Shown in pieces: positions 1 through 64,000 of a stretch of DNA of 64,000 bases. The stretch covers positions 1 through 64,000 of the forward strand of contig JAQVAV010000011.1 of the NCBI GenBank assembly GCA_028690665.1, in the 5' to 3' direction. The number at the start of each line of letters is the position of its first letter. Positions within the stretch are counted from its first letter, which is position 1. The notes beneath the pieces were generated by a model. It did not search any database. It saw only the letters and a list, made by a program, of their open reading frames with translations, and was not told the origin of the DNA. This DNA is from Paludibacter sp. GTDB lineage: Bacteria > Bacteroidota > Bacteroidia > Bacteroidales > Paludibacteraceae. The position numbers and the translations under genes are program-made.

Positions 1-114
1 ATATTAGGAATTTCTCTTTTAGATAAAACTCCTATAAATGAACTATTTACCAATATAGACACCAGCGATGTCAAAGAGCAAAATTATAAACAGCTGTCAA
101 TCAACTTATTTTAA
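1..114 (+). CDS. C-terminal fragment of an IS4-type transposase (cut by window edge)
   Basis: An open frame enters from the left edge and stops with TAA at 112-114, giving 37 residues that include LLDKTPINELF and end QLSINLF. This pattern (a KTP-ELF stretch, then VKEQ and a short tail) resembles the extreme C-terminus of IS4-family DDE transposases common in Bacteroidota. The catalytic DDE core lies outside the window, so activity cannot be judged. The stretch just after the stop (GTGGACAGCAAT, 115-126) could be the terminal inverted repeat of the IS, but its partner is not visible. The family assignment is by recall of sequence style. Confidence 0.5.
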   Translation: MLGISLLDKTPINELFTNIDTSDVKEQNYKQLSINLF

Positions 115-145
115 GTGGACAGCAATGTTAATCAATAAATATGTT

Positions 146-153
146 TATTTTTG
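146..153 (+). promoter_or_regulatory. -7 promoter box (TAnnTTTG) for the FISUMP lipoprotein
   Basis: TATTTTTG matches the Bacteroidota -7 consensus TAnnTTTG and lies 36 nt before the ATG at 190. No clear TTTG -33 box is seen about 20 nt upstream. It lies just outside the putative IS end, so the promoter may belong to the resident DNA. Confidence 0.4.
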
Positions 154-189
154 CAGAGACATAATTTTCTTAAGCTATATTTCCTTATC

Positions 190-1464
190 ATGAAAGCAAA
201 TCGTAAATTTGGTATGTGGAAAGCGATCGCTTTCCTGACCGTCGCTATTTCTATTTTCTCTTGCACTTCTTATGAACCTGAACCTTTAGTAAAGGCTCAA
301 ATCATAGTTAATGCCACCGAAAATATTACTGAGAGTTCCGCTACAATTGTAGCCACTATTACCGCTAATCAGGATAACACCGATGTCTTGTTAAGATATC
401 AGGCTAATGGTTCTACTTGGAAAATTAAACCTTTTCAAATAAAACTTAGCGGGACTAGTTCTCAAAGAATTACTTTCGATGTTTCTGATTTGCAACCTAG
501 CACTTCTTATAACTTCGAAGTAATGGCTTCTAACGCTGCTGGCGCAGAAACCGTTAAAGGCACTTCTTTCACCACTCTTGGTTTAGTTAAAGCTATTATT
601 AAAATTAAGGCGGCTGAAAACGTTAAAATTGGCACCGCTAGTTTAAGCGCTTCAGTAGTTCCTAATCAAAACAATACAACTATTCACTTTGAGTATCAAA
701 CAGTTAACTCAGCTTGGAAAACTAAGACTTTAGGCTCATCTTTCTCAGGAACTGATTCTGTAAAGGTTAATTTAGATATTTCTGATCTACAGGCTAACAC
801 CTTGTATAATTTCCGCGTGAGAGTAAGTAACAAAGCTGGTGAAGTAGTGAGTGATATTGTTTCATTTACTACCTATGCCGTTGCTGACTATGATGGTAAT
901 TTTTATCACACTATAACCATCGGAACACAAACATGGTTAAAAGAAAACTTTAAAGGAACTCATTATGCTAATGGTGACGTAATTGCTTATATAGCTGATC
1001 AAACTGACTGGGCTAACCAAAAAACTGGCGCTTATTGTTATTACAATAATAATTCAGAAAACGGTAAAGTTTATGGTGGTTTGTACAATTGGTATGTGGT
1101 GACTGATAGCCGTGGCTTAATAGTCGGTTATCATGTCCCGTCATATGATGAATGGGAAACACTTAGAAGCTATTTAGGTGGTATGAATGTTGCTGGTCTT
1201 AAATTAAAAGAAATAGGATTAACTCATTGGTATCGCACAAACAGTAGTGTTACTAATAGTTCTGGCTTTACGGCTTTGCCTGGTGGAGCAAGGACTCTTT
1301 ATTTCTTTACCACAATTACTGAAGCGGCTATGTTTTGGACAAGTACAGTTCATGCTGTATCTGGACAAGCCAGTGAATTCGACCTGGAAGGCGGTAGTTC
1401 ATATTTTGGAAGTGGTGGCAATGATTATGTTTATGGACAAAGCATTCGTTTAGTTAAAAACTAA
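190..1464 (+). CDS. FISUMP-domain lipoprotein with two Fn3-like repeats
   Basis: The frame is open from a TTG at 151, but the ATG at 190 is preferred because a promoter box overlaps the TTG and the protein then begins with a normal lipoprotein signal (MKANRKFGMWKAIAFL...IFSC, with Cys as the lipid anchor). Two beta-sandwich repeats follow (about residues 30-130 and 135-230 from the ATG), both containing the Fn3-like pattern SDLQ-x-T-YNF. The last 190 residues form a FISUMP domain (Fibrobacter succinogenes major paralogous domain): IGTQTWLKENF, GKVYGGLYNWY, GYHVPSYDEWETL and a C-terminal SIRLVKN. Such proteins are outer-membrane or surface lipoproteins of unknown role. The gene stands alone and ends in a strong terminator. 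Confidence 0.8.
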   Translation: MKANRKFGMWKAIAFLTVAISIFSCTSYEPEPLVKAQIIVNATENITESSATIVATITANQDNTDVLLRYQANGSTWKIKPFQIKLSGTSSQRITFDVSDLQPSTSYNFEVMASNAAGAETVKGTSFTTLGLVKAIIKIKAAENVKIGTASLSASVVPNQNNTTIHFEYQTVNSAWKTKTLGSSFSGTDSVKVNLDISDLQANTLYNFRVRVSNKAGEVVSDIVSFTTYAVADYDGNFYHTITIGTQTWLKENFKGTHYANGDVIAYIADQTDWANQKTGAYCYYNNNSENGKVYGGLYNWYVVTDSRGLIVGYHVPSYDEWETLRSYLGGMNVAGLKLKEIGLTHWYRTNSSVTNSSGFTALPGGARTLYFFTTITEAAMFWTSTVHAVSGQASEFDLEGGSSYFGSGGNDYVYGQSIRLVKN

Positions 1465-1475
1465 AATTTTAAATA

Positions 1476-1502
1476 AAAAGGTATTCATAAAGGATACCTT
1501 TT
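1476..1502 (+). terminator. Rho-independent terminator after the FISUMP lipoprotein
   Basis: A perfect 9-bp stem (AAAAGGTAT at 1476-1484, ATACCTTTT at 1494-1502) with a 9-nt loop runs into a T-rich tract 12 nt after the stop codon. Confidence 0.8.
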
Positions 1503-1575
1503 TTATTTTCTTATAATACAGTATAATGTTTAGTATAAGTTGAATTTTGAAATTATTAATATGAACTTAAAAAAA

Positions 1576-1622
1576 CCCCGCTACCGCAGATTTGTAATCT
1601 GTGGTTTGGTCTGCAAGAGCAA
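1576..1622 (+). repeat. Left REP palindrome of the RAYT unit
   Basis: The repeat contains an internal imperfect hairpin (CCGCAGATT, TGTA, AATCTGTGG). Its sequence matches the reverse complement of 2168-2216 over nearly its full length, with a few mismatches in the TTTG-x-GC-AGAGCAA part. Confidence 0.8.
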
Positions 1623-1639
1623 TAAAAAACAAATAGAAC

Positions 1640-2167
1640 ATGAGTAGGAATTATAAGTTTCACAATCCTGAAGGAGTATATTTTGTAAGTTTTGCTGTTG
1701 TTGAATGGGTTGATGTTTTTACAAGAAATGAATATAAAGACATAATAGTTGAAAGTTTGGATTTTTGTCAGAAAAACAAAGGACTTGAGATATTTGCCTG
1801 GTGCGTGATGTCAAATCATGTTCATTTAATTATTCGAGCCAAAGAAGGTTATATATTACAAGACATCATGCGTGATTTTAAGAAATTTACGAGTAAGAAA
1901 ATTATAAACGCAATAAAAGAAAATCCACAAGAAAGCAGAAAAGAATGGCTTATAAATAAATTTATAACAAAAGAAGGAATTTGTTTTTGGGGAACGGACA
2001 ATCACCCTATAGAATTATGGAGTAATAAAGTAATAGATCAGAAATTAGATTATTTACATAACAATCCGGTAGATGAAGGGTTAGTTTTTAAACCCGAACA
2101 ATATGTGTATAGCAGCGCTATTGACTATGCTGGGGAAAAAGGATTATTGGACATTATAATAATTTGA
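1640..2167 (+). CDS. REP-associated tyrosine transposase (Y1/HUH, RAYT family)
   Basis: The 175-residue protein has the HUH single-strand transposase signature. The metal-binding motif reads MSNHVHLII (about residues 57-65), and the putative catalytic tyrosine lies in KLDYLHNNPVDEGL, the form typical of RAYT proteins. The length is normal for this family. It should nick and join single-stranded DNA at REP hairpins, and matching hairpins flank it on both sides. The ATG at 1640 is the first start after the left hairpin. The frame is intact and the key residues are present, so it may be functional. Confidence 0.85.
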   Translation: MSRNYKFHNPEGVYFVSFAVVEWVDVFTRNEYKDIIVESLDFCQKNKGLEIFAWCVMSNHVHLIIRAKEGYILQDIMRDFKKFTSKKIINAIKENPQESRKEWLINKFITKEGICFWGTDNHPIELWSNKVIDQKLDYLHNNPVDEGLVFKPEQYVYSSAIDYAGEKGLLDIIII

Positions 2168-2216
2168 TTGCTTTGGCAAGCAAACCACAGATTGCAAATC
2201 TGCGGTAGCAGGGGGC
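2168..2216 (-). repeat. Right REP palindrome of the RAYT unit
   Basis: This is the reverse-complement partner of the left REP. It starts directly after the transposase stop codon and contains the hairpin CCACAGATTGCAAATCTGCGG. Confidence 0.8.
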
Positions 2217-2823
2217 AGGTAATACGACAAGTGGGTATAATTATGGGGTAATGGGGACACTTTATGGCACTGGAAATGGAGCTGGAATTATTGGGACAAT
2301 CGATGGAAACATGGATGTAAGTGTTCCGGGTAAATATGCCGGATATTTTGCGGGAGATGTTAAAGTAACAGGCATTGTTACTTCTACAAATATCACATCT
2401 TCTGATAAAAGATTAAAAAACAACATAGAAGGCATTAATAAAAAACACAATGTATTGACAGACATTATGGCATTAAACCCGGTTGAATATAATTTAAAGC
2501 AAAGATATATCGAAAGTGTCGGTGAGACAGTAAAAACAGCTACAGCATATTTCGATGAGAACTCTCAAATATTTAAGAAGAAACAATTCGGGCTCGTAGC
2601 ACAAGAGGTACAGGAAGTATATCCTGAACTTGTTTATGAAGATCCAGAAGGATACCTGGCTATAAATTATACCGGACTCATTCCAATTATGATAGAAACA
2701 ATTAAAGATCTCGTCCATTCAGATATGCTCTTCAATGAGAGAATAATAGCGCACGTTGGGTATTTTTTTAATCACACCCTTTTGTATTATATCCCGATAT
2801 TCGTCGGGACTGTAATCCGATAA
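2212..2823 (+). pseudogene. Tail-fibre-like protein with S74 chaperone domain, both ends lost
   Basis: The frame is open through the right end of the REP unit and reads GNTTSGYNYGVMGTLYG, a repeat style typical of tail-fibre or adhesin proteins. An intramolecular chaperone (peptidase S74) domain follows, with SSDKRLKNNIEGI, ALNPVEYNLK, KKQFGLVAQEVQEVYPELV and YTGLIPIMIETIKDL. The 5' part is missing because the RAYT unit sits there. After ETIKDL the sequence loses family character and ends in a tail containing a REP-like hairpin. The usual coiled-coil end of S74 proteins is absent. I call it a doubly truncated remnant. Confidence 0.75.
2793..2808. repeat. Short REP-like hairpin (CCCGA/TCGGG)
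   Basis: CCCGA and TCGGG pair across a 6-nt loop, followed by TGTAATCC, which resembles the tail of Bacteroidota REP sequences. It marks the place where the tail-fibre remnant loses its homology. Confidence 0.4.
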
Positions 2824-2893
2824 CATATCAAATAAAATCATATCTTTGCTTAATAAAAGTATTTCGCATTATAAATGCTGATAATACATTTAC

Positions 2894-2914
2894 GAGGGGT
2901 TTACAAAACCCCTC
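2894..2914. repeat. GC-rich hairpin between gene remnants
   Basis: A perfect 9-bp stem, GAGGGGTTT and AAACCCCTC, with a 3-nt loop. There is no T-tract, so it is not a classical terminator. It lies between two unrelated gene fragments and may be another REP-type scar. Confidence 0.4.
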
Positions 2915-2929
2915 AGACGTAGAAGGGAG

Positions 2930-3161
2930 AGAAAGTTAGCTCCGAATATAAATTCTTAAGCGCAACAACTATAGAATTTACAGATATTTATGGCGTATTT
3001 TGGCGTGGAGACAGTTCTGGAAATTTATCTAGCGTAGATAAAGCAGAATTTACTGCATGGGGAAACGTTATATATAACCCGGTATGAGCGGATCTCCTGC
3101 TTCAACGATACAAGTGTTTGTTAAGGATGGATGGATTAGGACAGCCTTTCCAGTAAATTAA
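2930..3161 (+). pseudogene. Frameshifted C-terminal tail of a toxin-like protein
   Basis: An open stretch beginning about 2930 reads GEKVSSEYKFLSATTIEF and on through DIYGVFWRGDSSGN to a stop at 3086-3088. The continuation in another frame (MSGSPASTIQVFVKDGW) ends with TAA at 3159-3161. The two pieces overlap without a gap, so one indel would restore a single C-terminus. It has no 5' part. Its position 12 nt before a small acidic gene resembles a toxin-tail/immunity pair. The family is not recognised. Confidence 0.45.
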
Positions 3162-3173
3162 ATATTTTTTAAA

Positions 3174-3413
3174 ATGGTAACAATAGAAAATTTCATAAAA
3201 GAAGAATTAAACGAATATAGCCGTAAAGTAATATTAGATTGTATTCGAAATGGAGAAAATTCTTTAAAAGAAAAAGAAGAAATTGAGTTCAATAGGTATT
3301 CATTAGAGATTTTATTCTCCGAGAAAAAAGTAATTATTTATGATGATGTCTTTTCTGAAAATGAACCACTTGAAATTGAGTTAAATAATTTCACTATTTC
3401 AATTAAGCAATAA
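3174..3413 (+). CDS. Small acidic protein, possible immunity protein
   Basis: The 79-residue protein is rich in Glu and Lys, with no signal peptide or membrane segment. The sequence (MVTIENFIKEELNEYSRKV..., ending FTISIKQ) was not recognised. It follows a toxin-like C-terminal remnant by 12 nt and precedes an Rhs-type pre-toxin segment, a context typical of orphan immunity genes in polymorphic toxin loci. The immunity role rests only on size, charge and position. Confidence 0.5.
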   Translation: MVTIENFIKEELNEYSRKVILDCIRNGENSLKEKEEIEFNRYSLEILFSEKKVIIYDDVFSENEPLEIELNNFTISIKQ

Positions 3414-3444
3414 ATAAATATGTTTTTATCTTTCGACATCCCGG

Positions 3445-4308
3445 GTTGAGTCATTGATTCCTATTTGGGGTTCTGGTCGATCGGCAATAAATGCATTTCA
3501 GGAAGGTAATTACTGGACAGGCACAGGTTACAGTTTATTAGCTGTCACAGATGTATTCTTAGTAAAGGCACTTGGTACAGCCATTGTCAAAGGAGCAGTC
3601 AAGGTTGGTGTAAAAATAGCAACACGAGAAGCTGTTGAAGTTGCTACGAAAGATGCAACTGAAGTGGTGGTGAAGGAGGCCGCTAAGTCAAGTACTACAG
3701 GTTTTCAAAGGTTTGGTTCATTAACAGAAAAATTTGGAGAGGACAATGAAATTCTGCTCAGAGGAAAAACAATATTCCCCGGATACTATAATAATCCTGA
3801 AGCCAACAAAGCTGCATTTGATGCTGATGGCTGGTTTAAAACCGGAGATGCTGGCATAATAAAGAATAATTATCTGATTATGACTGAACGAATAAAAGAT
3901 TTGTTTAAAACATCGAATGGGAAATATATAGCTCCACAGGAAATTGAAACCCGACTTGTTTTGGATAGGTACATCGAACAGGCTGCGGTGATAGGGGACG
4001 AACGCAATTTTGTGACAGCAATCATAGCTCCGACCATTCCGGAGGTCGAGAAATTTGCTAAAGCTAATAAAATTAATTATTCCAGCGTGGAAGAGTTGCT
4101 GAAACAACCTGAAATTTATAATTTAATAATGGGCAGGATAAAAGTACTTCAGAGTGGAATGGCTGAATATGAGAAAATAAAGAAGTTTACATTAATTCCA
4201 AAGAGTTTTAGTATCGAAGCAGGAGAATTAACTAATACTCTGAAAGTGCGCAGAGCTGTAATTATGCAGAAATATAAATTACAAATTGAAGAAATGTACG
4301 CAGTATAA
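3445..4308 (+). pseudogene. Chimeric ORF: Rhs-type pre-toxin segment joined to C-terminal acyl-CoA ligase
   Basis: Two unrelated parts share one frame. The first about 95 codons (VESLIPIWGSGRSAINAF, then GNYWTGTGYSLLAVTDVF and Ala/Val/Lys-rich helices) look like the region preceding the toxin in Rhs or polymorphic toxin proteins. From about 3730 the sequence becomes the C-terminal half of a long-chain acyl-CoA synthetase: GEDNEILLRGKTIFPGYY, DGWFKTGDAG, ERIKDLFKTSNGKYIAPQEIE and an LTNTLKVRR end. The ligase part lacks the N-terminal AMP-binding loop and most of the active site, so it cannot be a normal ligase. No good start codon exists for the first part. This is best read as a recombination scar, although the long open frame is notable. 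Confidence 0.7.
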
Positions 4309-4453
4309 AATCCTTTTTATGCTAAATAACTATTTTAAATCATATAATTTTTATTTGAATGTTAAACAATGTTTGTTTTTGTGTTTTATAACATAAAAAG
4401 TGTATTTTTGCCTAAAATATTTTTTAATTTTAAAATAAATAAACCAAACCATT

Positions 4454-4651
4454 ATGTTATCAGGAAAAATTGGGACAAATGCAGGATTAGTGTACGCTGC
4501 ATTACAAAACGGAGAAATGAATGTAAAAGCTGTAAAGAAAGCGACTAAACTTGCAGAAAAGGATTTAAATCTGGCTTTGGGCTGGTTAGCGCGTGAAGGT
4601 AAGATTAAATTCAATGAAGTGGAGGCTGATCTTTTTGTTAGCCTGTCTTAA
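4454..4651 (+). CDS. Winged helix-turn-helix protein (DUF2582-like)
   Basis: The 65-residue protein begins MLSGKIGTNAGLVYAALQNG, with the pattern VKAVKKATKLAEKDLNLALGWLAREGKI in the middle. This matches the small winged-helix DUF2582 family, widespread in Bacteroidota, with a helix-turn-helix around residues 22-50 and a beta wing at the end. No partner domain is present. The cellular role is unknown; nucleic-acid binding is inferred from the fold. It is monocistronic and ends in a perfect terminator. Confidence 0.8.
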   Translation: MLSGKIGTNAGLVYAALQNGEMNVKAVKKATKLAEKDLNLALGWLAREGKIKFNEVEADLFVSLS

Positions 4652-4666
4652 TTGAGGTTGTATATT

Positions 4667-4704
4667 AAAAAAGCGGAAATGCAATCCAGTATTTCCGCTT
4701 TTTT
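4667..4704 (+). terminator. Strong terminator after the winged-helix gene
   Basis: A perfect 14-bp stem (AAAAAAGCGGAAAT and ATTTCCGCTTTTTT) with a 10-nt loop. The arms supply T-tracts on both strands. Confidence 0.9.
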
Positions 4705-4771
4705 GTTGAATTTCTGAATGATTTGACGATTTTTTTTGTGGAAAAAATTTCGGAAATCAAAAAAATGAACG

Positions 4772-4779
4772 CATCTTTG
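4772..4779 (+). promoter_or_regulatory. Probable -7 box of the tRNA promoter
   Basis: CATCTTTG, followed by CAG, is one base from TAnnTTTG and lies 36 nt before tRNA-Gly. A properly spaced -33 box is not obvious. Confidence 0.4.
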
Positions 4780-4815
4780 CAGCCGCTTTAAGAGCAAAAG
4801 ATATTTAAAATAATT

Positions 4816-4888
<73 letters not shown>

Positions 4889-4924
4889 CAAAAGTTGAAA
4901 GACTAGATACTGTTGATAAAAAAT

Positions 4925-4973
4925 CGGGACGAAGAAGTTTATCCCGCGTTATCGGGAAGTCCCGTTTTTCGCT
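4925..4973. repeat. Fossil of the tRNA-Gly 3' end inside a nested palindrome
   Basis: AGTCCCGTTTTTCGCT at 4958-4973 repeats tRNA-Gly bases 4873-4888 exactly, 85 bp downstream. Its upstream side is palindromic: CGGGAC (4925-4930) pairs with GTCCCG, and TCCCG pairs with CGGGA inside. A 16-bp copy of a tRNA 3' end is what a past site-specific integration would leave. No element remains between the copies. Confidence 0.6.
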
Positions 4974-4984
4974 TAAAGTACCCT

Positions 4985-5067
4985 GCCCGGATGGTGGAAT
5001 GGTAGACACGAAGGACTTAAAATCCTTTGGCTTCACGGCTGTGCGGGTTCAAGTCCCGCTTCGGGTA
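4985..5067 (+). tRNA. tRNA-Leu (anticodon TAA), target of the integrated element
   Basis: An 83-nt class II tRNA with acceptor GCCCGGA/TTCGGGT, anticodon stem AAGGA/TCCTT around CTTAAAA, a long variable arm (TGGCTTCACGGCTG), T-arm GCGGG-TTCAAGT-CCCGC, and discriminator A. It closely resembles known Leu-TAA tRNAs. Its last 14 bases lie within the att repeat, so the 3' end is supplied by element-junction DNA and remains intact. Confidence 0.95.
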
Positions 5068-5069
5068 CG
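5054..5069 (+). repeat. attL (16-bp direct repeat)
   Basis: TCCCGCTTCGGGTACG, covering the end of tRNA-Leu and two bases beyond. It is identical to 11436-11451. Confidence 0.85.
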
Positions 5070-5075
5070 TATCGA

Positions 5076-5118
5076 CCTCGATAAAACGCATTAAATCAGC
5101 GGTTTATCGAGGTTTTTT
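5076..5118 (+). terminator. Element-borne terminator for tRNA-Leu
   Basis: CCTCGATAAA (5076-5085) pairs with TTTATCGAGG (5103-5112), followed by T6. It lies inside the element, 8 nt beyond the tRNA end, and stops the host tRNA transcript before the element genes. Confidence 0.85.
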
Positions 5119-5124
5119 ATTTTG

Positions 5125-5145
5125 TGAGTAACAAAATAGTAACAA
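5125..5145 (+). repeat. Left integrase arm-type repeat
   Basis: A 21-bp sequence containing GAGTAACAAAATAGTAAC, identical to 11303-11323 near the other end of the element. A partial inverted copy (GTTACTATTT) is at 5195-5204. A repeat near both ends, one of them beside the int promoter, fits arm-type binding sites of a lambda-like integrase. Confidence 0.65.
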
Positions 5146-5210
5146 TGTTCAACAAAAGAAGTACAAATAGGGCTTTTATTGATAAATATGTTTCGTTACT
5201 ATTTGAGCAC

Positions 5211-5243
5211 AAAAAAAAAGCCTATCAAAATGAATTGATAGAC
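5211..5243 (-). terminator. Terminator of the element's five-gene operon
   Basis: On the minus strand, CTATCAA and TTGATAG pair (5222-5228 with 5235-5241), followed by a run of T encoded by the A-tract at 5211-5219. It lies about 35 nt after the last gene. Confidence 0.75.
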
Positions 5244-5277
5244 TGTTAAATAATTATTCAATCCGATGTACTTGTTT

Positions 5278-5529
5278 TTATTCACACTGTTTAAACGCTT
5301 CACGTCCGTTTAAGCTAATGAATAAATCTAAAGCTTCATTTATTTCTAATTCCGTAGGTATACGAACATTTGGAGAAACAATGTTAATACAAATGTTTTC
5401 ATCAATTTCTATCAAACCTTTCGGGGTAATTTTCACTTTGTCGAATTCATCAATCTGACAATAAAAAACTAAACCCTTATTTGATGGTTTTTGATTGAAT
5501 GCAAAAAGCAAAATGTTATCTCTATTCAT
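5278..5529 (-). CDS. Small protein of unknown function, last gene of element operon
   Basis: The 83-residue protein (MNRDNILLFAFNQKPSNKG..., ending GREAFKQCE) has no signal peptide, membrane segment or motif that I recognise. Its start overlaps the end of the upstream gene by 8 nt, pointing to coupled translation, and a terminator follows it. Nearby replication and DUF5681-like genes suggest a role in the element's own life cycle, but the sequence does not show one. Confidence 0.6.
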   Translation of the reverse strand: MNRDNILLFAFNQKPSNKGLVFYCQIDEFDKVKITPKGLIEIDENICINIVSPNVRIPTELEINEALDLFISLNGREAFKQCE

Positions 5530-5863
5530 TTTCTGTTTGTTTATTTAGGTTAATAATTTTATCACTAATTTTTTCTATCGCTTCATCTGATGCAGTATCT
5601 AATAATTCCTTTAAATTATCGTATTCCGCTTTGATTTGCGCTTCATACGTTGTAGATGATAGTGTAGGTATTGAGTATTTTAGCAATCCCTGCATTATAT
5701 TTAAACGTTCTATTGGTTTTACTTTAGATAAATCCTTTTCAAACAATTCGGTATTGGTTTCTAACAGTCCACGAACCCAAACTTTTAGGTCGGTTGTAGC
5801 TTTGTTTTTACTTCCAACTTTTCGCCCTGATAGGTTGTTGCATTGTCCTTTTTTTAGTCCCAT
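5522..5863 (-). CDS. DUF5681-like small phage-type protein
   Basis: The 113-residue protein starts MGLKKGQCNNLSGRKVGSKN, the basic Gly-Arg-rich N-terminus typical of DUF5681-type proteins often found in Bacteroidota phages. A helical, acidic remainder follows (KVWVRGLLETNTELFEKDL, PIERLNIMQGLLKYSIP) and a Lys/Glu-rich end. In phages such proteins often lie near packaging or replication genes and may resemble small terminase subunits, though that is not established here. It overlaps its upstream neighbour by 10 nt and its downstream neighbour by 8 nt. The length and intact frame suggest a real gene. Confidence 0.65.
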   Translation of the reverse strand: MGLKKGQCNNLSGRKVGSKNKATTDLKVWVRGLLETNTELFEKDLSKVKPIERLNIMQGLLKYSIPTLSSTTYEAQIKAEYDNLKELLDTASDEAIEKISDKIINLNKQTENE

Positions 5864-7266
5864 GATTTTTGTAGATTTTTGTTGTTTGCTAAAATTTGTT
5901 TTAAAGTTTGTAATCTCTGCAAATAAGGCAAAAATACATTTCGCCCGTTGTTTGCTTTTACCGTTGAAAGGTGGCTTTCAATAAATAGAGGTACGTTTGT
6001 AATAACAGTACATTGATTTAATCGCACGGGCTGGGCTGGTAATTCAACCGCAACAAAATAATTTTCAAGTTCTGAAATTTCAACGCTCCAATTTTGTTTT
6101 GGTTGCGGTCTGTAATCACGTTCAAAAATCGAGGGGGCACAAAAAAAATGTTTTGTTTCACTTCCACTTTCTCCACTTTTTTCTGTGGATAACTCAATTT
6201 CGGTTTTTAATGGCTCAACTATATTTTGAAGGGCACAAAAAATATCTTTGTTTTGACTTTCACAAATTTCACTTTTTGCACTTTCACGAAATAAACGCCA
6301 ATCCTGACAAATCAAATAGTCGGCAATATCGCACCCGTTCGCCCGTTCGGCTTCACTGGCTTTCCTTTCCAATAAATCGGATATCGTAAACCGTGCCCCT
6401 TTTATAGTGTTTAATTCATTGAGTTTTGAGTTCCATAAATCAAACGCTTTGCCATCGGTTGAAAGGTCGGGAAATAAAACCACGTCCCGCCCCTTTAATG
6501 CTTTACACTTGGCAACGTTTAAACTACTTAGGTTATAAACTGCAACCCAAATAAAACGCTCGGGCACGTTTGGCAATCCGAAATATAAAGTCCCGTAAAT
6601 CGCACTCTTTGGGGCTTCAACCAATGCAATCGGATTGAGCGGGTATTTATTCAATAAATGTTCGCCAAACAAACAACTTACTTTCGTTTCGTTCAACTCA
6701 TACGATGGCAACCAATCGGGTAAACGGTCGCCCCGCTGTGAGTAATGATATTTCAGTATTGAATGTAAAAAGCTGGTTTTGGTTGTGTGGTTCGTTTCAT
6801 CAAATTGTTTTACCTGAATAGCACGGATATTGTTTTGAATATCTATAAAAGGAAAGGCAACCGCCCCGCCAAAACTTGCAACCGTACCCAAATAATACAA
6901 TGAAATAACGCTCTCAATATCGCACTGGTCAAACGGAAAGGCAACCCGCCCCAATAGGTTTTGAATAAATACATTTTTAGAGTAATCGGTCAACGTACCC
7001 GCCAATACTTCAAAGGGTATTGGTGTTTGTGGTTGCGGTTTGGGTTTTGGCGTAAATACTTTATAAGGTTTGAAATCCTGGTCTTTTTCAAATGCTGGCT
7101 TGTTATGATATCCACACTTACTTTCACGGTCGCACCGCCCAAACTGTGAGGGCAAACACTCGCCCGTTACGTTGTCAATGTATCGGACAAATGTTTTTTT
7201 ACCACATTCGGGGCAAATTGTTTTTGAACTGCCTTTTTGTAGGCTGTATTTATATTGATTTTCCAT
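5854..7266 (-). CDS. Zinc-ribbon and Toprim-like replication protein (DUF6371-like)
   Basis: The 470-residue protein opens with a zinc-binding region with cysteines near residues 18, 21, 37, 45 and 51 (CPECGKKT, FGRCDRESKCGYH). This is the layout of primase-associated proteins of Bacteroidota mobile elements. The middle carries Toprim-like features: ALVEAPKSAIYG with the conserved Glu, and VVLFPDLSTDGKAF with the acidic pair. The C-terminal third shows no motif. It probably works with the adjacent D5-type helicase in initiating or priming element replication. One base separates the two genes. A DUF6371 assignment is likely but from memory. Confidence 0.75.
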   Translation of the reverse strand: MENQYKYSLQKGSSKTICPECGKKTFVRYIDNVTGECLPSQFGRCDRESKCGYHNKPAFEKDQDFKPYKVFTPKPKPQPQTPIPFEVLAGTLTDYSKNVFIQNLLGRVAFPFDQCDIESVISLYYLGTVASFGGAVAFPFIDIQNNIRAIQVKQFDETNHTTKTSFLHSILKYHYSQRGDRLPDWLPSYELNETKVSCLFGEHLLNKYPLNPIALVEAPKSAIYGTLYFGLPNVPERFIWVAVYNLSSLNVAKCKALKGRDVVLFPDLSTDGKAFDLWNSKLNELNTIKGARFTISDLLERKASEAERANGCDIADYLICQDWRLFRESAKSEICESQNKDIFCALQNIVEPLKTEIELSTEKSGESGSETKHFFCAPSIFERDYRPQPKQNWSVEISELENYFVAVELPAQPVRLNQCTVITNVPLFIESHLSTVKANNGRNVFLPYLQRLQTLKQILANNKNLQKSWD

Positions 7267-7267
7267 T

Positions 7268-8935
7268 TCAATATGGTGTGTAATTTTTACTCAAATAAGC
7301 AACCCATCCAACATTCAACTTACTAATAGTTATTTTTAAATGTTCTAAACGTTTTTTGAAATTTACATTTTTCACAAATTGACAACCATCTCTAATACAG
7401 AAATTTTTATAATCATTGTACAGTATTGGAATTGTAATATATTCAATAGCACTTGGGAAATACTCATTTTCATTAATGAATTGATTTACACTATCGCTTT
7501 CAAGTTCGTATTGTTTACGGGCGTTATTTACTGCCTCGCTTTGAGTAAATGCCTTTTGTTCTAATAATCGGTTAAGTCCTAACAGTACCCAATTAAAAAC
7601 GCCTGAAAGTTCCCCCTCAATTATCTTTTTGCTTAGCTCCCTGTCTTGTTCGTGCTCGGGTATTGTTTGTTCAAAATTCACAATCATAAATCGCCTGAAA
7701 TAAGCGTTTGTTTGTTCTGCATTTTTTGGCAATTCATTTGCATTAAACATTAATTTTGCGTAATCTGTCATATTAAACGGTTGCCCATAAGGTAAACGGG
7801 CTTGCATCTTTTCGCCTGAAATCAATTGTTTTGTTTTGTCCGATGCCGCTTGGTTTACATTCAACTCACTTGCATAGTTGAGTAATTTATTTACTATCAT
7901 AGCTCTAAAATACCCCTCTTTGTCGGTCAAACTTTCCAAACTATAACCGCTCACATTTTCGTTACCTAACAAAGCGTTTATAATGTCAAAAAATACACTT
8001 TTCCCATTTGCACCGCCCCCGAACAATATCAATGCTTTCTCAAATTTCATTCGGGCAACGGGTATAAATACGCTGCCTATAAATTCAGCTAAAATATATT
8101 GCCTTTGTTGGTCGGGTTGGACTTGGTTTAAATACCTTTCAAACAATGGGGCTGTGGCGTTCGGTTCGTACGAAAAGGGCAATTGATAAGTAAGAAAATC
8201 AATACTATTAAACGGTCTTAATTTGCGTTCTGTGGGTGTTATTTCAAAAGTCCCATTTTGTAAGTTTATCAATACAATATCTTTGTTGCGTTCGGGCTTT
8301 GGCAAATAGCTTGTTGAAATAAATTGTTTGAATAATGTATCTCTGAACTCATGCCATCGACTTACAAAACGGGTAACGCCCATTTGTTCGGCTGCCTGAC
8401 CTAAAAAAGCCTGAAACGCCTCTTTTTCAATGTTTGCCCAATACGCCCCATTATACAAATAAATGAAATCATTGTTTTTGCAAATACCCCATTTGTTGCG
8501 GTCTGCTATATTCAGCACATTTTCAATACTTAAAATAGCAAAGTGTTTTTGAGTTAATTTAAAACTGTTGAGCTGCTTTTGTATCTCTTTGAGTTCGCCC
8601 TCAACAATAGCATTTTTCTTATAACTGCCATCGGGGTTTGTGAGCTGGCTTTGTAGTTCCAAACATTTTGCTCTTAACTCTTCAATTCCGTTAAATGCTG
8701 CCTTTTCAAAATCAAAAGGCTCAATACATTTCAATAGTTCGCCCAAAATTGCCCCGTGTTCAATTGGTTCGGGTTTTTTTGTCAAATCTGAAACGTGTTT
8801 TTTTATATCCGTTGCGGTCAAGCTGTCAAATTTCGGGCTTATAACTTTGTTATTTGCCTTATTATCACTATCTTTGCTCAACGCTTCGGGGGTGGTGGCT
8901 GTGGTGGTCGCTGCCTCTGTTTGTTTTAGTTCCAT
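7268..8935 (-). CDS. D5/P4-type primase-helicase of the element
   Basis: The 555-residue protein has a low-complexity Thr/Ala-rich N-terminus, a D5 N-terminal-like region (about 150-290, including YLYNGAYWANIEKEAF) and an SF3-type ATPase. The ATPase has Walker A GGGANGKS at 306-313, an acidic segment NKLLNYASELN, and MFNANELPKNAEQTNAYFRRF matching the sensor region. The end (ITIPILYNDYKNFC) resembles a primase C-terminal or winged-helix domain. Such proteins unwind origins of phages, plasmids and P4-like satellites. Its start shares a base with the stop of the HTH gene (TAATG). Confidence 0.85.
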   Translation of the reverse strand: MELKQTEAATTTATTPEALSKDSDNKANNKVISPKFDSLTATDIKKHVSDLTKKPEPIEHGAILGELLKCIEPFDFEKAAFNGIEELRAKCLELQSQLTNPDGSYKKNAIVEGELKEIQKQLNSFKLTQKHFAILSIENVLNIADRNKWGICKNNDFIYLYNGAYWANIEKEAFQAFLGQAAEQMGVTRFVSRWHEFRDTLFKQFISTSYLPKPERNKDIVLINLQNGTFEITPTERKLRPFNSIDFLTYQLPFSYEPNATAPLFERYLNQVQPDQQRQYILAEFIGSVFIPVARMKFEKALILFGGGANGKSVFFDIINALLGNENVSGYSLESLTDKEGYFRAMIVNKLLNYASELNVNQAASDKTKQLISGEKMQARLPYGQPFNMTDYAKLMFNANELPKNAEQTNAYFRRFMIVNFEQTIPEHEQDRELSKKIIEGELSGVFNWVLLGLNRLLEQKAFTQSEAVNNARKQYELESDSVNQFINENEYFPSAIEYITIPILYNDYKNFCIRDGCQFVKNVNFKKRLEHLKITISKLNVGWVAYLSKNYTPY

Positions 8936-9180
8936 TATTTCGCCCCCTTATGTTTACCCGTTACAACGTACGTGCTGGCTGCCTCTTCAATTTCGGATTG
9001 AGGTTTTACTCTTACACTTAACAAATACGCTTCCAACTCTTCACGGTCAAAAAATATCATTTTTCCGTTTGGTTTGTAGTGAGAAATTAATTTTTGAGAG
9101 GTCATTTTGTACAAACAACTTTTACTCATACCCATGTAGGCTGCTGCCTCTTCAAATGTCAATACTTTTTTAGTTTCCAT
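8935..9180 (-). CDS. Excisionase-like HTH protein
   Basis: The 81-residue protein carries a MerR/AlpA-like HTH_17 domain: LTFEEAAAYMGMSKSCLYKMTSQKLISHYKPNGKMIFFDREELEAYLL. This is the standard form of excisionase or regulatory proteins encoded beside integrases in Bacteroidota elements. It is first in the five-gene operon. It may promote excision with the integrase, repress the operon, or both. Confidence 0.8.
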   Translation of the reverse strand: METKKVLTFEEAAAYMGMSKSCLYKMTSQKLISHYKPNGKMIFFDREELEAYLLSVRVKPQSEIEEAASTYVVTGKHKGAK

Positions 9181-9378
9181 TTTTTTTACTTATTACAATT
9201 TGATTAATAAGCTCGGGGCGTGCACTCCCGTTGCTGGTTTGTTTTGATTAATCATGCTGCAAAGTTTGGCAAATAAAGTAAAAAAAAGAAAATAGGGTGT
9301 TTTTGTAGCTTTTATATTTCAGTATATCAATTGTTTATGTATGTTTCGGGGGTTTTTTATAGGGGATTTTAAGGGGAT

Positions 9379-9406
9379 AAAAAAAAGAGGGCGAAAAGCC
9401 CCCTTT
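9379..9406 (-). terminator. Terminator after the integrase unit
   Basis: On the minus strand, a GC-rich hairpin (AAAGGGGGC, TTTTC, GCCCTC, with one mismatch) is followed by a run of eight or more T. It lies 50 nt after the 207-codon gene. The rest of 9181-9457 is AT-rich and should hold the promoter of the excisionase-primase operon, but no box was convincing. Confidence 0.7.
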
Positions 9407-9457
9407 GTGTAAAAAGTGTAAAACGTGAATCTCAAAACAAACATTATTTTTGTGCCT

Positions 9458-10081
9458 CTATATTTTTTTTCGCTCTAAAATTCCATATTTCGATATCAAT
9501 TTATTCATTTCATTTCTGTAATGGCTTGGGCGTTTGTCTTTTAATGGTTCTATATTCCAATAGATTGCAAGTTTATCAACCAATTCATTAAATTTTACAG
9601 TAGGGTTGAAAATTTTATTTTCATGTAATGCCAAACACACAGCCCCAAAAGTATTTTTTTTAGTCAAATCAAAAGAGGTTCTAATTTCATACAAATAATC
9701 ATGTAAGTGATTTTCATTTTTTGGAATGTGTTTGTAAATCTTTGGTTCGTCAATTGCCTTTCGCCTTTGTTCGGGCGTGAGGTTCGTTTCTAATTGTTTG
9801 GCTGGGGCTTGTATATTCAAGTCCTGCAAATCTAAAATAGCTTTTCTTAAAATTTCCATACAATCACGGTCATGTATTTCATTTATTTCCAAAAATTCTT
9901 CTTCAAAATGCTTTAATTCCTCTTTTAGTTTACCTAAATAACCTATTTTTCCGTATCTGTGGGCTTTGGCTTCGTACCTAAAAAAATCTGCAATTGGTAC
10001 ACCATATTTTTCTTGTTTAAATGCTTTCTCTACTTCATAATCAAAGTAACGAGTTCCACCATTTTCGTATTTTGTTTCCAT
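9458..10081 (-). CDS. Unknown protein co-transcribed with the integrase
   Basis: The 207-residue protein begins METKYENGGTRYFDYEVEKAF. It has a charged helical middle (KLKEELKHFEEEFLEINE) and ends KYGILERKKI. It has no signal peptide or membrane helix and I do not recognise a family. The C-terminal third (PTVKFNELVDKLAIYWNIEPLKDKRPSHYRNEMNKLISKYG) has the look of a small DNA-binding or regulatory domain seen in mobile-element proteins such as RteC-like regulators, but this is weak. It starts 21 nt after the int stop and precedes a terminator, so it forms a two-gene unit with int. Confidence 0.6.
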   Translation of the reverse strand: METKYENGGTRYFDYEVEKAFKQEKYGVPIADFFRYEAKAHRYGKIGYLGKLKEELKHFEEEFLEINEIHDRDCMEILRKAILDLQDLNIQAPAKQLETNLTPEQRRKAIDEPKIYKHIPKNENHLHDYLYEIRTSFDLTKKNTFGAVCLALHENKIFNPTVKFNELVDKLAIYWNIEPLKDKRPSHYRNEMNKLISKYGILERKKI

Positions 10082-10102
10082 ATTTCACGTTTTATTCACG
10101 TT

Positions 10103-11239
10103 TTAAATTTCAAAAGTTGGTAAACTGTTTATTGCTTGTTCTTTGAGGCTGTCAACCGCTCGGGTGTACTTTTCAGTATGTTTTAACCCTGAATGTCCTA
10201 AAAGGCTGGCAACGGTCTTAATGTTCGCCCCGTTGTTTAATATATTGACTGCAAAAGAATGTCGCCCGCAATGCCATGTAATATGCTTATCAATACCCGC
10301 TTTACTTACCCAATGTTTCAAAGCTTTTAAACACATTGTTTGGCTGGGCAAATCAAATATAAATGTATCTTTTTCGGGCTTGTCTCCAATTAATGAAAGT
10401 AAACCATCGTTTAGGGGTATGTTTACCCAACTGGTTGAGCTTTTGCCTTTGGTTTTGGCTTGGTTAAATTTCAATATCTTATTTGAATAATCCACATCGT
10501 TGTATTTCAATTCTATAATATCACAAAACCTTATTCCCGTATAAAGGGTAAAAATAAACGCCCGCCTTGTATTGAGGTTTTGTTCGGGGTAACGTGTACT
10601 AATTAGTTTTTTCATTTCGTCAACGCTCAATATGTCTTTAGTGAGGGCGTTTTCGTCAACCTTACAAACAACCCCCGTGCACGGATTTTTTGATATTACA
10701 TTGTGCTCAACTGCATACTTAATCACTTTTTTAAAGCGTTTGTAAAAAGTCAACGCCCCCTCGCCCGTGCTTTTACTTTCCAAATACTCAACAAATGAAA
10801 TCATCATATCTTTTGTAAGTTGGTCGGGTTTGATATTGGTTTTATATTGAGGGTAAAACTCTTTTAAGAAATCTTTGAAACGTTCAAAAGATGCTTTTAT
10901 CATTCGTATATCGGCTTTTGTATATTTGTCAATATAAGTTTGATAATAATCTAAAAAGTTTATTCGTTTGGTGTTGGGGGAAATTTGCCCGTGTGTTAAG
11001 TGGTTGAGGTCGCTTTCTTTTTGGGTTCTTATCTTTTCGGCCAATTCTAATACTTCACGGTTTGCCTCTCTTTCAATAGGGGTTCGGGCTTTTGTATTTA
11101 CATAAAGTTTCAAAAACTCATAAGTTCGTGTGCCATCTCGGTAAATATCCAAATATAAACTTACATTTCCATTTGTCAACGCCTTTTCTCTTAGAATAAC
11201 GTTGTTCTTTTTAGTCCCTTTGCGGTTAAGTGTGCTCAT
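10103..11239 (-). CDS. int: Tyrosine recombinase (integrase) of the element
   Basis: The frame is open from 11323, but the ATG at 11239 (MSTLNRKGTKKNN) is preferred because a promoter lies at 11268-11299, inside the longer frame. The 378-residue product has the usual Bacteroidota integrase plan. An arm-binding N-terminus is followed by a SAM-like core-binding domain (about 100-200). The catalytic domain has TGIRFCDIIEL (first Arg), HITWHCGRHSFAVNIL (His-xx-Arg) and LLGHSGLKHTEKYTRAV (His and the nucleophilic Tyr). All main catalytic residues are visible. It should recombine the 16-bp att site in tRNA-Leu. It lies next to attR, as is common. Confidence 0.92.
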   Translation of the reverse strand: MSTLNRKGTKKNNVILREKALTNGNVSLYLDIYRDGTRTYEFLKLYVNTKARTPIEREANREVLELAEKIRTQKESDLNHLTHGQISPNTKRINFLDYYQTYIDKYTKADIRMIKASFERFKDFLKEFYPQYKTNIKPDQLTKDMMISFVEYLESKSTGEGALTFYKRFKKVIKYAVEHNVISKNPCTGVVCKVDENALTKDILSVDEMKKLISTRYPEQNLNTRRAFIFTLYTGIRFCDIIELKYNDVDYSNKILKFNQAKTKGKSSTSWVNIPLNDGLLSLIGDKPEKDTFIFDLPSQTMCLKALKHWVSKAGIDKHITWHCGRHSFAVNILNNGANIKTVASLLGHSGLKHTEKYTRAVDSLKEQAINSLPTFEI

Positions 11240-11267
11240 GTTATTTACCCTTGTTTGTTTATACTTG

Positions 11268-11299
11268 CAAATGTAGTAACAAAAAGGGTACAAAACAAA
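11268..11299 (-). promoter_or_regulatory. Promoter of int
   Basis: On the minus strand TACATTTG (11275-11268) matches TAnnTTTG exactly. A TTTG box (11299-11296) lies 20 bp upstream. The right arm-type repeat begins only 4 bp beyond the -33 box, so integrase binding there could repress int. Confidence 0.65.
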
Positions 11300-11302
11300 T
11301 TT

Positions 11303-11323
11303 TGAGTAACAAAATAGTAACAA
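11303..11323 (+). repeat. Right integrase arm-type repeat
   Basis: Identical over 21 bp to 5125-5145 and in the same orientation. It directly abuts the int promoter. Confidence 0.65.
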
Positions 11324-11435
11324 AGTAACACGAAATAAGTGAAAATATCTGAAATCAAAAGAAAGTAAAAATCATAAACAACTGAATCATAATATATATA
11401 GCTTTCCTATTTTTGCCTTTATTGGTCGGTTGTGT

Positions 11436-11451
11436 TCCCGCTTCGGGTACG
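11436..11451 (+). repeat. attR (16-bp direct repeat)
   Basis: TCCCGCTTCGGGTACG, an exact copy of the tRNA-Leu end at 5054-5069. The bases on either side differ, which defines the crossover segment. Confidence 0.85.
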
Positions 11452-11460
11452 CTACAAAGA

Positions 11461-11498
11461 AAAGCCCTAATTGATTTTTAATCAGTTAGGGTTTTTTG
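11461..11498 (+). terminator. Displaced original terminator of tRNA-Leu
   Basis: CCCTAATTGAT pairs with ATCAGTTAGGG (one G-T pair), followed by T6. It begins about 10 nt after attR, so before integration it lay just behind the tRNA-Leu gene. Confidence 0.75.
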
Positions 11499-11713
11499 TT
11501 TCCTTTTTCGCGTAGCTTTTGCTCGACTATAGGCATTATATTTTCATTTATTTAAAGATGAAAATAAGAACAGACTATTCTTTTTACTCCTGATTTAAAG
11601 TAACCCTTATTAGAGTTGGAGCAAAAGATAATTGCACAAAAGATATTATAAAAGCAATCCACAGTATATTTTTTGTTGGTTTTTATAAAGTGCAATTTTT
11701 TCATTGCCATTTT
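11499..11713. other. Intergenic stretch without recognisable feature
   Basis: AT-rich sequence between the displaced tRNA terminator and the end of the GH67 gene. I see no ORF, RNA gene or strong hairpin. Confidence 0.5.
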
Positions 11714-13879
11714 TTAAGGAAAATCCACCTTTTCCCATTCATAGGGAAATGGAATTTTTTGATAATATTCTAAAGAGTGTTTTGGCGTTTCATATTTCGA
11801 AGGGATGGGCATTCCTGAATAGCGTTGAAAAAAAAGCACACAAGCATCTCGCCACCAAATAGCCTCATTTTTCTGAAGTTGAAGTAATGATTTTACTTGT
11901 CCAAAACGCTCATTATCTATTTTTTGAGATAAGGAATCCCAAATCAGCTGCATCTTCTCAACTTTTTCTACTCCTTTGTAATAATGTTTTACCATTTCAT
12001 TCCACAATGTTTCTCCTGATTTCATTTTGTAATTCCATGGTACACGATGAAACCATAGTAATAGTGTTTCAGGACATGTTTCAATGTTGTTAAAAATATT
12101 TGATACTGGTGGATAATACTGACTTACTGCATTACTTCCGGTTGTTGTTCGGTTTATTCCAATACTATCTTTTGTAACTTTGTGATAGTCGAAAGCCGTC
12201 CATAGAGGGTCGTCGTGCCAGGGTTCCGGACCATTGTGCGTGTTGTAATTCATAATGTGATTTAGTCCGATTGGCATCATATAATCCACGGCTGTTTCAC
12301 GCGACATCAACATTATAGTTAGAATAGGGGAGAGGATAGTCTTATCATTTGAGAATGTCATCCGAATCCACTCTTCTGCTAATTCTTGTGATGTAAAATC
12401 AGGATTCCATGCTAAACGGCCAAATGCATGCCAATTAGCCTGTCCGAACAAGTGTCCGGTCCAGTTTATATCTGTACCTATATTTGAAACACCAGCAATG
12501 CCAGACATTTCATGAGTTTTGTTGTAATTCTGCAAGACTTTAGATACAGTCCAGTTTTTCCCTTGCGCATACGTGTCCGATTGTAATGTTTCTTCAAACA
12601 AGGAACCCAAATATACTAAATGTCCAGCATGCCCAAGGTTTTCTTGTGTAATTTGAAACTCAATAGCTAAAGCTGTATTGGGCATTCCGCCGAAAAGAGG
12701 GTGAAAAGGCTCTCGTGGCTGAAAATCAATTGCACCGTTTTTGGGTTGTACAAATACGTTCTTATGAAATTGTCCATCTAATGGTTTAAATTCATTGTAC
12801 CCGTTAACGACTCTATCAATATTTCTTTCATTATGATATACAAATGCGCGCCAGAAAATAACTCCACCGTACGGTTCAAGAGCCTCTGCTAACATATTTG
12901 CTCCAAATGCGTGAGTTTGTCCGTAATCTTGTGGACCAGGCTGTCCTTCAGAATTAGCTTTAACAAGAAAACCACCGAAATCGGGAATAATTTCATAAAT
13001 CTCTTTTACCTTATCCTTCCACCATTGGCGAACCTGTAAATTAGCAGGGTCTGAAGTGCTTAATCCCCCGATCTCTTGAGGTGCGCTGAATCGGGCAGTA
13101 AGGAATAGTCTGATACCGTAAGGTCGGAAAGCATTAGCTAAGCCAGATGCCCTGACGAGCCATTCAGGAAGTAAACTTCTTGCATCGGCGTTTACATTGT
13201 TGACTACTACTCCATTAATCCCGATTGACGCATTCGCTCTTGCATAATCAATAATTCGATTGTCAATATAACGTGGTAATCTTTCCCAGTCCCAAAGTGA
13301 ATAACCCGCATATCCACGTTCAATAGTTCCATTTAGATTGTCCCAGTGATTCAGAACACGGTATTGCAATTTTGGCTCTTCTTTTATAGATAATTTTTCT
13401 AGAGAGCAGTTTGTCTGCATCAATCTCAGAAAATGAAAAATACCATATAAAATGCCTATATCTTCTTTGGCCGCAATTACAATTACCTGTTTTCTGACAA
13501 TATTCATTGTTCGGATGATATATCCTTCTTTATTCAGAGCATCTATTTCGTCAGATGAAAGTAACTTGGATATAATATCTGATGATTTTCTAGTACCAAT
13601 AATAATAGTATTGCTTTCTATCTTTGTTGATTCCTTTGGTGTTGTATTAATTAGACCTTCAAGTCCTGTAATTAATTCTTTTCTTGCAGCAGCAAGCTTA
13701 TCTGAATTTGAAGGAAAAACAATTCGTTGACATTTTTCTTGGTATCCCTTGTATAAAAATGAATTTTCAACTTTATGATACCTTAACCAAAGTTCATAAC
13801 CATTTTCAGAGTAGGCAAAACAACTGAAACTTAAAATAAAAAATAGAAGAAGTGATAATTTTTTTATTGATAACAACAT
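11714..13879 (-). CDS. Alpha-glucuronidase, GH67
   Basis: The 721-residue protein starts with a signal peptide (MLLSIKKLSLLLFFILSFSCFAYS). It aligns by eye with GH67 along its length: an N-terminal domain with WLRYHKV, then the TIM-barrel motifs RVLNHWDNLNGTIERGYAGYSLWDW, FLVKANSEGQPGP (Glu about 311, expected general acid) and ALAIEFQITQENLGH. GH67 enzymes release alpha-1,2-linked (4-O-methyl-)glucuronic acid from the non-reducing end of xylo-oligosaccharides, usually in the periplasm or cytoplasm. There is no T9SS tail, so a periplasmic site is likely. It is the last gene of the leftward train, 129 nt after GH97, and is the only typical xylan enzyme here, so it may have its own target. Confidence 0.9.
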   Translation of the reverse strand: MLLSIKKLSLLLFFILSFSCFAYSENGYELWLRYHKVENSFLYKGYQEKCQRIVFPSNSDKLAAARKELITGLEGLINTTPKESTKIESNTIIIGTRKSSDIISKLLSSDEIDALNKEGYIIRTMNIVRKQVIVIAAKEDIGILYGIFHFLRLMQTNCSLEKLSIKEEPKLQYRVLNHWDNLNGTIERGYAGYSLWDWERLPRYIDNRIIDYARANASIGINGVVVNNVNADARSLLPEWLVRASGLANAFRPYGIRLFLTARFSAPQEIGGLSTSDPANLQVRQWWKDKVKEIYEIIPDFGGFLVKANSEGQPGPQDYGQTHAFGANMLAEALEPYGGVIFWRAFVYHNERNIDRVVNGYNEFKPLDGQFHKNVFVQPKNGAIDFQPREPFHPLFGGMPNTALAIEFQITQENLGHAGHLVYLGSLFEETLQSDTYAQGKNWTVSKVLQNYNKTHEMSGIAGVSNIGTDINWTGHLFGQANWHAFGRLAWNPDFTSQELAEEWIRMTFSNDKTILSPILTIMLMSRETAVDYMMPIGLNHIMNYNTHNGPEPWHDDPLWTAFDYHKVTKDSIGINRTTTGSNAVSQYYPPVSNIFNNIETCPETLLLWFHRVPWNYKMKSGETLWNEMVKHYYKGVEKVEKMQLIWDSLSQKIDNERFGQVKSLLQLQKNEAIWWRDACVLFFQRYSGMPIPSKYETPKHSLEYYQKIPFPYEWEKVDFP

Positions 13880-14008
13880 GCGTCTAATTTTGTGGCAACC
13901 AATAAGCTTGAGTTATAAGAAACTTTAAACTTTATAGAAATTATAGCCAATTGAGCCAAGGTTTTATTATACAGATAAAATAAATCAATTTGGATAAATT
14001 ATTGATAT

Positions 14009-17000
14009 CTATTTCACTGTTATCAAGTTAACATTCTTTTTGTGTTGATCAACTATTTTCACGATATATGTTCCTGATGGAATATTAAGCTTTATCCTTG
14101 CTTGCATAGTAATATCTTGCGAATAAATCAAAGCTCCTGTTGTTGTGTATATTGAAATTCGCCCATTACCAGAGTTGTTAACATAAAGTGTTTCTCCTGT
14201 GTTTAAAATTGACGGATACACATTCAGCTTATTATAAGGTTCTTCATTCGTTCCGGAAATTAAAGAACCAAATATATCGAATCCATAGATACGAACGGCA
14301 TTGTCTCCATCCGGAATTTTTGTTTGAAACTTAACATAAAGTGCTTTTGTTGGTATTATGTTGTTAATTTTAATATCTTCTATTTTGCAGTCTGAAATAT
14401 TTACTACTTCAGTCCAGTCATTTTCTTCAGGAGCTTTAGTACTAGTGCTTATTATATATTGATCAACATTTTTTAATTGGGTTTCCTGAGTTTTACAGTC
14501 TCTAAATATAAAACGGTTAACCATATATTCTCCTGATAATTTCATTATAACCCAAGGTCTTCTTGTGGTATTATCACACCATTTTTTTGTATTATCTCCC
14601 AATATAAGGTTATCTGCACTTTCGTTTGTGTTTGTTTGATAACTGTATGAGTGAATGGTTCCTCCATTTGTCACTCGATTGATAGGTGTTTCATTTGAAT
14701 CAGAATAATGTGCAAATGTAGTTGAAGTAATATCTCCTACAATATTGTTGACCATATCAATATTGACTAACGCTTCGAGGTTGTAAACGTCAACAAGAGA
14801 GAAATCAGCTTTTTGTTGAAAACTATATTCTAGGGTCTCACCAGATTGGATTGTAGGGACTGTTTCAGTAACAAGATTTCCTTGGTTGATTCGATATGAA
14901 ACGGAGATATTATTCAATTGAACATTGCTTTGGTTAGTTAAATTGACCTTTACGGTTTCAGATGAAGTATAATCTGTGCTATTTGGCAATGAAGAAACAG
15001 ATATTTTTACATTCTTATAATCTTCAGAAGGATTAATCTCAAAGCGATCAATATTCACAGCATACCCATTGTCATTGCCCAATTCAATTGTATTATTCCC
15101 TGCTTCCAGATAAACCTGAATTGTTTTTACTGCCAATCCATCGCTATTCCAAGAGAACCCGTTCCCGTTAAATGAATAAATTTCTTTTGTCATATTGTTT
15201 ACCTTCACGTAGGTGTTTCGGGTTTCTTGTGATATGTAATAAACATTAAGGTTGTATTTACCAGCCTTATCAACGGCAATATTGTTAAAAGTTGCGATGT
15301 TTCCGTTACCAAGAAAGCCTAAAAATTTTCCATTGGAACAATTGCCTAGATTGTCTGTCTCTATAGATGCTCCGTTTGATAGAATTCCGTTTTCAGCCTC
15401 ATAAACATGGTTCAATGGTTGACTTATAGGATTTTGTGATATTCGAATTGACGCTCCTCCTGTTGCTTTTATATTTACTGAAAGATTTGAAAGTTTGTTT
15501 ACCGTTTGTTCTTCGTAAGCAATATCAGAAGGACAAGTTCCATCTTTGTAAATTTGAGCAGTATAATTTCCTTCACCTAAAAAATTTAGCGGAACATTCA
15601 AAGTTCTTGCGTTTTGGCTAATAGACGCGATATACCAATCGTTACCTTTTCGCCTTGCAATGGTAACATAGTCGTCAGGGTTCGCTTCTAAACAAGATAT
15701 TTCATCCCAAGATGATGGTATATTTCTAAGAAATGTTCTGCTCATATTGTAAATATAATTATAATGTGAGTCGGACATTGTTTGTATGCCGGATTCATAG
15801 AGAACTGCTAATGCTACTTGATGGCTCCATGTAGTGAGATGTCTTATTATACCATCTAAACGACAAAACTCAGTAGGAGTATAATCCATTGGACCAATTA
15901 CATTTCTTGTAAGAGCCAAAGTGATATTATGATTTGCGGGAGTCGCTAAATGGTTGAAAAAATATTGTTCTCCACCATATACAGCTTCACTTGTAATTAA
16001 ATGAGGCCAATGTCGTCTTGTTCCGGATGGCTTTGTACAACCGTGAAAGTTTATCATTAAGCCAATTTCTCCGGCTACAGTTAATAGGTTGTCGTATTTT
16101 GACATCATTTCTTGTGAGTCATTATCAAAGAAATCAATTTTTGTTCCTGCAAAGCCTAATTTTTTCCAATTCAGCATAGTTGATCTGATATCATCTATAT
16201 TGTTTTGAAATCTGTTTTGATGACTCCATATAAATAATTTAACGCCTTTTGAATTTGCATAGTCAACAACTTCCTTTAAAGTATAAGGAGCATCATCCCA
16301 ACCATCGTCCAGAGTATAGTACGACCAACCCATTTTGTAAGCTAAATCTATGTATCCTTTAATGACATTTATGTCTTTGGTTGTACTTCCATCTTGTCCA
16401 CCCCAGTCCCAAGAAGAGAATCCCGATTTAATCCAACTTACATCTTGAAGTTCGGTAGGTGGATTAAGATTTTCAGTCATGGTCGACTGAACAATTGCAG
16501 GTAATGATCCAATAATGATTGTTTTCCATGATGTTTCCAACGGTAATACCGCATTTACACTACCATAGAGCTGATAGTAAAAATGTCCTGTCTCGCTTGT
16601 TGTTCCTGTCATTAAATTTGATCCGCAATAAGTGCCATAGTTTGCTGATTCAGTGATTAGACACCAATTATCAGAGCCTGTAGAACTTTTTACTAATACA
16701 GGGACTGACATTTTGTTATTTTCAATAGTCGAGGCTTCAGCCCATGTACGAGCCGGATATAGAGTAGAATAGTCGTGTGAATATTTTTCTCCCCAACATG
16801 TTTGATACGTAGGAATATTTATTTCACTCAGCTCACTTAATATTTGCAGGTTGCCAGTGCCCGGAATGGAATAACGGTAAGCGATTCCGTCATCATACGC
16901 ACGGAAAAGAACATGCAGGCTTTTTGCGTCTTTCCTTAATTCAATATTCAATTCATTACATTTATTACTATAATTCTTGATTTTTCCTGTTGGTAATTGA

Positions 17001-17278
17001 TAACTTTCTTCAATAGGAATAGTGTTGTCTGCGACATAACTTAGTCCTGAAGTGAAATCAGTAGCTGAAGTTTTTATACCTAATGCTGATTGAGCTATTA
17101 TTTGTGTTGAATTGTTTTTTGCCTGATAACTAATTGTGCCGTTTACTTCGTTCAATGTAACTTCAACTGCAATTCTTCCATTTGGTGAAGATAAGGTGAA
17201 GTTTCTTTCGGTAGCAAATAGTTGAATGTTGTAATATACAAACAGCAAACTTACTAAAACTAAAATTTTTTCTTTCAT
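14009..17278 (-). CDS. GH97 alpha-galactosidase-type enzyme with CBM, discoidin and T9SS tail
   Basis: The 1089-residue protein has a signal peptide, the GH97 N-terminal beta-sandwich (FTLSSPNGRIAVEV, LFRAYDDGIAYRY) and a TIM barrel (SGFSSWDWGGQDG, YTLDDGWDD, GTKIDFFDND, EAVYGGEQYF). Asp382 in KIDF and Glu437 fall at the positions and spacing of nucleophile and acid/base in retaining GH97 alpha-galactosidases, as recalled for BtGH97b. After the GH97 C-terminal sheet come a CBM35/CBM6-like domain (about 640-770), a CARDB-like sandwich, a divergent F5/8C domain (about 880-1010) and a T9SS sorting domain. It should act at the cell surface, removing alpha-galactose or possibly alpha-glucose. Sequence alone does not fix the sugar. 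Confidence 0.85.
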   Translation of the reverse strand: MKEKILVLVSLLFVYYNIQLFATERNFTLSSPNGRIAVEVTLNEVNGTISYQAKNNSTQIIAQSALGIKTSATDFTSGLSYVADNTIPIEESYQLPTGKIKNYSNKCNELNIELRKDAKSLHVLFRAYDDGIAYRYSIPGTGNLQILSELSEINIPTYQTCWGEKYSHDYSTLYPARTWAEASTIENNKMSVPVLVKSSTGSDNWCLITESANYGTYCGSNLMTGTTSETGHFYYQLYGSVNAVLPLETSWKTIIIGSLPAIVQSTMTENLNPPTELQDVSWIKSGFSSWDWGGQDGSTTKDINVIKGYIDLAYKMGWSYYTLDDGWDDAPYTLKEVVDYANSKGVKLFIWSHQNRFQNNIDDIRSTMLNWKKLGFAGTKIDFFDNDSQEMMSKYDNLLTVAGEIGLMINFHGCTKPSGTRRHWPHLITSEAVYGGEQYFFNHLATPANHNITLALTRNVIGPMDYTPTEFCRLDGIIRHLTTWSHQVALAVLYESGIQTMSDSHYNYIYNMSRTFLRNIPSSWDEISCLEANPDDYVTIARRKGNDWYIASISQNARTLNVPLNFLGEGNYTAQIYKDGTCPSDIAYEEQTVNKLSNLSVNIKATGGASIRISQNPISQPLNHVYEAENGILSNGASIETDNLGNCSNGKFLGFLGNGNIATFNNIAVDKAGKYNLNVYYISQETRNTYVKVNNMTKEIYSFNGNGFSWNSDGLAVKTIQVYLEAGNNTIELGNDNGYAVNIDRFEINPSEDYKNVKISVSSLPNSTDYTSSETVKVNLTNQSNVQLNNISVSYRINQGNLVTETVPTIQSGETLEYSFQQKADFSLVDVYNLEALVNIDMVNNIVGDITSTTFAHYSDSNETPINRVTNGGTIHSYSYQTNTNESADNLILGDNTKKWCDNTTRRPWVIMKLSGEYMVNRFIFRDCKTQETQLKNVDQYIISTSTKAPEENDWTEVVNISDCKIEDIKINNIIPTKALYVKFQTKIPDGDNAVRIYGFDIFGSLISGTNEEPYNKLNVYPSILNTGETLYVNNSGNGRISIYTTTGALIYSQDITMQARIKLNIPSGTYIVKIVDQHKKNVNLITVK

Positions 17279-17389
17279 ATAATTATAATTGTTTATTAGA
17301 TTTCACTAGAAATACAGCAGCAATCAGCTTGTTATATTTAATTTGTTTAATGATTATCTTTTAAAAAAATAATCTGAGTTGAAGTTGAA

Positions 17390-17422
17390 TATCCGCAGAT
17401 ATTTTTTAAATATCTGCGGATA
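17390..17422. repeat. Perfect 15-bp intercistronic hairpin
   Basis: TATCCGCAGATATTT and AAATATCTGCGGATA with a 3-nt loop, about 30 nt after the stop of the 685-codon gene and before the GH97 gene. No T-tract follows on the coding (minus) strand. It may be a leaky terminator or a stabilising 3' end. Confidence 0.7.
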
Positions 17423-17452
17423 AAAGTTATTATTTAAAATATAAATTTACTC

Positions 17453-19510
17453 TCATTTGATGAGTACTTTTCTCTCGATGCCTGCTACTTCTACAATGTA
17501 AAAGCCTTTTTTCAGATTAATTTCTGTTGTACCTATATTGCATCGACCTGTAGCTATCAGTTGACCAGAAACAGAGTAAACAAAATAATTGGTACTACGC
17601 GCTGAAGTTAAAGAAAGAATGCCTGAACGGATTGAGATTAGTACAGATTCGTTCTTGTCTGTAAGATTATTTTCAGATGTTGATATGTTGTTTCCATACA
17701 ACTGCCATTGAACTAGCTGAACATCACTACTTCCTGCATTATCGGTAACATTTAATCGGTACTGAGAGTAAGCTGTTGTGTTAGGAATTGTATACATTAA
17801 AGTAGCACCGCGTACTGGAAATTTCATGTTTGATTTTGTATCCAGAATGTCCCATGAAGAACCGTCATTAGAGGCTAGTAACTCCCAATCTTTTGGATTT
17901 CTATCCGTGTTTCCATCTCTGGTTGTAAGAGAGTAGCGGTTAACGGTTGCTGTTGCCTCTCCCATGTCGTAATTTAACCAAAAAGATTTTGTTCCAGTAG
18001 CTGTATATCTTGTATTAATCATTTTATCGAACGCTTTTGCAAAACCTTCTTCTCCATTATTTCCCCAACCCGGAGCACTAGCCGAAATAGTATTTGCTTG
18101 CTCATCTTTAAGATCATTAGGGAAATTTTGAGATGCGCTAATATACGGTGCTCCAAATAGTTGCCATTCAGCTATTTCAACTTCAGGTGTTCCACTAGCT
18201 GTTAAACGATAGTATTTTGCCGCTTTGTCAGTATTGTCAAATAGATAACTGGTTTGGCAAAGACGAAAATTTAATGTTTTGATTGTTTTATCCAGATTGT
18301 TAATTATATTCCAATTAGAACCATCTATTGAATATTCCACATTCCAGCTATCCATAACATTTTGATTTGTTGAAGCGATGGCAAATCCGGTTAAAATAAT
18401 TGGATAAGGTAATTCAGCGACTATTTGAGTTGAAGATTGTCCAGTTGCAGTATAAACGGTTAATTCGTCATTGTCATTAAGCGCTTCTAAGTTGCTTCCG
18501 CCAGAGAGTGTTGAAATATCGGTATAATCAAAACCTGAAGCCAGTTGCTCAATACCAGGGTTTGTTAATGTTTCATGCGATTTAATAATTTCTATTTTAT
18601 CTATATTGGGAGCCCAACCTGCTTGTGCACCAATTATTAAATTATCTCCGGATTCCATGTAAACTGCTACCGTTTTTTTGTTTGTGCCCGGTTTTTTACC
18701 GGCATCAATATCGCTCTGATTGTTTCCTTCCCAACTATCGGTAGTTTTGGTTATCACTACATTTGTATTTATTTTATTACCGCTCTTGATGTAAAAACTA
18801 CGATTTTCAGTACTTGAATAAAAAACGCTTACATCATAAGTGCCAGTAGCTGGAATTGAGATAGAATTAAATTGGATGTACGAGTTATTTTCATAATACA
18901 TATCTTTGACACCAGCTCCCCCTGAGAACCGACTCCAATCTGTTCCATTGTAAACGGTAGAATTATTAACTACATCAGCATTTTCAGCCTCGAATTCTAT
19001 TTTTGTGATTTGTTCTTCGGGTTCTGTAATTGTTGTCGATGATGTTTTCACGGTTATTTTGTCAAACTCCGGAGACTCAATAGTCTTATAAGCTTGCAGA
19101 CGAATAGTATTGTTTCCAGCGTTCAAATATACGGGAATTGTAAGGGTTTTTGTATTTGCAATGCTCCAATCGTTAGTCAAGTCTGAGAACTCGACAGGCG
19201 TATAAATCTGGTTGTTTACGGCGATTGCGGCCCAACGAGTTTCGGTTGTCAGGTATGAAAACGTTAAATCGTATGTGCCTTCTGTTTCAATGTCGATGAT
19301 AAAATCAGCATAAGACCCCCATGCCGAGTTTAATCCGATAACATCTACAGTTCCGCTGCCAGCATCGCGTGGCATAGTATATGCGGATGTTGCCGCGTCT
19401 GATTCAGTTTCAAATGTTTTGGGTAATACATCTGCTGCGATCAAAATAAATGAAGGAAATAATCCAAATAGGATTAGAGTAAATTTTTGTAATGTAGAAA
19501 ATCTTTTCAT
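17453..19510 (-). CDS. Secreted carbohydrate-binding protein: two CBM35-like, two discoidin domains, T9SS
   Basis: The 685-residue protein has a signal peptide ending near FILIAADV and no catalytic domain that I can see. Two CBM35/CBM6-like sandwiches come first (about 30-155 and 165-310; the second has FEAENADVVNNSTVYNG and INIDKIEII-like ends such as APNIDKIEII). Two F5/8C modules follow (about 325-460 and 465-605, with DSWNVEYSIDGSNW and PKDWELLASNDGSSWDILD). A T9SS tail (SISVRS-type strand, then GFYIVEVAGIERKVLIK) ends it. It is probably a surface glycan-capture protein. The position between SGNH and GH97 genes supports a role in holding the same substrate. Confidence 0.8.
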   Translation of the reverse strand: MKRFSTLQKFTLILFGLFPSFILIAADVLPKTFETESDAATSAYTMPRDAGSGTVDVIGLNSAWGSYADFIIDIETEGTYDLTFSYLTTETRWAAIAVNNQIYTPVEFSDLTNDWSIANTKTLTIPVYLNAGNNTIRLQAYKTIESPEFDKITVKTSSTTITEPEEQITKIEFEAENADVVNNSTVYNGTDWSRFSGGAGVKDMYYENNSYIQFNSISIPATGTYDVSVFYSSTENRSFYIKSGNKINTNVVITKTTDSWEGNNQSDIDAGKKPGTNKKTVAVYMESGDNLIIGAQAGWAPNIDKIEIIKSHETLTNPGIEQLASGFDYTDISTLSGGSNLEALNDNDELTVYTATGQSSTQIVAELPYPIILTGFAIASTNQNVMDSWNVEYSIDGSNWNIINNLDKTIKTLNFRLCQTSYLFDNTDKAAKYYRLTASGTPEVEIAEWQLFGAPYISASQNFPNDLKDEQANTISASAPGWGNNGEEGFAKAFDKMINTRYTATGTKSFWLNYDMGEATATVNRYSLTTRDGNTDRNPKDWELLASNDGSSWDILDTKSNMKFPVRGATLMYTIPNTTAYSQYRLNVTDNAGSSDVQLVQWQLYGNNISTSENNLTDKNESVLISIRSGILSLTSARSTNYFVYSVSGQLIATGRCNIGTTEINLKKGFYIVEVAGIERKVLIK

Positions 19511-19570
19511 GACTGTTTAAATTTAAAGATTAATGTTTTGATATCCTTTACTATAATAAAATTATTAACT

Positions 19571-19620
19571 ATTAAAAGGCAATAAGAGTGACAGTGTTTT
19601 CCTCTTATTACCCTTTTAAT
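19571..19620. repeat. Intercistronic hairpin (about 17 bp, one bulge)
   Basis: ATTAAAAGG...AATAAGAG pairs with CTCTTATT...CCTTTTAAT. It lies in the 120-nt gap between the two neighbouring minus-strand genes, just after the stop of the esterase gene. Confidence 0.65.
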
Positions 19621-19630
19621 TTCTCTGTTG

Positions 19631-22600
19631 CTAAAGAATCACTTTTATTCTTTTGTTATTTATTTTAACGATGTATATTTTTTCTGAGCCAGAAAAAGAA
19701 CTATGCATTCCAGGCTCGAGTTTACCGGTTGCTTGTAAAATGCCTAATAAATTGTAAATAGAATAATTAGCTTCTTTATCACAACCCAATTTTAATTTAC
19801 CGCCGGCAGAACTTATTGATATATTTCCATCAAAATTAATTTCGCCCACTTTTGAAGAAGTATCCTCAAATAGTTGCCATTTACTAAACTGAAAATCGCC
19901 TGAACCGTTATTTTCTAAAATATTCAGTCTAAAGTATTTATATGTTGTATTGCAAATGACAGGGAATTCGAGTGTATTTAATTCCATGAAGAAATTTTGA
20001 TTAGTTTGTGTGTCAATGTTGTCCCAACTAACTCCATCGTTTGATCCTAAAAGCTCCCAGGCTTTCAGATTTCTTTCAATAATATTAATTGCACCCGTTA
20101 CAGAATAACTTCTTAAACGAATAGGTTTTGAAGATTCGTATTGTACCCAACCATTTGAATGTCCGGTTACGCAATATTTCTCAGATATATTATTGTTTAT
20201 TAGTTTGTCAACGGTTTCTACTAATCCACCTCCTTGATATCCGGCATATTGTCCTGTGATAGTTCCTCCGTTTCCTGTAACCGATGTTACCATCGTATTA
20301 TTCATACCAAATAATTGGAATTCAGAAAGCGTAAGCCCTGTTCCACCATTGTTTGCTTTGAAAAGCATCCGGTAGAATTTGTATGCTGGTAACAATCCTG
20401 CATTTGCAGAACTATGATCCTGGATAAATACCTGATACATGCTTGTTTCTGTTGGAAATTGAAATATCTGATTTGTTCGGGTGTCAATATCATTCCATGT
20501 TGTACCATCTGTTGACCCCTGAAATATCCATGATTTTGGAGTATTTAAAGAGCTTCCCGATCCGGTAGTAATAGAATAGCCTGTTGCTTTGAAATCCTCA
20601 GGTAATTCAAATTGGAATGACATATCTGCGGTGTAAGTTCCGAAATTAACCTCAGTCGATAAATCGTTATCGAATAAGTTCGAAACATTTACATTGACAG
20701 ATGATGATGAATGTACCGCATAATCTGTTCTGTCGAACGAATAAAGATTCGAAATATAGGCTGGATTCATGTATGGATTAGAAGCACCTGGTTTAAGTAC
20801 TTTGTAAATCGTATTGGCTATCAACGTTGTTCCGCGTACGTCAGGATGTACATAATCATAAGTTTGATATACTTTACCCTCGGATTGAGTATGTAAATCT
20901 ATTACAGTAGCTCCTGTTTGTTGAGCTACTTGATCTATCATTGGAATAATTTCTGTCGTAACAGTTTTATCTACAATTGGCATAGTGCTATTCCAAGAGG
21001 TAATGGGATAACAAGTAAATACTTTTACATCAGGATTAACCGCTTTGAACGAATTAATAAAGTCTACATAATCTGTTACAAAATTTGCCTTAAGTGTCCA
21101 GTTACTTGGATTTGAATCATTTGTACCTAATTTTACAACTATAATATCCGGTTTGAAAGCTAAAGCTGTAGAATATGCAGGCAAATTCCAATAAGGGTTT
21201 GAGCTGCCTTTAAGTAGTGTAGCTCCACCGACTCCTAAGTTTTGAACCGTATAATCACTTCCAAGAAGATTCTGCAGAATAGCTGGATACCTTTCTTCTG
21301 GTGAAATTTTATCTAAACGTGCACCAGCAGTAATACTATTACCAATACATGCAACTCTAATAAGTTTACCTGATGTTTCTTGCCCCATCAACTGCCATTT
21401 AGCAAATTGAAAAGTAGATGTACCTTGTATTTCAGAAATATTTAACCGGAATCTCGAGTATGACTTATCGGTTTGGACAGGATATTCCATTGTATGAAAT
21501 TGAGCCACAAAGTCTTGATTGACTTGCGTATCAAGTGTAATCCAACTTTGAGTCTGGTTATCATACCCCTGAAGTGTCCATGATTTTGGATCTCGTTCAT
21601 AAAGGGCTCCACAACGTGTCAGCGAATATCCGGTTAATTTCACCATCGTAGAAGAACTGTACTCTATCCAACCTGCACTTTGATCCACAACACAATATTT
21701 TGTAGAAATTGAATTGTCAATCAAATTGTCTACGGTCTCAACGTAACCATTTTGATTATATCCGGCATATTGTCCACTAATCACACCTCCATTACCAGTT
21801 ATATTGGTAACAAATTGCGTTGGGAAACCAAATAATTGCCATTCAGACATTTCCAGATCACTTCCACCATTGTTCTCTGAGAACCTGATACGTATATATT
21901 TATATGCTGTGGCTGTTTCCTTGTTTGTTGGAAGTGCTATCTCAAATAGATTGGTCTCGTTTGGGTGCAGATAAGAAACATCTGTTTTTGATTCGATATC
22001 TGTCCAAGCTGTGCCATCGGTTGAACCTTGAATTGTCCATGATTTTGGAGCATTGATTGGAGACTCACCTGCAGAGATTGCATATCCGGTTAACTTGAAT
22101 AATTCAGGCAATTCAACTTCGATCCATGTATCAGGAGTAAATGTTCCACCGGTAAATATGGTACTTAATTTATTGTCTATTAAATTATTTAAATTATTTT
22201 GAGTAAATGTGCCGGATGATGTTATTGATGTTGCTTTGTCTGTCCAGTCAAATGAACTGACTTGAGAATAAAGATCTGCAGGAATAACGTGTGCCGGTTC
22301 AATTGCGTGGCAAACCACATGAGCCATTACAGTTGTTCCTTTCTTATTTGGATGAACATTATCATACAAATATGTTTGTTTCCCTTCCAGTGGTGTATAG
22401 AGGTCAATAACCTCAACATTGGTTAGTTGAGCTATTTGATCTATCATTGGTAAAATTTCATCATGAATAACAGTTCCGTCAATATTCATTGTATTGGGAT
22501 ATGCCGGGAGTGGTTTGCAAATCAAGATACGAGGTGAACTGCTAAGATTTTTAAATGAATTGATAAAATCGACATAATCATTTACGAAATCGCTTTTGTA

Positions 22601-24286
22601 TTGCCAATTACTTGGTTTTGAGTCGTTTGTTCCGAGTTTTATAACTACAACATCCGGTTCCCAACTCTTAACCTCAGTGTATTTACTTTCGTTCCAATAA
22701 GGATAATCACCTTTCTTTAGTAAAGTGCGTCCACTAATGCCATAGTTCCGGACAGAATAACCATCTCCCAAGTAGCCTTGAAGCAGAGAAGGATATTTTT
22801 GACTCTCGGGCAAAGCAATGTTTTCTGTTATACTATTACCGATACAAGCGACTTTTACTTTTGGTGCTTCGTTTGTCAGTTCAAACCAATCATAATGACC
22901 TGTTGTACTATCGAACAATGCTTTTCCACCTCTTGAAAATACTACGTAAAAATCGTGTATCCCAGAAACAGGAACAATAGGACATTCAAATTCTTTCCAT
23001 TTATCATTTCCAAGAAAATCATTCCCTTTTAGAAACTCGTAACGTCCCAGAAAGGTACCTCCCTCAAGTTCTTTCTGGCTTTGATTGTTGAAATCTCCGG
23101 TTACAGTCCTGTTCGGATCTTGTTCATTAATGATTTTTCTGTCTATCCAAAACTCAACGGTTCCACCTCTTATTTCCGCATGATAGAAACGAATCAGATT
23201 TGTAAATGTACCAAAATCTATATTCTTATATACTGCAAAATTTGTATTCCATGCATAAACGAGCCCGTTATTTCCATCATTACCAACGCTTTTTGATTGA
23301 AAGTCAGATATAACGAAAGATTGTCCGGTACTATTTTTATATGTATTATAAATCGCATCGGCATTTTCTGCTTCTATACGTAACGTTCTTGACTGAGGCG
23401 TTCCTGTAACAGTAATATTATAAACTAAAGAAACATCCCCAGCTGCTCTACTTGATGTACATTTTACAGTTGCCGTTCCTGGCTTCATTGCCAGAACAGT
23501 TCCATTATCTACCGTTAGAACTCCCTTAGAACTTTCTGATACAACTGTCCAAATCAAATCTTGCGTAGAAGCTGTAATTGGAGTAAACGAGTATTTAAGA
23601 TTATAGGAACCTATGGAAACCTGAAGTGTTGTTTCATTTGATGAAAGAGACTGAACTTCGTTGTTAAGAGTCCGGTGTAAATCTATATAATATAATCCGC
23701 CAACAGTTTTGGTAGTACCTGACTTGCCACCAACCCGGAATAAGACATATAAATTATGCTTGCCGCCAATGGGATTGATCGAAATTTTATGTTTTTCCCA
23801 TCTGCTCCAATTTCCTTCTTCGGCATACCAATGCTGATAACTGCCTAAGAATTTACCTTTTGATAACTCTGTGACATTTCGAGGAGACGATTCGTCAGGA
23901 TGACTACCGGCATTGAAGAAATCATCATACCGAATAGTTTCAGTTCGGTCAACCCAGAACTCTACGATTGCACCTCTAGGGACATTTCGAACAAAAGTCA
24001 ATGAATCGGTTAATGTTCCGAAATCAACGTTTTCAAACTTCAAAAAGCAATTATTCCAAGCGTAGTTAACTCCTTGTGTAACTCCATCTTCGACAGGTAT
24101 TACATAATTAGTTCCGGAACTTTGGACTTGTATTATATTCGATGCACCCCAGTGATAATAATCGGATAATACGTTAGCGTCTTTTGCCCAAATTCTATGA
24201 GAATCTGTAGTTTGTGCATTAGCAAGACCAATAATCAGACTCAGAATAGCTATTAGGAGCTTTTTTTGAAAAAAAAATCTTTTCAT
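19631..24286 (-). CDS. Two-headed SGNH esterase with CBM, Big and four discoidin domains, T9SS
   Basis: The 1551-residue protein begins with a signal peptide (cleavage near ANAQ), a CBM6-like region (about 25-205), a Big_2 repeat (about 210-290) and a second CBM6-like region (about 300-470). A unit of SGNH hydrolase plus two F5/8C modules then occurs twice: SGNH1 about 475-665 and SGNH2 about 970-1165. Both copies keep block I CIGNSIT, a Gly block (YGISGRT, LGVGGAT), block III KLGTNDS and block V Asp-x-x-His (YDNVHPN, YDYVHPD), so both look active. A T9SS tail ends the protein. SGNH enzymes of this type usually remove O-acetyl or other acyl groups from glycans. Substrate positions cannot be told from sequence. 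Confidence 0.85.
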   Translation of the reverse strand: MKRFFFQKKLLIAILSLIIGLANAQTTDSHRIWAKDANVLSDYYHWGASNIIQVQSSGTNYVIPVEDGVTQGVNYAWNNCFLKFENVDFGTLTDSLTFVRNVPRGAIVEFWVDRTETIRYDDFFNAGSHPDESSPRNVTELSKGKFLGSYQHWYAEEGNWSRWEKHKISINPIGGKHNLYVLFRVGGKSGTTKTVGGLYYIDLHRTLNNEVQSLSSNETTLQVSIGSYNLKYSFTPITASTQDLIWTVVSESSKGVLTVDNGTVLAMKPGTATVKCTSSRAAGDVSLVYNITVTGTPQSRTLRIEAENADAIYNTYKNSTGQSFVISDFQSKSVGNDGNNGLVYAWNTNFAVYKNIDFGTFTNLIRFYHAEIRGGTVEFWIDRKIINEQDPNRTVTGDFNNQSQKELEGGTFLGRYEFLKGNDFLGNDKWKEFECPIVPVSGIHDFYVVFSRGGKALFDSTTGHYDWFELTNEAPKVKVACIGNSITENIALPESQKYPSLLQGYLGDGYSVRNYGISGRTLLKKGDYPYWNESKYTEVKSWEPDVVVIKLGTNDSKPSNWQYKSDFVNDYVDFINSFKNLSSSPRILICKPLPAYPNTMNIDGTVIHDEILPMIDQIAQLTNVEVIDLYTPLEGKQTYLYDNVHPNKKGTTVMAHVVCHAIEPAHVIPADLYSQVSSFDWTDKATSITSSGTFTQNNLNNLIDNKLSTIFTGGTFTPDTWIEVELPELFKLTGYAISAGESPINAPKSWTIQGSTDGTAWTDIESKTDVSYLHPNETNLFEIALPTNKETATAYKYIRIRFSENNGGSDLEMSEWQLFGFPTQFVTNITGNGGVISGQYAGYNQNGYVETVDNLIDNSISTKYCVVDQSAGWIEYSSSTMVKLTGYSLTRCGALYERDPKSWTLQGYDNQTQSWITLDTQVNQDFVAQFHTMEYPVQTDKSYSRFRLNISEIQGTSTFQFAKWQLMGQETSGKLIRVACIGNSITAGARLDKISPEERYPAILQNLLGSDYTVQNLGVGGATLLKGSSNPYWNLPAYSTALAFKPDIIVVKLGTNDSNPSNWTLKANFVTDYVDFINSFKAVNPDVKVFTCYPITSWNSTMPIVDKTVTTEIIPMIDQVAQQTGATVIDLHTQSEGKVYQTYDYVHPDVRGTTLIANTIYKVLKPGASNPYMNPAYISNLYSFDRTDYAVHSSSSVNVNVSNLFDNDLSTEVNFGTYTADMSFQFELPEDFKATGYSITTGSGSSLNTPKSWIFQGSTDGTTWNDIDTRTNQIFQFPTETSMYQVFIQDHSSANAGLLPAYKFYRMLFKANNGGTGLTLSEFQLFGMNNTMVTSVTGNGGTITGQYAGYQGGGLVETVDKLINNNISEKYCVTGHSNGWVQYESSKPIRLRSYSVTGAINIIERNLKAWELLGSNDGVSWDNIDTQTNQNFFMELNTLEFPVICNTTYKYFRLNILENNGSGDFQFSKWQLFEDTSSKVGEINFDGNISISSAGGKLKLGCDKEANYSIYNLLGILQATGKLEPGMHSSFSGSEKIYIVKINNKRIKVIL

Positions 24287-24358
24287 AATGTTGAATTATT
24301 CTATTAATGTCGTTTGTTTTTTTGAAATATTAAATTTTATATGAATAAATATTTGTTT

Positions 24359-24411
24359 TCACAAAGATGTAAACAGTAATTTCTTGAATGAATTCTTTTA
24401 CATCTTTGTGA
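24359..24411. repeat. Perfect 15-bp intercistronic hairpin with long loop
   Basis: TCACAAAGATGTAAA pairs with TTTACATCTTTGTGA across 23 nt. It lies 12 nt after the stop of the 657-codon gene, before the esterase gene. A T-tract follows on the plus strand only. Confidence 0.65.
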
Positions 24412-24422
24412 GTTTTTATATA

Positions 24423-26396
24423 TTACTTCTTCATTATTTTCAAAGTTTTAATATTATCATTTGATTTTATCCTGACCATATACACTCCGGTATTCCATTC
24501 AGAACTATTTACCTTGATTTCAAAACTGTTAATATCGTTTTGTTTATATATTACTCGTCCGGCTAAATCGGTAATTGTTATATTTTCCAAAATTGAGTTG
24601 GAATATAAATTAAATTTTTCTGAAATTGGATTTTTGTAATTCAGATTCAGTTTCGTGGTTACTGTCTCTGTAGATACGCCTGTTACATTTACTGTGATTT
24701 CAGTGAAGACATTGCTGTCTGCATCAGATGTTACTTTTACTTTGGCCGTTCCGGTGTTGATTGCTGTGATTTTTCCATTTTGATCAATGGTAATATTGTC
24801 ACTGCCTTCTGTAATTGACCATGTAACATTACTGTCATATACAACTTCCGGATTTAGTGTCAGAGTGATCGTTTCTTCGTCTCCAACTTCCATATTAACA
24901 GTGCTTTTAGATGGTGTGATACTATATATATTGGCTATTTTTCTATTTAGTTCAAACCAATCCCAGTGTCCAACAGTCCTATTATAAATCATATTGTCGT
25001 TTGTATAGCTACTAGTATTGCTTTCTCTTCCTCCTCGAAGAAATACTACGTACAAATCATGTATTCCTGAAACAGGTACTATTGGTAGTTTGAATTCAGT
25101 CCATTTGTCATTGCCGCGGAAAGTTTCATCATGTAAGAAATCATATCTTCCTAAAAAGACTCCTCCGTCAAGTTCTTTGCCACTGACATTGTTATAATCA
25201 TTACTTGCATCCGTAACTCTTATGGCTGGTTGTCTTTCATTAATAATTTCTCTATCTAACCAGAATTCGACCGCTGCACCTCTAATATCTGCATGATAAA
25301 ATTTTAGAGTATCGGTAAAACTTCCGAAGTCAATATTTTTGTAAATAGCAAAGTTCGTGTTCCAAGCATATACCAAGCCACTATTTCCGTCGTTTCCAAC
25401 TCCTTTTGATTGAAAATCTGCTTTTTCGAACGCTTGACCGCCATTAGCTTGAAAAGTGTTGTAAATCGTGTCGGCATTTTCAGCTTCAATTCGCAGATCC
25501 GATACAGTCGAAGTTCCAACAACTGTAATGTTATAAGTTAAAGAAACATCACCGACAGCTCTGCTTGATGTACACTTCACAGTTGCTGTTCCCGGTTTCA
25601 TTGCAATGACAGTACCATTGCCAACGCTTACTACATCTTTCCCCGATTCTACTGTCCAAACTAAATCATTGGCAGAAGCAGAAACCGGAGTAACAGTATA
25701 TTGTAAAGCGTGTTTTCCAATGGCTAATTGTAGTGTCGTTTCAGTAGAAGAAAGTGATGTAGCTTCATCTCCAAGCGTTCTATGAAGATCCATATAATAC
25801 ATACCTCCTAAATATTGTCGCGGGCCGGATTTTCCGCCAGTTCTGAAGAGAACATACAGATTATGTTTGCCACCAGTCGGGTTGATGGCAATCTTGATTT
25901 TTTCCCATCTCATATTGAAACTGTAGTGATACCAATGCTGATAACTGCCTAAGAATTTACCTTTGGACAATTCAATCACATCTCCCGGAGAAGATTGATC
26001 GACATAAGAACCTTCTCTATAAAAATCATCGTAACGGGTTGTTTCTTCTCTGTCAATCCAAAATTCGACTACTGCACCTCTTGGTATATTGCGGACAAAA
26101 GTTATAGAATCGGTAAGTGTTCCGAAATCTACATTTTCAAATTTTAGAAAACAATTATTAAAGATATTATTGACACCGTCTGTAACAGATTCTAAGTAGT
26201 TACTTGGAATACTAAAATTTGTACTTCCATTTGCTACAACACCTATTCCTGTACCCCAATGGTAATAGTCTTCTAAGAAATCAGCATCTTTAGCCCAAAT
26301 ACGATAAGAGTCTGTTGTCTGAGCATTCACATTTCCGATAAGTAGGCAACTGAAAAGTCCGGCAGTTACGCATTTAAGTAAATAATTTTTTTTCAT
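24423..26396 (-). CDS. CBM/Big surface protein related to the two-headed esterase, no catalytic domain
   Basis: The ATG at 26396 (MKKNYLLKCV) is chosen over the upstream TTG at 26405. The 657-residue product repeats the N-terminal plan of the neighbouring esterase very closely: ESVTDGVNN, FNNCFLKFENVDFGTLTDS, VEFWIDREETTRYDDFY, LSKGKFLGSYQHWY and GGKHNLYVLFR, then a Big_2 repeat, a second CBM6-like unit, another Big_2 repeat (about 500-580) and a T9SS tail (TGVYMVRIKSNDNIKTLKIMKK). It lacks the SGNH domains. The two genes must come from a tandem duplication in which one copy gained or lost the esterase half. A surface glycan-binding role is likely. Confidence 0.8.
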   Translation of the reverse strand: MKKNYLLKCVTAGLFSCLLIGNVNAQTTDSYRIWAKDADFLEDYYHWGTGIGVVANGSTNFSIPSNYLESVTDGVNNIFNNCFLKFENVDFGTLTDSITFVRNIPRGAVVEFWIDREETTRYDDFYREGSYVDQSSPGDVIELSKGKFLGSYQHWYHYSFNMRWEKIKIAINPTGGKHNLYVLFRTGGKSGPRQYLGGMYYMDLHRTLGDEATSLSSTETTLQLAIGKHALQYTVTPVSASANDLVWTVESGKDVVSVGNGTVIAMKPGTATVKCTSSRAVGDVSLTYNITVVGTSTVSDLRIEAENADTIYNTFQANGGQAFEKADFQSKGVGNDGNSGLVYAWNTNFAIYKNIDFGSFTDTLKFYHADIRGAAVEFWLDREIINERQPAIRVTDASNDYNNVSGKELDGGVFLGRYDFLHDETFRGNDKWTEFKLPIVPVSGIHDLYVVFLRGGRESNTSSYTNDNMIYNRTVGHWDWFELNRKIANIYSITPSKSTVNMEVGDEETITLTLNPEVVYDSNVTWSITEGSDNITIDQNGKITAINTGTAKVKVTSDADSNVFTEITVNVTGVSTETVTTKLNLNYKNPISEKFNLYSNSILENITITDLAGRVIYKQNDINSFEIKVNSSEWNTGVYMVRIKSNDNIKTLKIMKK

Positions 26397-26433
26397 GATA
26401 ATCAATTTTAAAATATGGTTAATAAAATGTTAT

Positions 26434-29319
26434 TTATTCTTTTGTGAAAATAATATAGTTTCCACTTAACCAGGTTCCACTTCCACCAACAAGTTTCATT
26501 ACTATTTTTACAGTACCTGCTGTATTAACAGTGATATTTCCGGCATCAAAAGTTGTCATTGTTTCGGTTGAAGTCGTTGCCTGATTTTGAGTTCCTCCCA
26601 ATAATGTTTGTTTTCCAGATGAATCCACATAAGAGAATTGAGCAACACCGCGGCTACTTAAAGAAATTTTATAATTTATCTTGACGTTGTATTGTCCCGC
26701 AAATGGTAAAGTCATTTTGTAAATAACAGAGTCTCCAACTGCAATCATCTTTGCCAATGAACTCTGCCCATTTTCGGAGTCCGGGTTTCCGTTATTTACA
26801 GCACTTACTGTTATATTTTGGTTTGATTTTTCAATTGTTGTTTGGAAATTTTCAAATTCGAGACGTATAGGATCGCCAGAGTCACCCGGAAATGGCACAT
26901 CGTTGTTTGTAATGGTACTAATGGTTAATTGGGCTATTCCTTGATTATTGAATGTTAGATTGCAAGTCATCGCGTCATCTTCAGTTTTTCCATAGACTAC
27001 GATAACTCCGGTTGAATTTGGCACTCCGTCAGCATTTATGATTAAGTCGTTGCCTTGTATGGTCTCAGTATATGAAGTTATATTTTGATCAGCGAAAATC
27101 ACTTGTTTTTCCACATTTTTCAATTCTTGAAACCAGTAAGCCTTTGCCGGAGAAGTGTTTTCATACAGATTTATATTCAGTCCATTTGTATTTAATTCAC
27201 TTCCGGTATATTTACCCTTAAATGCATAAGTAAATATATCTGTATCATCTAATGTAACGTCTTCTACCAAGTAAGTCTTTGTGTTATCTAACCAACGTAA
27301 TGGATAGTTTGCCGGTGGTACTACTACGCTTCTCCCACCTGCGGTAGCTATCAAAAATGCTGAGTTTTTTTCGTCATTTGTGTACATCCATATATATGGT
27401 GCAACTTCTCTATCCCATTGTGATGCGTCAGCATTAGCCCATCCTTGTCCTAAAAAAACAGGACGGACAATATTATCTGTCAGTGCTTTTATACGTGTCC
27501 CTTTTCGCCAAGTATTCAATAGACCAAACAGATTTAATCCTGCATCGCTCCAATTTGTCGGTAATTTATATGCTTTTACATCTCTGGCACTTAATATAGC
27601 GTATAATTCGTCCGTTTTTTCCACAGGATCTCCTCCTGAGCCTAAATAAATAGCATTTAATGGCAAATGCCCGAAATGTATGCCAATTCCGTCAACAGGT
27701 TTACTCGTGCCAGTTATGGTCATCCAACCGTTATTTGGTAGGTGCATAAGGTCTGTCATTCTATCGTTCGGATTAGGGTAAATATCAAGTTCGCTTGTAA
27801 CTTTTATTTCATAATCAGGATTGTCTTCTACTACGTCATTCATCATATTACGTGTAAGTACATTTTTTCTGTAAACATTATCGCTTGGATGCGAATAGCT
27901 TGTTTCATCCAGATTTTGCCAATATTGTGTTAAATCTACAGCCTGATGCTTTAAGTCATAATTATCGATCATTGTTTGTAACATCACTTTTTTAGCCGCT
28001 AAAACTGCCGGATCAGCTAAATCATGACCTTTATTGTGTCCTCCACCACTATTGCTGTACCAAAGTCCAAGTCTGAAGCCATTCTTTTTTATTGAATCAG
28101 CCATTACTTTCATATCTGGAATTCCGGGTGTATTTGATACTATTGGATCCCGGGTATAGTTATCATCTGTTATCCACTTGCCGTCAGTACTGGCATTGTT
28201 CCAGCCATCGTCTATTAAAATAATATCGTATCCTGCTTTTTTTGCTTTTGGGAAAACGGTATTATAAAAATAATCTTCAGTACGAAGACCTTGACTGAAC
28301 CAATCCCAATCGTTTACCATAAGAGATGTCGTAGTATCATGAAAGCGAAACCGTTTTCTGAAATGTTCTTCCACTGCCATTTTACCATCAACGATATCGC
28401 CTTTGAAAGCAGTAATGTTAACTGCTATATACTCAAATTCTTCATCAGGAAACAATACTAATTGGAATGATTCGGGACAAGTCATTACTTTTACTACTCC
28501 GGATGTTTCGCTTGCCCAAGCTGTTGGTATGGCAAACGGACGGAATTGATAGTAATAGCTTGGCGTTTCCTGTTTGTTTGATATTTCAGGACCATATTGT
28601 GTTTTCCAATTGACTTCAGGAGCAATATACCACCCATCGTTTGTGTCGTAAAGATTAATCAGGCATTTTACTGCATCATCGGCATTATTTACCGTTGGAG
28701 ATTCTTCTATATTACCGGTAGTACTTAACCATTTGTTATTAGTAACATAATGGATATTGTGTGCATTATTGGGTAAATCAAGGCTGATAACATCCGATTT
28801 CTCAATCATTAATTTTGCGTCAGTTTTCTTGTTTTTGATAAAATTTTGATAACGCAATCCTGATCTCCCGTCAAATATCTCAAACACGAGCTTTACCTGT
28901 ATATCTTCTTTTTCAATTGTAATAGATATTTTTTTACCCAATACTATATTACTAAGCGTTCTTGACATTACAACATCTTCAACTGTATGTGTTTTATAAA
29001 TCCAATCAGCATCACTTGCCTTGTATTCAAAATCTATAGGAACTGTATTTTTATTTGTTGATATAAATTGTCCTGTGTAATTAAAGAGTAAACTGTTAGT
29101 ACCAATGTAATTTTTATTAGCTTCTTTATTAAAAAATTGTTTTAATGAGATGCCAGATGTTTGTTTAAATTCTATTTCAAACAAAACCACATCATTGCTT
29201 AGAATCCAGTTCTTCCCACCTGCAATTGTTGACTCAGTAATAACTGCCTGAGAGGCTTGAATTTTGAGAATCCCGAAAAGGTGTATCAGGATAATTATAT
29301 ATATTGCTCTTTTTTTCAT
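26434..29319 (-). CDS. GH36-like (clan GH-D) glycosidase with C-terminal CBM
   Basis: The 961-residue protein has a signal peptide, a large N-terminal beta-sandwich (about 25-310), a TIM barrel and a C-terminal CBM35/CBM6-like domain (about 830-961). The barrel shows clan GH-D features: LMVNDWDWF, YDIILIDDGWNNA (Asp370-Asp371) and GFRLGLWYSNSGGG. The usual KxD nucleophile motif is replaced by AVDLTQYW with Asp462, so Lys is missing. An alpha-galactosidase or related alpha-glycosidase is the best guess, but the family may be a divergent or undescribed branch. No T9SS tail, so the periplasm is expected. It lies mid-operon between the beta-helix and CBM genes. Confidence 0.7.
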   Translation of the reverse strand: MKKRAIYIIILIHLFGILKIQASQAVITESTIAGGKNWILSNDVVLFEIEFKQTSGISLKQFFNKEANKNYIGTNSLLFNYTGQFISTNKNTVPIDFEYKASDADWIYKTHTVEDVVMSRTLSNIVLGKKISITIEKEDIQVKLVFEIFDGRSGLRYQNFIKNKKTDAKLMIEKSDVISLDLPNNAHNIHYVTNNKWLSTTGNIEESPTVNNADDAVKCLINLYDTNDGWYIAPEVNWKTQYGPEISNKQETPSYYYQFRPFAIPTAWASETSGVVKVMTCPESFQLVLFPDEEFEYIAVNITAFKGDIVDGKMAVEEHFRKRFRFHDTTTSLMVNDWDWFSQGLRTEDYFYNTVFPKAKKAGYDIILIDDGWNNASTDGKWITDDNYTRDPIVSNTPGIPDMKVMADSIKKNGFRLGLWYSNSGGGHNKGHDLADPAVLAAKKVMLQTMIDNYDLKHQAVDLTQYWQNLDETSYSHPSDNVYRKNVLTRNMMNDVVEDNPDYEIKVTSELDIYPNPNDRMTDLMHLPNNGWMTITGTSKPVDGIGIHFGHLPLNAIYLGSGGDPVEKTDELYAILSARDVKAYKLPTNWSDAGLNLFGLLNTWRKGTRIKALTDNIVRPVFLGQGWANADASQWDREVAPYIWMYTNDEKNSAFLIATAGGRSVVVPPANYPLRWLDNTKTYLVEDVTLDDTDIFTYAFKGKYTGSELNTNGLNINLYENTSPAKAYWFQELKNVEKQVIFADQNITSYTETIQGNDLIINADGVPNSTGVIVVYGKTEDDAMTCNLTFNNQGIAQLTISTITNNDVPFPGDSGDPIRLEFENFQTTIEKSNQNITVSAVNNGNPDSENGQSSLAKMIAVGDSVIYKMTLPFAGQYNVKINYKISLSSRGVAQFSYVDSSGKQTLLGGTQNQATTSTETMTTFDAGNITVNTAGTVKIVMKLVGGSGTWLSGNYIIFTKE

Positions 29320-29413
29320 ATTGAATATTTTTTTTGAAAGTCAATCAAATCATTTGATAATGAATTAAATCACTATAAAAAAGTTATGGTTGTTTTGTCC
29401 TGTTCTATAGATT

Positions 29414-31198
29414 TCAAATTACTACAAGTTTATATTCTGATATAACTTTTGATGGGAGGGTTATTCTCAATAAATATATTCCCGCTGATTTTGGCGATTT
29501 AATTTTCAGCTGAACATTCCCTTGGTCTGTGCTGATTATTCTTCCAAACATGTCATATACTTCGACAAGTGCATCAGATTCTAAAGAATTTAAATCAACA
29601 TTTATCATACTTCCCGTTTTAACAGGATTAGGATAAATACTTGTTTTTATATCTGTCTGATTGTTGATATTTGACACATAATCTTGCTGATATGCTCCAA
29701 CGCTCACTTTATTGTTTGAAACCCGGTTATTCCCAGCCAAATCACTATATAATGCAATTGGTAGATAATTTATATTCCCCTTTTCGGCTAATATTGAAGA
29801 TGTTGTCAATTTGTAATCATCTGCTGCTACATTAACAAACCCCAGTTCCGATACATTATTAACTAAGACATTCGCTTCGCCAGCAGTTACAACTGATGAT
29901 TCAACAGCAGAATAAGCATAATATGGAGCTCCAATGTATTTATCGGACCCGCCTGTAGCTGTTAAATTTCCGGCAACAACGGTATTATACACTTTAACAA
30001 CTGAATTGCCATCAATAGCAGAAGATGTGTAACTGGATGATTCTAATTTGTTGTCAACTATTGTGCTGTTCAGGATAGTAATATCTCCTCTTGCACAAAT
30101 GGCACTACCCATTGAAGATTGGTTTTTTGTTAATAGGCAACCTTCGATACGGCTTCCATCTAAAGCAAAGACACCGCCTCCTTTTCCATCACTACTTGTA
30201 ATAGTATAATATCTGATCCCTCGAATATGGTTGTATTGCCATATATTAACTTTTTGTATATCATCGTTCTGGAAATTAATATACCAAACAGAAGCCATAT
30301 TATTATGTTCTGCTGATGTTGATGACCAGTATTTCTTGCCAGATAACGGGGTCTTTCCATATGCAGATAAAGATGCTTCTACCAATTCATATGTTTTTGT
30401 TTGTTTAAAACTTCCATCTCCTTGACGTTCAATGAACCGAGCCCACTCTCCGGCAGATGGAATATACCAGTCGGATTGTCCGCCTCCTCTAAATGCCTGA
30501 ATTGCCTGTGTCGCTCGTGATTTTGCCAGAGAGTAAGTGTTTATTTTACCGTTCATATCAAGTATGGCATCTTCAATATTATTAATATTTGTGTTGCCGT
30601 TATAATAAATATGATAGTTCCGTCCGCAATCTTCTTCAGAAATTATCCACACTTTCTTTTCATCTTTGTTCACTTGAAATATGACTCCACCTTCCTGTGG
30701 AATGTAATCGCCAATAGCAGGCATTGCGGTACTGTTATTTTTTATAATGCAACGCCTAACAATTCCATTTTTTCGCAAATAAACACCACCTCCGTTTTGC
30801 GAACTACCATTCTGGATTATAAAACCATCCCAAACAGTAGAAATCGAAAAATCAGAACTTTGTGTTAATACCCGATAGCTATTATTCCCATCCAGAATCG
30901 TGAGATTCTCATTTGTCCCAGGCATTTTTCTTTCATTTAGCTGTCTTTCATTTCCGGAAAAGCCTCCATAAACTGAAACACCTTCTTTCATATAGAATCC
31001 TCCCTGATATGTTCCTGTACTAACCCAAATATTATCACCCGACTTTGCACCATCTACAATCTTTGAAAGATCGTCTGAGGAGTTTTCCCAAGAGCTCCCA
31101 TTTTTGCTTCCATTCCCGGTTTGTGTAACAAAATATGTCTGTTGAGAGAATAGAATCTGACTTGAGATAATAGCTATAATTGTATGTAGTATTCTCAT
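29414..31198 (-). CDS. Beta-helix surface protein with a nested Lcl/DUF1566 domain, T9SS
   Basis: The 594-residue protein has a signal peptide and opens as a right-handed parallel beta-helix of the polymorphic-membrane-protein type (SSWENSSDDLSKIVDGAKSGDNIWV, GGFYMKEGVSVYGGFSGNE, GGGVYLRKNGIVRRC). Between residues of about 165 and 340 lies an Lcl/DUF1566 unit (GGVIFQVNKDEKKVWIISEE, DWYIPSAGEW, KKYWSSTSAEHN, IRGIRYYT). The helix resumes with GGGVFALDGSRIEGCLLTKN. A T9SS tail ends the protein (SIYPNPVKTGSMINV, GIYLLRITLPSK). The helix could bind or cleave a polysaccharide, but no lyase residues were identified. The gene follows the 415-codon discoidin gene by 10 nt. Confidence 0.75.
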   Translation of the reverse strand: MRILHTIIAIISSQILFSQQTYFVTQTGNGSKNGSSWENSSDDLSKIVDGAKSGDNIWVSTGTYQGGFYMKEGVSVYGGFSGNERQLNERKMPGTNENLTILDGNNSYRVLTQSSDFSISTVWDGFIIQNGSSQNGGGVYLRKNGIVRRCIIKNNSTAMPAIGDYIPQEGGVIFQVNKDEKKVWIISEEDCGRNYHIYYNGNTNINNIEDAILDMNGKINTYSLAKSRATQAIQAFRGGGQSDWYIPSAGEWARFIERQGDGSFKQTKTYELVEASLSAYGKTPLSGKKYWSSTSAEHNNMASVWYINFQNDDIQKVNIWQYNHIRGIRYYTITSSDGKGGGVFALDGSRIEGCLLTKNQSSMGSAICARGDITILNSTIVDNKLESSSYTSSAIDGNSVVKVYNTVVAGNLTATGGSDKYIGAPYYAYSAVESSVVTAGEANVLVNNVSELGFVNVAADDYKLTTSSILAEKGNINYLPIALYSDLAGNNRVSNNKVSVGAYQQDYVSNINNQTDIKTSIYPNPVKTGSMINVDLNSLESDALVEVYDMFGRIISTDQGNVQLKIKSPKSAGIYLLRITLPSKVISEYKLVVI

Positions 31199-31208
31199 AA
31201 TTAATAGA

Positions 31209-32456
31209 TTATTGGATAATTATTTTTGATCTAAACGTCTTACTATTTTGAAGAGACTGAGCTTCCAAAATATATAGTCCTTTGTTGAGAGGAATCTCAA
31301 TTGTTGATGAATTGAGTATAATAGTTTGGAGTAAGTTGCCTTGAAGATTATAAATATTGCAGACAAAGTTTTCAGTTTCATTATTTTTAATGAATAATTT
31401 TTGTCCTTTCGAGTAATAATTAATATTTAAATCTGAGTTAATGTTTTTTACCGAAGAGTAACTAGGTACTTCACCCAATAATTGTATTTCAGAAACGTGT
31501 GTCATATCTCCACCGTTATTTGCAGTAACTTCTAACCGATAATAAAGATAATCACGAGCGTTGGGAACCTGAAATTTCATATTTACATAATTTGTTGCAG
31601 GAAATATAAAATCGCTATATTCAGCAAGTGTTTGCCACGTTATTCCCCAATTATCAGATGCAACTAAACGGAAATTGCGCGGATTTCTATCTGTATTGGA
31701 AATGGCTCCAACAGCTATCGAAAATTGCGTAACAATCACATCGGTTTCGAAATTATATTGAATCCAAAGAGATGTTCCATTTACAGTGTATTTGTTTTTG
31801 AGACCATCAACGGCATGTGAGGCTACTTCTATATATGAATCTCCTGTAATACCATTATCAGAAAAGCTATAAATTCCATTATTACCGAAAGCACTTTCCT
31901 GTTTTGTGTTTTTATCTGAGATACTCACCTGAATCAAATCGTCAGGATAGTTTCCGTTGGTAACACCAGGGTATCCAAAGAGTTGAAATTCTGCCAGCGA
32001 GATGTTATTTTGTCCGCTGTATTTCAATTTAAAATATCTAAAAGCACCTTTTGTTTCTAAATCGACCTTCATAATCTGTCCCGTGTCTCCTTTTGTGTTT
32101 TTTGATACATCGGAATCAATGCTTATAGTTGCTGTTGTCCAATTTGATTTATCGTTTGAAGCCAGAAGTTGGATATTCGCCATACTTATCTTTTGTTGCA
32201 GATTCCCACTATACACAAGAAATCCGGAGCAATATAACGGATTGGCTAATTCAAAATCAACTTCCATATTAGTAGAATTAACTACAGTATAAAGCGTTGC
32301 TTCATTTTTGTCGGTTAGATTTACTAGACCTGTGGAATAAGCTGACGTTATTTTCGCTTCATTAGTATAATCCCAATGAAAGATATTCGAATTCGTTTGT
32401 GATATCGCCAATAGCGACAGAAACGATAACATAAAAAGCAGTAGTGTTTTTCTCAT
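31209..32456 (-). CDS. Discoidin-only secreted protein (two F5/8C modules, T9SS)
   Basis: The 415-residue protein has a signal peptide (ending LLAISQT), two F5/8C-like modules (about 25-165 and 175-330; LASNDKSNWTTATIS, RNFRLVASDNWGITWQTL, VSEIQLLGE) and a T9SS tail (LNKGLYILEAQSLQNSKTFRSKIIIQ). No enzyme domain is present. It probably displays glycan-binding modules on the surface. It lies 30 nt after the GH92 gene and 10 nt before the beta-helix gene. Confidence 0.8.
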   Translation of the reverse strand: MRKTLLLFMLSFLSLLAISQTNSNIFHWDYTNEAKITSAYSTGLVNLTDKNEATLYTVVNSTNMEVDFELANPLYCSGFLVYSGNLQQKISMANIQLLASNDKSNWTTATISIDSDVSKNTKGDTGQIMKVDLETKGAFRYFKLKYSGQNNISLAEFQLFGYPGVTNGNYPDDLIQVSISDKNTKQESAFGNNGIYSFSDNGITGDSYIEVASHAVDGLKNKYTVNGTSLWIQYNFETDVIVTQFSIAVGAISNTDRNPRNFRLVASDNWGITWQTLAEYSDFIFPATNYVNMKFQVPNARDYLYYRLEVTANNGGDMTHVSEIQLLGEVPSYSSVKNINSDLNINYYSKGQKLFIKNNETENFVCNIYNLQGNLLQTIILNSSTIEIPLNKGLYILEAQSLQNSKTFRSKIIIQ

Positions 32457-32486
32457 TTTTTAGATTTTAAAGTTCACATTTATTGT

Positions 32487-34769
32487 TCATTCATTAGATA
32501 GTGAATAAGGATAATCCGCTTTATTTACTCCTCGTGAATAATTTGGTGCTTCACTCATCTGTAACTGTATTTTTGCGCCTTTCACAAGGGTTGTGTGATT
32601 CAGATAGTTTTTTGTATATTTCTTTCCGTTTATTTTCAGATTATTAATATAGCATGCCTGCATCGAATTATTTTTCGATATTATTTCTATTTTCTTTCCA
32701 TTTTCAAGGTTTACTGTCGCTTTTTTGAATAATGGTGACCCGATAACATATTCGTCACTTCCGGGGCATACGGGATAAAATCCGAGTGCTGAAAATACAT
32801 ACCAGGCTGATGTTTGTCCGTTATCCTCGTCACCACAATATCCATCTGGGTTAGAGTTATATAGACGATCCATTGCTTTTCGAATCGAATATTGTGTTTT
32901 CCACGGTTCCCCAGCATAATTGTATAAATAAATTAGATGTTGGATCGGTTGATTTCCATGAGCGTATTGTCCCATATTAATAACCTGCATTTCTCTCATT
33001 TCATGTACCAAAAAGCCGTGGGTATCACTTCCGGGACCAAATGTAGGTGGCATTGCAAAAACAGAGTCAAGCATGTGTGTGAATGTTTTTGTTCCTCCCA
33101 TCAGATTAATCAGTCCATTTATGTCGTGAAACACAGACCAGGAGTAGTGCCAGCTGCTTCCTTCGGTAAATGCATCCCACCATTTTTCAGGGACAAAATT
33201 GGATTGGAAACTTCCATCTGCATTCCGTCCACTCATTAGGTTGAAAGGTTTATTAAAGATGTTTTTGTAGTTCATAGCTCTCTTTTTGTAAATAGCTAAT
33301 TCCGACTCTGGGCGTCCTAATTTTTTACCCATTTGGTAAATACACCAGTCATCATAAGCATATTCAAGTGTGCGGGCTCCACTCTGACTTACATTGTAAG
33401 GAACATAACCTAATTCATTGTATTCCTTATAAGCCATTCTGCCCGAAGATTTTACTGTAGGATGTACATCGTTTGCATCATGTAATAGTCCTAAATACAT
33501 TTTTTCAGCATCAGTTTTTATTATGCCCTTGATATAGGCATCTGTTACTATCGAAGCTGAGTTGTTGCCAACCATACAATCTCTATGACCCGGACTTGAC
33601 CATTCGGGATAAAAACCACTTTCTACATATGAGTTGAAGAATCCTTCTTGCATCTTCGTGCCCATACTTGGATACACTAAATTTATAAATGGCATTAAAC
33701 TGCGGAATGTATCCCAAAAACCGGTATCAGTAAACATATATCCGGGAAGCGTTTTCCCATTGTGTGGACTGTAATGCACAACCTGACCCTGAGCATCTAT
33801 TTCGTGGAACATTCTTGGAAAAAGCACGGAACGATATAGGCAGGAATAAAATGTTCTTAGCTGATCGATATCGTCTGATTCTATATCTACTTTCCCAAGT
33901 ACCTCATTCCATCTTCTTTTACCTTGTTCTTTTATCTGGTCGAATGTTTTGTTCCCCTGTTCTTTTAAATTTATTTCAGCTTGTTCGAAACTAATAAATG
34001 AAGATGCTACGCGAATATTTACTTTTTCCCCCTTTGTTGTTGAAAATCCAATAATTGCACCTGTATGGTTTTCTTTTGCTTCGATTTTGTTTTCACGTAT
34101 TTCATTATTTCCAACTACAGCCTTATAAGAGAATGGTTTGTCAAAAACAAGTACAAAATAATTTTTAAAATTATCCGGCACGCCTCCACTGTTTTTTGTT
34201 GTATAACCGATAATTTTATTTTGTTCAGGGATAATTTTCACATAAGAGCCATTATCAAAGGCATCCAGAATGATGTAAGATTGATCACTTTTGGGAAATG
34301 TGAATCTGAATATTGCGGATCGCTCAGTAGGAGTTATTTCAGTAACCACATCGTGGTCAGCTAAATATACACTGTAATAGTAAGGTTTTACTTTTTCGGT
34401 TTTATGAGTGAACCAGCTTGCACGTTTGTCCTGATCAAAAACTACTTTACCTGTTATTGGCATGATGGAAAATTGTCCATAGTCATTTATCCACGGGCTT
34501 GGTTGATGCGTTTGCTTGAATCCCTTAATTCTGTCGGAATTGTAAGTATATGTCCAACCATCTCCCATATTTCCTGTTTGAGGAGTCCAAAAGTTCATTC
34601 CCCAAGGCATTGCAACTGCCGGATATACATTTCCATTTGACAGTTCATATTTTGAATCTGTTCCCATTAATGGATTTACATAATCGGTGTAATTTTTTGC
34701 TTTTTGTGACTGCGAGAAAGAACAAAAAGAAAGAAGACCAAATAGGAATAACGGTTTGAGTTTGTTCAT
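32487..34769 (-). CDS. GH92 alpha-mannosidase, predicted alpha-1,2 type
   Basis: The 760-residue protein has a signal peptide and full GH92 architecture: DYVNPLMGTDS, GNVYPAVAMPWGMNFW, GFKQTHQPSPWINDYG, then the catalytic domain with FTEGSSWHYSW (Glu536, expected general acid) and GYCGDEDNGQ (Asp647 and Asp649, expected base pair). Spacing fits BT3990 numbering as I recall it. Trp93, His589 and Glu590 (FLVHEMREM) fall where BT3990 has the Trp-His-Glu triad linked with alpha-1,2 specificity. The enzyme would need Ca2+ and act on mannan side chains in the periplasm, as there is no T9SS tail. It lies between the GH125 gene and the discoidin gene. Confidence 0.9.
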   Translation of the reverse strand: MNKLKPLFLFGLLSFCSFSQSQKAKNYTDYVNPLMGTDSKYELSNGNVYPAVAMPWGMNFWTPQTGNMGDGWTYTYNSDRIKGFKQTHQPSPWINDYGQFSIMPITGKVVFDQDKRASWFTHKTEKVKPYYYSVYLADHDVVTEITPTERSAIFRFTFPKSDQSYIILDAFDNGSYVKIIPEQNKIIGYTTKNSGGVPDNFKNYFVLVFDKPFSYKAVVGNNEIRENKIEAKENHTGAIIGFSTTKGEKVNIRVASSFISFEQAEINLKEQGNKTFDQIKEQGKRRWNEVLGKVDIESDDIDQLRTFYSCLYRSVLFPRMFHEIDAQGQVVHYSPHNGKTLPGYMFTDTGFWDTFRSLMPFINLVYPSMGTKMQEGFFNSYVESGFYPEWSSPGHRDCMVGNNSASIVTDAYIKGIIKTDAEKMYLGLLHDANDVHPTVKSSGRMAYKEYNELGYVPYNVSQSGARTLEYAYDDWCIYQMGKKLGRPESELAIYKKRAMNYKNIFNKPFNLMSGRNADGSFQSNFVPEKWWDAFTEGSSWHYSWSVFHDINGLINLMGGTKTFTHMLDSVFAMPPTFGPGSDTHGFLVHEMREMQVINMGQYAHGNQPIQHLIYLYNYAGEPWKTQYSIRKAMDRLYNSNPDGYCGDEDNGQTSAWYVFSALGFYPVCPGSDEYVIGSPLFKKATVNLENGKKIEIISKNNSMQACYINNLKINGKKYTKNYLNHTTLVKGAKIQLQMSEAPNYSRGVNKADYPYSLSNE

Positions 34770-34809
34770 TTTGTGTTAAATTAATTTTGTGTGAGTTTGT
34801 TGAATAAAT

Positions 34810-36324
34810 TTATAGGCTATTAAGTAAATCAGATTTACCATCATCAATAAGTTTGATAATTAATTCTCCGAAAAGTGTATTTTGCCAAGCGAACCATTTG
34901 CGTGTGAAATTGTCAGGGTTGTCTTTATTGAAAGATTCATGTATAAAACCTGTTCCTGCATCAGTTGTCATAAGGAGTTTAAGACAATATTTAATTTCTT
35001 CATCATTTTGGCTTGTAAATGCTTTCATCATGATGCTCATGGGCCAAATCATATCGTATCCTACATGAGGTCCTCCAATTCCTTCCCCTGCTTTTCCTTT
35101 GAAAAAGTAAGGATTATCTTCACTCCAAACAAAATTTCTTGTATTTTTATAAATAGGATCTTTCAATTCAACGTCTCCTAAATAAGGCATGGCAAGTAAG
35201 CTGGGAACATTGGCATCGTCCATTAGTAGTTTATTCCCGAATCCATCTACCTCAAAGGCATATATCTTACCGTATTTAGGATGGTTATAAACAGCATATT
35301 TTTTCAAAGCTCCTTCTACTTCTTTGGCTAAGTCAATACATGTTTTAGCCATTTCAACGTTTTTATTTACCTTTAAAAGAATCTCAGAAGCTTTTTTCAG
35401 AGATGATACCGCAAAGAAATTTGAAGGCACTAAAAATTGAAGAGTGGTAGCGTCATCTGAAGGACGAAAAGCGGAAGCAATTAATCCAACAGGTTTTACC
35501 GGATTACCCTTTCCATCATTTGACATTGTATCTAATTGTCGCTCTGTTTTTCGTTGGAACGAATAAGATCCTACTCCACCTTTTTTCTGTTGTTCTTTAA
35601 ATGTTTTCAGAATGTTCGTTATTGCCTGCAACCATTCTGTCTGGAATATGCTTGAATCACCGGTTACTTTCCAATATTCGTAGGCTAAACGTAGTGGATA
35701 GCAAAGAGAATCGATTTCCCATTTCCGCTCATGAAGTTCAGGTTTCATCGCTGTTTTATCAGTCATCCATTGATGATCTGGATTTGGATCATGAGGGTCA
35801 AGAAACGCATTGGCGTAAGGATCAAGTATAATACATCTAAACTGACGTAGGATAGTTCCTCTTAGCATTTTTTTTAATGCTTCATCTTTATTTGCCAATG
35901 GAATGTATGGCCAAACCTGAGCACCTGAGTCTCTCAACCACATTGCATGAATATCTCCTGTATAAACAAGGGTGTCATCATCGCCATTTTCCAATGTGTA
36001 ATACCGTACTGTTGTATCTATTGTATTTGGGTAACAATTTGTAAACATCCAACGCAGTTGTGCATTTGTCAGTATTTTTGTTACTTCTGCTATTTTCGTT
36101 TCTACGATTTGTGATTTAAATAATCTGTCATTTTCGACAGGGCGTTGGGATGGATAAGTTCGTGTGTTATCACTTTGTAAAATTATGGCACTTGCTTTTG
36201 CTTTGTAATCAACTTTTTGTTTTTTCTGAGCATTAATTGTCCCAGAATATAAAGTGTTAATTATTATTATGGATAAAAATCCGGCATGAAACAATCGTTG
36301 TCTAAATGTCTTTTTTTTGTTCAT
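34810..36324 (-). CDS. GH125 exo-alpha-1,6-mannosidase
   Basis: The 504-residue protein matches GH125 (formerly DUF1237) throughout: YPSQRPVENDRLF, CYPNTIDTTVRY, YTGDIHAMWLRDSGAQVWPY, ERKWEIDSLCYPL and GFIHESF, the last two expected to hold the catalytic Asp and Glu. Length is normal. A hydrophobic N-terminus (FHAGFLSIIIINTLYSGTINAQ) is a signal peptide, so periplasmic action is expected. GH125 enzymes are metal-independent exo-acting alpha-1,6-mannosidases that degrade the exposed mannan backbone. Gaps of 40 and 60 nt separate it from the GH92 and GH76 genes. Confidence 0.9.
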   Translation of the reverse strand: MNKKKTFRQRLFHAGFLSIIIINTLYSGTINAQKKQKVDYKAKASAIILQSDNTRTYPSQRPVENDRLFKSQIVETKIAEVTKILTNAQLRWMFTNCYPNTIDTTVRYYTLENGDDDTLVYTGDIHAMWLRDSGAQVWPYIPLANKDEALKKMLRGTILRQFRCIILDPYANAFLDPHDPNPDHQWMTDKTAMKPELHERKWEIDSLCYPLRLAYEYWKVTGDSSIFQTEWLQAITNILKTFKEQQKKGGVGSYSFQRKTERQLDTMSNDGKGNPVKPVGLIASAFRPSDDATTLQFLVPSNFFAVSSLKKASEILLKVNKNVEMAKTCIDLAKEVEGALKKYAVYNHPKYGKIYAFEVDGFGNKLLMDDANVPSLLAMPYLGDVELKDPIYKNTRNFVWSEDNPYFFKGKAGEGIGGPHVGYDMIWPMSIMMKAFTSQNDEEIKYCLKLLMTTDAGTGFIHESFNKDNPDNFTRKWFAWQNTLFGELIIKLIDDGKSDLLNSL

Positions 36325-36384
36325 AGTATTTATTTAATACGTTATATATTTTATAATCTTAAGGAAGAATAAATCGCTAAAGAT

Positions 36385-37575
36385 TTAGTATTTTAAATTG
36401 CCCAATCTCGCATACATTTCAGCAATACCGAATTGGGTTAAAAGCCACTTTGATTGATTTGATGTTTTTAAAGTCCAATCGTTATTGAATAAACCGTTTT
36501 CTTCACGCATATTATTCCATGCATATTCGAGATTTGAAGCGAAGGAGTTTATATATTTTTTATTTTTGTCAATATTATAAAGTTCTATAAAACCACGCAT
36601 CATAACTGCCATAAACCAAATATCACCATTTCTTAATAAGTGTATTTCTTTACCACTGGTCATTTTAAAATCTTGAAAAAAATAGCTATAGCAAGATTTA
36701 GCTATCTTTTGAGCTTCTTTCAAATATGTTTTGTCGTTGGTAAACTTATATAATAAGGCAGCTGCTTGTAGCATTTGACCACTATTATACGCATATTTGG
36801 TTTTATCAATTCTACCGTTTAGGTTTATATTGTCATAATACAGATAGTCATTCTTGTCTTGCAAATTTGTTTTTGTCCAATTATATAGTTTTTCTCCAAT
36901 GCAATGGTAATTTGTGTCTTTGGTCGCTTCAAATAATTTTAAAGCATAAACAACGGCAGGGGCATTGGAACATGTGTTTTTGCTGTGTTTTCTTTGTTCG
37001 CACCAATATATACCTCCTCCAAGTATTGAGTCCGTTCCAGTTTCAATAAATTTCCAAATATCTTTTGCTTTATCTAAATAATTATTTTTTTTCGTTAGTA
37101 GATATAAGTCTGTAAAATCAATACCGATCCATATATTGTCATCGTAAAAACGATCAGGAAGTGGTTGGTTGTCAATATAAGATGCATATGAAGATGGAGA
37201 TCGCTTCGTATCCAAATATAGATCTAATCCTTTCATTATTTTGTTTTCAATTATCATTAGATATTTTGGATCTTTGCTATTAGCATAAAGAGCAATACTT
37301 GTGGCAAAACTTCCGGAATATGGCCAAAGATATGAATATGGATTTGGAGTTTTCTTTTGTTCACTTTCGACTAAATACGTTACGATATGATTTTCGTTGA
37401 ATGGGTAAGTTTCTCTTAATAAAAAAACATTATCTGAGGCATAATGATAAAAAATTGAAGAAAATGTTTTTTCTGCCTTTTGAAAGGAGCTGTTTTTTTT
37501 GTTTGCATATAAATTTATACTTGAATTTAGTGCTATAATCAAAAAAAAAGTATAAATCAGAGCATGTGATTTCAT
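36385..37575 (-). CDS. GH76 endo-alpha-1,6-mannanase (short form)
   Basis: The 396-residue protein has a signal peptide and an (alpha/alpha)6 barrel of GH76 type: YSYLWPYSGSFA, RFYDDNIWIGIDF with the catalytic Asp pair 145-146, GGGIYWCEQRKHSKNTCSNAPA and KYAYNSGQMLQAA. It has no T9SS tail or accessory module, so it is probably periplasmic, working on imported mannan fragments. It is first in the leftward train, so its promoter in the 322-bp divergent region should drive the operon. Confidence 0.88.
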   Translation of the reverse strand: MKSHALIYTFFLIIALNSSINLYANKKNSSFQKAEKTFSSIFYHYASDNVFLLRETYPFNENHIVTYLVESEQKKTPNPYSYLWPYSGSFATSIALYANSKDPKYLMIIENKIMKGLDLYLDTKRSPSSYASYIDNQPLPDRFYDDNIWIGIDFTDLYLLTKKNNYLDKAKDIWKFIETGTDSILGGGIYWCEQRKHSKNTCSNAPAVVYALKLFEATKDTNYHCIGEKLYNWTKTNLQDKNDYLYYDNINLNGRIDKTKYAYNSGQMLQAAALLYKFTNDKTYLKEAQKIAKSCYSYFFQDFKMTSGKEIHLLRNGDIWFMAVMMRGFIELYNIDKNKKYINSFASNLEYAWNNMREENGLFNNDWTLKTSNQSKWLLTQFGIAEMYARLGNLKY

Positions 37576-37588
37576 AAATATTGATTGT

Positions 37589-37618
37589 CAAAATGAAATT
37601 ATATATGTGCATGACAAA
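37589..37618 (-). promoter_or_regulatory. Leftward promoter candidate for the GH76-led operon
   Basis: On the minus strand TTTG (37618-37615), an 18-bp spacer and TCATTTTG (37596-37589), one base off TAnnTTTG, about 13 nt before the GH76 ATG. Confidence 0.35.
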
Positions 37619-37655
37619 GCTAATTAAAGTGTTTATAATTTACATTGTAATTTAA

Positions 37656-37693
37656 TGTCGAATAAGTGTCATATTTCTCATTTTTAGTATTTG
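37656..37693 (+). repeat. Bipartite repeat copy 1, candidate operator
   Basis: TGTCG precedes AGTGTCAT (37665-37672), an 8-nt gap and TTTTTAGT (37681-37688), followed by ATTTG. Copy 2 at 37769 has the same two words with the same gap. Confidence 0.55.
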
Positions 37694-37768
37694 ATTTATT
37701 GCTTCTATTAATATACTATTGTTGTGCGTGATGTATTTTGTTGTAATCTTGTTTATTTTATTATATGT

Positions 37769-37804
37769 TGTCGAGTGTCATAATTTTCCTTTTTAGTGTT
37801 TTTG
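37769..37804 (+). repeat. Bipartite repeat copy 2, candidate operator
   Basis: AGTGTCAT (37774-37781), an 8-nt gap and TTTTTAGT (37790-37797), again preceded by TGTCG. It lies about 120 bp before the GH38 start. Confidence 0.55.
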
Positions 37805-37897
37805 TTGGTCGAATAGCCTCTTACATACTCGGTGTTTTTATACTAATTGCGTATTTTTATAGTTGAAAAAATTTATAGAACACTAATACGTCATTAG

Positions 37898-40800
37898 ATG
37901 AAAAACACTAAATTATTTTTAATACTATTTTTTTTAATAGCGAATTATATGAAGTTGGCTTCTCAAGAGAAGTCGTTACATTTTATTTCAACATCCCACT
38001 TAGATACACAATGGAACTGGGATGTGAAAAATACAATTGATGAATACATTCCTAATACATTAAATCAAAATTTTGCATTGTTTCAAAAATATCCGAGTTT
38101 TCAATTCAATTTTGAATCATCGATACACTATAAATGGATGAAAGAGTATTATCCGAGTTTGTATGACGTTCTAAAGCTGTATATTCAAAATGGAAGATGG
38201 CATGTTAGCGGAGGTAGTGTTGATGCAAATGATGTGATGATTCCATCGGCAGAGTCAATAATTCGTAATTTTCTCTACGGACAAAAGTTTTATAAAAAGG
38301 AATTTGGTCAAAAAGGAGGGTCGGATTTTATGCTTCCTGATTGTTTTGGATTTCCATATTCGTTGCCTACTATTGCTAAGCATTGTGGTGTGACGGGATT
38401 TCACACTCAGAAATTATCTTGGGGATCGGCATATGACTACAATAGTCTGGCTCCTTTTGGAATTTGGAAAGGAGTAGACGGTTCGGAGATATATGCGATA
38501 TTTAAAGGAGAAGCATATGATCAACACGAGATTTACAACAAAGATATGTCTAATGATGCTGAAATGCTTAGTTTGGCAAATCAAAATAATTTAGAATACG
38601 GCGTTCCCTTTGTATTTCGATATGTAGGACCACGAGGTGATAGGGGTGGTGCGTTGAAGGACAATGATGGTGCCGGAGAAAACACACCATATTGGTTAGA
38701 AACAAGTTTAAATGCAGCAGGACCAATAAAGGTACATCTTTCTGCTCCAACTGATATTTTTTCCTTATTGGATCAGTATAAAAATGATAAATATTTTGTT
38801 TGGAATAATGAATTGCCAATGACAAAACATGGAGTTGGATGCTATACCTCTAATGCGATCATGAAATATTGGAATCGGAAAAACGAATTATTGGCAGATG
38901 CAGTCGAAAAATCGGCTGTTTGTGCAGACTGGATTGGAGGATTGAAATATCCTTTAGAGGAAATAGGTGATGCGTGGACAAATATACTTTGGCATCAATT
39001 TCATGATGACCTGACAGGAACATCTGTGCCAAGTGCTTATACGTTCTCTTATAATGATGAAGTTCTGACTAATCTGAATCTGTCTGAAATACTCAAAAAT
39101 ACGATTGGAACTGTTACAAGAAATATGGATACAGAAGTAGGTGGAATTCCGTTTGTAATATATAATCCTCTTTCCATCGAACGAACTGATGTGGTAGAAA
39201 TATCGGTTCCCGTAGTTTCGGAAGTTAATAACATCCGTGTTTTAAATAACAATGGTAATGAGGTACTTTCGCAAATATTGAAATATGATGACACTACAAA
39301 ATTATTACATCTTATTTTCGAAGCGACTGTGCCTTCTTTGGGATACGCAATCTATGAGCTGAGATTAAATGAGACAAGCTCGCTTAGTTCTGATCTTTCT
39401 GTCTCAAATCAGAGACTTGCAAATAATCAATATATAGTAAATATAAATTCGGTCGGAGATATTAGTCAAATATATGATAAAACAATCGGAGTCAATACAT
39501 TAAATTCTCCGATAAGGTTAGCTATGTTGAATGATGTGTCAACCGAGTGGCCATCCTGGGAAGTTACGTGGAATACGGTAAATGCATCTCCATCTGTCTT
39601 TGCGGATGAGAATGTGAATCTAAGCATTGAAGAAAATGGTCCGTTGCGTGCTAGTATAAAAATAACAAGAACCAAAAATGGATCCGACTTCGTACAGTAT
39701 GTTCGTTTGATGCCTGCAAGAATTAGTGGTAGGATTGATTTTGTAAATGAAGTAAATTGGCAGTCACGTGGAACCTTGTTGAAAGCTATATTTCCACTTA
39801 AAAATACAAATAATAAAGCAACATATGATTTGTCAATTGGAGCAATAGAGAGAGGGGTAAATACCTCAAGCTTGTATGAAGTTGCAGGACACCAGTGGGC
39901 TGATCAAACGCATATTAGCAATATTTATGGCGTTTCAATACTTAACGATTGCAAATACGGTTGGGATAAGCCGGATGCGAGTATACTTCGTTTAACGTTG
40001 CTCCATACCCCCTCGGTAGGTGATAACTATATATATCAGAAGGATCAAGATTTAGGGTTCAATAAATTCACCTATTCTTATTATGTACATGAAGGCAAAT
40101 GGAGCGAAAAAACTCAATGGGAAGCAGCGCGCCTTAATCAACCAATGGTAGCATATCAGGCATTAAAACATACAGGTAATTTGGGAAAATTGGTTGATTT
40201 TGTGACTGTGAATACAGAAAAAGTTGCAGTTAAAGCTTTGAAAAAAGCTGAAGATTCGGACGAAGTTATTGTACGTGTATATGAATTAGCTGGTTCTGCT
40301 CAACAAAATGTAAAAATTACATTTCCCACCAATATTGTTTCGGCAAGAGAAGTGAATGGAATTGAAGAAAATGTGGGTGCTGTTAACTTCTCTTCCAATG
40401 TAATATCATTTGATATCAATAAGTTTCAACCCAAATCTTTTGCAGTAAAATTAGCTAATCCAAATAGTCAAAAAATGATTGAAAAACCAGTCTCAGAATT
40501 AGTCGATTTAACTTACAATGTCGATGTTATGAGCATGGATTCACGTAGAAATAACGCAACCTCTGGGGTTCAGTATGCTTATCCGGCGGAGTTGCTTAGT
40601 GATACTATTTACTCAGATGGCATAGCTTTTAAAATCGGTAATCGGGCTAATGGTGCATACAATGCAATGTACGGAGCAGGTCAAACAATAACTCTGCCTG
40701 CAATGACTAATGCCAAAAAACTTTATATCCTTGCTGGGAGTAAGAATAAATCAGGAACTAAAGCCAATTTTGTAGTTAATGGTGTTACTTATAGTCTTAA

Positions 40801-41845
40801 CATCCCATATTATGCCGGAAATGTAGGAGAATGGGAGACGCAGTATAATTTAGGAACAATGTTCAGAAGAGAAAATGTTGCTTTTACAGCAACTCATCGT
40901 CATAATGTATCTATGAATAAGAACGATGCTTACAATTATATGTATATGTATAAATATTGTATTCCTGTAAGCTCTAATGTGTCACAATTCACTTTGCCGG
41001 TAAATTCGGATTTGTATGTTATGGCTGTAACTTTGTCGGATAATGCCAATGACGATGTTTCTGTGGCTACAGAGATAACTTCTTTGCCAGAGAATACCTT
41101 CAGTGCAAATAACTGTCAATGCACAAGGCAACTCACACCAAGTTACGTTTTAGCTTCGAATGATAACGGAGAAGCTGAGAGCGCAGACAAAGCCATCGAC
41201 ATGGATTTAAACACCAAATGGTGTGTGACAAATAATAGTATGCCATATCTTGAAATGACTTTTAACGAACCTGTCGAGATTTGCAGCTGGCTTGTCATGA
41301 ATGCCGGAGCCGAGTCGTTCAGTTTCGTAACCAAAGCTTTTAGTTTACAGCGATATGATAATGGTAGTTGGATAAATGTAGATGTAATTTTAAATAATGT
41401 CGAAAATAAAGTATTACGTTCGGTTACACCCTTTATTGCTCAAAAGATAAGGTTACAAATTAATCAGGCAGAACAGAATGGAACGACAACTCGCATTCCT
41501 GAGTTTTCAGTCTTTGGCAAAGACAACATAACCTCTATTAAAAGCCATGAAACAGGAATCTCAAAATTTCAGATTATCAGTGTATCTCCAAATCCGGTAG
41601 AATCAACTGCACTGATCAAATGCTCAAGTGCCGAAAGTATTTCAAAAATAAAATTGAACGTTTACAGTATTCTTGGATGTCTGGTAGATAGCAAAAATTA
41701 TATAATTAATGATGTAAATGGAAATTTCGAATTAACTTGGGACAATTCTTCTGTGAAAGAAGGAACCTATTTATGTGAAATATTAGCTTATAATGGAAAG
41801 TCATTAGTTGCTTCCAATATAAAAAAATTATTGGTAAAAAGATAA
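37898..41845 (+). CDS. GH38 alpha-mannosidase with discoidin-like domain and T9SS tail
   Basis: The 1315-residue protein has a signal peptide, then GH38 motifs: FISTSHLDTQWNWD (metal-binding His-x-Asp), GRWHVSGGSVDANDVMIPSAE, and MLPDCFGFPYSLP with Asp148 as the expected nucleophile. The mid-domain and C-terminal beta-sandwich domains run to about residue 850. A region of about 850-1060 is of unknown type. A divergent F5/8C domain (about 1065-1210, DMDLNTKWCVTN) and a T9SS tail (SPNPVESTALIKC, KEGTYLCEILAYNGK) follow. The enzyme should act at the cell surface on alpha-mannosidic side chains and needs Zn2+ or a similar metal. It is the first gene of the rightward arm. Confidence 0.9.
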   Translation: MKNTKLFLILFFLIANYMKLASQEKSLHFISTSHLDTQWNWDVKNTIDEYIPNTLNQNFALFQKYPSFQFNFESSIHYKWMKEYYPSLYDVLKLYIQNGRWHVSGGSVDANDVMIPSAESIIRNFLYGQKFYKKEFGQKGGSDFMLPDCFGFPYSLPTIAKHCGVTGFHTQKLSWGSAYDYNSLAPFGIWKGVDGSEIYAIFKGEAYDQHEIYNKDMSNDAEMLSLANQNNLEYGVPFVFRYVGPRGDRGGALKDNDGAGENTPYWLETSLNAAGPIKVHLSAPTDIFSLLDQYKNDKYFVWNNELPMTKHGVGCYTSNAIMKYWNRKNELLADAVEKSAVCADWIGGLKYPLEEIGDAWTNILWHQFHDDLTGTSVPSAYTFSYNDEVLTNLNLSEILKNTIGTVTRNMDTEVGGIPFVIYNPLSIERTDVVEISVPVVSEVNNIRVLNNNGNEVLSQILKYDDTTKLLHLIFEATVPSLGYAIYELRLNETSSLSSDLSVSNQRLANNQYIVNINSVGDISQIYDKTIGVNTLNSPIRLAMLNDVSTEWPSWEVTWNTVNASPSVFADENVNLSIEENGPLRASIKITRTKNGSDFVQYVRLMPARISGRIDFVNEVNWQSRGTLLKAIFPLKNTNNKATYDLSIGAIERGVNTSSLYEVAGHQWADQTHISNIYGVSILNDCKYGWDKPDASILRLTLLHTPSVGDNYIYQKDQDLGFNKFTYSYYVHEGKWSEKTQWEAARLNQPMVAYQALKHTGNLGKLVDFVTVNTEKVAVKALKKAEDSDEVIVRVYELAGSAQQNVKITFPTNIVSAREVNGIEENVGAVNFSSNVISFDINKFQPKSFAVKLANPNSQKMIEKPVSELVDLTYNVDVMSMDSRRNNATSGVQYAYPAELLSDTIYSDGIAFKIGNRANGAYNAMYGAGQTITLPAMTNAKKLYILAGSKNKSGTKANFVVNGVTYSLNIPYYAGNVGEWETQYNLGTMFRRENVAFTATHRHNVSMNKNDAYNYMYMYKYCIPVSSNVSQFTLPVNSDLYVMAVTLSDNANDDVSVATEITSLPENTFSANNCQCTRQLTPSYVLASNDNGEAESADKAIDMDLNTKWCVTNNSMPYLEMTFNEPVEICSWLVMNAGAESFSFVTKAFSLQRYDNGSWINVDVILNNVENKVLRSVTPFIAQKIRLQINQAEQNGTTTRIPEFSVFGKDNITSIKSHETGISKFQIISVSPNPVESTALIKCSSAESISKIKLNVYSILGCLVDSKNYIINDVNGNFELTWDNSSVKEGTYLCEILAYNGKSLVASNIKKLLVKR

Positions 41846-42131
41846 GTTAAACAAGGCATTTACGAAATAACTTCAATTGACATAAGGCTCCTTAAATAAA
41901 AATTTTTGGTAAATTGAGATGGGGGAATAATGAATGTAAATTATGTTGATCAAGTCGGTTGTTGTAAAATTTCAGAATGATTGACAGTAAATTCTTCTGA
42001 TTGTTTGTTTAAGTAATTTTGATGTAAGATGGATTTTTTGACATGATTATTTTACATATTTACCAAAACAGAGGTTATAAACTTAATGGAGATTTTTCGT
42101 AATTCAGCCGATCTTAAATACTAATAAAAAT

Positions 42132-45100
42132 ATGAAAAAAATTATTTTATTGATATTGACAATTTGTTTGTTTTCTCAACAGTTTTATGCTTCCTATGGA
42201 TTGTATAATATGGAGAAGTTGAATAATATGCTTTCAAATAATGCTATTCTAAGCATGCATCAAGATGCTTATGGATTTATGTGGTTTGGAACTTACGATG
42301 GACTAAATCTTTATGATGGCAGTAAAGTAACAACCTTTCGATACGAGCAAAACAATCCTTTCTCTTTATCAGGAAATAACATTCATGCAATTTTAAGTGT
42401 CGGTTCTGATTATTTGTGGGTGGGAACTCAAGTGGGGTTGGATAAATTTTCTATAAAAGAGCGTAAGGTTGTAGAGTCGTATCCACAATACAAAAAAATT
42501 CAACTAATAGCAACAGATGCAGAGACGAGAACCACGTGGCTCATCGTAAAAAATAATTGTTTAGAATATTATGACTCTATAGAAAAAAGTTTTCGCAAAT
42601 TGTTTTTAAGAATTACAAAAAATGATATAAAATCTTTTTTTGTAGACAAAGAAGGGCGATTGTGTATAGTGAAAGCAAATGGAGATTTGCAAAGCATTGT
42701 AATGAAGGACACAAAAGGCAAGAACTCAAAAAATATTTCAATCCAGATACGAAAAATTCATGAAAAAGGAATTGGTCAGGTCTTTTACGAAGATGGAAAT
42801 ATTTATTTCATTGACAATGATCTTGATTTATTTTTCTATGATCATATTAAGCAACATAAAATATTGTTGCGTAATATTTCTGATTTGGTTAGAAAGTATA
42901 ACTATATAACTTCATTAGTTGTTTTTCATAATGACATTTTTCTGGCATTTATGTATGGAGGTCTCATTAAACTTAATATGTCGAATCTTGATTTGCCGGA
43001 ACCAATTAATACAACTATTGGAATTTTTGGGCTGCAAAAAGATCAATTTCAAAATGCAATTTGGGTTGGAACGGATGGTAGAGGTGTTGAATTATACTAT
43101 AGTGAGAAAGATAAATTCAGCAATATATTATGTACAGACTTGCCTTTCACTGCTCGAAGACCGGTACGAGCTTTTTATACAGATGAAAATAATACCTTGT
43201 GGGTAGGAACAAAAGGAGATGGTATTATACGGATAAAAGATTACGAAAAGTTTAGTAATACGAAAATCCCTGCAAAAAATGTACAGCAAATAAAAGTACA
43301 TAATGGTTTTTACGAAACGCCGGTTTATGCGTTCATTAGAAGCAGATACAATAACCGGAATGACCTTTGGATGACGAGTGACGAAGGACTTCTCTATTAT
43401 TCGTATAAAGAGGACAAAGTGTATAAAATTGGAGGAAGAGAACCGGATCAGGTTGGTGGTATGCACACACTCTGTGAAATTAACGACTCAGTACTGTGGA
43501 TTCCTATGGGTGGAATTTATAGAGTAGTTATTGATAAAACAAAACGGCCATACCAAATAAAAAGCAAGAAACAGATAAAAATCAAAAAAAATGGTGTAGT
43601 GCTGGATGATGAGTATTATTCTATTGCCTATGATGGTGCAACTAAGCTTTTTTTTGGAAGTCGTAGAGGTTATGGTGTTTTACGTATCGATGTTAATACT
43701 CTTAAATATGATTTTGTGTCAATTGCAAATGCACAAAATAAGGGAATAGGAGATATTATTTCTTTATTTCTGGATAAAGATTCTACTCTTTATGTAGGCA
43801 CTGGTTCCGGAATGACTCTGATAAAAATGTTCAAGAATAAAGAAAATGAGGTAAAGCAATTTGGGCGGCATAACGGGATAATAAATGATATGATCCATGG
43901 TATCTTAAAAGATAACAATGGTATAATCTGGCTTAGTACGAACAAAGGATTAGTAAAATATAATCCTCAAAACCAATCTTTTTTTAATGTAAAATCTTCC
44001 CAGATTAGAATTTCTGAATATAGTGATGATGCTTATTGGCTGTGCCCTATAACTCATAGACTATTTTTTGGAGGTGTTAATGGTTTGATGTGGATTGAAT
44101 CAAAAAAAAATGATGATAATATTTCTTATAAACCCAAATTGATGTTTACTGAAATTAATTATTTTGATAAAATGATGACACTTTATGATTATAATAAAGA
44201 TCCATCCAAAGTTCTTGTACTAAATAACAACCAGAATACATTTCAGATTTCATTTGCCGTCCTAGATTTTATACATAGTGAAAACTATGATTTTTCATAC
44301 AAATTAGACAATTATGATAAAGAATGGAACTCGCTTCAAAAAGATCTAAAAATTCATTTCACACAACTTCCCTATGGAAATTACACATTGAAAGTAAAAT
44401 ATAAAAGCGATGTTTTATATACGGATGACAATGTGTATGAACTTAGAATTAAGGTTCTACCACCTTGGTATCTTTCTGTTTGGGCACGTGTCGTCTATAT
44501 TATATTACTTATAACCATAGGTACAATACTCTATATTTATTTGCAGAAAAAAGCAAGAAGAAAACAAGCCAATTTAGCAATTAAAATTAAAGAGGAACAA
44601 AAGGAAAAAATGTATGAATCTAAATTACGTTTTTTTACGAATATAACACATGAGTTTTATACGCCTCTTACATTAATAAATGGAGCCGTAGAACAAATAA
44701 AGAAACAGAGTAATGGTGAACATATAAACAAGTACGTAAATATACTGCAAAATAATACATTAAGTTTAAATGAATTGATACAAGAAATTCTTGATTATCG
44801 AAAGGTTGAAGAATCAGATAGTATACCATTAACGTTTAACTATATCTTATTAAACGAATTGCTTCAGTCTCTTTTAAATTCTGTTGAAGATTTAGTGAAA
44901 CAGAATAAGATAATATTAACTATCGAAATAGAAGATGACCTATATTGGTGGACAGATTTAGCCTGCTTCAAAAAAATTATATCAAATCTGTTATCTAATG
45001 CATTAAAATATACGCCTGTCGGTGAGGAAGTTAATATTACGTTCAAAAGAGAAAACAATCAATTGAATATAGTGGTTTATAACACCGGACGTGGTATAGA

Positions 45101-46199
45101 AGCATCAAAAATAAATCGACTCTTTAGCAGGTATAGTATTTTGGAAGATACAAATGTTAATGCAAACAATCAAATGACAGCTCGTCATGGGTTAGGATTG
45201 CATATTTGTAATAGTATGACCAAATTGTTGAAAGGCGATATTAAAATAGAAAGTGAAGTTGATAAATTCACTCGTTTTATTGTGACACTACCAAATATGG
45301 CACCACGAAATCTGGAGATAAATGAAACAATGAGGCAAGAAAAAGAGAAATTTCCAGAGACGATAAAGCCACAGATAAATAATCTCAATATAGAGACTTT
45401 AGATTCTGCAAAGGATCTGGTGCTAATAGTAGACGATAATCCGGATATTGTGGAATTAGTAAGAGATATATTATCAATTAATTATCTTGTTAAAGGAGTT
45501 TATAGTGCAGCTGAAGCTCTCGTTTTTTTGAAGGTAGAAACCCCGGCACTTATTGTTACTGATATAATGATGCCGGAAATTGATGGATTGTCATTTGTTA
45601 AAATGGTGAGAGAAGATAAATACAACAAACAAATTCCAATTATTGCACTGACTGCTAAAGTGAGTGAAAGAGATCAAGTGGAAGGGTACGATACCGGTGT
45701 AGATGCTTATCTAACAAAACCTTTTTCGTCAGATGTGCTGCTGTCAATAGTGAATCGGTTTTTGATAAATAAAGAGAACATAAAAGAATATTACGATACA
45801 GTTGAAAGTTCATTTGAATATACTCAGGGAAAATTAGTACATCAAAATGATAAAGAGTTTATAGAAACACTGATTAAAATGATTAATGAAAACATATCAA
45901 ACACAAAATTAGGTCCTGAGCTTATTGCAGAAAAAATGAAGATATCGTCACGTAGTCTTTATCGTCAGTTAAAGAAAATTTTATCTATTTCTCCTTCAGA
46001 TTTTATTAAAGATTATAAACTTTCTTATGCTTCAAGACTTCTTATAACGACAAATTTATCTATCAAAGAAATTATTTATAAAGTTGGAGTTTCTAATAAA
46101 TCATACTTCTATAGAGAGTTTGCCAAAAAGTATAATATGTCACCAAAGCAATATAAAGAATCTTATAAAAATGAAAACGATAACATAGCAGGGGCATAA
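42132..46199 (+). CDS. Hybrid two-component sensor-regulator (HTCS)
   Basis: The 1355-residue protein combines all parts of a two-component system. It has a signal peptide, a periplasmic two-propeller sensor (about 25-690, with repeats such as DAYGFMWFGTYDGLNLYDG and NNTLWVGTKGDGI) and a Y_Y_Y domain (about 700-770). A membrane helix follows near 785-805, then HisKA with His840 (FFTNITHEFYTPLT) and HATPase (NLLSNALKYTP). A receiver domain carries acidic pair Asp1101/1102, phospho-acceptor Asp1144 and Lys1196. An AraC-type HTH (about 1255-1345) ends the protein. Such sensors bind oligosaccharides and turn on adjacent loci. All key residues are present. It is flanked by mannan genes, so a manno-oligosaccharide signal is likely. 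Confidence 0.95.
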   Translation: MKKIILLILTICLFSQQFYASYGLYNMEKLNNMLSNNAILSMHQDAYGFMWFGTYDGLNLYDGSKVTTFRYEQNNPFSLSGNNIHAILSVGSDYLWVGTQVGLDKFSIKERKVVESYPQYKKIQLIATDAETRTTWLIVKNNCLEYYDSIEKSFRKLFLRITKNDIKSFFVDKEGRLCIVKANGDLQSIVMKDTKGKNSKNISIQIRKIHEKGIGQVFYEDGNIYFIDNDLDLFFYDHIKQHKILLRNISDLVRKYNYITSLVVFHNDIFLAFMYGGLIKLNMSNLDLPEPINTTIGIFGLQKDQFQNAIWVGTDGRGVELYYSEKDKFSNILCTDLPFTARRPVRAFYTDENNTLWVGTKGDGIIRIKDYEKFSNTKIPAKNVQQIKVHNGFYETPVYAFIRSRYNNRNDLWMTSDEGLLYYSYKEDKVYKIGGREPDQVGGMHTLCEINDSVLWIPMGGIYRVVIDKTKRPYQIKSKKQIKIKKNGVVLDDEYYSIAYDGATKLFFGSRRGYGVLRIDVNTLKYDFVSIANAQNKGIGDIISLFLDKDSTLYVGTGSGMTLIKMFKNKENEVKQFGRHNGIINDMIHGILKDNNGIIWLSTNKGLVKYNPQNQSFFNVKSSQIRISEYSDDAYWLCPITHRLFFGGVNGLMWIESKKNDDNISYKPKLMFTEINYFDKMMTLYDYNKDPSKVLVLNNNQNTFQISFAVLDFIHSENYDFSYKLDNYDKEWNSLQKDLKIHFTQLPYGNYTLKVKYKSDVLYTDDNVYELRIKVLPPWYLSVWARVVYIILLITIGTILYIYLQKKARRKQANLAIKIKEEQKEKMYESKLRFFTNITHEFYTPLTLINGAVEQIKKQSNGEHINKYVNILQNNTLSLNELIQEILDYRKVEESDSIPLTFNYILLNELLQSLLNSVEDLVKQNKIILTIEIEDDLYWWTDLACFKKIISNLLSNALKYTPVGEEVNITFKRENNQLNIVVYNTGRGIEASKINRLFSRYSILEDTNVNANNQMTARHGLGLHICNSMTKLLKGDIKIESEVDKFTRFIVTLPNMAPRNLEINETMRQEKEKFPETIKPQINNLNIETLDSAKDLVLIVDDNPDIVELVRDILSINYLVKGVYSAAEALVFLKVETPALIVTDIMMPEIDGLSFVKMVREDKYNKQIPIIALTAKVSERDQVEGYDTGVDAYLTKPFSSDVLLSIVNRFLINKENIKEYYDTVESSFEYTQGKLVHQNDKEFIETLIKMINENISNTKLGPELIAEKMKISSRSLYRQLKKILSISPSDFIKDYKLSYASRLLITTNLSIKEIIYKVGVSNKSYFYREFAKKYNMSPKQYKESYKNENDNIAGA

Positions 46200-46210
46200 A
46201 AAACATAAGA

Positions 46211-46222
46211 AGTGTCATAATT
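46211..46222 (+). promoter_or_regulatory. Third copy of the AGTGTCATAATT word, before the GLUG-SusCD genes
   Basis: AGTGTCATAATT equals the first part of repeat copy 2 (37774-37785). The second half-site TTTTTAGT is absent here. It lies 110 nt before the GLUG protein start, right after the HTCS gene. Confidence 0.4.
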
Positions 46223-46331
46223 GTACAAATGCAAAGAGAAGCAGGGTTTCGCACATTATTTTCACAGTTTAATGTACTAAACTTGCATTGCCAAATTTAT
46301 TTGAATTAATAAAAAAATAAAATCTATTGTC

Positions 46332-49300
46332 ATGAGTACAAAATTACGCAACTTATTAAATGTAATTTTCATTGTAGGTCTATTCCCACTTCAGACCTTC
46401 GCCCAAACGATTGAAATTACAACAGAAGCACAGCTTAGAGCTATGGCAGATAATTTAACTGCTGATTACAAACTGGTAAATGACATTACTTTGACATCCA
46501 GTTGGATTCCGATTGGAGATGAACAAAATCGTTTTACTGGAACTTTTGATGGAAATGGAAAAACCATAAGTGGACTTCATTTCTCAGATACATCAAGAAA
46601 CGGAGCAGGGTTTATTGGTGTTGCAGATGGAGCCTTCATTGAAAACCTTAGCGTGGTTAATGCCTTTGTTTACGGAGGTCAGGATGTAGCAGGGATAGTT
46701 GGACGTGCATATGCTCCTACTACTATTCAGAAATGCTACACTTCAGGGTCATTTATTGGTTACGACCATGTTGGAGGTATTGCCGGTGGAACAAAGTCAT
46801 CGGGTTCGGATGGAGATATAAACATTATTACAGATTGTTACTCAACTGCTATTATAAAAAGTACAGGTTGGCAGTCAGGTGGAATTATTGGTACAACAAT
46901 AAATGCTGAGATAAGCAATACTTATTTTGCGGGAGGTGTAAGTTGTAGTTCTGGACGTACTGCTGGTATTGCAGCATTAGCGGATGGAGGAACAACTAAA
47001 ATACAAAATTCAGTTTCCATCGCTTCATATTTGAAAGGAGATGAAACAAATAGAGTATTAGGTAGTGCAAATGGAAATACTGCAACTCTGCTCAATAATT
47101 ATTCCTGGGAAGGCACACAAGTATATGTTAAAGGAGAGCTGTATACAAATGGAGAAAGTAATTCATCGGGAGTTGATGGTGAACATACCGATTTATCCAC
47201 TCTTAAATCAGCAAATTTCTACAATACAACTCTTGGATGGAGTAGCTCTGTATGGACAACTGAAGATGGCAAATATCCGATTTTTAACACCCAAACTTAT
47301 CCAATAGATGGAGATGGTATTTATTTTGACGCTTTTCCTGAAAGAGCTTTACCCGGAACCACACATAATACAAATGTGGTTTCAGCTTTAGGAAGAACTG
47401 TGTCATGTGCAAGTTCAAACCCTTCTGTCGCTACAATTAGTTCTGATGGGCTGGTGTCTTTTTTAGCTAATGGAACAACTACTCTAACCTTTACGACAAC
47501 AGGGGATGATTATTCTTCTGGGGCGACAGCAACTTATGATTTGACAGTAGAAGGAATATCATATACAATTTCTACCGAGCAGGACTTGCGAAATATAAAA
47601 TATGATTTAAATGGCGAATTTACATTGGCAAACAACATAACACTGACTCAAGATTGGATACCACTAGGAACATTTAAAGGAAAGTTAAATGGTAATGGCA
47701 AAATAATTTATGGGCTTAGAGTTGATAATTCAAGTGTAGCTCAAAGAGGATTGTTCAGCAATACCGAGGGTGCCGAAATAACAAAATTGGGCATTGAAGA
47801 TGCCTATTTGGTAGGTAATGAAGATATTGGAGCTATTGTTGGTAATATGAAGGGTGGTCTTCTAGATCAATGTTATGTGGCAAATTCTTATATTTCAGGT
47901 CGAGACCATGTAGGTTCTCTAGTTGGGGCTATGCGTGGTTATGATGTAGTTGTTGTTGAAGCCGATCCTGACAATGGAGTTGCAGAAGTAAAAGAAACAA
48001 GATATGCTACCGTAAGTAATTCCTATTCAGGAGCACAGGTGTATTCACGAGAATATCAAGCCGGTGGACTTGCGGGTATAATTTGTGGCGGAACAATTGA
48101 AAAATGCTACTTTTCGGGAGTTGTTGAGGCTGTCAAAGGTAGAGCAGCAGGTGTTGTTTCCTTAATTGATAGCAATGATGCTGGTAATATAAAGAATAAT
48201 TTAAATTTGACCGTCGGAGGATATTGCGGTGAAAATACTTACCGTATAGGAGATTGGGGTGGAAGAAGCCCTGAAAGTTCAAATTATGTGGTTAAATTTA
48301 CAAATAACTGGTCGAAAGAACATTCATATTTTGGTACAAATGCTGCCAATTCAGCTGTTCAGGATGGACAGAAAGATGACAACAGAAACGGAGCTACTTT
48401 GTCTGATGATAATAAGGCTCTCTCTCAAATTTTTTATACAGAAACACTGGGTTGGGACTTTACAAACACCTGGAAATTTATCTCAGGTACTGAAGGAAAA
48501 TTATATCCTGTTTTAGCATGGCAAAGCACTCCGCTTGTATCAAAAATTTATGGTATACCGGCTAATCCTTATTTGACCTGGTATCAAAATTCAATGGATG
48601 CTATTGACTTGAATAAAATAATTGCATCGACAGGACAAACTTTAGTGTACTCTATTGCTTCAGGTAGTAATTTAGCCGATCTGGATGGAATGTTACTCTA
48701 TGTAACTGAAAATAACTTAACACAAGGAGGTGTTGCAACTATTGAAATCAATTCTGATGCCTCTCTTTCATCTGTAATATCAACAGATAAATCAAGTTTT
48801 GAAGTTGAAGTTATTTTGCGTGATGCTTTTACAAACATATCAACAGTAGAGGATTTCTTAGGAATAAATCAGAAATTATATGGCAAGTTTATGCTGACAA
48901 ATAATATAGACCTCTCTGGTGTCGATTTTGAAGGCTTAGGTTCTTCAAGTGCTCCATTTACAGGTGTGTTTAATGGAAATGGTTATACCGTTTCTAACGC
49001 AGTGATAAAAACCGGAGGAAATAATATCAAAGGATTTTTCAATGCTACTAACGGAGCAACAATTCAAAAATTAGGAGTTGCAAATATCCAATTTAATGGC
49101 CTCTCAACAAATAAAGGTGACAATATTGGTGGTTTGGTAGGATCATGTCAAAACACAACAATTGAAGAATGTTATGTTACAGGAACTATCACAGGTAACG
49201 ATCACGTAGGAGGGTTTATTGGTGGCAATAGTGATAATGTAGATGTAAGAAATTGCTACGCAAATGTAACTATTTCGGCAGGACAACAAGTAGGTGGATT

Positions 49301-50000
49301 CTTCGGTGTAACAGCAGGTAGTGTCTCTGTAGAAAATAGCTATTTTACAGGAACTTTGGCCGCAACAAGTCGTGGATGGTCTGGTGGATTTATTGGATTG
49401 ATTGATAAGTCTGGTACAATCGAATTATCAGGTTGTGTTTCTATTGGAGACATATCGAGTGTTGAAGTTGCCGGCTATCATATTGCAGGGAATATGACTG
49501 ATAATGGAGTAGAAAGAGGTATAGTTTCTAGTTTTGTAAATAATTTATATAATATTGATGCTGTGTTAAATACAAATGGCAATCAATGGGTGTTACCAGC
49601 TTTAGTAACTGGCATAACCGAATCTGCAACTCCAATGCTTCCTGCAAACTTGAAAAAGCAAGTGACTTATACAAATATAGGTTGGGATTTCACTAACGTT
49701 TGGAATATAGAAGAAAATGTTGCTTATCCAACATTGAAAAATGTTAGTCCAGCTCCTACATCTGTAAAAACAATAACATTCAAAGATCAAAAGTATTCTG
49801 CATATTGTAAGGATAATGCAATATACGTACAGGGTATCTTAGAGAAAGCACAGATAATTGTCTATAATACAAATGGGCAAATGGTCTCTATTTCTAACGT
49901 AACCAGTAACAATGGCATTCCTGTTAGAAGTAAAGGTTTGTATTTACTGAAGATCACTGAGAATGGTATTACCTCAACTGTAAAAGTTATTTACAGATAA
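46332..50000 (+). CDS. GLUG-repeat beta-helix surface protein, T9SS
   Basis: The 1222-residue protein has a signal peptide (ending PLQTFAQ) and three beta-helical blocks (about 25-320, 405-725 and 835-1130). The blocks begin alike (TEAQLRAMADNL, TEQDLRNIKYDL, TVEDFLGINQKL), each with NGNGKTISGL-type turns and GLUG-like repeats (YDHVGGIAGG, RDHVGSLVGA, NDHVGGFIGG). A Big-like linker separates blocks 1 and 2, and a T9SS tail ends the protein (SKGLYLLKITENGITSTVKVIYR). No enzyme motif is seen. It lies between the HTCS and SusC genes, where surface glycan-binding proteins often sit. I infer an adhesive or glycan-binding role. Confidence 0.8.
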   Translation: MSTKLRNLLNVIFIVGLFPLQTFAQTIEITTEAQLRAMADNLTADYKLVNDITLTSSWIPIGDEQNRFTGTFDGNGKTISGLHFSDTSRNGAGFIGVADGAFIENLSVVNAFVYGGQDVAGIVGRAYAPTTIQKCYTSGSFIGYDHVGGIAGGTKSSGSDGDINIITDCYSTAIIKSTGWQSGGIIGTTINAEISNTYFAGGVSCSSGRTAGIAALADGGTTKIQNSVSIASYLKGDETNRVLGSANGNTATLLNNYSWEGTQVYVKGELYTNGESNSSGVDGEHTDLSTLKSANFYNTTLGWSSSVWTTEDGKYPIFNTQTYPIDGDGIYFDAFPERALPGTTHNTNVVSALGRTVSCASSNPSVATISSDGLVSFLANGTTTLTFTTTGDDYSSGATATYDLTVEGISYTISTEQDLRNIKYDLNGEFTLANNITLTQDWIPLGTFKGKLNGNGKIIYGLRVDNSSVAQRGLFSNTEGAEITKLGIEDAYLVGNEDIGAIVGNMKGGLLDQCYVANSYISGRDHVGSLVGAMRGYDVVVVEADPDNGVAEVKETRYATVSNSYSGAQVYSREYQAGGLAGIICGGTIEKCYFSGVVEAVKGRAAGVVSLIDSNDAGNIKNNLNLTVGGYCGENTYRIGDWGGRSPESSNYVVKFTNNWSKEHSYFGTNAANSAVQDGQKDDNRNGATLSDDNKALSQIFYTETLGWDFTNTWKFISGTEGKLYPVLAWQSTPLVSKIYGIPANPYLTWYQNSMDAIDLNKIIASTGQTLVYSIASGSNLADLDGMLLYVTENNLTQGGVATIEINSDASLSSVISTDKSSFEVEVILRDAFTNISTVEDFLGINQKLYGKFMLTNNIDLSGVDFEGLGSSSAPFTGVFNGNGYTVSNAVIKTGGNNIKGFFNATNGATIQKLGVANIQFNGLSTNKGDNIGGLVGSCQNTTIEECYVTGTITGNDHVGGFIGGNSDNVDVRNCYANVTISAGQQVGGFFGVTAGSVSVENSYFTGTLAATSRGWSGGFIGLIDKSGTIELSGCVSIGDISSVEVAGYHIAGNMTDNGVERGIVSSFVNNLYNIDAVLNTNGNQWVLPALVTGITESATPMLPANLKKQVTYTNIGWDFTNVWNIEENVAYPTLKNVSPAPTSVKTITFKDQKYSAYCKDNAIYVQGILEKAQIIVYNTNGQMVSISNVTSNNGIPVRSKGLYLLKITENGITSTVKVIYR

Positions 50001-50032
50001 TTTCAAAAGAAGAACAGATAGGTTTAAATGAA

Positions 50033-50063
50033 ACATTATGGCAGTCTTTTACTGCCATAATGT
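50033..50063 (+). repeat. Perfect 13-bp hairpin before susC
   Basis: ACATTATGGCAGT, a 5-nt loop and ACTGCCATAATGT. There is no T-tract after it, so it may be an attenuator or an RNA-processing or stabilising element that sets the ratio of the GLUG gene to susC. Confidence 0.7.
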
Positions 50064-50155
50064 GGTTCTTATTGCCAAAACGATTTGAATTAGATTCATT
50101 GAAATAATGATTTACTTCATATACAGCAATAAAAAAGAGATAAAATTAAAATATT

Positions 50156-53100
50156 ATGATAAAAATGAGATTCTTCGGTTTTTTACTACTTATGTTTTTT
50201 TCGTTACCATTAGTAGCCCAAACAACAAATGTGACAGGGCGTATTACAGATGAGAAGGGCGAATTAATGATAGGAGTATCCGTGATGGAAAAAGGCACAA
50301 CTAATGGTGCTGTAACAGACATAAATGGAACTTACAACATAAAAGTTTCTTCTAAAAGTGCAGTTATAGTCGTATCCTACATTGGATATGAAACACAAGA
50401 AAAAAAGTTGACAGGAACTGTACTGGACTTTACGTTAAAGGAAAATGTAAATATACTTAATGATGTACAAGTAGTGGGTTATGGAGTTCAACGACGGGTT
50501 TCCATAGTAGGTGCTCAATCTACATTAAAAATGGAACACGTAAAAGCTCCGGTTTCTAATATGAGTAATGTACTTGCTGGTCGTGTTTCCGGATTAGTCG
50601 CTGTACAGCGTACTGGAGTTCCAGGGCAAGATGATTCTGATATTTGGATTCGAGGCATATCTTCTATGACTAATACTAATCAAGGACCATTAGTGCTAGT
50701 CGACGGCATTGAACGCGACTATAAACGATTAGATCCTGAAGATATTGAGTCGGTGACAATTCTCAAAGATGCATCATCAACTGCTGTATATGGAGTAAGA
50801 GGAGGTAATGGAGTAATTATAATTACTACAAAACCTGGGATTGTAAGCAAACCCAAATTTAGTGTAGATTACTATGAAGGTTTTACAATGCTTACGCAAG
50901 TACCTAAATTGGTTGATGCATATCAATATATGGATGCTGCAAATGAAGCCTACCGCAATACTTATGATATGAATTATTATTCAGAGCAATACATTAATAA
51001 TACTAAGATGGCTGATGGCCTTATTGCTCACAGCGGTGATGCTACAGTAAATAAGTATTTGTATCCGAATGTAGACTGGATGGATGCCTTGTATAATAAG
51101 TTTGGAAAAAATCGTCGCGCTAATATAAATGTTCGTGGAGGTGCTCCTAATGCATCGTACTATGTGTCACTTGCATATTATGATGAAACAGGTTTAACAA
51201 AAACAGATCCGAACCAAGCATATAGTACTGCAATTACTTATAATAGATATAATTTCCTTAATAATGTAACCCTCAAAGCATCGAAAAAAACAACGATTGA
51301 TGTTGGTGTTAATGGTTACTTTGCCGGAGGAAATTATCCTTTGAAAAGTTTAGGTGATATATATGCTAAAGCAATGAATATAAATCCTGTAATGTATCCA
51401 ATTGAATATGAGGATGGAAGTAACCCCGGATTCAGTAGTGTGCAGAGAGAACTCGATAATCCTTACGGCGAACTTACCAAAAGGGGATATAAACAAGAAT
51501 TAAATACGCAAATTAATTCTAATTTAAAGGTGGTTCAGGATTTGGACTTTTGGAGCTGGAGTAAAGGATTAAAAATACATGGATTGATTGCTTTTGATAT
51601 AAAAGACTATCAAGGTTTAAGTTATAAAATTGGAGGTGATGGTGGAAATAGTACATGGAAACCCAGCGGTACCAAAACAGGAGATGTTTGGAATTCAGAT
51701 GTGCTTGATGAAAATGGGAATATAAAGCTTGAAGAGGTTTATGTAGGAACATCATCTATGTCTATATCTTCAGCACGAAATTCTTATCGTACTTTTTATG
51801 CGGAAGGGGCTTTAAATTACAACCGCACATTCGGTTTTCACAATGTAACTGGATTAATCTTAACCAGTATGAAAAACTATAGAGATCCTAATTCTGATAA
51901 CTTATATAAGATATTGCCATATAAACAGTTAGGTGTGTCATCTCGTTTTACATACTCTTATAACGATAGATACTTTGCAGAGGCAAATGCAGGTTATACA
52001 GGTTCAGAGAATTTTTCACCAAATAATAGAATGGGCTTCTTTCCTGCTATGGCAGTAGGTTGGATTCCATCAAATGAAATTTTCTGGGATGGACTTTCTG
52101 ATGTCATTTCTTTTATGAAAATCAGATATTCGAATGGACTTGTAGGAAATGACGTAATGTCTTCCGATGCCCGTTTTGGTTATCAAACAGAGATTTCATC
52201 ACAAAATGGATATTCTATTTATGGTACAGCAGGAACAGTAGGGAATGGTCTTGGAGTTACAAAATATGGATACAATGCTACTTGGTCAACTATTCATAAA
52301 CAAGATTTAGGATTAGAAATGAATTTCATGAAAAATTCATTAACAGTTGTGCTTGACCTATTCAAAGAAAAAAGAAGTAACATTTATGTTTCACGATATA
52401 ACCTCCCATTATATGCCGGCTTTTCTGTAACACCAGCAGGCAATATTGGTGCAGTGGAGAATAAAGGTGCCGAGCTTTCTTTAGCTTATAATAAGCAGTT
52501 TAATAAGGATGTCTTCGTTTCGATGCAAGCAAATTTCACAATGAATGAAGATAAAGTAATAGAAGATGGTAAAACAGTATATAGTGATCAACCGTGGAGA
52601 AATTCAGTGGGACATAATGTACTGGCTCGTTTTGGTTACATTGCAGAGGGACTTTACTCAAGCGAGGAAGAAATTCAAGAAAGAAATATTACTCAATTTG
52701 GAGAAACATATCCTGGACAGTTGACAAAACCAGGAGATATAAAGTATAAAGATATAAGTGGCGATGGTCACATCGATGAGCAGGATATATCGTGTATAGG
52801 AAACGGAGATGTTCCTAAGTATTATTATGGTTTCGGTGGAGATGTACGTTATAAAAACTGGGGATTAGGAATCCTATTTCAGGGAACAGCAGGTGCAGAT
52901 AGGGTTGTAAATGGTTCCGGAATTTGGCCTTTTCAGAGTTCATCAGGAGGTGGCACGCTCTTAGCAAATATTACAGACAGATGGAGTGAAGATAATCCTA
53001 CAAACGATAATGTATTTTATCCACGGTTAGCTTGGGGAAGCGATAATCCTTCCAATGTAAATAATTTTGTTACCAGTACATGGTGGTTAAAAGATGTTAG

Positions 53101-53314
53101 TTTTTTAAGATTAAAACAGTTTACATTATCATATTATTTCCCTAAAACATGGACTAATAAATTATCAATTGAAGGTGGAAGATTTTATTTAATGGGATCA
53201 AATGTATTTACCTGGAGCGCATTTAAGTTATGGGATCCTGAATTGAATAGTGATAATGGTGCTGCATATCCTAATGTGACAGCATACACTATGGGAATTA
53301 ATTTTAGTTTTTAA
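50156..53314 (+). CDS. SusC/RagA-type TonB-dependent glycan importer
   Basis: The 1052-residue protein has a signal peptide and a CarboxypepD_reg-like N-terminal domain (NVTGRITDEKGELMIGVSVMEKGT). The plug carries VVGYGVQRRVSIVGA, RVSGLVAVQRTG, GPLVLVDGIERD, ILKDASSTAVYGVRGGNGVIIITTK. The 22-strand barrel ends with the typical aromatic residue (YTMGINFSF). It imports oligosaccharides with its SusD lid and energy from TonB. There is no STN domain, so no anti-sigma signalling is expected. The SusD gene follows by 23 nt. Confidence 0.96.
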   Translation: MIKMRFFGFLLLMFFSLPLVAQTTNVTGRITDEKGELMIGVSVMEKGTTNGAVTDINGTYNIKVSSKSAVIVVSYIGYETQEKKLTGTVLDFTLKENVNILNDVQVVGYGVQRRVSIVGAQSTLKMEHVKAPVSNMSNVLAGRVSGLVAVQRTGVPGQDDSDIWIRGISSMTNTNQGPLVLVDGIERDYKRLDPEDIESVTILKDASSTAVYGVRGGNGVIIITTKPGIVSKPKFSVDYYEGFTMLTQVPKLVDAYQYMDAANEAYRNTYDMNYYSEQYINNTKMADGLIAHSGDATVNKYLYPNVDWMDALYNKFGKNRRANINVRGGAPNASYYVSLAYYDETGLTKTDPNQAYSTAITYNRYNFLNNVTLKASKKTTIDVGVNGYFAGGNYPLKSLGDIYAKAMNINPVMYPIEYEDGSNPGFSSVQRELDNPYGELTKRGYKQELNTQINSNLKVVQDLDFWSWSKGLKIHGLIAFDIKDYQGLSYKIGGDGGNSTWKPSGTKTGDVWNSDVLDENGNIKLEEVYVGTSSMSISSARNSYRTFYAEGALNYNRTFGFHNVTGLILTSMKNYRDPNSDNLYKILPYKQLGVSSRFTYSYNDRYFAEANAGYTGSENFSPNNRMGFFPAMAVGWIPSNEIFWDGLSDVISFMKIRYSNGLVGNDVMSSDARFGYQTEISSQNGYSIYGTAGTVGNGLGVTKYGYNATWSTIHKQDLGLEMNFMKNSLTVVLDLFKEKRSNIYVSRYNLPLYAGFSVTPAGNIGAVENKGAELSLAYNKQFNKDVFVSMQANFTMNEDKVIEDGKTVYSDQPWRNSVGHNVLARFGYIAEGLYSSEEEIQERNITQFGETYPGQLTKPGDIKYKDISGDGHIDEQDISCIGNGDVPKYYYGFGGDVRYKNWGLGILFQGTAGADRVVNGSGIWPFQSSSGGGTLLANITDRWSEDNPTNDNVFYPRLAWGSDNPSNVNNFVTSTWWLKDVSFLRLKQFTLSYYFPKTWTNKLSIEGGRFYLMGSNVFTWSAFKLWDPELNSDNGAAYPNVTAYTMGINFSF

Positions 53315-53337
53315 TAAAAGTTTTAGACAGTTATATT

Positions 53338-55332
53338 ATGAAAACAATAAAAAAATATACATTTTCATTAATCATCATCATCCTTTCATTAACATCATGT
53401 AGTGATTATTTTGATTCAATTCCTGAGAATGTTACCACATTAGATGATGTGTTTTCTAGCAGAGTACTCGCTTTGCAATGGTTATCTAATGTCTATCAAT
53501 ATCTGCCGGATGAATCAGAACAGAATTATACAGGTGGGGGTGATGAAACAAGAGGAATCTGGACACCCGCTTCGCTTGAAGGAGATCTGCCATGGGAACA
53601 TTGTAATTCAAACTATGTGAATAATGGAACGATAAATCAATCATCAGGATATGTAGAAAGTATGTGGAAGGCATATTATAAAGGCATACAGAAAGCGAAT
53701 ATCTATTTGAAACGGATTGATGAATGTGGTGATATGGATGAGGCTACAAAGTTGAGAACCAAAGCAGAAGCAAGAGCATTACGTTCAATATACTATTTCA
53801 ATTTATTTAAGATCTATGGTCCATTCGTAAATATAGGAGACGAAGTTTACAATAATGAAGCAGATGTTAGTTCAATGATACGCGAAAGGAGTACTGTGGA
53901 CGAATGCATAGATTATATTGTACACGAATTTGATGTTATTTTAAGTGAAGATCATCTGTTTTCTCATTTTAGCAGCGAAGATGGAACTTTTCAAACTCAG
54001 TTTGCTGGAAATATAACAAAACAAGCTGTTGAAGCGATACGTTCTCAGGTGTTATTGTATTCTGCAAGTAATCTGTTTAACGGAGATACTTATTATAAGG
54101 ATATGAAAAATTCAAAAGGAGAATATCTGTTTCCTCAATCTCGTGATGATTCAAAATGGGAGAAAGCAAAACAGGCTGCAAAAGATTTCATTGAGAATAA
54201 TCCCGGTTTTCAATTAGTATTTAGAGGAGCAGATGGAGCCAATGCTGCCACAATTGCAGGCTCGGATCCATATTATTCAGTAAGTGAGTCTTTCCTCGGA
54301 CGTTCAACCAATGAAGAAATGATTTTCTACAGTACAAGAAATGGCTGGAATATGTATTATTATCTGAGACCAAAACATTCAGGAATAACAGATGCCCAGA
54401 GTGGTGGAGGTGCATTGACTGTTCCCTTACAATTTGTAGATTTATTTTTTACAAATAAAGGATTGAAAATAGAAGATGATTCAACCTATTTCAACTATAC
54501 AAACGACGAAGAAGATAAGTTTACAGCTCGTAACATGACAAGTGTAGATACATACAAAGATATTTATTCTGGCTATGCTTATTTTATACCTACATCGTCC
54601 TACCGTATAATGAAACAATTCTACAATCGTGAACCTCGATTTTATATTAATTTTACATTCCAAAACCGTCGTTGGGATTTTGATGAATCCAAAACTTATT
54701 ATACTGATTTTTCTTTGAATGGTAATTCCGGTCAAGCAAAAAATGGTCACGATTATCCAAAGTCAGGTGTTTTGGCGCGAAAAAAACTATATAAATCAGG
54801 TAGTGTTCCATATAACATCTACATCCGTTTGACTGAAATCTATTTAAATTACGCAGAGGCATGTGCTGAATTGGGGGAATATCAAAATGCGATAGATGCA
54901 GTGAATTTGATTCGTGCACGTGCAGGAATTGCTGAATATGGTTTAAATGGTGATGCAACTTTAGGGGCTCGTGGTGAAACACGAATTGCTTTAGGAAATA
55001 CAGATGTGTTGAATGCAGTTCGTCGTGAAAGACTAATTGAAATGGCATATGAAAATCAACATTATTTTGATGTACGTCGTTGGGGAGTTGCTGGAATGAC
55101 ACAGGGAGATGGTTGGATTTACCCAACATGGCATCAAGGTGGTGAAGGAGGCGAAATGAGTGGATTTAATGTACTCGTCGATATGTCATCAACAGCAACT
55201 GGAAATACAATGTATTTTTACAAGAGAAGAACTTGGGAATCCCGAATCTTCACAGATAGAATGAATTTATTCCCCATTCCACAGAGCGAAATTAATGTAA
55301 ATAAAAACATGGTTCAAAATACGGGCTGGTAA
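53338..55332 (+). CDS. SusD/RagB-type surface glycan-binding lipoprotein
   Basis: The 664-residue protein begins with a lipoprotein signal (MKTIKKYTFSLIIIILSLTSC, lipid on Cys21). It shows the SusD/RagB plan: an N-terminal helical region with WKAYYKGIQKANIYLKRID, TPR-like helices including EARALRSIYYFNLFKIYGP, the IYIRLTEIYLNYAEACAELG motif and the usual C-terminus (RIFTDRMNLFPIPQSEINVNKN). It closes over the adjacent SusC and binds glycan at the surface. Its length is at the upper end of the family. Confidence 0.95.
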   Translation: MKTIKKYTFSLIIIILSLTSCSDYFDSIPENVTTLDDVFSSRVLALQWLSNVYQYLPDESEQNYTGGGDETRGIWTPASLEGDLPWEHCNSNYVNNGTINQSSGYVESMWKAYYKGIQKANIYLKRIDECGDMDEATKLRTKAEARALRSIYYFNLFKIYGPFVNIGDEVYNNEADVSSMIRERSTVDECIDYIVHEFDVILSEDHLFSHFSSEDGTFQTQFAGNITKQAVEAIRSQVLLYSASNLFNGDTYYKDMKNSKGEYLFPQSRDDSKWEKAKQAAKDFIENNPGFQLVFRGADGANAATIAGSDPYYSVSESFLGRSTNEEMIFYSTRNGWNMYYYLRPKHSGITDAQSGGGALTVPLQFVDLFFTNKGLKIEDDSTYFNYTNDEEDKFTARNMTSVDTYKDIYSGYAYFIPTSSYRIMKQFYNREPRFYINFTFQNRRWDFDESKTYYTDFSLNGNSGQAKNGHDYPKSGVLARKKLYKSGSVPYNIYIRLTEIYLNYAEACAELGEYQNAIDAVNLIRARAGIAEYGLNGDATLGARGETRIALGNTDVLNAVRRERLIEMAYENQHYFDVRRWGVAGMTQGDGWIYPTWHQGGEGGEMSGFNVLVDMSSTATGNTMYFYKRRTWESRIFTDRMNLFPIPQSEINVNKNMVQNTGW

Positions 55333-55337
55333 TTTAA

Positions 55338-55376
55338 TAGAAGAGATTAACATTTGATTAAAGTTGATCTCTTCTA
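55338..55376 (+). repeat. Hairpin after susD (14 bp, one G-T pair)
   Basis: TAGAAGAGATTAAC pairs with GTTGATCTCTTCTA. It starts 6 nt after the SusD stop and has no long T-tract. A possible -7 box (TAATTTTG, 55407-55414) follows before the next gene. Confidence 0.65.
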
Positions 55377-55442
55377 TACTAATTTAAAACGCTGTATAGT
55401 CATTGTTAATTTTGATATTTGTAAAGGATAATTCTCTAATTT

Positions 55443-58400
55443 ATGAAAAAAATCTACCTATTTATTGTCTTTCTTTCCATCTCTATAATTGGTTATGCAA
55501 ATATAATCACTGGTCAACAGTACAAAATATCTTCTGCTAGCATAACAAATAAATCTGTCTTTGCAAGCAACTCATCATTGTTTACCGATGCGGGAATAAC
55601 CTTGTGGACAGAAACAAACGTCCCTGCTCAGCGATGGATTCTTACAGCAAATGACGATAATACTTATACTTTCGTTAACGCTTATTCGCAATATGTACTT
55701 TATAGAAAGGGAAGTGCTGTTGATGGTATGCCTATCGTGCAATCAAATAGTTCAACAACCAGTGCTTCACGATGGACATTAACTCCTGTACCCAATCAAT
55801 CAGGTTATTATTATATAACACAGCCAAATAACGATGGAATTTCTCAGTTATATATGGAAACTTCATCTACAGCAGATGGTGCCGCAATAGAATTGCACGA
55901 TAAAAAAACAGGCAATGATTCATTAAGACAAATTTGGAAATTTGAATTGAACGATACACAAATAAAATTCTCCCAAAAGGTACGAGATGAAACAATGAGT
56001 GGTTGGAAGACTAAATATTACAAACAAGCACCAACCGGATATGTATTAGGTAATGGAGGATGGTGGGGCGATGCAGAAATGTTTGAGATTGTTCTTGATG
56101 CATATGAAACAACAGGCGATGTCACTTATGAAACAATGTATCGTCAGTTATATAAAAATTTTATCGCAAGAAATCAGTCTAATTGGCTATACAATGACTT
56201 TAATGATGATATAGCTTGGATGGTTATTGCATCTGTTCGTGGATATTTAATGTTTGGTGACGCGACTTTCCTTTCTTATGCAAAGACAAACTTTGACAAT
56301 ATGTATGCGCGCGCTTTGCTTCCAACGGGAATGTTAAGATGGAAAGAAACAACTGAAACGCAAAATGGAACGAACTCATGTATAAATGGACCGGCAGAAG
56401 TAGCAGCATGTTATCTTGCAATGGCTTTGGAAGATGATTTATACTACGAAAAAGCAAAAAATTTGTATGCGTTACAACGTAAATATCTATTTGTACCTGC
56501 TACAGGGCAGGTTTACGATAGTTTTACGTGGACGGCTGGACAACCTTCAGGATATAACTATTGGGCATCAACTTATAATCAGGGTACATTTTTAGGAGCA
56601 GCAGTTATGCTGTATAATCATTATGGAAATAATATGTATCGGGATGATGCCGAAATGATTATGAAATATACTACAGAAAATCTTTGCGATGAAAATGGAT
56701 ATATAAATGTTTGTCAGGTAGGGAGCGGTGATCTGGCTGGATTTAAAGGGATATTGATGCGTTATGTAAGAAGACTTATTACTGACTTAAGAAAAACAGA
56801 ATATGTGGACTGGATGCAAAAAAACGCGTTTCAGGCTTACAATAATCGTAATTCTCTTAGTCTTACATCCTCTGCGTGGCTTACTAAGACTCCTGAAAAT
56901 TTTATTTTGACCAATTGTACTGAGAATTGCGATTTTACTAATGATCCTTTTGGTCCATCAACTGTAGTTTCTGCAGTATTTAATGCTCCATTGGATGAGA
57001 GTAAAATCATAAAAGATGCGTATTCTACAATACAGGCCGAGTGTTTTGATTATATAAAAGGTGTTTATACGCAAATAGGAACAAATCAGAATGATTATGA
57101 AATTGGAAATATTAAAGCAGGGAATTACGTTGGCTATAATAATGTAAATTTTGGGAATAGTTTAGCTACTTCTATAGAATTAAGCGTGTCGAGAGCATCG
57201 GTTAAAGGAAGTATTGAAGTGCATCAAGGAGGAGTAAAAGGTCCATTACTTGGTACTATCGCTGTGCCGACCACAGGTGCTGATTGGCAGATTTTGACTG
57301 GTAGTATTACTCCAATCACGGGAATGCAAAATATATATCTTGTTTTTAATGGAGTATCAGGACAAAGTAACATTTTTAGAGTGGATTATTTTCGTTTTAT
57401 AACTGAGAATAAAGTATATTCGGATATAACAGATAATGGAGGTTCTATATATTCCTCTCGTGCATCGAATACAATAAATTACGCTATTGACAACAATCTA
57501 ATAACAAGTTCATCTTTTTCCTCAAATGCAAATTTTGAGTTGTGCTATAAATCGCCAAAGCCGGTATTACTACAAGCTTATGCCGTATTTTCTGCTAGCT
57601 CAGATGCTCAAAAAGATCCAAAATCATGGAGTCTTCAGGCATCGAATGACAGTGTTAACTGGATAGATATTGATGTTCAGAATAATCAACAATTTAGTGG
57701 CCGTTATACGAAAAAAGTCTATGCTGTTTCGTTAAGTAACAGTTATTCGTATTTTCGTCTGAATATAAGAGAGAATAATGGAAATACAGAAGAAACGCAG
57801 TTTGGAGAATGGCAATTGTATGGAACCTGTATATTTGATAATGATATTACTGCTGATGGAGGTGTGTTGACTGCACAATATGTTGGTAATGAATCGGAAG
57901 AAACTTATGTTGGTGTTACTGATAAAAGTTCGTTCTCAAAATATCTTGTTATTGGTCAATCTGATTTATGGATTCAGTATCAGGCAAATGGTATATATAA
58001 ATTAAATTCGTATAGCCTGACTTCTGCTAATGATGAGCCTGAGCGCGATCCTAAAAGTTGGGTTTTGTATGGTTCTAACGATGGTGCAAATTGGATAAGA
58101 ATAGACCAACAAGAAAATCAGGGATTCAATTACAGATATAATACTCAATATTATAATGTTAATCAAAACGTCGGTTATCAGTATTATAAATTGCATGTTG
58201 TTGCAAATAATGGAGCATCAATGACCCAATTGGCAGAATGGCAACTTTTTGGTGATTTGTATTATGACAACATGTATAATGATATCACGATGAACGGGGG
58301 CAGCCTTTCTGCTTCAGATAATAATGATTCAAAGGCATTACAAACATTGACAGATAATAATGGAAACACAACTTATACCTTGAATGCCTCAACAATGCCA

Positions 58401-59396
58401 GCCTGGATACAGTATAAATCAACAACTCCGGTAAGTGTATTGGCATATTCTGTTGTTTCAGGTTATGATAATGATAAATCTCCGAAGAATTGGAGCTTGC
58501 AAGGTTCAAATGACGGTCAGAATTGGACAAATATTCATAATCGCAGTAATGTAACGTTTTCACAGAGAGGTGAACGTAAAGTATACACTGTCACAACTAC
58601 AACTGCATATACTTTTTTCAGGCTAAATATAACAAAGCTATCAAACACAAACTCTTCTGAAGTAATTCTGGGTGAGTGGGAAATTCATGGAACAGGGCTT
58701 TCTGCTGCCGATATAACAAACAATAGTGGTACAATTACAGCAGAACTGATTGACAAAAACTCTTCGGAGGGTGTTTCTAAGCTTATTGATAAGTTAGAAG
58801 GGACAAAATACTGCAACCTTTTTTATGGTTCATCGTGGGTTAATTACAAATCTCCATATTCTCTAAAGGTAAACGCATATAGTATAACTTCAGCAAATGA
58901 TGAAGAAACTCGTGACCCCAGAGCTTGGATACTTGAAGCTTCAATGGATGGATCATCTTGGGAGCTGATTGATAGTCGCAACAATCAGGATTTTCCTTAT
59001 CGTGGTGTAACACAATATTATGCCTGTAACAAAGATTTGAAATCATTCTCTAACTTCAGATTAAACATAACAGAAAATAACGGTTCTACTTTAATGCAAT
59101 TTGCGGAATGGCAGTTGTTAAATATAGTAGGTATCGATGGAGATCCCAATAGTGTAGATGTAGCCGAAATGACAAATATTGTGGTTTATCCTACATTAGT
59201 GCAGGAAGTATTATCAATTAACATGCCTGAAAAAGGCACTGTGAGCATTTTTAATGTTATGGGACAAAACGTATTTTTAGGACAGTTGAATGCAGGAGTG
59301 AATGCCCTGAGAATGAGCGATTTTAAACAAGGGTATTATTTTATTGTCATTCAGGAAGAAAACTATATAATAACCAAAAAAATATTTAAGAAGTAA
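55443..59396 (+). CDS. Modular GH76 alpha-1,6-mannanase: lectin, GH76, CBM6, four discoidin, T9SS
   Basis: The 1317-residue protein has a signal peptide, a ricin-like beta-trefoil (about 25-170; ITNKSVFASN, WILTANDDNTYTFVNAYS) and a GH76 barrel (about 175-525) with WLYNDFNDDIAWM, the Asp255-Asp256 pair, GMLRWKETT and NGPAEVAACYLAMAL. A CBM6 domain (about 530-655), four F5/8C modules in tandem (about 660-1225) and a T9SS tail (PTLVQEVLSINMPEKG, KQGYYFIVIQEENYIITKK) follow. It is an endo-mannanase on the outer surface, able to grip insoluble mannan with up to six binding units. It lies 110 nt after SusD. Confidence 0.9.
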   Translation: MKKIYLFIVFLSISIIGYANIITGQQYKISSASITNKSVFASNSSLFTDAGITLWTETNVPAQRWILTANDDNTYTFVNAYSQYVLYRKGSAVDGMPIVQSNSSTTSASRWTLTPVPNQSGYYYITQPNNDGISQLYMETSSTADGAAIELHDKKTGNDSLRQIWKFELNDTQIKFSQKVRDETMSGWKTKYYKQAPTGYVLGNGGWWGDAEMFEIVLDAYETTGDVTYETMYRQLYKNFIARNQSNWLYNDFNDDIAWMVIASVRGYLMFGDATFLSYAKTNFDNMYARALLPTGMLRWKETTETQNGTNSCINGPAEVAACYLAMALEDDLYYEKAKNLYALQRKYLFVPATGQVYDSFTWTAGQPSGYNYWASTYNQGTFLGAAVMLYNHYGNNMYRDDAEMIMKYTTENLCDENGYINVCQVGSGDLAGFKGILMRYVRRLITDLRKTEYVDWMQKNAFQAYNNRNSLSLTSSAWLTKTPENFILTNCTENCDFTNDPFGPSTVVSAVFNAPLDESKIIKDAYSTIQAECFDYIKGVYTQIGTNQNDYEIGNIKAGNYVGYNNVNFGNSLATSIELSVSRASVKGSIEVHQGGVKGPLLGTIAVPTTGADWQILTGSITPITGMQNIYLVFNGVSGQSNIFRVDYFRFITENKVYSDITDNGGSIYSSRASNTINYAIDNNLITSSSFSSNANFELCYKSPKPVLLQAYAVFSASSDAQKDPKSWSLQASNDSVNWIDIDVQNNQQFSGRYTKKVYAVSLSNSYSYFRLNIRENNGNTEETQFGEWQLYGTCIFDNDITADGGVLTAQYVGNESEETYVGVTDKSSFSKYLVIGQSDLWIQYQANGIYKLNSYSLTSANDEPERDPKSWVLYGSNDGANWIRIDQQENQGFNYRYNTQYYNVNQNVGYQYYKLHVVANNGASMTQLAEWQLFGDLYYDNMYNDITMNGGSLSASDNNDSKALQTLTDNNGNTTYTLNASTMPAWIQYKSTTPVSVLAYSVVSGYDNDKSPKNWSLQGSNDGQNWTNIHNRSNVTFSQRGERKVYTVTTTTAYTFFRLNITKLSNTNSSEVILGEWEIHGTGLSAADITNNSGTITAELIDKNSSEGVSKLIDKLEGTKYCNLFYGSSWVNYKSPYSLKVNAYSITSANDEETRDPRAWILEASMDGSSWELIDSRNNQDFPYRGVTQYYACNKDLKSFSNFRLNITENNGSTLMQFAEWQLLNIVGIDGDPNSVDVAEMTNIVVYPTLVQEVLSINMPEKGTVSIFNVMGQNVFLGQLNAGVNALRMSDFKQGYYFIVIQEENYIITKKIFKK

Positions 59397-59398
59397 TT

Positions 59399-62300
59399 AT
59401 GAAAATAAGAAAACTATTCTTGAGCACTTTTACTGTTGTATTTTCGACAGCCATTTTTGCACAAACCGGATTCGAAAACTGGGACGGAGCATGGGACAAT
59501 GTTAATGTCACTCAAATTAATAAAGAAAATCCCTATACAATAGCTATTCCTTTTGAATCAGAAAATGCTTTGTTGCAAAAAAGTATAGAAGCATCTGCCT
59601 ACTACCAGAGCCTGAACGGAACATGGAAATTTAATTGGGCAAAAGATCCAGATTCTAAACCGGCAAACTTTTATGAAACTAATTTTAATGTTAGTGGTTG
59701 GGATGACATCACAGTCCCAAGTGTATGGCAAATATACGGTGTAAGAAATGGAAAAAGTTGGGATATCCCTGTTTATACCAATTACGATTATCCATTTACA
59801 TATAATAGTTCTACATATAGTGTTATGGCTGATCGACCTTCTGATTGGACATATAATAACAGTTGTAAAAATCCGGTAGGTAGCTACAGACGAGACTTTA
59901 TTATTCCCAATAATTGGAATGGACGGGATATCTACGTTCGGTTTAACGGGGCTGGAGAAGGATATTATGTATGGGTTAACGGACAAAAAGTAGGTTACTC
60001 TGAAGATTCATATACTCCGGGTGAGTTTAAAATAACAGATTATGTAACAGCAGGCACTAATGTTATAGCTGTTCAGGTATACCGTTTTACCAGTGGTTCG
60101 TTTCTCGAAGATCAGGATTTTTGGCGATATTCAGGCATCTGCCGTGATGTTTTTGTTTGGTCTGCACCGAAAACTCAAATTCGTGACTATTTTTTTCGTA
60201 CAGATCTTGATGACCAATATGCGAATGCAATGGTTTCTCTGGATGTTGAGATTACAGGTAATTCGCTAAGTAATGCAAGCCTGAATGCCAAAATAATGAA
60301 AGACGGAATTGTCATTGCGCAAAGCACTATTTCGGCGCCAGTTATTGGAAAAAATACTTTTACAGTGCCTGTCAACAATCCTGATAAATGGAGTGCTGAA
60401 ATACCCAATTTATATGATTTAGTGATCACGCTAAATAATAATGGTACAACTTCAGATATTCGTGGAGGTAAAGTCGGTTTTCGTGAGGTTGGAATTGGCA
60501 GTAAAGGAGAATTGTTAATAAATGGAAAGCGAATGGTTTTTCACGGTGTAAATCGGCACGATCACAGTGAAATTAATGGTCGTACTATTTCTAAAGAAGA
60601 AATGGAAATGGATATTAAGACCATGAAGTGTTTGAACATAAATGCTATACGTACATCACATTATCCGGATAATCCCTATTTCTATGATCTTTGTGATAAA
60701 TATGGTATGTATGTGTTGGCAGAAGCTAATGTTGAATGTCATGGAAACATGGGACTTTCAAGTGTTGAAGCATTTAGAAAACCTATGGTTGAGCGTAACC
60801 AAAACAATGTTATGAGATACCGAAATCATCCTTCTATATTTATCTGGTCCTATGGAAATGAATCAGGCAATGGAAATAATTTCCAATATGTTGAAAATGC
60901 CATTAAAGCCTTAGATAACACACGTCTGACACATTACGAAGGAAATAGTCAATGGAGTGATGTCAGTAGCACAATGTATGGCGGCTATAACGATATAATG
61001 AAGATAGGAGAAGATCGTTTAACCCAATCAAATCCACGTCCTCACATTCAATGTGAAAACAGCCATGCAATGGGAAATGCGATGGGGAATGTGCGTGAAA
61101 TGTTTGATTTATATGAGAAATATCCATCACTTACAGGAGAATTTATTTGGGACTGGAAAGACCAGGGACTACAAATGCCTGTTCCGGGGAAACAAGATGA
61201 AACTTATTGGGCTTATGGAGGAGACTTTGGAGATAAACCAAACAATGAAAATTTTGTGATTAATGGTCTTGTATTTCCGGATTGCTCTTTATCTGCAAAA
61301 AGTTATAATACAAAGAAGATATATCAACCTGTTGTTTTTTCTATGCAGAATGATGGAAAAACATTTAACCTGACAAGTAAACTTTCTTTTAAAAATACAA
61401 GTGATCTGGATATTTATTATTCCATATTAGAAGATGGCAAAATATTAAAAACTCAAAAGATAAATACTACATTAAATGCAGGAGAGAGTCAAACTTTAAC
61501 AATCGATGAAAGTGCTTTGATGACTGAACCAGCAGCAGAATATTTTATCCGTTTCAATGTTTATCAAAAAAATGCAACTTGGTGGGCAAATGCAGGATAT
61601 GAGGTGGCAAGTGAACAAATAGAGTTAAAAAAAGCAATTAAACCTGTTTATGTTATTCCGACTTCAGGTGTCCTTTCTGTTCAGAACAATGGAAATACGG
61701 TACAGGTAAGCGGGAATAATTTCTCTATCGAATTTTCGAAACTTAAAGGAGCACTTGAAAGCTACGTGTTGAATGGTAAACAAATGATTAACGGAACACT
61801 CGAATTAAATGTATTTCGTCTTCCTACCGATAATGACAAAGCACAAACACAAACATGGGATGCAAATGGCATAAGAAGACTTACCGTTCTTCCAAGAACA
61901 TTTGATGTGAAACAAACTTCGGATGTTGTTACTATCACTGTAGAAAATTTATATTTAGCAACCGGACAATATAGATATAATACTACAGAAACCTTTAATA
62001 TATTAAAAGACGGAACCGTATTTTTCAATACGATTATTGATCCTGTAACGAAGAATGTAATTACTCCTCGTATAGGATACAGATTAAGTATGCCCAAAGA
62101 TTTTGAGCAGTTTACATGGTTCGGAAGAGGACCTTGGGATTCGTATAAAGACCGTAAAGAATCTTGTTTTTTGGGAGTTTTCAACAGTACTGTTACTGAT
62201 CAATGGACCAATTATTTATTACCACAAGAAACCGGTAACAAAGAAGATGTCCGTTGGATAAGTGTACGAAATAATGTCGGTGAGGGTCTACTTTTCGTTG

Positions 62301-63913
62301 CTCCCAATACAATGTCAGCATCAGCTGTACATTACAAAGCAGAAGATTTATACTCCAACAAGGATAATCGTGCAAAACATACTTATCAAGTTCCTTTTAA
62401 TGATAACTCAATCATTTCGTTAAATGCTGGAATGCGTGGATTGGGAAATGCTAGTTGTGGAGCTGATGTAATGTCAAAATATGAATTGCGTGCCGACTAT
62501 ACACTGTTTAATTTTATGATTTTACCGCTTTCGAGCCAACTTACAAACGAACAATTGTCAAAAAAAGCGCGTGTTGAAAGTCTGGTATGTGCGGCGGTAG
62601 AGATTGAACGCAATAAAGGCGGAATTGTAACATTAAGCACAAGTACTAACGCTGCCGAAATTTATTACAGCATCGATGGAGGGCAATTTCAACTATATAA
62701 AGAGCCTTTTGATTTACAGGATGCCGGGACTGTCAAGGCTTATTGCAAACGAAATGGATATTTCGATAGTATGGAATCTGAGAAATATTTTTATGTAGTG
62801 ATTGATAAAACAAAATGGCGAATAGCTAAGGTTTCGAGTCAACAAAATGGAAACGATGCAAAATATGCTATTGATGATAATGAGAATACGATATGGCATA
62901 CTCCCTGGGGAACCAACGAACCAACTTACCCACATGAAATTGTGATTGATATGTTGTACGAGTATACTGTCGAAAAATTCACATATCAGGGTCGTCTTGA
63001 TGGCTCCAACGGAAGAGTAGCCAGCTACGAAGTTTATTTCAGTAATGACCCGAATGTGTGGGGTGAACCCGCTATGAGTGGACAGTTCGCAAATAATTCA
63101 AGCATACAGTCAGTAAACATACTATCTAAACCTCAAGCCCGATTCTTAAAATTTATAGCGAAGTCAGAAGTGAATGGGAATAATTGGGCATCCGCTGCCG
63201 AAATAGGTATCGAAGCATCAAAAAAAAACTCTCATCAAGAAGATTGTCAAAGTAATATAGCTACTGATACTGAGTATTATATTAAGCATTTTTATTCCGG
63301 AATGTATTTACAATATAAAGTAAACTCATTCGAAGGCGATTTTTGCATCAATCCTTTAGTAGAAAAAAATGAAAATTTCATTTTTAATTTTATTCCTGTT
63401 TCTGGAAAAACAGATATTTATAATGTTTCAATGAAAGGCAGCTATTTGGTTAGCTATAATGATTCTTATTGGAGATTGCGTTTAGGCAATAAGACGGATA
63501 ATGATGGTCAAGTAAACATCCTTAAACAGGAAGATTGTACTTTTATTATGAAAGGGGTATGGCAAAGTAGTAAACTATTTAATTTTGATGCCACTACAGC
63601 CAACTCTTATGTATATGCAGATAAGGAAAGTGGTGCTATTTGGCAGATTCAGAAGGTGAATCCAGAAACAGCAATTCAGAATAATCAGACAGAAAAAATA
63701 GTTGTCTATCCCACAATTTCGCGTGGAACTATAGAGGTAATAACTTCAGGCAAAGCAATCGTTGATGTCATGGATATTTTTGGGAATGTTCAAGCGTCTT
63801 ATTCAACAAACGAAAGAATCAATCTAAATCTCAATTATCCTAATGGCATATATATAGTAGTAGTTAAAACAGCAAATGGAAATTCTCTTTTTAAGGTATT
63901 GTTAAGTAAGTGA
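59399..63913 (+). CDS. GH2 beta-galactosidase-type enzyme with discoidin, lectin and T9SS domains
   Basis: The 1504-residue protein starts 2 nt after the GH76 stop, so it is coupled with it. It has the LacZ plan: a sugar-binding domain (SLNGTWKFNWAKDPDSKPANF), an Ig-like domain, and a TIM barrel with FHGVNRHDHSEINGR, WSYGNESGNGN (Glu488, acid/base) and QCENSHAMGN (Glu553, nucleophile). A small-chain-like domain (to about 1045), a chitobiase C-terminal-like repeat (IYYSIDGGQFQLYKEPF), an F5/8C module (about 1140-1275), a ricin-like trefoil (about 1290-1420) and a T9SS tail follow. It likely removes beta-linked galactose, or another beta-sugar, outside the cell. Confidence 0.9.
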   Translation: MKIRKLFLSTFTVVFSTAIFAQTGFENWDGAWDNVNVTQINKENPYTIAIPFESENALLQKSIEASAYYQSLNGTWKFNWAKDPDSKPANFYETNFNVSGWDDITVPSVWQIYGVRNGKSWDIPVYTNYDYPFTYNSSTYSVMADRPSDWTYNNSCKNPVGSYRRDFIIPNNWNGRDIYVRFNGAGEGYYVWVNGQKVGYSEDSYTPGEFKITDYVTAGTNVIAVQVYRFTSGSFLEDQDFWRYSGICRDVFVWSAPKTQIRDYFFRTDLDDQYANAMVSLDVEITGNSLSNASLNAKIMKDGIVIAQSTISAPVIGKNTFTVPVNNPDKWSAEIPNLYDLVITLNNNGTTSDIRGGKVGFREVGIGSKGELLINGKRMVFHGVNRHDHSEINGRTISKEEMEMDIKTMKCLNINAIRTSHYPDNPYFYDLCDKYGMYVLAEANVECHGNMGLSSVEAFRKPMVERNQNNVMRYRNHPSIFIWSYGNESGNGNNFQYVENAIKALDNTRLTHYEGNSQWSDVSSTMYGGYNDIMKIGEDRLTQSNPRPHIQCENSHAMGNAMGNVREMFDLYEKYPSLTGEFIWDWKDQGLQMPVPGKQDETYWAYGGDFGDKPNNENFVINGLVFPDCSLSAKSYNTKKIYQPVVFSMQNDGKTFNLTSKLSFKNTSDLDIYYSILEDGKILKTQKINTTLNAGESQTLTIDESALMTEPAAEYFIRFNVYQKNATWWANAGYEVASEQIELKKAIKPVYVIPTSGVLSVQNNGNTVQVSGNNFSIEFSKLKGALESYVLNGKQMINGTLELNVFRLPTDNDKAQTQTWDANGIRRLTVLPRTFDVKQTSDVVTITVENLYLATGQYRYNTTETFNILKDGTVFFNTIIDPVTKNVITPRIGYRLSMPKDFEQFTWFGRGPWDSYKDRKESCFLGVFNSTVTDQWTNYLLPQETGNKEDVRWISVRNNVGEGLLFVAPNTMSASAVHYKAEDLYSNKDNRAKHTYQVPFNDNSIISLNAGMRGLGNASCGADVMSKYELRADYTLFNFMILPLSSQLTNEQLSKKARVESLVCAAVEIERNKGGIVTLSTSTNAAEIYYSIDGGQFQLYKEPFDLQDAGTVKAYCKRNGYFDSMESEKYFYVVIDKTKWRIAKVSSQQNGNDAKYAIDDNENTIWHTPWGTNEPTYPHEIVIDMLYEYTVEKFTYQGRLDGSNGRVASYEVYFSNDPNVWGEPAMSGQFANNSSIQSVNILSKPQARFLKFIAKSEVNGNNWASAAEIGIEASKKNSHQEDCQSNIATDTEYYIKHFYSGMYLQYKVNSFEGDFCINPLVEKNENFIFNFIPVSGKTDIYNVSMKGSYLVSYNDSYWRLRLGNKTDNDGQVNILKQEDCTFIMKGVWQSSKLFNFDATTANSYVYADKESGAIWQIQKVNPETAIQNNQTEKIVVYPTISRGTIEVITSGKAIVDVMDIFGNVQASYSTNERINLNLNYPNGIYIVVVKTANGNSLFKVLLSK

Positions 63914-63932
63914 TGTTTAGTTTATCTATTTC

Positions 63933-63972
63933 AAAAGGCGGATGTTAGTCTATATAGTCCGTCTTTTGTTTT
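63933..63972 (+). terminator. Terminator at the end of the rightward arm
   Basis: CAAAAGGCGGA pairs with TCCGTCTTTTG (one G-T pair) and a T-tract follows. It marks the end of the GH76-GH2 unit. Confidence 0.75.
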
Positions 63973-63990
63973 TTCTAAAAGAATAAAAGT

Positions 63991-64000
63991 ATGAAAAAGA
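63991..64000 (+). CDS. Start of a next gene, cut by the window edge
   Basis: ATGAAAAAGA after the terminator looks like the start (Met-Lys-Lys) of a further secreted protein. Only three codons are visible. Confidence 0.35.

Follow-up and report, generated by a model that had tools for sequence, protein, structure and literature searches.

A 6.4-kb integrative element in the tRNA-Leu gene of a Paludibacter-like bacterium, possibly a phage satellite

How does an integrated element move between cells when none of its genes is recognisably a transfer gene? The question is raised by a 6.4 kb element (nt 5054–11451) found inserted in a Paludibacter-like bacterium, at a tRNA gene. The element lies in the 64-kb stretch of DNA analysed here, called the window (Paludibacter sp., GCA_028690665.1, contig JAQVAV010000011.1, positions 1–64,000 of the forward strand). 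The element has seven ORFs, encoding an integrase, a 207-aa protein, an HTH_17 protein, a D5-type helicase, a primase, a DUF5681-like protein and an 83-aa protein. None of them matched a family of relaxases, T4SS components, terminases or structural proteins. This agrees with the first-pass annotation, which had reported no relaxase, structural or conjugation genes and had named a relaxase in the unknown ORFs as one finding that would overturn its satellite reading. As the element carries genes apparently suited to cutting it out and copying it but no recognised transfer genes, it probably rides another element, perhaps a phage. It is very probably a mobile, self-replicating element without recognisable transfer genes, and the leading reading, with a probability of roughly 45%, is a phage satellite that has a phage as its vehicle.

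The integration target is tRNA-Leu(UAA) (nt 4985–5068, plus strand; ARAGORN and Rfam). An exact 16-bp repeat, TCCCGCTTCGGGTACG, forms the cores of attL (nt 5054–5069) and attR (nt 11436–11451), both on the plus strand, and the left copy overlaps the 3' end of the tRNA gene. There are only these two copies in the window, even with 2 mismatches allowed, and 0 matches in 100 shuffles. The element is real, and the paired cores and shuffle control uphold both the att ends and the limits given to it earlier. Just inside both ends lies a 20-nt repeat, GAGTAACAAAATAGTAACAA (nt 5126–5145 and 11304–11323, plus strand; shuffle mean 0.01), assigned as integrase arm-type sites. The att core is found at the same tRNA in 6 other genomes of the genus (0–1 mismatch). 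Between the left core and arm site is a hairpin followed by a T-run (nt 5075–5119, plus strand; folding z-score of −7.6 for nt 5069–5125), which we propose to be an element-borne replacement terminator behind tRNA-Leu. A hairpin occurs at the equivalent place in 7 of 7 elements folded, in a fold comparison made without a shuffle control. This terminator, the 207-aa ORF after the integrase and the iterons described below go beyond the first-pass annotation. No unoccupied version of the window's site was found: its whole right flank is matched only by the window's genome (G000) and G017, both occupied. In four genomes (G045, G032, G029 and G010) the end of the tRNA gene is followed by a similar terminator (75–83% identity) and no integrase of the element's family passes E 1e-30; there is a weak hint that the tRNA site is perhaps unoccupied in these.

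The genes are taken here in order leftwards from the integrase, and all lie on the minus strand. The tyrosine integrase (nt 10103–11239; Arm-DNA-bind_5, SAM_5 and Phage_integrase) has its catalytic motifs and passes the Pfam cut-offs for PF00589 (83.1 bits vs 27.1), PF13102 and PF17293, as expected from its earlier naming. Directly downstream, 21 bp from the integrase gene, lies the 207-aa ORF (nt 9458–10081; an ORF call), which differs between relatives and has a dN/dS of 0.48 against L036. The gene previously called excisionase-like (nt 8935–9180) encodes an HTH_17 protein of excisionase/AlpA type (PF12728, 46.7 bits vs a cut-off of 27). The next protein (nt 7268–8935) had been described as a D5 primase-helicase. 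The helicase part of that name stands: it is a D5_N/DUF5906 (SF3-type) helicase with Walker A motif GGGANGKS (Pfam, PF19263, 68 bits vs 27.6; TIGR01613). The primase part does not, as Pfam finds no primase domain and the matches to primase-named families (TIGR01613, PHROGs) cover only the helicase part. Its closest solved chain, 7ola, is listed as a DNA primase, and we take it to be SaPI5 PriRep1. The helicase has no relative in IMG/VR, in a search that reaches close relatives only, and D5-type helicases turn up in phage records (753) and plasmid records (393), in every case below 60% identity; since they are common in both, this gene gives no pointer to the vehicle. The adjoining protein (nt 5854–7266), earlier no more than Toprim-like, is by fold a primase (DnaG/T7-gp4-like), with Zn_ribbon_16, DUF6371 (RNAP/Toprim core) and DUF6965. 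The remaining two ORFs encode the DUF5681-like protein (nt 5522–5863; see below) and, in cargo position, the 83-aa protein (nt 5278–5529), with no family above cut-off.

A 51-nt iteron in two clusters facing outward is new here. Two copies lie in the primase linker (nt 6132–6183 and 6229–6282, minus strand) and one, in the opposite orientation, between the 207-aa ORF and the HTH_17 gene (nt 9403–9459, plus strand). They score 43–47 bits, and the control set, 200 elements with their two-base blocks shuffled, gave a single match at E ≤ 1, of 14.6 bits. The pattern matches 5 of 48 genomes of the genus (reversed-pattern control, 0 of 48), and the exact pattern had no match in IMG/VR. The iterons are not a coding artefact, since the intergenic copy is inverted relative to those in the primase gene. 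Nor are they a feature of the helicase: L034 has iterons with another ATPase, and in L045 and L142, which do encode the helicase, iteron matches are at best weak (E about 0.5 or above). Across elements they co-occur with HTH_17, and we propose the HTH_17 protein as their binder.

The same gene arrangement had been suggested as worth seeking at tRNA-Leu elsewhere, and collinear relatives do exist in other genomes. At tRNA-Leu, at least 7 of 48 genomes of the genus, counting the window's, carry such an element flanked by paired cores. Eleven comparisons gave dN/dS values of 0.07–0.24 for the integrase, HTH_17, helicase and primase genes. One relative (L003) is a contig whose 99-bp terminal overlap closes it to a 7,177-bp circle with a junction like the predicted attP, though a tandem array could also give such an overlap. 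The att structure, this attP, the helicase and primase, and the iteron clusters support, at the level of sequence, an intact integrative element that would excise, copy itself and travel as a passenger. The site itself appears to turn over. The flanks in G017 are 99.2–99.6% identical to the window's over 6.3 kb and enclose a different element, and the same integrase lineage is also found with rolling-circle or DUF3987 replication modules (a related element, L091, carries PF13148). Relatives at the same tRNA site have swapped replication modules.

The gene set speaks for the phage-satellite reading. The element has an integrase and replication genes without a complete virion gene set, which is one of the general criteria for such satellites, packaging in particles of a helper phage being the other, and its core is the gene set of the PICMIs minus fis. 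All three mandatory genes of the published PICMI model other than fis are present over the Pfam cut-off (PF00589, PF12728 and PF19263): the model takes PF05930 or PF12728 as AlpA, the latter being present here, and DUF3987 or DUF5906 as primase, here PF19263. Fis (PF02954) is absent from the seven ORFs, and the site is tRNA-Leu, not fis. PICMIs are of similar size (about 6 kb; PICMI115, 6,110 bp) and also have an ORF next to the integrase gene, which overlaps it in 21 of 35 subfamilies, unlike the separate ORF here; as in PICMIs, no packaging or capsid genes were recognised. PICMIs belong to the Vibrionaceae, whereas this element is from Bacteroidota and has a separate DnaG-type primase and iterons. 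Excision and packaging as a concatemer by a virulent helper also belong to the definition of PICMIs. It shares an SF3/D5-type helicase with the replicons of P4 and the SaPIs, but has no detected primase domain on that helicase, a separate DnaG-type primase instead, and no recognised satellite packaging gene. The kilobase-separated iteron clusters recall ori1 and crr of P4. In the proposed cycle the HTH_17 protein would bind the iterons and activate excision and replication, like AlpA of the PICMIs; the SF3-type helicase would load at the iterons and the DnaG-type primase would prime synthesis, giving multimeric DNA. This would be packaged by a helper which, by analogy with PICMIs, is most likely an infecting phage.

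Gene set, size and the lack of a recognised relaxase or conjugation family give partial support to the satellite reading put forward in the first-pass annotation; against it stand the gene order, which is that of Tn4555 (see below), the lack of IMG/VR matches to the helicase (among close relatives) and to the exact iteron pattern, and the failure to find a helper phage, packaging gene or packaging signal. The window's genome has no match to PF03237 or PF04466 and a single one to phrog_2, weak and broken, so that by these tests there is no resident helper. PICIs carry a small terminase or another packaging-redirection gene; no family match of this type was seen in the ORFs, nor a significant Foldseek match for the model of the 113-aa DUF5681-like protein (5 helices, mean pLDDT 78.9, pTM 0.36). 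That protein was named earlier for DUF5681, and the name holds only in part: the window's protein has no such match in Pfam, but a relative (L090) has one below cut-off (E 0.0012), several database homologues carry PF18932, and sequence alignments stand behind the label. A role as small terminase is unsupported by the structure model, which matches nothing in PDB or BFVD at E ≤ 0.001. By eye, no large terminase subunit was seen beside the DUF5681-like gene in 20 regions (from 19 of the 27 genomes with a match). One of these regions, L139, is near tail-like genes. The sole phage match of the protein adjoins an integrase. According to the part of PMC8954984 available, mass spectrometry of the proteome of a Salmonella phage detected a 139-aa DUF5681 protein, evidence that was left unused as too weak.

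The main rival, less likely than the satellite reading but the best placed of the alternatives, is a relaxase-less IME of the Tn4555 lineage (iOriT type), which would excise and replicate, its oriT serving as substrate for a relaxase that a conjugative or mobilisable helper supplies. The circular sequence CP103138.1 has, in the same order as the element, genes for an integrase, a further ORF, an excisionase, an AAA ATPase, a DUF6371 protein and a mobilisation protein. Judged from its genes, it is taken for the circular form of Tn4555, a conjugatively mobilised Bacteroides IME (an excerpt of PMC13183296 gives that name to the gene block). Integrase, accessory ORF, excisionase, helicase-type ATPase, DUF6371 primase and cargo follow each other in both, and the DUF6371 proteins are 31% identical; the element differs in having a D5 helicase for the AAA ATPase, and a DUF5681-like gene in place of the mobilisation gene. 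NBU1 and MTnPi4, Bacteroidales IMEs, likewise have a tyrosine integrase that targets the 3' end of tRNA-Leu (PMC5704250, available text). The canonical elements Tn4555 and NBU1 have their own relaxase, which in NBU1 is MobP, and none was found here. At G038:C6 and G084:C37 a relaxase gene does lie close to DUF6371. Relaxases also occur on two human-faecal contigs labelled 'Bacteriophage sp.', L053 (Mob_Pre) and L055 (PF03432), among those that have distant integrases, DUF6371 or the helicase in common with the element or its kin (ORFs inspected in 7 of nine fetched). Because of these relaxases, and as a third contig, L176, looks chromosomal and has an mnmE-like gene (identified by eye), such contigs are no evidence of packaging. 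Delivery by a relaxase in trans is opposed by the genome-wide searches: PF03432, the relaxase profile used, is absent from all 5 genomes with this element type, TIGR03783 is absent from 8 of 10 integrase-bearing genomes, and the window's genome has neither. PF03432 is present in G017, but there a different element occupies the site. The available part of an IME review, which states that the IMEs of Bacteroidetes, few as they are, carry a relaxase of their own, also counts against it.

Less probable again is an integrative plasmid without a dedicated intercellular route, which would excise, replicate and be spread by transformation, generalised transduction or vesicles. The circular contig L003 would fit, as would the exchange of replication modules, and an integrase lineage that is also joined to rolling-circle or DUF3987 modules suits plasmid-like elements as well. 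A 206-aa protein family of four relatives, with no phage match and two IMG/VR loci, is also found on pHsw3, a 6,969-bp circular Hymenobacter plasmid. This plasmid also encodes a protein with distant similarity to the CRI Rep (E 4e-5, in a comparison limited to a handful of ORFs), with no Pfam match. Satellites of S. thermophilus moved by natural competence (PMC13376191, in part). That elements replace one another at a single tRNA site in different species would, however, suggest efficient transfer. It is highly improbable that the element is an immobile relic, left by the decay of a prophage or conjugative element. The small size and lack of a transfer family would suit this, but the att cores and arm sites are paired, the motifs intact and the dN/dS values low; other genomes hold collinear relatives, and one relative is circular.

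If a phage carries the element, it would be a satellite from Bacteroidota, for which the retrieved portions of the open-licence PubMed Central literature (including PMC11389934) describe none, and a PICMI gene set outside the Vibrionaceae. If a relaxase in trans does so, it would be a relaxase-free type of IME, of which the available part of the IME review gives no example in Bacteroidetes. In both cases, a natural set of replication-module swaps is on offer at a single tRNA-Leu site, among elements that are comparable in other respects, and the iteron/HTH_17 pair gives experiments a direct point of entry. More tentative than the satellite reading itself is its extension to a minimal phage-satellite family of Bacteroidota, which would combine a mob-less Tn4555-like backbone, regulation and replication through a pair of HTH_17-bound iteron clusters and a swappable replication module with, in larger cousins, defence cargo. 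The exchangeable module would be the SF3 helicase, another ATPase, a CRI rolling-circle Rep or DUF3987. Some distant cousins, picked by eye, carry restriction and other defence genes. In L099, where an exact search gave no att repeat, a Pfam scan of the extra ORFs found only DUF3853 over cut-off.

The element occupies nt 5054–11451 of the window (6,398 bp) in a Bacteroidales host genome (G000; 4.05 Mb, completeness 99.9%), and its first-pass annotation as an integrated element with both att ends was borne out: a 16-bp att core is present in two copies in the window, and in none of 100 shuffles. The left core overlaps the 3' end of tRNA-Leu(UAA). Identical 20-nt arm-type sites lie just within the left and right element ends, in agreement with the Arm-DNA-bind domain of the integrase. 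Directly after the left core is a strong, element-borne hairpin with a T-run (z -7.6). A hairpin is found at this position in all seven att-bounded elements folded, and on this basis each seems to restore the tRNA end and a terminator. Separately, the 3' end of tRNA-Gly (nt 4873–4892) has a second copy 85 bp downstream (nt 4958–4977; 95% over 20 nt), which may be a trace left by a previous integration event.

A related integrase (at least 72% identity over at least 338 residues; 65–69% by blastp for three genomes) is carried by 10 of the 48 genus genomes, and G009 has, in addition to these, an integrase fragment at a contig end. The search for the same arrangement at tRNA-Leu elsewhere, which had been proposed as a check, was positive: in seven of these ten (G000, G003, G006, G034, G040, G017 and G027; 7/48 overall, the window's genome included) an element of 4.2 to 9.1 kb lies at this tRNA between paired cores. 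The HTH_17 and primase type of the window are common to five of the seven (G000, G003, G006, G034 and G040), of which G003 has a different ATPase where the window has a D5 helicase. This ATPase, RepA-like by reading, has no Pfam match over the cut-off and matches a PHROG primase/helicase at E 1.4e-4. A collinear Rep replaces the window-type module in G017 and G027 (Phage_CRI by Pfam for the latter), while G026, which is not among the seven, carries a BT4734/DUF3987 protein. A DUF5681-like gene recurs alongside these replication modules (the G017 copy assigned by motif, by eye) and was not found in the related locus L036. Since the flanks in G017 are nearly identical to those of the window (99.2% over 796 bp and 99.6% over 5,479 bp) and enclose a different element, the occupant has been exchanged recently.

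Contig L003, from a genome labelled Gracilibacteria, has a 99-bp terminal overlap, as expected of a 7,177-bp circle or of a tandem array; its junction resembles the attP predicted for the window element. Purifying selection acts on the core genes (dN/dS 0.07–0.24) and less strictly on the 207-aa ORF (0.48). Judged from comparison with its relatives, the element looks active. In the G003 element (L034, nt 4684–11701; also L084) the integrase N-terminus has diverged and the repeats at the tRNA-side end differ (GTGTACTAAAGGTGTAC in place of GTAACAAA), which suggests that arm-binding domain and arm sites change together. In two separate genomes the primase gene consists of two overlapping frames split at the linker (L002, nt 10613–12110; L036, nt 9228–10734); this may be a natural split, a frameshift or an assembly error.

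The window holds three copies of a roughly 51-nt iteron (GTG plus A-runs, then AAAACAAAC..TTATTTTTG): one plus-strand copy between HTH_17 and the 207-aa ORF, and two minus-strand copies within the linker of the primase. A profile of these copies, searched against 13 sequences, matched L002, L003, L034, L035, L036 and L093 at E <= 1.3e-5, all remaining matches having E 0.08 and above. A second profile, built on 18 of those copies and run on 166 records (1.23 Mb; E <= 0.01), returned the same elements and no other; its further rows came from overlapping loci in the same five genomes. When at most 2 mismatches are allowed, the iteron pattern is present in 5/48 genus genomes, in both orientations in every one, and the reversed-pattern control in 0/48; the more diverged, contig-truncated L093 (G041) escapes this pattern. 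In the six complete elements the iteron clusters face outward and enclose the HTH_17, helicase and primase core, a layout reminiscent of P4 ori1/crr; a literature search on this comparison, demanding all terms jointly, gave no match.

HTH_17 is 86–93% identical to that of the window in six iteron-bearing relatives but only 38–52% in three iteron-less elements, while the integrase separates them less sharply (75–93% versus 65–69%). L093 has HTH_17 and integrase in common with the window, and the start of its replication protein matches no window gene. The iterons track HTH_17 more sharply than the integrase, and on this ground the HTH_17 protein is the proposed iteron binder. The helicase is unlikely to read the iterons, because they persist in L034 with another ATPase in its place.

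In family searches none of the seven ORFs matched a relaxase, coupling, terminase or structural family, which upholds the earlier claim that relaxase, structural and conjugation genes are absent. Relaxase PF03432 was not found in the five genomes with the window's element type and is present in G017, and conjugation family TIGR03783 was not found in 8 of the 10 integrase-bearing genomes. Among the phage markers in these ten, PF04466 is in none, PF03237 in G027 only, and phrog_2 in six, strongly only in G027 (E 2.5e-26); the G000 match is weak and interrupted by stops. Thus neither a conjugative nor a phage helper was found resident in G000 among the families searched. A relaxase lies within 5 kb of DUF6371 in 3 of 26 places (at two loci; the 26 fall in 16 of the 17 genomes searched for PF03432, two C-terminal-domain-only matches excluded), possibly an underestimate, as further cases may be lost at contig ends or belong to other relaxase families.

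As set out in PMC10803314, the PICMI model requires an integrase, AlpA/HTH_17, DUF3987 or DUF5906, and Fis; the window element has the first two and DUF5906, and lacks Fis. In PICMI115 (6,110 bp) no packaging gene has been identified, yet it moves as concatemers in a virulent phage, which shows that such a gene set can suffice. The genes int, accessory ORF, xis, ATPase and DUF6371 primase follow one another in this order in Tn4555 too (from a circular record taken for Tn4555; gene block in PMC13183296), where a mobilisation gene comes next. Those Bacteroidetes IMEs, few in number, that a 2017 review covers do encode relaxases (PMC5704250). The element therefore would work like a PICMI or like an IME without a relaxase; gene content fits both and cannot separate them. 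Of the original satellite proposal the observation itself stands, and phage carriage is kept as the single most likely vehicle at slightly less than even odds (about 0.45). Firmer among the new points are the exchange of replication modules at one site, the DnaG-type assignment of the primase, and the paired iterons, which track HTH_17.

Related genomes have larger DUF6371-type loci (L039, L043, L044, L045 and L048) that contain genes of restriction-modification, DISARM-like, Ssp or DUF262-like type, likely mobile defence cargo. Nine defence-like genes, chosen by eye at five DUF6371 loci, all match PADLOC models (E <= 1e-5), most strongly type IIG and type III modification enzymes, DrmD, SspC and SspD; two are weak (E 7e-9 and 1.6e-10). 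DUF5681-like genes also occur on their own, in L132, L136, L137, L140, L141, L146 and L147, where no integrase of the element's kind was detected within the displayed stretch. G000 has a second, related element (C11, 265000–284000; L099, about 4647–10902) adjoining an mnmE-like gene (named by eye), with a 35% identical integrase, HTH_17, Phage_CRI Rep, a DUF5681-like protein and several ORFs without assignment; gut contig L176, with a 72% identical integrase, likewise adjoins an mnmE-like gene. In human gut sequence L173 (MT835758.1) a helicase relative (48%) lies in an integrase element with no obvious relaxase, followed by a 708-aa protein that resembles an OLD-type ATPase (by eye). A 206-aa family follows the replication genes in L003 (6369–6989), L034 (10814–11434), L035 (9010–9642) and L036 (8602–9216); it has 1297 homologues, and the one member scanned had no Pfam match over the cut-off. 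It recurs in L152 (IMG/VR 3300029998_000092), in an element with an integrase-like ORF, HTH_17 and a Rep-like ORF that adjoins a Mu-like phage (by eye), and a distant member is carried by the circular plasmid pHsw3 of Hymenobacter.
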